Positions 1 through 22,883 of a DNA stretch of 22,883 nucleotides are shown here, one piece after another. The translations under genes and the position numbers were made by a program. Within the stretch, counting starts at the first letter, position 1, and each line of letters starts with the position of its first letter. The notes below the pieces were generated by a model, which saw only the letters and a program-made list of their open reading frames with translations, ran no database searches and was not told where the DNA came from. This stretch comes from a virus, in IMG/VR virus record IMGVR_UViG_3300028837_001956, positions 1 through 22,883 of that record. One strand, 5' to 3'.

Positions 1-170
1 GTCACTTCCCCGTTATTGCAAGTTTTTAGATAATGTTTATGGAACGTTGAAATTAGAAATGGAACGTTGAAATTGGAAATTAGAAATTCGGGTTTCATGC
101 GTTGCCGATTTGTTCCGCTTCCTAATTTCCAATTTCCAATTTCCAATTTCGTGGGGCCTGGCCCCACCTT
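1..170. repeat. Left-edge non-coding stretch with GGAAATT-type repeats
   Basis: No gene is visible here. It holds words of the dispersed family 'GTTGAAATTGGAAATTAG' (about 45-108) and the opposite-strand form 'AATTTCCAATTTCC' (about 122-150), so the two arms can pair into a long imperfect hairpin. A closely similar arrangement, including the shared word ATTCGG followed by TTTCAT, recurs at 3354-3425, and one arm recurs at 10167-10200. The stretch lies just downstream of the tail tube gene. Confidence 0.7.
151..167 (-). terminator. Possible hairpin after the tail tube gene
   Basis: GTGGGGCC and GGCCCCAC form a perfect 8-bp stem around one central base, starting 4 bases after the TAG of the tail tube gene. 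No T run follows on the minus strand, so it is not a classical Rho-independent terminator. It could pause polymerase, protect an mRNA end, or be part of the surrounding repeat. Confidence 0.3.
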
Positions 171-1193
171 CTAACTCGCCGCCCTCTGCGACACTTCATC
201 GGCGCTTATGGTGGCTGCCGCAGTCAGGTTATCCCCTGCCGGATAGGTGGGCGCGATGCCTAACTTTCCCTGGCAGATCACATAGGGATCCTTGAGCCGG
301 TTCGGTTTGAACTTGAAGAGGAGGATCTCTTCTGCCAGTTTGATGAGATTGTCGGTCACCCCGTCCAGGGGATAGAAGGTAAAGGAACCCTGGCCCAGAC
401 TCGCCGCGCTGGCCCCGACCGTCCCACCGTACACCTGCTTGGAGCTTACGGAATGGGAGTTCTCGGGCGGCACAAAGTTCTCGGCCCTGGGCAGTTCGGC
501 CCAGACCGGCTCGTAGTACTCGGCATAGACCTTTTTCCCGGCCGTGTTGGTCCCTGCGTCATCGGAATGGATAAGGGGGAGATCATCAATAAACTCAATC
601 CCCGCATACCCAACCACCTGGTCGGTAATCCGGATCCGCTTCTCATCCCAGGTGGGATAATCCCAGCGCTCCACATGGGTGCCTACGACCTGGAAGATCT
701 CATCCGCGGTAACTGCTGCCGCAGCAACACTGGTGAGCCGGACCTGGGCGATCTCGATGGATGTGGTCGGTATCCACGGCGGCCCGCCATTGGCGCCCCT
801 GGTCTCGGAAAATGCCGTGTGATCGGTGCCGGCCACAATGGCGATGGCGCCGCCCGATGTGACCGTCACGGAGTTGATAATACAAATATCGGTAGTCAGG
901 CCCCGGGTAATGTCCTCATCGGCCGAGGCAGCCACCTCGGTGGAAACCCCGGCGAGATAGCAGACCAAGGCCGCCACATCGATCTTGTCATTACTCCCGG
1001 ATATACCCGGGATCACGGCCCCCCCGGTGATCAGCCCGTTGGGCCGCACCACAGGGGCGTACCCGTCCCGGTTGGACCAGAAATTGGCCGCAGAGTTAAA
1101 AATGGTATGGTCCCCGCTGTCGGTCAGGGCCACCATGGCCGTCGGATCCTGCCCGGCCTCATAGTATAGTATGGCGTTTTCTGCTGTCGGCAT
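171..1193 (-). CDS. Tail tube (major tail) protein, lambda V position
   Basis: A 340-residue acidic, beta-rich protein in the position of lambda gpV, the subunit that polymerises into the tail tube. No diagnostic motif is recognised: the call rests on synteny (last of Z, U, V), size, and a composition rich in Ala, Thr, Gly and Val that suits a tail structural protein. The ATG at 1193 has an upstream GAGGAGG that overlaps the final codons (Glu-Glu-Asp-stop) of the preceding small gene, so the two are translationally coupled. At 340 residues it is longer than lambda gpV (246), leaving room for an extra surface domain. The tail assembly chaperone and tape measure genes would be expected beyond the left edge. 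Another tail structural role remains possible. Confidence 0.6.
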   Translation of the reverse strand: MPTAENAILYYEAGQDPTAMVALTDSGDHTIFNSAANFWSNRDGYAPVVRPNGLITGGAVIPGISGSNDKIDVAALVCYLAGVSTEVAASADEDITRGLTTDICIINSVTVTSGGAIAIVAGTDHTAFSETRGANGGPPWIPTTSIEIAQVRLTSVAAAAVTADEIFQVVGTHVERWDYPTWDEKRIRITDQVVGYAGIEFIDDLPLIHSDDAGTNTAGKKVYAEYYEPVWAELPRAENFVPPENSHSVSSKQVYGGTVGASAASLGQGSFTFYPLDGVTDNLIKLAEEILLFKFKPNRLKDPYVICQGKLGIAPTYPAGDNLTAAATISADEVSQRAAS

Positions 1194-1196
1194 GGC

Positions 1197-1412
1197 TTAG
1201 TCCTCCTCTGATAGGTTCAAAGGTTCAAGGTTCAAAGGTTCAGGGTTTTTTTCCTGCCCCCGTTTCCCACATTCCGCATTTAATATTTTAATCCCTTCTT
1301 TCTCAGTCAGTTCCTTATCCACATGCCAGCCCTCGGGCTTCACCTCCCTGAGATACATATTCACCACATGGGCCAGCTTCCTCCCGTACCTCTCAATCGC
1401 CGTCTCTTCCAT
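1197..1412 (-). CDS. Small hypothetical protein between U-like and V-like tail genes
   Basis: A 71-residue charged protein of unknown function. The start is well supported: AGGAGG lies 6 bases before the ATG at 1412. Residues 1-48 (beginning MEETAIERYGRK) read as a soluble, probably helical domain. The end (GKRGQEKNPEPLNLEPLNL) is translated from the dispersed repeat GGTTCAAAGGTTCAAGG at about 1211-1246, which appears in non-coding form at 9520-9550. The C-terminus has therefore probably been replaced or extended by repeat DNA. It ends 3 bases before the tail tube gene and supplies that gene's ribosome binding site. Lambda has no gene between U and V. Confidence 0.7.
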   Translation of the reverse strand: MEETAIERYGRKLAHVVNMYLREVKPEGWHVDKELTEKEGIKILNAECGKRGQEKNPEPLNLEPLNLSEED

Positions 1413-1446
1413 TGCTATCCTCCTTGCTCTCTAACTTTAGGCATTT

Positions 1447-2151
1447 TTACTGATGATACGGATCTCCGCTCAATGTCCGATATTTGATATTCCAGTTTGT
1501 CACCACGCCCGTGGCCTGGTCGGCCCCTTCCGGGTATTCATCGATCCCGCCGCCCGCATATTCGATGGATTCGGCTAATCCCCCGGTGGTCCCATCCACC
1601 GGATCCGTGCCGGTCGGTTCTCCGGCAATGGTGGCAACATTCAGATCGGTCCCCACATCCAAGTTCTCGGCCTGAAATGTGCCGGTCACCCGTCTCAGTG
1701 TCAGGGTCCCGGCCGCGTCTCCCCCGGCCCATGATCCGGTCGCAACGCTCACGCCGGCCACGTAGGCGGCCCCGCCCGTTGCGCCTTCGATGGTATCTCC
1801 CACCTCGATCTCGTATGTCCCGCCAGAGGTGAAAGAGAGCGTCCACACGATCCCCACCATTGCCTCTATCAGATCACCCAACAGCAGCTCGGCCACAACA
1901 GAAGGGTTAACGTCGGCGTGCAGCTTGAGTCCTTCCACCTGCAGAGGCATCACATGCAGCCCGGCCCCATAGTCATACTGCATGGTCTCGGTCCTGGGCC
2001 AGACCACTACCCCTGGCAGCTCGGCCGGATCCAGCATCTTCAACACCCGCTGCACGTTGGCGCCGGCCTCGGTGTTGTACCCGTTGGCAGTCCGCACTAT
2101 AGCCAGCTTGCTGATAACCGCCTGGATGATCTGTTCTCTGATTGTGTTCAT
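1447..2151 (-). CDS. Tail terminator-like protein (lambda U position) with an inserted domain
   Basis: A 234-residue protein in the place of lambda gpU, which caps the tail tube and stops its growth. Residues 1-100 (MNTIREQIIQAVISKL..., a Pro-Gly-Val-Val-Val strand, then helical segments) and the end (about 190-234: YAGGGIDEYPEG..., WNIKYRTLSGDPY) look like the two halves of a small tail terminator of about 140 residues. Between them lies a Gly/Thr-rich block of about 85 residues (GDTIEGATGGAAYV..., GTLTLRRVTGTFQ) resembling beta modules I associate with phage fibre and surface proteins. The ribosome binding site is weak. The family call comes from synteny and end-domain character; the insertion is inferred from length and composition. 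Confidence 0.6.
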   Translation of the reverse strand: MNTIREQIIQAVISKLAIVRTANGYNTEAGANVQRVLKMLDPAELPGVVVWPRTETMQYDYGAGLHVMPLQVEGLKLHADVNPSVVAELLLGDLIEAMVGIVWTLSFTSGGTYEIEVGDTIEGATGGAAYVAGVSVATGSWAGGDAAGTLTLRRVTGTFQAENLDVGTDLNVATIAGEPTGTDPVDGTTGGLAESIEYAGGGIDEYPEGADQATGVVTNWNIKYRTLSGDPYHQ

Positions 2152-2204
2152 AGTTCTCGTTGGCCCGTTGAACCCGTAACCGGCACACCGGCATACCGGT
2201 TAAC

Positions 2205-2849
2205 CTACTTCAGTTTACTGATCTCATAATTCAGAGCCGCGTCCATCTGCTTCTTGAGTCTTGGCCCTGCTAAGTCCAGCACCGACCGGATCGTGGGCGG
2301 ATGTCCCAGCACCTCGGGGATGGACAATGTTGTTAGAAATTTTAAATGTTCATTGGGAAATCTATAATCTTTTGGCAGCGTTCCATACCACTTATAGTTC
2401 CCACCCTTTTTTTTCCATGGCCTACGCGACCCACCATATTTCCCGCCGTATCTGCGGATCGCGACGAGATTATTCTTAATCTTTGTGATAAAGGCATGCT
2501 TGATTAAACTTCTCGGCTCGCTCTTCAAAACCTGTATGGTAACGCCCTTTTTGGTCTTCCGCGCTTTAAACGCATACAAATTTAATGGCTTACCCTTGCA
2601 CACCACCTTACCGGTTGCATTCCCTGCCGTTATCTTGTGTAAATTAATGGTCTTGCGGATCTTGGTCTTTGTGGGCGTAATCACCTTGCTCACCTCATTG
2701 GTGGCATCGGTTCTTACGCCTGCCAGGGTTTTGTTGACGGCCATCCGGGTGATCTTTGGCACCGCATCGGTCAGCCCATGCAGCAACGTTCTCACGTTGT
2801 AAAGATCCTGCTGGTTTACCTCGACCCTCAATGGTTGATTCGTAGGCAT
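2205..2849 (-). CDS. Minor tail protein Z-like (head-tail/tail completion)
   Basis: A 214-residue, very basic protein matching the character of the prophage minor tail protein Z family (lambda gpZ, 192 residues), needed to finish the tail so that it can join heads and release DNA. Visible features are an N-terminal segment after the Met-Pro-Thr start, the helical stretch AVNKTLAGVRTDATNEVSKV (about 37-56), a Lys/Arg-rich middle, and the block RRYGGKYGGSRRPWKKKGG (about 132-150). The ATG at 2849 follows GAGGAG closely. It sits between the FII-like and U-like genes as in lambda. A long hairpin repeat (2865-2978) separates it from the upstream gene. Confidence 0.75.
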   Translation of the reverse strand: MPTNQPLRVEVNQQDLYNVRTLLHGLTDAVPKITRMAVNKTLAGVRTDATNEVSKVITPTKTKIRKTINLHKITAGNATGKVVCKGKPLNLYAFKARKTKKGVTIQVLKSEPRSLIKHAFITKIKNNLVAIRRYGGKYGGSRRPWKKKGGNYKWYGTLPKDYRFPNEHLKFLTTLSIPEVLGHPPTIRSVLDLAGPRLKKQMDAALNYEISKLK

Positions 2850-2864
2850 GACTCCTCAATTTTT

Positions 2865-2978
2865 GAACCGCAAAGTCGCAAAGTACGCTAAGTTTTTTTA
2901 TGGTTGTTTTTCTTTTTGCCGTTACCCGGCAAAAAGAAATCTTCGCGTCCTTCGCGTCTTGAACGAAGTGGGCGGTTC
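2865..2978. repeat. Dispersed GAACCGC hairpin repeat, copy 1
   Basis: About 114 bases running from GAACCGCAAAG to GGGCGGTTC. The outer ends are imperfect inverted repeats. An inner stem CTTTTTGCCG / CGGCAAAAAG encloses a loop TTACC. Related copies lie at 8636-8747 and 12491-12587, and one arm at 13802-13831. It fills the gap between the FII-like and Z-like genes. Short open frames across it are repeat translations, not genes. Confidence 0.85.
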
Positions 2979-3288
2979 AATTCTTCACCGCCACTTTCAC
3001 AAACCGCCCGTCATTCTCCATCACATCCTTTACCGTGTAATCCGTACCCGCCACGGTAAAGACCTCATCCCGGTCCGCCTCTTTCCCCACCTCGGCCAGC
3101 CGGTACTCGATGGTGGTCTCCGATCCCCAGACCTGGGCATCCAAGCCCCCGGGCTGGAAATCGGTACCCTTCTCAAGGTTTACTTTGCACGAGACCGCAT
3201 CCCCCACTGCAGGGGTGAAGGTCGCGGCCACGGCGAGATCATCAAAGAGGTCCTCGGCAATTTCGTCAAAGGTGTCTTCTTCGCTCAT
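2977..3288 (-). CDS. Head-tail joining protein, lambda FII position
   Basis: A 103-residue acidic protein located between the major capsid gene and the Z-like gene, where lambda encodes FI and FII. FII completes the head so that tails can attach. The sequence (MSEEDTFDEIAEDLFDDLAV..., then beta-rich DEVFTVAGTDYTVKDVMEND) fits a small head-completion protein in size and form, but I see no decisive motif. I chose the ATG at 3288 because GGGGAA lies just upstream; an in-frame ATG-less extension to 3342 has no ribosome binding site and runs through repeat-adjacent sequence. Confidence in the role comes mostly from gene order. Confidence 0.6.
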   Translation of the reverse strand: MSEEDTFDEIAEDLFDDLAVAATFTPAVGDAVSCKVNLEKGTDFQPGGLDAQVWGSETTIEYRLAEVGKEADRDEVFTVAGTDYTVKDVMENDGRFVKVAVKN

Positions 3289-3353
3289 GAAACGTTCCCC
3301 TATGGTTTTGCTTCGCCACTTGCCAATCGTTGTCGTTATCAAATACGATTTAC

Positions 3354-3425
3354 GGAACGTTGAAATTCGAAATTAGAAATTCGGTTTCATCCTTTCCCAA
3401 TTTCCAATTTCAAATTTCTAATTTC
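3354..3425. repeat. GGAAATT-type repeat hairpin
   Basis: GGAACGTTGAAATT followed by GAAATTAGAAATTCGG on the left, and CCAATTTCCAATTTCAAATT with CTAATTTCA on the right. The arms are complementary and could form a long AT-rich hairpin in the gap between the capsid gene and the FII-like gene. It is a close relative of the 45-150 copy. Confidence 0.8.
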
Positions 3426-3437
3426 AGCCGTTCACGG

Positions 3438-4396
3438 CTAAGTAGTAATATTGCTCATCAAATACGAGACAGACTTATAGATCGTGCTCTTGGCCGTGCC
3501 CGTGCTGTCCCGCGAGTAGATAAAGCACTCATCCGTATCGTGCCGCACGCGGAATACATCACCCCGGCTCTGCTCTTCCCTGTATTCCTCGGTGACCACG
3601 TTGCCCGGACTGTCCTCGGTCCAGAGAAAGGTCCTCCCTATGCACGGCTCGCTGATATCGGGCGAATCGCTCACCCGGGTGAGCATGGCATACTCATTAC
3701 TCCACAGATCGGTAATTGATGCATCCTGGCCCTTTTTGGCGGCATCATAAATGGCCCCGCCCACCAGTACACGCTCCACGTCCATGACCGCGGCTAACTG
3801 GGCCGAGGTCATCCGGTTGATATCAATCCCCGGAAAGGTGTATTTGAGCAGATCAACTATCTGATCACACCGCTTCAGGTTTAGATAGGTACTGTAAGCA
3901 ATGATCAATGCATTGGGCAGCATACCGCAGGCGTTCCGGACAGAGAGCTTTCCGGTGTTCACGTCATCGATCGGCACTGCATTGGAAGCGTCGTCCCACT
4001 CATTGGTAATCGCATTGGCCGTGAAATTGGTGGCATTAAAGACCTTGTCCGCAACCCTTTTCTCCTGACCCCGCAGGATATGATTTGTGGCCCTCTTGAC
4101 GGCCACCACGTCACAGTCAAACTTGTTCCGGTAGAGCTTGCGCTCCCGGTCGTCCACCGGCTCTTCCCATCCGTTCTCCGAGGTGCCATAGTAGCCTTCC
4201 TCAAATTCATAGTCCGACCGGTTATATTTCCCCCCTGGGGGATCACCGGATACTGGGCCGACTGCTCGATCGTTTCAAAGATCGGCATCACCTCAAGCCC
4301 GATAAACCCCATGGCCGGGGCCGTCTCTAAGTACTCATACACCAGCGCCCCTAAATCGGGTCGCTGCAGCGCTGTGTCTGATGTTGGTGCTGGCAT
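3438..4396 (-). CDS. Major capsid protein (lambda E position), split by a -1 frame change
   Basis: The shell-forming head protein, directly after the decoration gene as in lambda (D then E). Translation from the ATG at 4396 (AAGGAGG 8 bases upstream) gives residues 1-56, including QYPVIPQGG. The natural continuation, KYNRSDYEFEEGYYG..., ENGWEEPVDDRERKLY, VVAVKRATNHILRGQEKRV and so on to 3438, is in the -1 frame. Crossing at the run of six Gs (minus strand of 4230-4235) gives one protein of about 319 residues. Without it, translation drifts into nonsense and stops at 3959 after 145 residues. The zero-frame reading at the crossing is G GGG GGA, which fits the general form of a -1 slippery heptamer. 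A lost G (mutation or sequencing error) or programmed slippage are both possible; I favour the lost base because the short product would be useless. Confidence 0.8.
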
Positions 4397-4408
4397 GATT
4401 TATACCTC

Positions 4409-4473
4409 CTTATGCTGGATACTGGTTACTGGATGCTGGATGCTGGATGCTGGATTCCCGCGTTCGCGGGAAT
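4409..4473. repeat. TGGATACTGG/TGGATGC tandem repeat plus ATTCCC...GGGAAT inverted repeat
   Basis: Tandem near-copies of CTGGATGCTGGATGC sit at about 4412-4454. They run into ATTCCC-GCGTTCGC-GGGAAT at 4454-4473, a perfect short inverted repeat. That 6-8-6 pattern matches the published dRS3 pattern of Neisseria (ATTCCC, eight bases, GGGAAT). Whether it is related or convergent cannot be told from this window. The remaining gap to 4554 contains further low-complexity CTCTGTGT words and no gene. Confidence 0.75.
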
Positions 4474-4554
4474 GACGGAATAGCATATATCCTGCATCTT
4501 ACATCCTTCATTATGCATCCTGTCTCTGTGTTCTCTGTGTCTCTGTGGCTATCC

Positions 4555-5502
4555 CTACGCCGTCAACGTGGTCCCGGTGTACTCAACCCAGATAGCCGAC
4601 ATTACGATTGTATCTGTGGTATGTGCGCCCGGGGTCAGCTCAACGGTCAATGTCTGAGCGCCGGCCGGCACATCCGCAGCGGCAATGGTTATGGTTTTTT
4701 CGGCATAAGCCGCGCCGAGGGCCGCCGAAACATCCTCAACCTTTGTATCGCCTTCATTGAAATAGGCATCGCTGGCGATTGTCGGTGTATCGGTTGCCCC
4801 ACCGCTCTTGGCTCTGATATGCACAACCACGTCAGAGGCAACGTCTATATCCGGTGGGAGCGGAACCTGGAAAATAATGGCATCCGAATTACTTGCTACC
4901 CATGTCAGCACGAGCCCGGAATCAGTGTCCCCGTTCGCCATATCCAGAACCGGAGTGGTCGCTCCGGTCAATGCGGTGGCATTGGTTCCGTCCGACTCCC
5001 AAACGGTCGTCATGGGAATAGGGAGAAACTTCTGTGCGCTCTGAATGTGGGTAAACACCTCGGCCAGGGCCGCCTCCACCGTCACACCGGTGATGATACT
5101 CCCGGCATCAGCCACGGATACTGTGGCCGCGGTGGTGGAGAGTACATTGAACGGCAGCATCTCGACCACATCCCCGGCCGCTGTTGCGGCCTCCTTGGCC
5201 ACGCCGATAGCCGATCCACTGGCAGCATCGTCCACCTTGCCGTCATCGGCGCCGTAAAGAGTTGCGAGATAGGCGAACGTACTGGCGGCCTCCACCTCCT
5301 CGCTCCCGGGAAAGTTGCGCAATTTAACGGCCACCATGTCGCCGTCCGCCGCATTCCGCTGGGTCACGCCGATATGCTGTTCCCCGGCGTCCGCATACAC
5401 GACCTCGGGCGGCGTGGTAGTGGATCCCGCCTCTAACTTTACCCTACGATGGGCCACAAGGGCCTCGCCCGCCTGAAACGTCAAAATTCCTTCGTTATAC
5501 AT
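4555..5502 (-). CDS. Capsid decoration/cement protein (lambda D position, DUF2190-like) with C-terminal extension
   Basis: A 315-residue protein immediately upstream of the capsid gene, in the place of lambda gpD, which binds the outside of the expanded head. Residues 1-117 look like a DUF2190 capsid cement protein: FQAGEALVAHRRVKLEAG, a VVYADAGEQHIGVTQRNA strand region, VAVKLRNFPG and an Ala-rich end. Such proteins are usually about 110-130 residues. The remaining roughly 200 residues form a separate Thr/Ala/Asp-rich beta-type region (about 160-315, containing LTWVASNSDAIIFQVPLPPD), likely a second domain displayed on the virion surface. AGGAGG lies 8 bases before the ATG at 5502. The function of the extension is unknown; glycan or host-surface binding is only a guess from its form. 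Confidence 0.75.
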   Translation of the reverse strand: MYNEGILTFQAGEALVAHRRVKLEAGSTTTPPEVVYADAGEQHIGVTQRNAADGDMVAVKLRNFPGSEEVEAASTFAYLATLYGADDGKVDDAASGSAIGVAKEAATAAGDVVEMLPFNVLSTTAATVSVADAGSIITGVTVEAALAEVFTHIQSAQKFLPIPMTTVWESDGTNATALTGATTPVLDMANGDTDSGLVLTWVASNSDAIIFQVPLPPDIDVASDVVVHIRAKSGGATDTPTIASDAYFNEGDTKVEDVSAALGAAYAEKTITIAAADVPAGAQTLTVELTPGAHTTDTIVMSAIWVEYTGTTLTA

Positions 5503-5518
5503 AATCCGTACCTCCTAT

Positions 5519-5600
5519 ATGCTCGTTACTGGATTCTGGTTGCTGGATTCTGGTTACTGGATACTGGATTCCGCATTCGGTTATTCCCCAATCCGCAATC
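5519..5600. repeat. TGGATACTGG-type repeats between protease and decoration genes
   Basis: Degenerate tandem words such as CTGGATTCTGGTTGCTGG and TTACTGGATACTGG at about 5527-5572, followed by AATCCGCAATCCGCAATC. No gene. The same word families occur at 4409-4454 and 8972-9004. Confidence 0.8.
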
Positions 5601-5608
5601 CGCAATCG

Positions 5609-6127
5609 CTACGCGTTCCCCCCCTGGGCCGACTGCCCGTGCAGAAACGCATCGTGCAAACCGGGATGCGCCTTAACCGCTTTTTTCATGGCCGCCTCGG
5701 TGGAGCAGTTTTCCTCCTGTTTAATAGCCTTCCACGCCTCGGTAAAGTCTGCCGGTCCGGTTCCCTGGCCGTTGGGTCCGGGATTGTCTGGCCCGGTCTC
5801 CTGGATGGCATCGAGCATCTCGCCCATCTTATCGGGGTTCTCCGGTGTGTCGGCGCTCTGGGGTGTTACCGCCCTGACCGCCTCAAACTGCTCCACGCTG
5901 ACCCCGCTCTCCACGATGGCCCGGAACTTCCCGGTCTCATCCTCTCCGAACTGGATGCCGGCAAGGCCCATGATCCTCTCGCGCTCGGTGTCGGCCCCGG
6001 CCTGTCGCGGCGTCTCTATGTCCACACCTGCGATCGCCTCGTTCCTGATATCCATCACCAAATCGGGGTGTGCAGCTTCCAGCTCGGCAACGGTTACAGG
6101 ACCGTCCTGATTTGTTGTTTTTGGCAT
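5609..6127 (-). CDS. Nested scaffolding protein (Nu3-like), internal start in the protease gene
   Basis: An internal in-frame ATG at 6127 (residue 304 of the protease protein) is preceded 7-8 bases upstream by AAAGGAGG, a near-perfect ribosome binding site that has no reason to exist inside a coding sequence unless used. The product, 172 residues beginning MPKTTNQDGPVTVAELEAAH, matches the lambda arrangement in which Nu3 scaffold is made from an internal start within gene C in the same frame. It would fill the procapsid and be removed on maturation. The evidence is the ribosome binding site, the domain boundary and the precedent. Confidence 0.75.
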   Translation of the reverse strand: MPKTTNQDGPVTVAELEAAHPDLVMDIRNEAIAGVDIETPRQAGADTERERIMGLAGIQFGEDETGKFRAIVESGVSVEQFEAVRAVTPQSADTPENPDKMGEMLDAIQETGPDNPGPNGQGTGPADFTEAWKAIKQEENCSTEAAMKKAVKAHPGLHDAFLHGQSAQGGNA

Positions 6128-7036
6128 AACGTTATCCTCCTTTGTTCTTGTTTGCGGGACGATGGCCCCCCATCTATTCCCAAAGATTCGTTGATTTTTA
6201 GCCATTTTCCGGACCGTCTCCATGGCCTCCTCAAAATTCCCTATCCGGTCCACCAGACCCGCCTCCACGGCCTGCCTGCCGATGAAGATCCGGCCATCCG
6301 CCATATCCTCTAATACGGTCCCCACATTAGCGCCCCGGTACCGGGCCACGCTGTCCACAAACAGACTGTAGATATAATCCACGCCCTCTTCGAGATAATC
6401 CTGTATCTCCCGGGTAAGAGGCTCGGTATCGTTTCCCGCGGCCTTATATTTGCCCGCCTTTATCAGTGTCCGTTTGACCCCGGCCTTTTCATCGGCCTTG
6501 CTGTAGTCATAGTGCATCTGATACACGCCGATCGATCCCACTTCGCCGGTCTCCTCGGTGATGATCATATCCGCGGCCGCGCCGATCCAGTACCCGGCCG
6601 AGGCCATCAGCCCGTTTGCAAAGGTCACCACGGGCTTTTCCCCGCGCGATTCATAGACCAACTCGGCCAATGCCTCGGTCCCGTCCACGGTCCCGCCCGG
6701 AGTATCTGCGTTCACAAGTAGACCCCGCACATCCCCGTCATCCATGGCGGCCCGGTAATCCCGCATCAACAGCTCGGTGGAGGACCCGCCGCTGATCCGC
6801 ATAAAGAGATTCATCCGCTTTGCCAGGATCCCCTCCATATCGATCACGGCGATATCGCCGTCCATCCGCAGATAATTTGTTTCGGCCTGCCCGGTCTCCC
6901 GGGCCTGGGCCTCGTATTCGGCCAGATCCACCTTGATATCGTGCATCCGGTTGTAAAGGACCTGGTGAATGGCATCCAACTTCTCCGGCACAATGGCCCA
7001 CAGCTTATCCTGGATCAGATCAATCAGATTTGGCAT
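5609..7036 (-). CDS. S49-family prohead protease fused to scaffold (lambda C/Nu3 position)
   Basis: A 475-residue protein with a SppA/ClpP-fold serine protease in residues about 60-270 and a scaffold-like tail from about 304. Protease landmarks are the strand GLLVNADTPGGTVDG (about 105-119), the nucleophile Ser146 in MASAGYW, and the Lys in LIKAGKYKAAG (196 or 198), which would form the Ser-Lys dyad of this family. In lambda-like phages this enzyme trims procapsid proteins and the C-terminal part templates head assembly. The start at 7036 has GGAG upstream, and the gene overlaps the end of the portal gene by 17 bases. The C-terminal region is charged and Pro/Gly-rich near the end. A second start inside the gene is listed separately. 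Confidence 0.9.
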   Translation of the reverse strand: MPNLIDLIQDKLWAIVPEKLDAIHQVLYNRMHDIKVDLAEYEAQARETGQAETNYLRMDGDIAVIDMEGILAKRMNLFMRISGGSSTELLMRDYRAAMDDGDVRGLLVNADTPGGTVDGTEALAELVYESRGEKPVVTFANGLMASAGYWIGAAADMIITEETGEVGSIGVYQMHYDYSKADEKAGVKRTLIKAGKYKAAGNDTEPLTREIQDYLEEGVDYIYSLFVDSVARYRGANVGTVLEDMADGRIFIGRQAVEAGLVDRIGNFEEAMETVRKMAKNQRIFGNRWGAIVPQTRTKEDNVMPKTTNQDGPVTVAELEAAHPDLVMDIRNEAIAGVDIETPRQAGADTERERIMGLAGIQFGEDETGKFRAIVESGVSVEQFEAVRAVTPQSADTPENPDKMGEMLDAIQETGPDNPGPNGQGTGPADFTEAWKAIKQEENCSTEAAMKKAVKAHPGLHDAFLHGQSAQGGNA

Positions 7037-8615
7037 CGCCTTTCTCCTTTACCGGCACCTGCTCCTCCAGACCCGTGGGAAGCCCCCTCGTTTCCAGCTC
7101 CTCTTGCTCCTCTTCCAGGTCGTCAAAAACGTTCTGCCGTTCCCCGCCCTGCTCCATAATGGTCTGACCCCGGGTCTTGAGATTGTTTTTGATAAGCAGG
7201 ATATCGGCCTGGGCCTCTTTTATCGGCTCGATGTTCCCCTTGGGAGTCCCGATCCATTTGCAGGCCGTGTATAGATGCATCCGCTCGTAAAAATCGAGCA
7301 CATCCAACTCCCCGCGGAGCCAGGCCTCTTCCAGGAGCATGGTCCGTCTCGGCTGGCAAAACCCCTGACCTAACCATTGCCGGCGATGGGTAAACACCCT
7401 CCAGGCATCTAACATGGCCGACCGGAACCCCGCGTAATTGGTCTCTTCCACGTCCTTGAAAAGCGACACGTATGGCATATTGAGCGACAGGGCCAGGGCC
7501 TTTTTGATCTCCTTGACAAAAACCTGAAAGGTCGTTCCGGGCCGGTTGGCCGCGATCGAGTGGGGTTTCTGGCCGGACTCACCGTACATGACCTGGCCCG
7601 GGATGATTTCCTCGTACCGGATCTCGGTCCCGTCGGTCTCCTCATCCGTATGATGGGCCAGGGCCTCTGCGATCACGGACGGGTCGGTCCCGCCTGTTTC
7701 GATAAAGAGGGCAAAGGCCGCGGTCACCACGTTGGCCACGAGTTCCGCGTCCAAATAGTCGCTCAAATCCCTGAAAAACTTCATGGCCGGGGCAAAAAAG
7801 GGCATCCCCCGAACTTGATCAGGATCTTCACAGATAAATTTGTGGAGCACCTTCCACCGGTGCCCCTGTTTGGCCGGAATCCGTAAAAAGTTGGCTGAGG
7901 TATCGCTCATATATTTCAGGGGACTGGCCGGATCCGCCTTCTTGATCCAGTAGGCCTTGGCCTCGCCGTACTCGCCCAACTCCACCCCGTCCCGGATATT
8001 TCCTTGGGAATAAAGATCGCTCGGGGTCTTCATCCGCAGCGGGTGAATCACCTGGCAGGCTAAGGAATAGGGTCTGGTCTTATCCTTCAACATAGGAAGA
8101 AGACAGATATATTCACCATACTGGAGCACGCATCGCTGGACTAAAAACTGGATCTCGCCGTCGGTCATCCGGCCCCCGGCGTCCGCATGGGGCGCCCAGG
8201 CCTGATAAATGGCCCGCTCCTGGGCCTGAATCCGCCGGACCTCCGTCTTGTCCATACCCAGGGCATCGACATCTAAAATGGCATGGGGCTGGAGCCCCGG
8301 CCCCACGATCGTGGTGGCAAAGCTGTCCACGATCCCGGCCGCATGGGGATCGGACTGGACCAGATCCACGGACCGCTCCACGATCCGCTCGCGCTCCCGG
8401 GACTCGGCCTGGCGGGTAAAGAGCCGCCTGGGGATCCAGTTCTGCATGGACCCCTCGCGCTTGGCGGCCTTTCGCTGGTATTGATAGGCCCCCTTTTGCA
8501 GGGGTTTTCCGTTGGGACCGTAGAGCACCGGAGTCCGGCTCATCCCGGACGCCAGTGCGGCCACGGCTTTGGTGAAGAGATCGGTGGAGGGAATTTGGAG
8601 GTCAGTTGATATCAT
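7020..8615 (-). CDS. Portal protein, lambda family (B position)
   Basis: A 531-residue protein of the lambda-type portal family, matching lambda gpB in length (533). Twelve copies form the ring at one head vertex through which DNA enters and leaves and to which the terminase docks. Characteristic regions are RSVDLVQSDPHAAGIVDSFA (about 83-102) with the following GPGLQP, the QRCVLQYGEYICLLPM segment (about 163-178), and ALSLNMPYVSLFKDVEETNY (about 369-388) leading to the wing/clip region. The C-terminal end is Glu-rich. The gene lies between W and the protease as in lambda. No strong ribosome binding site is visible before the ATG at 8615. A hairpin repeat separates it from W. Confidence 0.93.
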   Translation of the reverse strand: MISTDLQIPSTDLFTKAVAALASGMSRTPVLYGPNGKPLQKGAYQYQRKAAKREGSMQNWIPRRLFTRQAESRERERIVERSVDLVQSDPHAAGIVDSFATTIVGPGLQPHAILDVDALGMDKTEVRRIQAQERAIYQAWAPHADAGGRMTDGEIQFLVQRCVLQYGEYICLLPMLKDKTRPYSLACQVIHPLRMKTPSDLYSQGNIRDGVELGEYGEAKAYWIKKADPASPLKYMSDTSANFLRIPAKQGHRWKVLHKFICEDPDQVRGMPFFAPAMKFFRDLSDYLDAELVANVVTAAFALFIETGGTDPSVIAEALAHHTDEETDGTEIRYEEIIPGQVMYGESGQKPHSIAANRPGTTFQVFVKEIKKALALSLNMPYVSLFKDVEETNYAGFRSAMLDAWRVFTHRRQWLGQGFCQPRRTMLLEEAWLRGELDVLDFYERMHLYTACKWIGTPKGNIEPIKEAQADILLIKNNLKTRGQTIMEQGGERQNVFDDLEEEQEELETRGLPTGLEEQVPVKEKGDAKSD

Positions 8616-8635
8616 CTTAAGTGCCTGAAAAAATT

Positions 8636-8747
8636 GAACCGCAAAGGCGCGAAGTACGCAAAGTTTTTAAGGCTGTTTTCTTTTTGCCGTTGCCCGGCAA
8701 AAAGAAAATCTTCGCGTCCTTGGCGTCTTGAGCGAAGCGGGCGGTTC
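8636..8747. repeat. Dispersed GAACCGC hairpin repeat, copy 2
   Basis: About 112 bases from GAACCGCAAAGGCGCGAAG to GGGCGGTTC in the same orientation as copy 1. The inner stem TTTTCTTTTTGCCG / CGGCAAAAAGAAAA (14 bp) encloses TTGCC. It occupies almost all of the gap between the W-like and portal genes, so a transcript crossing it would carry a strong structure. Confidence 0.88.
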
Positions 8748-8751
8748 ATCT

Positions 8752-8970
8752 TTAAAGTCTTTTCGGTATGGCCACATTCATCACCGGCACCCCGCCCGTG
8801 CCCTGCTCGGCCTTATACCGTTTGAGCAGCTTTTCCTCGCGGGACTCCAACATATCCAACCGCGCCCGCTGGAGGCTCTTGTCGCCCAGGCCGGCACTCT
8901 GGGCGTTCATCACCTTGGTGATGGCCGCCTGGACTTCTTCTAACTGCTCTATTGTGGTTTTGACTGCCAT
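8752..8970 (-). CDS. Head-tail connector W-like protein
   Basis: A 72-residue protein (MAVKTTIEQLEEVQAAITKV..., SREEKLLKRYKAEQ) matching the size (lambda gpW is 68 residues) and helical, charged character of the gpW family, which closes the filled head below the portal. Its place, directly before the portal gene, is that of lambda W. I start it at the ATG at 8970. A longer open frame to 9084 only translates TGGATACTGG repeats and the terminator hairpin. No clear Shine-Dalgarno is present, because the bases upstream of the ATG are TGGATACTGG repeat. The transcript must initiate downstream of, or read through, the terminator at 9047-9097. Confidence 0.85.
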   Translation of the reverse strand: MAVKTTIEQLEEVQAAITKVMNAQSAGLGDKSLQRARLDMLESREEKLLKRYKAEQGTGGVPVMNVAIPKRL

Positions 8971-8971
8971 G

Positions 8972-9046
8972 ATCTGGATACTGGATACTGGATACTGGAT
9001 TCTGGTTTTATCCTCCATCCTGCATCGTGCATCGTGCATCGTGCAC
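8972..9046. repeat. TGGATACTGG and GCATCGTGCATCGTGC tandem repeats
   Basis: Three to four copies of CTGGATA/ACTGGAT words (about 8973-9003) followed by 9-base copies of GCATCGTGC (about 9022-9045). Non-coding; they separate the terminator from the W-like start codon and remove any ordinary ribosome binding site. Confidence 0.8.
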
Positions 9047-9097
9047 AAAAAAACCGGCCAGTGCGTTACGTGGGGTGCAGCCACTGCACTGGCCGGT
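9047..9097 (-). terminator. Strong Rho-independent terminator upstream of W
   Basis: On the minus strand ACCGGCCAGTGC and GCACTGGCCGGT form a perfect 12-bp stem around a 21-base loop that can itself pair (GTGG with CCAC). The stem runs straight into seven Ts. This would end transcripts coming from the terminase/HTH side before they reach the head genes, unless antitermination operates. With the promoter-like sequence at 9130-9158 it could instead end a small RNA of about 77 bases. Confidence 0.75.
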
Positions 9098-9129
9098 CCG
9101 AGGAAGAAAATGAAACATATAGCGTCTAC

Positions 9130-9158
9130 ATTTTCTTAGTCTTTTTTTTCGAAGTCAA
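9130..9158 (-). promoter_or_regulatory. Candidate sigma70-type promoter
   Basis: TTGACT (9158-9153), a 17-base spacer and GAAAAT (9135-9130) on the minus strand: five of six and four of six matches to the -35 and -10 consensus. The spacer is A-rich. It lies just below the direct repeats at 9173-9212 and just above the terminator. Without experiment this is a sequence match only. Confidence 0.4.
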
Positions 9159-9172
9159 TAGGTTGGTTTTCA

Positions 9173-9212
9173 GTTTGATACGGTTTGATACGGTTTGACA
9201 CAGTTTGACACG
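9173..9212. repeat. Four 10-bp direct repeats (candidate operator)
   Basis: Four head-to-tail copies of GTTTGAYACR with exact 10-base period: GTTTGATACG twice, GTTTGACACA, GTTTGACACG, followed by a partial GTT. The helical-turn spacing puts each copy on the same DNA face, which suits cooperative protein binding. They lie 19 bases after the end of a small helix-turn-helix gene and directly upstream of the promoter-like sequence. Confidence 0.7.
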
Positions 9213-9230
9213 GTTCTAATGATTAGATGT

Positions 9231-9515
9231 TTATGTTGAGCTTAATTCATTTTTAAGACTTGTAATAATGCCATGTTTAATTCTGATGTAACCTGATCGC
9301 GGCAATTTAAACCACCCGTCCGGCGGGATCACGGCATCCTCCGGAAAATCGATGGACAGCCATTTTCGCACAGTGGCCTTTGAAACGGAAAATATCTCCG
9401 CCACCTGGGCCACGGAATAGGTGGGCTCGGGCGGCCTGGGTCTGGACCGCCGGCCTGAAGAGCGTCTCAACACCCCGCCCGAGGTGTCCATATCGTTTTT
9501 TTTATCGATCCACAT
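9231..9515 (-). CDS. Small helix-turn-helix DNA-binding protein
   Basis: A 94-residue protein whose segment TYSVAQVAEIFSVSKATVRKW (about 31-51) is a clear MerR/excisionase-type helix-turn-helix, followed by a wing-like region (PPDGWFKLPRSGYIRI). The N-terminus is basic and Ser/Pro-rich. The ATG at 9515 is used here; a second ATG eight codons in is possible and neither has a strong ribosome binding site. The 10-bp direct repeats 19 bases beyond its stop make it a candidate regulator of the following promoter-like sequence. Lambda has no counterpart between A and W. An alternative role is recognising phage DNA for packaging. I do not recognise a named family. Confidence 0.75.
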   Translation of the reverse strand: MWIDKKNDMDTSGGVLRRSSGRRSRPRPPEPTYSVAQVAEIFSVSKATVRKWLSIDFPEDAVIPPDGWFKLPRSGYIRIKHGIITSLKNELSST

Positions 9516-9539
9516 TTACCAGGTTCAGGGTTCAGGGGT

Positions 9540-9701
9540 TCAAAGGTTTTTGGTTTCTTGGCGCGAAGTGAACTTAACTTCCTCTCCTTTTATGATAGGG
9601 TTGATTCCCCTTCTCATCTGGCCCCTGACACAATACCCGTAGCCAGTCCTGCCAGGGGGAGGCCCGGGATTTGTTTCGACCAAGCGGGAGTAGTCATCCG
9701 T
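9540..9701 (-). pseudogene. Small open frame without a usual start codon
   Basis: The 212-base gap between the HTH and HNH genes contains an open frame of 53 codons from ACG at 9701 (ACG GAT GAC TAC) to TGA at 9540: TDDYSRLVETNPGPPPGRTG, then YGYCVRGQMRRGINPIIKGE and a short tail ending TKNL. The composition reads like a real protein, but the first codon is ACG where ATG might have stood, and no good ribosome binding site is seen. The end overlaps repeat-type GGTTCAAAGG sequence. It may be a gene that lost its start, or may initiate at TTG inside. A perfect 12-bp inverted repeat (CTTGGCGCGAAG at 9557-9568, complement at 9714-9725) brackets it. Confidence 0.35.
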
Positions 9702-9727
9702 TTTGTCTTAATTCTTCGCGCCAAGCG

Positions 9728-10021
9728 TTAAAACAAACACAACTGATTCTTATTCTTTTTCTTCCACCGGGTTAGCGCATGGTGTTTCGCGTCATACCGG
9801 AGATGGCATGGTGCGCACATGGCCTTGAGGTTTTCCGGCCTGCAATCCATTTCAATATGATTCAGATGGGCCACCGTGAGGGTCCGCTTGTGCGTATCAA
9901 ACGGCTCACCGGGCCTGCGGCACTGTTTCCCGCACTGCTCACATTTCCAGCCAGCCAGTTCCTTGATCCCCAGGGCAATCCGGGCCCAATTGGCCGGATA
10001 CTTTTGCCAATCTACAGGCAT
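9728..10021 (-). CDS. HNH endonuclease
   Basis: A 97-residue HNH nuclease. From MPVDWQKYPANW at 10021 the protein shows Cys27-x2-Cys30, the His-x-Asn-His core AHLNHIE (about 51-57) with PENL (62-65), and Cys69-x2-Cys72-His: the zinc-bound HNH layout. Small HNH proteins beside terminase genes nick or cut DNA and, in HK97-type phages, are known to assist the terminase in packaging. Here it lies between the terminase and head genes, in keeping with that. GGAG lies 7 bases before the chosen ATG. A longer frame to 10078 begins with a Trp/Arg-rich stretch that is out-of-frame sequence of the upstream gene. Confidence 0.88.
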   Translation of the reverse strand: MPVDWQKYPANWARIALGIKELAGWKCEQCGKQCRRPGEPFDTHKRTLTVAHLNHIEMDCRPENLKAMCAPCHLRYDAKHHALTRWKKKNKNQLCLF

Positions 10022-10166
10022 GCGCTTTCTCCGCCATAACCTGGCCCACCAATAGCTCCACCTCCATGGATACCGCATAAATGCCCGAGACCAGGTTTTT
10101 ATAGCCGCTTTCCTTCATGCGCTCCTCAGCCATCCACACAATGGTATCCGCTATTGTCTGCTCCAT
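9939..10166 (-). CDS. Small hypothetical protein overlapping the HNH gene
   Basis: A 75-residue open frame from ATG 10166. The first 50 residues (MEQTIADTIVWMAEERMKES, then GIYAVSMEVELLVGQVMAEK) look like a genuine helical domain. The rest overlaps the HNH gene by 83 bases in another frame. The only ribosome-binding-like sequence, GGAAATTAG, comes from the dispersed GGAAATT repeat at 10167-10200. Function unknown. The alternative is chance openness, but the N-terminal part has no competing gene and shows natural amino-acid use. Confidence 0.55.
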   Translation of the reverse strand: MEQTIADTIVWMAEERMKESGYKNLVSGIYAVSMEVELLVGQVMAEKAHACRLAKVSGQLGPDCPGDQGTGWLEM

Positions 10167-10201
10167 CTAATTTCCAATTTCTAATTTCCAGTTTCTATTC
10201 C

Positions 10202-10900
10202 TCAATTCGCCAACATATCCACAAACCAATACTTATCCACCTTCCTTATATCGATCTCATAGAGATGTTTCAGAATATAGATCTTGATATTCTGATCCAG
10301 TATCCACCAGTGATCACCCCCCTGGCGATCGGTCCTGGCCGTTCCCCGCCTTATGGCCCTGAGGCGTCCCCCCTTGATCGCATTCGTCACGAAATGATCA
10401 TCCACGCCCAAACACCTCGCCACGTCCCGGGCTGAATGCCCGCCCAAGTTCTGGCGCATATTCATCCGCTTGAGCTTGAGCACAATGGCGGTCTCGGACC
10501 GGTTATATCCCCGCTCCTTCATCTTTATCCGGATCCGCGCCGGGGAATACCGTGCAAACTTCTGGAGCTGCTCGGTCTCGGCCTCGGTCCAGCACGGCTC
10601 TTTCTGTTGTTTGGCGATCCATCCCTGCGAAATGGCATATCGCGTCACTTTCCACCGGGGCAATCGCAATGCCTCGGCCAGGGCCGCCACCTGCCCGTTC
10701 CCGGAGTCGCGTTTATAGACCTTTTCAATCTGCGCGTGCATCTCCGGCGTGATGATATATTTGGCAGATTTGCGCGGTTGCCCGATCATTCCTTTTGTCA
10801 TATGCGCCTTGCAGCAGAACCGTGGCGGAGTCGCATCCGGCGCCCGCCACGCCTTCCCTGGACGTTCGCACACCTCGCATATGTATTCGTATGTGGGCAA
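10202..10900 (-). CDS. Zinc-ribbon/helix-turn-helix DNA-binding protein
   Basis: A 232-residue protein of unknown role. It starts with a zinc-binding type segment (YEYICEVCERPG, then PRFCCKAHM, giving CxxC and CC/H ligands in residues 1-35). A middle region follows with Trp-rich Myb/HTH features (GNGQVAALAEALRLPRWKVT and PCWTEAETEQLQKFARYSPA), then a C-terminal helix-turn-helix (HSARDVARCLGVDDHFVTNA, about 155-174) and the basic patch RRGTARTDRQGG. The start is TTG at 10900, with GAGG 7 bases upstream; no in-frame ATG precedes the zinc segment. This build suggests a phage transcription regulator or a DNA-recognition factor acting with the terminase. The position between terminase and head genes fits a late regulator, which is inference. 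Confidence 0.8.
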   Translation of the reverse strand: MPTYEYICEVCERPGKAWRAPDATPPRFCCKAHMTKGMIGQPRKSAKYIITPEMHAQIEKVYKRDSGNGQVAALAEALRLPRWKVTRYAISQGWIAKQQKEPCWTEAETEQLQKFARYSPARIRIKMKERGYNRSETAIVLKLKRMNMRQNLGGHSARDVARCLGVDDHFVTNAIKGGRLRAIRRGTARTDRQGGDHWWILDQNIKIYILKHLYEIDIRKVDKYWFVDMLAN

Positions 10901-10978
10901 AAGATATCCTCACGCAAAGGGTTAACGCAGAGTTAAGAGGCGCGGCGTCTCTTTGCCGCGACCTTCTTGAACGGTTTG

Positions 10979-11173
10979 TTATCTGTTTTCGTCAAATTCA
11001 AGACAACAATCATCGTCGCCATAGTTAACAACCGAACATAAAACACCTTCCCCAAACCCCTGTTTTATGGGTAATATCGGTGGCAGCTCTCTTAAAATAG
11101 CTATTAGGTCACCAACATCTTCAGCCATCGGTGTTTCTTCATCTGTGTGCCAAAATTTTTTTGCTATATTCAT
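10979..11173 (-). CDS. Small acidic hypothetical protein
   Basis: A 64-residue acidic protein (MNIAKKFWHTDEETPMAEDV..., ending DDDCCLEFDENR) with a central hydrophobic helix (GDLIAILRELPPILPI). GAGG and GGAAA precede the ATG at 11173. No family recognised. The Asp/Glu-rich surface is the kind found in DNA-mimic inhibitors and in many unrelated small phage proteins, so no function is assigned. It follows a small zinc-finger gene and precedes the zinc-ribbon/HTH gene. The 78-base gap to the next gene holds low-complexity CGCAAAGG-type words and a small CGCGGC/GCCGCG hairpin. Confidence 0.65.
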   Translation of the reverse strand: MNIAKKFWHTDEETPMAEDVGDLIAILRELPPILPIKQGFGEGVLCSVVNYGDDDCCLEFDENR

Positions 11174-11255
11174 TTTCCATCCTCTTTTTTAAGATGATAA
11201 CAAGTGATTAGATAGTTTCCGCATAACTCCACAAACCGTGTGTTATGCGGCAGCC

Positions 11256-11453
11256 TTAACACTGGCTAACATTTCTGTGTCTTCTTCCCGCCCACTCAAA
11301 CCGCGGGCGATGAATCCCCTCGGGGAAGGTGACATTTGTGGCCCATCCTTTCCGGATCACCCGCGCGATAAATGCCAGCCAGCACTCCACACAGATCCGG
11401 TAAACCACCTGCTGCTCATCCGGCTTGTCTTTTCGGCATATCCTGCAATACAT
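11256..11453 (-). CDS. Small zinc-finger protein
   Basis: A 65-residue protein with Cys-x2-Cys (MYCRICRKDKPDEQQ, Cys3 and Cys6) and a second Cys-x2-Cys (RICVECWLAF, Cys21 and Cys24), a classic four-cysteine zinc knuckle followed by a basic, aromatic C-terminus (RPRFEWAGRRHRN). Such small phage zinc proteins bind DNA or partner proteins. GGAGG lies 8 bases before the ATG at 11453. The gene starts 40 bases after the large terminase and probably shares its transcript. Function otherwise unknown. Confidence 0.7.
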   Translation of the reverse strand: MYCRICRKDKPDEQQVVYRICVECWLAFIARVIRKGWATNVTFPEGIHRPRFEWAGRRHRNVSQC

Positions 11454-11493
11454 ATCTCATCCCTCCGTCCTCTGACCTCCGTCTCCCCTCCTA

Positions 11494-13557
11494 TCATCTG
11501 TTAGCAAGCCACCCCGGCCGCTGATATCCCTTTTTTCTCCCGGCCTCTGACCTCTGGCCTCTGACCTCTGACTTCCGACCTCTGACCTCCGTCCTCCGCC
11601 TTCCGCCCTTCTTCCAGTGCCTCACCCCCAACAGTTCCGCCGCCACCAGGTTGTAAACACTGCAATCCCAACCATGATTGGCCGCGCCGCTCTTTGCCTC
11701 CCAGAAACCCTTCTCATTCACAAACTCGGCGCACATCTGCCTGGCCCAGTCAAAAGAGGTCTCGCTGTTGTAGTGCCATGCCCCCGGATCCGCGGGGCTG
11801 ATCCCCAGTTTATTGGAAAGCGTATTCTTGAAATAGGTCACATCGGCCCGCAGCAGTTTTATCCCGCCCGGGATCGGCTTCTTTGTCCCGGGATAGAACT
11901 CCACATCGGTGAACCCGTATGGCGAGGCCATCCGCTGTTCGCCCTTGAACGGGAGCAACCTCCCCCGATGCAGGCGGCCGTAATCATAAACCTCGCTGGT
12001 CCTGTGGCCCATGGCGTCCTGCACGATCAACTGCACATGATAGCCATCCCCTTCCTGATCCGGATACTCATCCTCAAACAGTATCCGCTCCAGGGCCCCG
12101 AAGGTTTCGACAAACCCCTCGCGGATCCCCCAGCTCTCGAGGTCAAGCCCCCAGCCCCAGGCCCGAATCTCGTACCAGAACCCGAAATCCTGGGTATCCA
12201 CCCCGGCAGTCACACACGACACGATCCCGCCGACCGGTACCAGCCCCCTGGGCCGGTCGTCCCGCAGGGCCATGATGGCATCCTCTTTCCGCTCCTGCTT
12301 CCGGATCTTCCACGGCTCGGCCTTGTGTGCGTTGGTGAAATCCTTGAGCGCATTGATATCCTTCAATCCCTTCAGAAAAGCCGAGGCCACCTGTGAGAGC
12401 GAAATAAAGGGCGATATCCACGAAGGCAAATGAAACCCGATCTTCTGCGGCCGGTAAGTGCTAAGATAGTCGAACAGCTCTCTATTTTCTGAACCGCTAA
12501 GGCGCGAAGTACGCGAAGAAGGCTCTTTTCTGTTTCCGGGGACCCCGGAAACAGAAATCTTAGCGCCCTTGGCGTCTTGGCGGTTCTCTTCTTGAGCCGG
12601 TCTACTCCGCCATTCTCCCCGCTTCACCGCCTTATCCCGCCATCCATCATCCCACTGGCACTCACAGTGCGGGCATTCATACCAAGCCAAGCCCCGGGCC
12701 TTCATCCGCTCCGGATGAGGATGGACCTTCTTGCCATCCTGATCCAACTCCTTATCCCACTTGATCTGGTCAAAGCCCATGACGTGGTGTTTGCCGCAAC
12801 CCGGACACCGGACCCAATAATCAAAGATCACCTGGGCCTCTTCCTTCATGGCCTTTGAAATAGGCGCCTTTTCGGTCGTGGGCGTGGAGATTTTTAAAAT
12901 CTTATGATCGTACTGGTAAGTGATGACCCGCTTTTCACCTAAGGATATGGGATCCGTTTCGCGTTTGTTAGCCTGCTCCGGGTATTTGTCGGTTTCATCA
13001 AATATAACGTGTTTGATCGGCTTATTACCCAGGCGAGAGGCCGAACCGGCCCAGGCCAAATAGATAGGCATATGGAGGAGTTTGATCCGGAGGGAGGCCT
13101 TATCATCCTCCCATCCGGTCATATACCCGCGGAGCCGGCGCGAGTCCTCGATCATGGGAAGGATCCGGTCCTTCATATTCTCGCGTCCGGTCACCGCATC
13201 CGGATAAACATACAAGACCGGCCCCGGATCCCGGTCAATGGCATGGCCCACAAAGTTATTGACCGCCTCGGACCCGCCGATCTGCGGGGCCTTGCACAGG
13301 ATCGTTGTCCGCACCGATGGAAAGGCGGCCGCGTCCATGATCCCGGTCAGATGGGCCGTGAGATCGTTCCGCCACGGCCCCGGAAACCGCGACATGGAAA
13401 CAACCCGGTGCCGCTCCGACCAGGTGCTCACCTTGATCGGCCGCCGCTTTTTCAGGACCTCTTTCTCGCCCTTGCACAGCCGCGCCCGGATCGTAACCGG
13501 TCTCCCGTCCGGCTTGCGGAGGAAAGGCGGCAGCCAGACCGGATTGATGATTGGCAT
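11494..13557 (-). CDS. terL: Terminase large subunit, lambda gpA family
   Basis: The 687-residue ATP-driven packaging motor and DNA-cutting enzyme; lambda gpA has 641 residues. The Walker A-like loop is LCKAPQIGGSEA (about 87-98), Walker B is HVIFDETD (183-190), a zinc site is formed by Cys251/Cys254 and Cys295/Cys298, and the nuclease strand VTAGVDTQD (449-457) carries the expected acidic residues. AAGGAA precedes the ATG at 13557. Two regions are odd. Residues about 324-356 (from ENRQDAKGAK to GSEN) are the translation of a 97-base dispersed hairpin repeat lying just after the zinc site. Residues about 652-676 (TEVRGRKSEVRGQRSEAG) are translated from CTCTGACCTC-type tandem repeats. Neither lies in a catalytic motif, so the enzyme may still work. 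It docks on the portal and acts with the small terminase. Confidence 0.95.
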   Translation of the reverse strand: MPIINPVWLPPFLRKPDGRPVTIRARLCKGEKEVLKKRRPIKVSTWSERHRVVSMSRFPGPWRNDLTAHLTGIMDAAAFPSVRTTILCKAPQIGGSEAVNNFVGHAIDRDPGPVLYVYPDAVTGRENMKDRILPMIEDSRRLRGYMTGWEDDKASLRIKLLHMPIYLAWAGSASRLGNKPIKHVIFDETDKYPEQANKRETDPISLGEKRVITYQYDHKILKISTPTTEKAPISKAMKEEAQVIFDYWVRCPGCGKHHVMGFDQIKWDKELDQDGKKVHPHPERMKARGLAWYECPHCECQWDDGWRDKAVKRGEWRSRPAQEENRQDAKGAKISVSGVPGNRKEPSSRTSRLSGSENRELFDYLSTYRPQKIGFHLPSWISPFISLSQVASAFLKGLKDINALKDFTNAHKAEPWKIRKQERKEDAIMALRDDRPRGLVPVGGIVSCVTAGVDTQDFGFWYEIRAWGWGLDLESWGIREGFVETFGALERILFEDEYPDQEGDGYHVQLIVQDAMGHRTSEVYDYGRLHRGRLLPFKGEQRMASPYGFTDVEFYPGTKKPIPGGIKLLRADVTYFKNTLSNKLGISPADPGAWHYNSETSFDWARQMCAEFVNEKGFWEAKSGAANHGWDCSVYNLVAAELLGVRHWKKGGRRRTEVRGRKSEVRGQRSEAGRKKGYQRPGWLANR
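11541..11607. repeat. CTCTGACCTC tandem repeats inside the terminase 3' end
   Basis: Repeated words of CTCTGACCTCTGRCC with about 7- and 14-base periods, translated in the terminase frame as Arg/Ser/Glu/Val/Gly runs. Non-coding relatives lie just downstream of the gene at 11461-11490. Confidence 0.85.
12491..12587. repeat. Dispersed GAACCGC hairpin repeat, copy 3, inside the terminase gene
   Basis: Runs from GAACCGCTAAGGCGCGAAG to TTGGCGTCTTGGCGGTTC. The outer ends match copies 1 and 2, but the inner stem is different in sequence while still perfectly paired: TCTGTTTCCGGGG, one A, CCCCGGAAACAGA (13 bp). It is read through in frame by the terminase gene. Confidence 0.88.
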
Positions 13558-13568
13558 CGGTTCCTTTT

Positions 13569-13784
13569 TCAGCCTCTCATACCTAACACCATTTTCTCGG
13601 CATTTGCGATCCTCTCAAGCCGCGATTTGTCAAACCACTGCACCTCCATAGGTACCCCGTCTTTAAGCGTCCGGCAACAAAGCCCGTAACTGGTAGAGTC
13701 TGTTAAATATTCAGCCCGGCTTATTGCCACACCCTTAAACCCTGTCACCTTGTCTTGAAGCATCTCACCCAATTCAAACTTCAT
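13569..13784 (-). CDS. Small conserved phage protein (DKVTGFKG type)
   Basis: A 71-residue protein, MKFELGEMLQDKVTGFKGVA followed by ISRAEYLTDSTSYGLCCR. The segment QDKVTGFKG with a following AEYLTxxxxY resembles a small conserved protein type seen in many phage genomes, whose function I do not know. The strong AGGAGG 6 bases before ATG 13784 and the short 11-base gap to the large terminase show it belongs to the packaging operon. It probably folds as a small beta barrel (SH3-like), which is inference from the strand pattern. Confidence 0.75.
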   Translation of the reverse strand: MKFELGEMLQDKVTGFKGVAISRAEYLTDSTSYGLCCRTLKDGVPMEVQWFDKSRLERIANAEKMVLGMRG

Positions 13785-13801
13785 AACATTCCTCCTTTCT
13801 T

Positions 13802-13831
13802 TTCTTCGCGCCCTTCGCGCCTTTGCGGTTC
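13802..13831. repeat. Single arm of the GAACCGC repeat
   Basis: TTCTTCGCGCCCTTCGCGCC followed by TTTGCGGTTC equals the right arm of the long hairpin repeats, with no left partner. It lies between the small terminase and the 71-residue gene, next to GTTCGATGTTCGACGTTC-type words. Confidence 0.7.
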
Positions 13832-13856
13832 ATATTTTTTATTCGATGTTCGACGT

Positions 13857-14582
13857 TCATCCCTTTCTCCCAAACACCATCTCAAACTCCTCCAACTTCG
13901 ACAACGAATTCGCCACCCGTTCCAACTCCTTCTTCATGGCCGCCACAAAATCGGTCAACCGGGCCGGATCCCCGCCGGCTGCTTCGATCAGTTCCCTGGC
14001 GCAGGCCAGAAGCCCGTTCGATATCCCCGTAAAGATCGCGCTGGCATTATTGGCCCGCTCTAACTCGGAATCGGCTCGAAGTACATACTTTCCTTCAAGG
14101 ACATCCTGTTCAAATCTTTCTCGTGTGACCTTTAACGATAATCGCTGGTTCACTAATTTTGAACGTTCCTTCTGATCCGCCTCCAGCCCCCGCAGCGGGT
14201 CCCCCAGCAACTGCAATGTCTTTGAATACGCATCCGCGTCCCGCTTTAGGACCGACCCATCCTCCTGGACCCGGATCTGCTTATTCTTCCGATCAGCATA
14301 AATTTTGCTCTTCCCGATCTTGTATCCCTGACCCTTCAGGTACTTGACCGTCTCCAAGAGATTCTTAAACCGGCTATCCTCGGGAAAATACTTTGGCCAC
14401 AGTCTTTCGACCGCTTCATCCAAGGCTGCCCTGGCCGCGTCCAAATTCCGCTTCCGGGCTGCCGTGGCCTCGGATTCATACTGCTTCAGGTTATCCGCGG
14501 ACGCGTTCCGCAAGACCCGGATTTCTTCCGCATCCTCTACCCCGGCCTCGGCCTGAAGGCGCTCTATCCTATCTCCCTCCAT
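13857..14582 (-). CDS. Candidate terminase small subunit (Nu1-like DNA packaging protein)
   Basis: A 241-residue charged protein two genes upstream of the large terminase. Residues 1-60 form an Ala/Glu/Arg-rich coiled-coil-like helix. Residues about 70-110 (FKNLLETVKYLKGQGYKIGK, then IYADRKNKQIRVQEDGSVLK) look like the DNA-recognition winged helix of Nu1-type packaging proteins. The C-terminal 100 residues are again helical (RLSLKVTRERFEQDVLEGKY and so on), suiting oligomer formation and contact with the large subunit. I start at ATG 14582, with GGAG just upstream; a TTG one codon earlier is equally open. Lambda Nu1 is 181 residues. An alternative is a packaging accessory protein with another small subunit elsewhere. 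Confidence 0.7.
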   Translation of the reverse strand: MEGDRIERLQAEAGVEDAEEIRVLRNASADNLKQYESEATAARKRNLDAARAALDEAVERLWPKYFPEDSRFKNLLETVKYLKGQGYKIGKSKIYADRKNKQIRVQEDGSVLKRDADAYSKTLQLLGDPLRGLEADQKERSKLVNQRLSLKVTRERFEQDVLEGKYVLRADSELERANNASAIFTGISNGLLACARELIEAAGGDPARLTDFVAAMKKELERVANSLSKLEEFEMVFGRKG

Positions 14583-14637
14583 CAATCTCCATGCTCAACT
14601 TCCACACCCGTTTTTGGTTTTTCCATTTCTCTTTCCG

Positions 14638-14826
14638 TTATGCCCTCTTTTCTTTCCACCGGCCCGTAAGCGTTTCCGGTCCCTCAGGGGATGTTTGATT
14701 AAGATTATGATTAAGATCACGATTAAGAAAATAATCCCTGATCAACCCCACCAACCCCACCAAGCCCAACCCGGCCAAAAACCCGATAAACGCCCCGATC
14801 CCCAATGTCCCGTAAATTGACGCCAT
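14638..14826 (-). CDS. Small membrane protein with repeat-derived tail
   Basis: A 62-residue protein with one clear membrane segment (about 7-29, GIGAFIGFLAGLGLVGLVGL) and a polar tail. AAGGAGG lies 6 bases before ATG 14826, so it is well supported. The tail residues LNRDLNHNLNQTS come from tandem GATTAAGATTATGATTAAG-type DNA (about 14697-14727), another case of low-complexity sequence at a gene's 3' end. A small single-span protein here could be a holin or a membrane anchor, but no lysis gene lies nearby, so the role is open. Confidence 0.65.
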   Translation of the reverse strand: MASIYGTLGIGAFIGFLAGLGLVGLVGLIRDYFLNRDLNHNLNQTSPEGPETLTGRWKEKRA

Positions 14827-14853
14827 CTTTTCCTCCTTATCCAGTATCCAGCA

Positions 14854-16506
14854 TCAAGCATCCAAAATCTCATCCGGCACAACACCGGCCAGGTCAACGC
14901 CACTCTCCAAAAAGATCCGTTTCAATTCGTCTTTCTTGCAGTTCTTGAAATTCCCGCGCTTTTTCAACAGGGTCTCATAGAGAAAGGTCTGAGCGGCCTT
15001 CTGTTCAAAAACCTTGAAGTCCTCACCGATCTTCATGATCTCGGCTATCGTCTTTTTGTTCAGATACTCTTCCGTGATACGCCATTCCTTCTCCAGGGAT
15101 ATCCCCATATGATCCGCTATGGCCCGCCGGGCCTTTGCATCATACTGATCTTGCATTATCACTAAGACGGAGGCTTCCGCGAGTTCCTCCATGGCATCGA
15201 CGTCCTCCATACCGGACACTATCTCCCATATTTCAGTGTTTCTCATGTGGAACGAATAATAACTATCGTCAGTCTCCTTCACCCCTTTTCCGTGCTTGCG
15301 CCCGAACCACTCATGAAGATCCGTATTTGACTTTAAAAGCGAGAAGAGCAAAACCCGGGCCGATACCTTTCCCTGTAAACGTTCCGGCAATACCTGCTTA
15401 TAAAACTTTTCCCGGAAATACTCCCCATGCCAGGCCGGCGGCTTGCGAACAGTAGCGCCGGGATCCCCGGCATCAGAAGCGCTACCCGATTTCCCGGATG
15501 ATCTGAAACAGCTCTTGTCACCAATACACACCTTGTCGCTATTCACCCTGCCATCGAGGTAAAGCATTGTTATAAAAGAATCGCACTCCTTGCATTTTTT
15601 GAGGGTTTTATTGCTGTCACCATAAAACCTTTCATAGTCCTCCCACCTCACATCCCCTTCAAACCTGAAGCCATTGGTCCCGTAGCTTTTCCGGTACCTT
15701 GTTTTTTTCCAGTTAGCCGAAAGCCAATTATTCTGTTTCTGTTTAAAGCATTTCGGGTCCAGACAATGGGCGCCCTTAAGGTCCGTCAGTTCAAACAGGC
15801 TTTTCTGGATATCGCTGTTCTGCCGGCACGATGGGCACCCGGCCTTTTCACGGTTGAATTTGGCGGATTTCAACTCCGGCGCTTCACGATTAATGTCATC
15901 CTTTAATCGTCGAACAGAATACCCGCCCCGCCATTCAACTATCTTCCCCGTATATTCCTTAATTTCCTTTTTATCCTGCAACCTGGAAATCTGCTCCAGA
16001 TGCCCATATTTGAGATCTCCCTTTTCCCATGCCTTTAATGTCTTTTTGGGAAGGGAGAGCACCCCCACACGCCGGCGGATATATCGCGGGTTAATACCGG
16101 TCCGCTCCGCCAGATCGGGCAGAGCGTCCGCTCCCCGTTTGTCAAGATAGATCTTAAACCCCTCGGCTTCCTCCAATTCCGTGAGGTCCTCACGATGCAG
16201 GTTCTCGATGCACATCATGTCAAAGGCGTCCTCATCGGATAAGTCACGCACTAAGGCCGGGATCTTCTGGCCATTGAGGCCTCTGCCCGTCTGGGCCACG
16301 GCCATGCTTGCCCGGTACCGCCGCTCCCCTGCCACAATCTCCAGCACGTCTCCAAGTGGCCGCACCAGGATTGGTTCGATTACCCCCTTTTCCCGGATCG
16401 AGGCCACCAGTTCATCAAACTTGGCCCCTGAAAACCGCTTGCGCGGGTTTAGCGGGTTGGGCCGCAGCCTCTGCAGCGCTATCTCCTGATAAATTTCATT
16501 TTCCAT
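14854..16506 (-). CDS. ParB/Spo0J-like protein with C-terminal zinc-finger region
   Basis: A 550-residue protein with an N-terminal ParB/sulfiredoxin-fold domain: PNPLNPRKRF (17-26), LVASIREKGVIEPILVRP (33-50), the box EIVAGERRYRAS (56-67) and ENLHREDLTELEEAEGF (101-117). A helix-turn-helix follows (LPDLAERTGINPRYIRRRVG, about 129-148). The second half is not ParB-like: it carries Cys-x2-Cys groups (CPSC, CLDPKCF, CKEC) and helical regions. ParB domains bind CTP and act in DNA partition, and phage relatives can be nucleases or regulators, so a role in maintenance or gene control is possible. I chose ATG 16506, with AGGAGG 6 bases upstream. The gene precedes the packaging operon. Confidence 0.85.
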   Translation of the reverse strand: MENEIYQEIALQRLRPNPLNPRKRFSGAKFDELVASIREKGVIEPILVRPLGDVLEIVAGERRYRASMAVAQTGRGLNGQKIPALVRDLSDEDAFDMMCIENLHREDLTELEEAEGFKIYLDKRGADALPDLAERTGINPRYIRRRVGVLSLPKKTLKAWEKGDLKYGHLEQISRLQDKKEIKEYTGKIVEWRGGYSVRRLKDDINREAPELKSAKFNREKAGCPSCRQNSDIQKSLFELTDLKGAHCLDPKCFKQKQNNWLSANWKKTRYRKSYGTNGFRFEGDVRWEDYERFYGDSNKTLKKCKECDSFITMLYLDGRVNSDKVCIGDKSCFRSSGKSGSASDAGDPGATVRKPPAWHGEYFREKFYKQVLPERLQGKVSARVLLFSLLKSNTDLHEWFGRKHGKGVKETDDSYYSFHMRNTEIWEIVSGMEDVDAMEELAEASVLVIMQDQYDAKARRAIADHMGISLEKEWRITEEYLNKKTIAEIMKIGEDFKVFEQKAAQTFLYETLLKKRGNFKNCKKDELKRIFLESGVDLAGVVPDEILDA

Positions 16507-16527
16507 TCTCTTCCTCCTTACTTTCAT

Positions 16528-16706
16528 TAAGCTTTATTGTGTTCGCGTCGACATCAATTAAACTTAATTAAACCCATCAAAAATTTCCCCTTGAGCCTTA
16601 CGCCTTCATCATTCGTCACTCGGCTGTTCGTCGTTCGATTATTTCTTTTTAACAATCGAACAACAAACAATCGAACCCCGAATTCCGAACACCATCCTCC
16701 TTACGC
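16528..16706. repeat. Non-coding gap with GTTCGATT-type inverted repeats
   Basis: About 180 bases without a gene, between the 78-residue gene and the ParB-like gene. CGTTCGATT and AATCGAACA (about 16632-16664) pair into a hairpin, followed by another AATCGAAC. Words such as ACGCCTAACGCC complete the low-complexity filling. Confidence 0.6.
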
Positions 16707-16943
16707 CTAACGCCTAACGCCTCCCTCAAACATCCTTCCCTGCCTCACCCGGTTCACGGCCTGATCCCGGGCCGCCTGATACACCCCCTCAGCCACGGCC
16801 ACCGCATCGGCCATCACTTTCACATCCCGGCCCGGAAGACACACCAACCGGCCGCAATCCTTATCCCGCATGATCACCGCATCCTTGACGCAGAGGAGGA
16901 TATCCCCTCTCGGGATCATCCGGATATGGTTGTCAATCGTCAT
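16707..16943 (-). CDS. Small hypothetical protein
   Basis: A 78-residue protein (MTIDNHIRMIPRGDILLCVK..., GRLVCLPGRDVKVMADAVAV) with mixed strands and one helix; no family recognised. The start may be ATG 16943 or TTG 16946; AAGGAG lies 10 or 7 bases upstream respectively, so the TTG is a real option. It overlaps the preceding Cys-rich gene by 11 bases, which implies coupled translation, and shares its transcript with the primase and zinc-ribbon genes. The final residues come from repeat-like ACGCCTAACGCC DNA. Confidence 0.65.
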   Translation of the reverse strand: MTIDNHIRMIPRGDILLCVKDAVIMRDKDCGRLVCLPGRDVKVMADAVAVAEGVYQAARDQAVNRVRQGRMFEGGVRR

Positions 16944-17118
16944 CAAAATTCAACTCCTTCACGGGTTCACCACTGCTCGCGACCACGCAATCCATCGACT
17001 CACCCAGGGCCTCCGGGCACTGGCCCAAACAGGCAAGATCCCACGTATGCACATCCATATGATGGCAATCCAGCCCCAACGCCATACATTCATCCGCCCG
17101 GGTACAGATCACTTCCAT
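16933..17118 (-). CDS. Small cysteine-rich hypothetical protein
   Basis: A 61-residue acidic protein (MEVICTRADECMALGLDCHH..., ACLGQCPEALGESMDCV) with about six Cys and two His, spaced in a way that suits metal binding. No family recognised. Its ATG at 17118 lies 2 bases after the stop of the 54-residue zinc-ribbon gene, and its end overlaps the next gene by 11 bases, so the three small genes form a tightly packed unit. Starts at GTG 17127 or TTG 17124 would add two or three residues. Confidence 0.6.
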   Translation of the reverse strand: MEVICTRADECMALGLDCHHMDVHTWDLACLGQCPEALGESMDCVVASSGEPVKELNFDDD

Positions 17119-17120
17119 TT

Positions 17121-17285
17121 TCAACACGGCCTCATCACGGCTGCCCCACGCACCGTCTTGGTCCTAAGCGGAATGACCCACTCCTTCAGCCATCGCCACT
17201 CCGAGCGTTCCCCGCAGCGGGGACAATTCTCCCCCTCAAAAATCTCCTCGCAGTCAATACAAAACTTCGCCGTCTTCAACTCCAT
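17121..17285 (-). CDS. 54-residue zinc-ribbon protein
   Basis: A very short gene fills the space between the primase and the Cys-rich gene: ATG 17285 to TGA 17121, 54 residues. It reads MELKTAKFCIDCEEIFEGEN, then CPRCGERSEWRWLKEWVIPL and a basic end. Cys9-x2-Cys12 and Cys21-x2-Cys24 form a rubredoxin-like zinc ribbon, followed by a Trp-rich helix (WRWLKEWV). GGGGTGCAGG precedes the start. Its ends fit the neighbours exactly: the next ATG begins 2 bases after its stop. Small zinc ribbons of this type occur in phage replication and regulation modules; the exact role is unknown. Confidence 0.75.
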   Translation of the reverse strand: MELKTAKFCIDCEEIFEGENCPRCGERSEWRWLKEWVIPLRTKTVRGAAVMRPC

Positions 17286-17310
17286 CCTGCACCCCCTTTT
17301 TCAAAAATTT

Positions 17311-18447
17311 TCACCAATCATCCAAACGACCGCTTTCATCTTCCTTGTGAGGCGTATGAGCAAAAGGTGGATCTGATATTCGGGAAACGAACCATCCTCT
17401 CGGCAGCCCCGCCTGTATCCACTCCCTCAAATCCACCTTTTGCTCATACGCCTCACCCGGATCCTTCCCCACAGGCGCCGGCCACCGCTTGCACTGGGGG
17501 AGATTGCTCTCCCACCACTCGCCCTGGTCCCGGCCGGCGGCATCATAATCGAGGGCATTAAGTACGACCGCGGCCCCCTGCAGGCTGTGCCAGGTCCGCG
17601 CGTCCGGCTTCCTCGAGGCATTGCCGAGAGGGATCGGCGCGGCCAGGTCCCCGGCCTCATTTTCCAGCAGATGCGCGTCTAATTCAGATTCGACAATCAC
17701 GTATGCCCGGTGCCCCTCCCACCGGAGCATGCAGTCCATATTGGAGCCTGGTATCACGTAATACCGCGGGTCATCCTTCTCGCGCCGGATACGGATCCGC
17801 CAGATCTCTCCATCCCGGATCATAGGGATCACAATCCCTCGAGGAATCCACAACCGCTTTTTCTGCCCGTTATCTTTCAGCTCGGTCGGCAGGCCCCAGG
17901 CCTCCCTGGGGCGGAAGAGATCCTTCCCGTCCTTGCCAGAGTTCCACCCTAATCGGCCAACCTTCATAGCGTGCTCATTGATCCCCCGATCGATCAGCAT
18001 CTTCTTATGACCCTCATCCGCCTCCATCCTCATCAGAGCCATGTGTGCCCATTCAACCAAAGCCCCGGCCTTTTCCCGCCACAACTCCGGAGGCGGACCA
18101 TGCTCCGGATCAGGTTTCCATGCTTCCATGGTTCGCTCCTTTTTCACCCTGGGTCCTACATAGGGCCTGAATTCCTTTGTCTCTACTCCCAACCGGGCGC
18201 ACGCCTCCTTGTACCCTAACCCCTCAAAATCCCTCAAAAACTGGATCGCATCCCCGCTCTTGCCGCACCGCCTGCACCAGTAAGCCCCCTGGCCCTCATT
18301 TTCCTCAGGCCACACACAAAACCGGTCCGACTTCCCACCTTTCCCTCCATCACCGCACCCCGGGCATGCGGAGTGATATTCCCCGCCCTTCCTGGAAGAG
18401 ACCTTCCGCGGCTCATAGTATTTTCGTGTGAGATCAAGGACGTTCAT
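17311..18447 (-). CDS. DNA primase with CHC2-type zinc finger and Toprim domain
   Basis: A 378-residue phage primase. Zinc finger: Cys28, Cys31, Cys58 and Cys61 (CPGCG and WCRRCGKSGDAIQFL), which reads the DNA template. Toprim catalytic motifs: IVESELDA with Glu253 (251-258), LDYDAAG with Asp300/Asp302 (299-305), and KDPGEAY with Asp329 (328-334). It would make RNA primers for the helicase encoded upstream. It overlaps the ASCH gene by 14 bases and has no separate ribosome binding site, so it is probably coupled. The last 40 residues are unusual: the DNA for residues about 331-339 and 359-367 forms a perfect 26-bp inverted repeat, so the C-terminal 20 residues are probably not original. All catalytic motifs precede this region. 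Confidence 0.9.
   Translation of the reverse strand: MNVLDLTRKYYEPRKVSSRKGGEYHSACPGCGDGGKGGKSDRFCVWPEENEGQGAYWCRRCGKSGDAIQFLRDFEGLGYKEACARLGVETKEFRPYVGPRVKKERTMEAWKPDPEHGPPPELWREKAGALVEWAHMALMRMEADEGHKKMLIDRGINEHAMKVGRLGWNSGKDGKDLFRPREAWGLPTELKDNGQKKRLWIPRGIVIPMIRDGEIWRIRIRREKDDPRYYVIPGSNMDCMLRWEGHRAYVIVESELDAHLLENEAGDLAAPIPLGNASRKPDARTWHSLQGAAVVLNALDYDAAGRDQGEWWESNLPQCKRWPAPVGKDPGEAYEQKVDLREWIQAGLPRGWFVSRISDPPFAHTPHKEDESGRLDDW
17347..17456. repeat. Perfect 26-bp inverted repeat at the primase 3' end
   Basis: Arms 17347-17372 and 17431-17456 are exact reverse complements (core GAGGCGTATGAGCAAAAGG), separated by 58 bases. It lies within the primase coding sequence, 36 bases before its stop. 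Confidence 0.95.
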
Positions 18448-18880
18448 GAGTAAGGCTCAAGACGCAACGCGTAAGGCTCAAGGTTAATAGGATTTCATCC
18501 GACACATCAAAAAGCCGTTGTCTCCCCCGGAAAGGGATCGGATCAAATGTTTTCAGATTTTCGGTAATCCACATAAACCGCCCCGGTGTATAATCACCCA
18601 ATGCCCGCTCAATACCTTCAGGTCGGTTGTGCATTAAGATCCGTTTGCAGTCCACGAGATCCACCTTGCACAAAATTACACCACGAGGAAGATCAGGGGG
18701 CTGAAAGGCTATGCCATCAAATAAGGACTGAATAGTTATAGTGGGCCATCCGATAATTCTTTTTGCTGCATGAATGAGGAGTGGGCCACGATAGGATGTC
18801 GCCCAACACCGCGTTTCATTTCGCTTCCACCCTAAAGCCATCGCGGATGCCCATGGTTGCCATAATGAGATTGCTTTCAT
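18434..18880 (-). CDS. ASCH-domain protein
   Basis: A 148-residue ASCH protein: MKAISLWQPWASAMALGWKR followed by NETRCWATSYRGPLLIHAAK is the hallmark start of this family, with a later strand GVILCKVDLVDC (about 67-78). The fold is related to PUA domains. Members are known to bind RNA or modified bases, and some hydrolyse N4-acetylcytidine. The role in a phage may be handling of modified nucleosides or RNA. The start ATG 18880 overlaps the stop of the DUF1643 gene by 4 bases (ATGA), so the pair is co-translated. The last residues (LTLSLTRCVLSLTHE) come from a duplicated AAGGCTCAAG-type sequence just before the primase start. Confidence 0.88.
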   Translation of the reverse strand: MKAISLWQPWASAMALGWKRNETRCWATSYRGPLLIHAAKRIIGWPTITIQSLFDGIAFQPPDLPRGVILCKVDLVDCKRILMHNRPEGIERALGDYTPGRFMWITENLKTFDPIPFRGRQRLFDVSDEILLTLSLTRCVLSLTHERP

Positions 18881-19383
18881 GTATTCTCCCCTGACGATTC
18901 AGGCCTGTATGGCACCGGCTTTAAATCCTTCTTGAGATACAGCGGATGCCTGGGACAGCCCGCTCTTGTCAACGCCAAACATTGCGGCGCTTTTAGGAGG
19001 CGCATTACAGTAGCGGCCCGATCAAGGTGCTCTCCGCGGGTCCCCCATGCTGCAACTGTAACTTGCGCCTTACTGCTTGCACTGCGTATGTGAAAATCAT
19101 TCTCAGGTCCGATAGGATCATCAACGGTATAGAGTCGTTTTGGATCGGTGGAGCGATAGGCAAAAAGATTCAACATGATCAGCCCACTATAGCCCCAATC
19201 TTTCGCATATCTAATACACCGCCTGATTGTCGGATCGTCTTCCTGTTCATCTGCGGTCGATGGATTCAGGCCGACAAATGCGGCGTACCCGCCATCTTTG
19301 CTCCAGAATCGCCAGAGAGAATACCGATAAACTCTATCGGGTGAGAACTCTGCACCGCTTTCGATAAACAGATTTGTCTGCAT
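18877..19383 (-). CDS. DUF1643 family protein
   Basis: A 168-residue protein with the DUF1643 signature: YRYSLWRFW, FVGLNPSTADEQEDDPTIRR (about 37-56), a CIRYAKDWGYSGLIMLNLFA block (56-75) with YRSTDP after it, and VAAWGTRG (110-117). The family's function is not established. Its conserved N-P-S-T-A-D and W-G motifs suggest an enzyme or nucleotide-binding protein, and it often travels on phages and mobile elements. GGGGGAGG precedes ATG 19383; that site overlaps the last codons of the preceding tiny gene. It is joined to the ASCH gene by an ATGA overlap. Confidence 0.88.
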   Translation of the reverse strand: MQTNLFIESGAEFSPDRVYRYSLWRFWSKDGGYAAFVGLNPSTADEQEDDPTIRRCIRYAKDWGYSGLIMLNLFAYRSTDPKRLYTVDDPIGPENDFHIRSASSKAQVTVAAWGTRGEHLDRAATVMRLLKAPQCLALTRAGCPRHPLYLKKDLKPVPYRPESSGENT

Positions 19384-19385
19384 AT

Positions 19386-19547
19386 TTACCTCCCCCGATT
19401 TCTCCTCCGACTCGCCCGGGCCATCCGATTCCGGCTTTTCCGTTTCATCTTTTCCTTAGGGGTCAACTGCCTGCGGTCTGATCCCTAATTTGCTCCCTGC
19501 GGGAAAAAATACCGCCCTAAAATCCGCTTTATACTGAGAATATCCAT
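19386..19547 (-). pseudogene. Tiny basic-protein gene with an in-frame TAG
   Basis: A GGAGG lies 6 bases before ATG 19547 and opens a frame of 20 codons (MDILSIKRILGRYFFPQGAN) that meets TAG at 19485-19487. It then stays open in the same frame for 32 more codons (from GSDRRQLTPKEKMKRKSRNR to NRGR) and ends at TAA 19386, two bases before the next gene's start. The second part is strongly basic (Arg/Lys-rich) like a small nucleic-acid-binding tail. Options are an amber-inactivated gene, stop-codon readthrough, or two separate peptides (the second from ATG 19448). Part of the middle may be repeat-derived. Confidence 0.4.
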
Positions 19548-19869
19548 AAGTTTCCTCCACCCGAATCAATCGACAATCATCAATCAACAATCCCAAGGTC
19601 CACATGGTCCACGCTTTTTACAGCAATCGTCCATATTTATTTCTTTATATATATCAATACCTTACATTATCCTTTCTCATAATAAATGGACTATTGGACT
19701 ATGGTTACATAGAAAATGGCTTAAACATTCCTATAGGAATGACCGGGCTTTATATGGTGTATTTATGGTCTTATGGTCTCGCTGATGCTGTAAAGTGTTG
19801 ATATTAAAAAACAAAAGAGTGTGGACGGTTACAAAGACCAATGGATCTATAATCCGTGTGGTCCAGATT
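19548..19869. other. AT-rich non-coding interval, candidate origin or control region
   Basis: About 320 bases, visibly more AT-rich than the surroundings, with no supported gene. It contains two GGTCCAC copies nine bases apart (19597-19603, 19606-19612), tandem GGACTATT/GGACTATG (about 19688-19702), repeated TTATGGT words (about 19753-19779) and a perfect 16-bp palindrome. Its place immediately after the primase-helicase gene fits a replication origin or an early regulatory region; neither is proven. Confidence 0.45.
19726..19741. promoter_or_regulatory. Perfect 16-bp palindrome, possible operator
   Basis: CATTCCTATAGGAATG reads the same on both strands, centred in the AT-rich interval. Dimeric repressors bind such sites. 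No matching second copy was noticed in the window. Confidence 0.4.
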
Positions 19870-21477
19870 TTACGTAAGCAAACGCAGACCTTTGTAGAAA
19901 TAAACGCCTCTTTTGTACTTCTCGAACCGGTCTTTCATGAGATTTCCAAACTTCTTCTGTGACATGGAACTCTTCTTGCTCACGTTCTCCGTAAACCACT
20001 CCTTAAACGCATCATATAAACCCGATGCCGGAGCCTCAGCCTCCGGATCGATATGACAGCACTGATCCAGAAAGTCACCCAGGAGATCTTCATCCCGTTT
20101 GTATTCGGCAGTGGCATCAATAATCACCTTTGGCGGAGCCAGACCCATTTGCTGCCATCGGATGCACCCGCGCACCAACCACGCCAATATCCCCGGCGCT
20201 TCCTCCATAAGCTTATCAGGCAGATCTTTGTCCGCCCGCAGCTCATTGTCCTTTTGTGGTTCTCGATCGACAAAACTGAAAGGGAAGGGGATTAAGTGCA
20301 CCCGCTGCCAGAAGGCGAAATCATTGGCAGGCGCATGGGGCTTGTGATTAGTCAATAAGATGAGTGTGTGTGTGGGTAGAAAGTAGGTCTCATATCGGTC
20401 GTGGGGCGCCCGGCCCACCAGACTGTCACTGCCGGAGAGCCACTTAACCCGGGAAGGAGAAAACCGGCGGCCCTCATCAGCTTCGGATCCGAAGGCGATC
20501 CGGAGGCCTCGCAGGGCCATGATGTCCGGACTGGGACCGGAAGAGTTCTTGACCCGGCCCTGATCCAGAAGCATCTCCGACTGGATTGGTGCCGCCAGGG
20601 CTCCCAAAATCTTTGAGACTGTTTCGACGATGGTGGTCTTCCCGTTCCGGCCCTGGCCCCACATGATCGGGAGGATATTTTCCTTAACGAGTCCTGTGCT
20701 GGCATAGCCAAGAAGGCGATTGATGTACGCCTGCAACTCTTTGGCCTGGTCTTTGGCCTCATCAGTTTCCGCCTTGGCCCCGCCGAAAATCTGATACAGG
20801 GTCTCCTCCCAGATGGGCGCCGGCGCATCGATCCCCTGGTATTCGACCGGCGAGGCCTTGGAGATCATATCTGAGGGTAGACCCGGGCGGATCTCCCCGG
20901 TGCGCAGATCGATCACCCCGTTTTTACAACCTAAGAGCCAGGGATCCTGATCCAACTCATCACCCAAAATATCAAGACTGTGCTGAAGGTTGACCGCCGA
21001 GAACCTGAGACAATTCATTCTCCCGTTTTCTGTCCGCAGCCGGCTCACCCGTTTGTAAATATCCTCCTGGGTCTCCTTCAGGGATCCGGCCCGCCTGGTA
21101 TCCTTTTTCTGCATGGCCCAATCGATCTCCTTGACCAGATCCCGGGCATCCTGCAGGTACCTCTGCGCCACATTTTCCACCGAGGCCACGGCCCGCTGCC
21201 GGATATCCCGATCCCAATGATGCCCGGCCCAGGCCAGCCACTCCCCGCTGCTCTGATTCAACAAAAACTTGCCGTCATGAAGCGCAGAAAAAAGCATCCC
21301 ATCCCCTAACTGATTGGCATAAAGACAATCCCTGACAAAGCGGGAATCAACCTCCCCATTTCCGCCCGCCCGGGTTTCCGCTTGCTTTTTCTCGGCCCGA
21401 TGCTTAGATTCATCTTCAACACGTTTACGGACCATCTCCTCAACTGACTTTTCACCCATAAACAGATCCCAATCCAC
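19870..21477 (-). CDS. Phage primase-helicase, SF3/D5-type
   Basis: A 535-residue superfamily 3 helicase of the phage/plasmid D5 or P4-alpha type that unwinds DNA at phage replication forks. The N-terminal 170 residues match the D5 N-terminal region (CKNGVIDLRTGEIRPGLPSD at 184-203 is characteristic). Helicase motifs are Walker A IMWGQGRNGKTT (271-282), a Walker B-like ALRGLRIAFGSEADE (321-335) and motif C LILLTNHKP (372-380). The C-terminal 90 residues form a winged-helix-like region. The primase active domain is missing, matching the separate primase gene downstream. The start is uncertain: GTG 21477 and ATG 21459 both lack a good ribosome binding site, and the frame stays open further upstream into the attachment region. 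Confidence 0.92.
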   Translation of the reverse strand: MDWDLFMGEKSVEEMVRKRVEDESKHRAEKKQAETRAGGNGEVDSRFVRDCLYANQLGDGMLFSALHDGKFLLNQSSGEWLAWAGHHWDRDIRQRAVASVENVAQRYLQDARDLVKEIDWAMQKKDTRRAGSLKETQEDIYKRVSRLRTENGRMNCLRFSAVNLQHSLDILGDELDQDPWLLGCKNGVIDLRTGEIRPGLPSDMISKASPVEYQGIDAPAPIWEETLYQIFGGAKAETDEAKDQAKELQAYINRLLGYASTGLVKENILPIMWGQGRNGKTTIVETVSKILGALAAPIQSEMLLDQGRVKNSSGPSPDIMALRGLRIAFGSEADEGRRFSPSRVKWLSGSDSLVGRAPHDRYETYFLPTHTLILLTNHKPHAPANDFAFWQRVHLIPFPFSFVDREPQKDNELRADKDLPDKLMEEAPGILAWLVRGCIRWQQMGLAPPKVIIDATAEYKRDEDLLGDFLDQCCHIDPEAEAPASGLYDAFKEWFTENVSKKSSMSQKKFGNLMKDRFEKYKRGVYFYKGLRLLT

Positions 21478-21478
21478 C

Positions 21479-21498
21479 GGTCCGATTCGGTCCGATCC
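21479..21498. repeat. GGTCCGAT double repeat, helicase side
   Basis: GGTCCGATTCGGTCCGATCC contains two GGTCCGAT units. A near-identical pair lies at 21710-21727 on the other side of the tRNA fragment. Such paired short repeats on both sides of a core are what integrase arm sites look like. Confidence 0.7.
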
Positions 21499-21559
21499 AG
21501 TAGCACTTACAGTATATTTGGTGCTATTTAATGCCGGTTGGTAAAAGCGAGGTGTAATA

Positions 21560-21690
21560 ATTTCAATAAGTTATGCTACTTGAGGTAAGGTGTGTTCGCC
21601 TGCTAAGCGAGTGTAGGGCGAAAGTTCTACCGAGGGTTCGAATCCCTCTCTCTCCGCCATTTCAATAACTTACATCGCATCCTTATTGAA
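21560..21690. repeat. TTCAATAA repeats around the tRNA fragment
   Basis: Direct copies ATTTCAATAAGTTA (21560-21573) and ATTTCAATAACTTA (21659-21672) differ by one base and flank the tRNA fragment. An inverted TTCAATAAGG (21690-21681) overlaps the integrase stop. They may be recombinase binding sites. Confidence 0.65.
21595..21659 (+). other. 3' part of a tRNA-Ser(GCU) gene: phage attachment site
   Basis: Anticodon stem TTCGC/GCGAG with loop CTGCTAA (anticodon GCT at 21602-21604), a long class II variable arm (GTAG...CTAC), T arm GAGGG-TTCGAAT-CCCTC, acceptor 3' strand TCTCTCC, discriminator G and CCA (21657-21659). The matching 5' acceptor GGAGAGA is absent upstream and only a vague D-loop-like GAGGTAAGG is seen, so this is not a complete tRNA. 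Tyrosine integrases commonly use the 3' half of tRNA genes as the crossover core, and the integrase gene ends 24 bases away. Confidence 0.85.
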
Positions 21691-22735
21691 TACCCTCTTT
21701 AACCTTACTGGTCCGATCGGTCCGATGTTGATTTTCAACACTATCTAAAATGTCCACCGCTCGTTGAATTGCCGATGGAAGTATATGTGCATAGGTGTCG
21801 GTTGTCGTGGCCCGTTCGTGGCCCAAATATGCCTGAACCGCCGGCAGGGGTGCATTTAATGTTAAGAGACTTGAAGCGCCTAAATGCCGCAACGCATGTA
21901 ACGTAAATGGCTGCACCTGGGCTTGCTTACATAAGCGGAGCATCATATGATCCAGAAAATCGGTATTGAATTGAAAAACTCTGGGATCTGATTTATCGCG
22001 TTTCTGATATCGAGAGTGTAAGATCCTGCGAAGAGTTTTAGTCATCGCCTTGGGCTTCGGAGTCAAGGTGCCATTTTTACGTTTCTTGGTCCAAGCAATA
22101 AGCGACCATGAACCAAAATTAATATCCCGGTCCCACAATAGGCGCTGCGCCTCAATGCGCCTCAAACCTGCGTGAAATATGGTTTCCAAAAAATTAGCCT
22201 CATCAATAGAGGCAACCAGCTTAACCGCCGTATAATCGTGAATCGGTGGGGTGTATCTCACTGCGAGATCCTCGCCCATTTTATCAATGTCATTGGCGGG
22301 ATTAAAAAGCACAGCCTGTTTCCCAAAATGCCAGTTAAACATCGCGCGAATATCCCGGAGATCACGATTATATGTGGATTTTCCCGAATCGATCCGTGTA
22401 TCCAGATACGATTCGATGTCCTCTTTGGTCAATTTATCGACCGGCTTATCTCCGATCTGAAAAAGAAGACTTGTTAGCACGAAATACTTTTGCCGTAGCG
22501 TATTGGTCGCCATTCTTCGTTTTTCGCAATATTCGAGATATTTGAGGATTATCTCTTTCAAGCAAGCGGAGGGAATCCCCCCTGTTTGAGTTGGAGCATT
22601 TACCCGGGTCCGTTTTTCCGCCTCTGCGAGGATCGCCCCCCTTTGGGTCGAAAATCCCTCCGTTTTGTACCTTTGTCTTTGGTGTTCGAATTTGTACTTC
22701 CACTTTTTTGTTTTTGGATCCTGCCATACGCTCAT
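21683..22735 (-). CDS. int: Tyrosine-type integrase
   Basis: A 350-residue site-specific recombinase. It has a short N-terminal arm-binding region (MSVWQDPKTKKWKYKFEHQR), a SAM-like core-binding domain (about 55-150) and a catalytic domain with Arg192 (AGLRRIEA), Lys in TKKRKNG (216-222), His280-x2-Arg283 (LHALRHLG), His306 (YLGHERATT) and nucleophile Tyr315 (TDTYAH). It would integrate and excise the phage at the adjacent tRNA-Ser site. The start ATG 22735 follows a G-rich GGGGGTGGG stretch and lies inside the upstream HTH open frame. The C-terminus (HRTDRTSKVKEG) is encoded by GGTCCGAT repeats that recur across the attachment site, so the gene end and attachment region overlap. It could belong to this phage or to a neighbouring element in the same tRNA. 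Confidence 0.95.
   Translation of the reverse strand: MSVWQDPKTKKWKYKFEHQRQRYKTEGFSTQRGAILAEAEKRTRVNAPTQTGGIPSACLKEIILKYLEYCEKRRMATNTLRQKYFVLTSLLFQIGDKPVDKLTKEDIESYLDTRIDSGKSTYNRDLRDIRAMFNWHFGKQAVLFNPANDIDKMGEDLAVRYTPPIHDYTAVKLVASIDEANFLETIFHAGLRRIEAQRLLWDRDINFGSWSLIAWTKKRKNGTLTPKPKAMTKTLRRILHSRYQKRDKSDPRVFQFNTDFLDHMMLRLCKQAQVQPFTLHALRHLGASSLLTLNAPLPAVQAYLGHERATTTDTYAHILPSAIQRAVDILDSVENQHRTDRTSKVKEGIQ
21710..21727. repeat. GGTCCGAT double repeat, integrase side
   Basis: GGTCCGATCGGTCCGATG, two overlapping-style GGTCCGAT units inside the 3' end of the integrase gene, matching the pair at 21479-21498. Confidence 0.7.
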
Positions 22736-22883
22736 AGCCCACCCCCTTCTTGATTTTCAGATACATTAGCACATCCGAAATATCGAAGCGAGCGGCTTTC
22801 AGGTCAGTACCGGTTCCGACGAAAAAATGGGGATACTCCCGCCAGAGCCTACGCACGTTTGACCGGGTGGCCCGTAAGTATTG
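22446..22883 (-). CDS. Excisionase-like helix-turn-helix protein, partial (start beyond window)
   Basis: The open frame enters from the right edge: QYLRATRSNVRRLWREYPHF followed by FVGTGTDLKAARFDISDVLM. The pattern of a short helix, aromatic turn and DISDVLMYL helix resembles small HTH excisionase/regulator proteins that sit just upstream of integrase genes. The frame does not stop there: it runs about 290 bases into the integrase gene in a different frame (to 22446), producing Lys/Arg/Gly-rich sequence with no domain character. Either the true gene carries a long overlapping tail, or a frame change has removed its normal stop near 22735. Only the part right of about 22735 is convincingly coding. 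Confidence 0.6.
   Translation of the reverse strand, partial: QYLRATRSNVRRLWREYPHFFVGTGTDLKAARFDISDVLMYLKIKKGVGYERMAGSKNKKVEVQIRTPKTKVQNGGIFDPKGGDPRRGGKTDPGKCSNSNRGDSLRLLERDNPQISRILRKTKNGDQYATAKVFRANKSSFSDRR

Follow-up and report, generated by a model that had tools for sequence, protein, structure and literature searches.

Does the short segment that separates the integrase gene of this virus from its replication genes represent an intact phage attachment site (attP), or is it the seam between two elements integrated in the same tRNA gene? The sequence analyzed here, referred to as the window, is the entire 22,883-base virus record IMGVR_UViG_3300028837_001956, which is classed as linear. 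The original prediction, made from the sequence alone, placed an attachment site at positions 21478–21727 and read it as the attP of a circular, non-integrated phage. This reading is supported by the finding that arms and core lie together between the integrase and D5 helicase genes in two phages represented by separate contigs, and the limits proposed for the site match its bounds almost exactly. Very probably, what is seen here is an intact attP, belonging to a temperate tailed phage that infects Desulfobacterota-type bacteria and is present in its circular, non-integrated form. The assignment to tailed phages follows from the genes farther to the left, where Pfam and PHROG comparisons identify a gpA-type terminase, a lambda-type portal and tail-connector proteins, as well as a DnaG-type zinc-finger protein and a ParB-like protein.

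Organization of the attachment site

The core of the site is the 3′ part of a tRNA-Ser(GCU) gene, extending from the anticodon stem and loop through CCA with the sequence TCG-CCTGCTAA-GCGAG...GGGTTCGAATCCCTCTCTCTCCGCCA, also written TCGCCTGCTAAGCGAG...GGGTTCGAATCCCTCTCTCTCCGCCA (Table 1). An Rfam scan of the site returns sub-threshold tRNA-like matches only (antisense Plastid-psbl-rps4 and a tmRNA T-arm fragment), which are due to the presence of this fragment. Host sequence directly to the right of the integrase combined with an intact tRNA-Ser gene at the left end of the phage, named at the outset as the pattern that would speak against attP, was not found: an excisionase-like ORF lies to the right of the integrase, and ARAGORN detects no complete tRNA in the 22.9-kb window.

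The fragment is flanked on both sides by repeat pairs, as had been noted. The repeat GGTCCGAT starts at positions 21479, 21489, 21710 and 21719, with a single further copy in the whole window, where shuffled sequences lead one to expect 1.13 copies; four occurrences within 248 bp have a probability of ∼1e-9 by a Poisson estimate. The shorter element TTCAATAA occurs three times in the window, at 21562 (+), 21661 (+) and 21683 (−), compared with a shuffle expectation of 0.63, and all three copies are at the site and no more than 130 bp apart. Both plus-strand copies are part of a direct repeat of 14 bases, ATTTCAATAA[G/C]TTA, and TTTCAATAA[G/C]TTA repeats stand on both sides of the tRNA fragment. 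These repeats resemble the IHF consensus with one mismatch each; because one-mismatch matches occur across the window about as often as chance predicts (15 observed, 14.8 expected), their reading as putative IHF sites is only suggestive.

The arms are arranged symmetrically. Relative to the first base of CCTGCTAAG, the arm repeats start at −120 and −110 on the left and at +111 and +120 on the right, and the midpoint of their inner edges falls at +4, on the central base of the GCT anticodon. The distance from the anticodon midpoint to either GGTCCGAT pair is thus 107 bp, and the anticodon loop lies at the center of the two arms. In the related phage described below, identity between phage and host ends on the left next to this loop, within which crossover likely takes place; for tRNA-targeting integrases of one class (class A; PMC4383910), crossover usually occurs in the anticodon loop. 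Since both arms are found together at the core, the site is uncut.

Table 1. Features of the attachment site and neighboring genes. Positions are those of the window unless another sequence is named.
Feature	Position	Strand	Remarks
attP core, tRNA-Ser(GCU) 3′ part	21596..21659	+	64/64 identity with intact genes of G134 and G449
Anticodon loop CTGCTAA, likely 7-bp overlap (crossover) region	21600..21606	+	Limit of phage/host identity in G001; midpoint of repeats
P arm, two GGTCCGAT repeats	21479..21496	+	Just upstream of D5 gene start; kept in G001
P′ arm, two GGTCCGAT repeats	21710..21726	+	Within 3′ end (last codons) of int; counterpart in G001
IHF-like site TTTCAATAAGTTA, left of core	21561..21573	+	One mismatch; same position in G001
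IHF-like site TTTCAATAACTTA, right of core	21660..21672	+	One mismatch to WATCAANNNNTTR; TTTCAACCACTTA in G001 at equal distance
Tyrosine integrase, 350 aa	21683..22735	−	Pfam Phage_integrase E=6e-16; PHROG integrase E=9e-42
Excisionase-like ORF upstream of int, open at contig end	22449..22883	−	Overlaps 5′ part of int by 287 nt
Excisionase-like ORF upstream of int	L002 1-478		
Excisionase-like ORF upstream of int	L016 9688-10245		
Excisionase-like ORF upstream of int	L017 9688-10245		
D5-like helicase/primase, first replication-region gene across attP	19870..21477	−	Pfam D5_N E=2e-28; PHROG DNA primase E=1e-90

Host tRNA gene and predicted integration

The comparison with host tRNA genes covered 85 genomes of one bacterial order. 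The tRNA-Ser(GCU) gene that the prediction had called for was found in candidate hosts, and in G134 and G449 it is identical to the core over 64 bp. The core of the related phage G001 is a variant that matches the tRNA-Ser(GCU) genes of G426 and G427, the match in G427 running without mismatch for 70 bp and reaching the 3′ flank. The tRNA fragment thus points to candidate hosts, the two phages having one-base variants that match different host genomes. When the 5′ half of the host gene is joined in silico to the 3′ half carried by the phage, ARAGORN recognizes a complete tRNA-Ser(gct). The best explanation is that the hosts are sulfate-reducing bacteria of Desulfobacterota (deltaproteobacterial) type.

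The G001 contig is also binned in a metagenome-assembled genome (MAG), G002, Deltaproteobacteria bacterium Meg19_1012_Bin_18; another bin of the Meg19_1012 series comes from Guaymas Basin hydrothermal sediment (PMC10553843). This MAG has an intact, empty tRNA-Ser(GCU) gene without a phage junction. Its status as host is uncertain because the gene agrees with the phage copy at 60 of 64 positions and differs in the variable arm.

These features suggest a pathway for integration. The N-terminal domain of the integrase would bind the GGTCCGAT arm pairs and its catalytic domain the anticodon stem-loop, with IHF-like bending at the TTTCAATAA[G/C]TTA sites, and strands would be exchanged within the anticodon-loop part of the host tRNA-Ser(GCU) gene. 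By integration, the 5′ half of the host gene would become joined to the 3′ half from the phage, restoring the tRNA gene with the integrase adjoining it in convergent orientation, while the D5 helicase gene would come to lie at the far end of the prophage, next to the displaced 3′ fragment of the host gene. The two arms would thereby be carried to opposite ends of the prophage. Tyrosine integrase and tRNA attB are shared with tRNA-dependent lysogeny, in which the tRNA gene is not restored and a replacement is encoded by the phage (PMC10865867); this mode was rejected here, since the restored gene is complete and the window contains no phage tRNA.

The genome G163 presents the layout predicted for the integrated state, as judged from gene order: a 35% identical integrase lies 207 bp from an intact tRNA-Ser(GCT) gene, in convergent orientation and with a tandem GCCGTCCCAAAA pair between them. 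A second att copy or tRNA fragment near this integrase was not found within 80 kb upstream, nor was an attL/attR pair of the window phage found. In G426, a decayed short integrase remnant is located directly 3′ of the intact tRNA-Ser(GCU) gene (L053 1642-1815), flanked by TTCAATAACTTA as in the right arm of the window; it is probably what is left of an old element of the same kind as the window phage.

Circularity and alternative explanations

The search of viral contigs identified one relative, G001 (IMGVR_UViG_3300033153_011881, identical to JAFDDR010000002.1), a contig of 49,124 bp with an integrase 86% identical to that of the window. It keeps the order integrase, tRNA fragment, D5 helicase as well as the core and the arms, the latter starting at −119, −109, +111 and +120, and its P′ arm consists of GGTCTGAT and GGTCCGAT with the spacing found in the window. 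One integrase, one complete set of flanks and just one match to the attP site are present on this contig, and among viral contigs the exact window core was found in G001 only.

The first and last 11 bases of G001 are identical, CATCTTTGTGC, an exact suffix-prefix match with an estimated chance probability of ∼3e-7. An overlap of 11 nt is shorter than the assembly word, and the closure was therefore tested independently by synteny. Two phage contigs, L037 and L038, were found through their D5 helicases, which are 63–64% identical, and have no integrase cassette at this place. In both, homologues of the genes at the left end of G001 are followed by a conserved stretch, GGGTCCTTCCTGG ... ATTTTTCAG.TTTGAAATGGA, and then directly by D5. 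In G001 this stretch is split between the two contig ends, its first half on the left and its second half on the right, and the orientations of the halves agree. Because the split stretch is collinear with L037 and L038, the ends of G001 must be neighbors in a ring of ∼49.1 kb with an uncut attP. The expectation that the contig closes as a circle is accordingly borne out for the relative, by both the terminal overlap and the synteny, but not for the window itself, which has no terminal overlap. We therefore infer from G001 that the genome to which the window belongs was circular when sampled. The right end of the window stops ∼100 bp short of the end of G001, and the window is read as a fragment of a sister genome to G001.

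An attP-like sequence might also arise where two identical or near-identical prophages abut in tandem, or where the units of a replicative concatemer meet, since identical elements recombining in one tRNA gene produce a junction whose sequence equals attP. Tandem arrays in tRNA genes are known, Islander comprising 125 arrays of at least two elements (PMC4383910). Nevertheless, G001 has a single integrase and set of flanks and closes at ∼49.1 kb with no host sequence at the join of its ends, the MAG that carries it has an empty tRNA-Ser(GCU) gene, and host DNA on either side is found in no contig of the viral collection. Nor did the window or the viral collection yield the signs expected of an integrated array, namely a second integrase and host flanks carrying attL and attR. 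This origin is accordingly considered improbable.

The original prediction had itself offered a further alternative, in which two different elements meet in one tRNA gene and the right-hand one owns the integrase. This too would leave a tRNA fragment in between. Such a junction is disfavored because the two arms share repeats and the flanking sequences come from a single phage backbone: the arm repeats are identical on both sides and symmetrically spaced, the two flanks remain together in G001, and the sequence past the integrase cassette of G001 joins the backbone that precedes D5 in L037 and L038. The evidence from G001 largely refutes this proposal, which is now highly improbable. It is equally hard to credit that the fragment is merely a decayed phage-borne tRNA gene of no relevance to attachment, for phages do carry tRNA genes and their remnants, yet here only the 3′ part from anticodon stem to CCA is present, identical to host genes, next to an intact integrase and centered between conserved arm repeats.

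The integrase-attP cassette, present in the window and in G001, is absent from L037 (4419-4531) and L038 (5847-5966), in which the leader runs straight into D5; L038 has a different integrase ∼5 kb away. From this distribution the cassette appears to be a swappable module.

Comparison with known systems and neighboring genes

With attP as the preferred reading, the closest known systems are the attP sites of lambda-type tyrosine integrases at tRNA anticodon loops (Islander class A, PMC4383910; the Boilgate-type attP of mycobacteriophages, PMC10865867), and paired arm sites flanking a tRNA core are described for lambda-type integrases (PMC10865867). The block of identity is 64–70 bp here, compared with the 30–45 bp quoted for mycobacteriophages (PMC10865867). 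The present site also differs from these systems in its Desulfobacterota-type hosts, in arm pairs that are symmetric about the anticodon, and in the placement of the P′ arm inside the coding end of int and of the P arm at the start of the D5 gene. The attP of phage lambda comprises arm sites, IHF sites and a core between int and another phage region. The window site shares arm sites and a core between int and another region, and has candidate IHF sites, but is unlike it in having a tRNA-derived core, GGTCCGAT arm repeats and a position between int and the replication (D5) genes. Two prophages of delta proteobacterium NaphS2 (ADZZ01000233, ADZZ01000124) have integrases of 65–66% identity and share the overlapping upstream ORF, but have no tRNA-Ser(GCU) fragment beside int, the nearest downstream tRNAs being convergent tRNA-Arg genes at ∼3 kb. 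These tRNA-Arg genes (L016 13994-14070 and L017 14022-14098) are different isoacceptors and are perhaps attachment targets. Among named phages, all integrases are below 60% identity, the best among the matches listed being ∼26%.

The arrangement of the site is thus ordinary and its mechanism textbook, though caught unusually cleanly. Only its location is somewhat less common: attP stands between the integrase unit and the replication (D5) genes, with all of these on the same strand. Integration may therefore cut the replication genes off from the transcription unit that supplies them in the circle and so act as a replication switch, a tentative idea that we regard as rather unlikely. In L037 and L038, which lack the cassette, D5 directly follows the conserved leader that in G001 stands ahead of the xis-like ORF. 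A scan of the int/attP region predicts one sigma-70-like promoter, where chance would give two; it lies inside int on the strand shared by int, attP and D5. The locus is significant because it pairs an attP that is complete and symmetric with a matching candidate attB, for what seems to be an undescribed group of temperate phages infecting sulfate-reducing bacteria of sediments; almost nothing on prophages of this host group came up when the open literature was searched.

The integrase is intact, its translation carrying the catalytic motifs GLRR, HALRH and LGH and Y315, and its gene is convergent with the tRNA fragment. At the left end of the contig (1-170), short repeats of the GGAAATTAGAAATT / AATTTCCAATTTCC type are a possible cause of the assembly stop.

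The excisionase-like ORF has no significant Pfam match and is found at the equivalent place in G001 and the two NaphS2 contigs. Its overlap with int, of ∼80 codons (230–287 nt) in a different frame, is kept in all four sequences. In shuffles of synonymous int codons the overlapping frame stays open in 0–0.05% of cases, and between the two sequence pairs the divergence at first codon positions of int is lower inside the overlap than outside. It is possible, judging from these patterns, that the C-terminus of Xis and the N-terminus of Int are dual-coded in the overlap, which may prove of more interest than attP itself.
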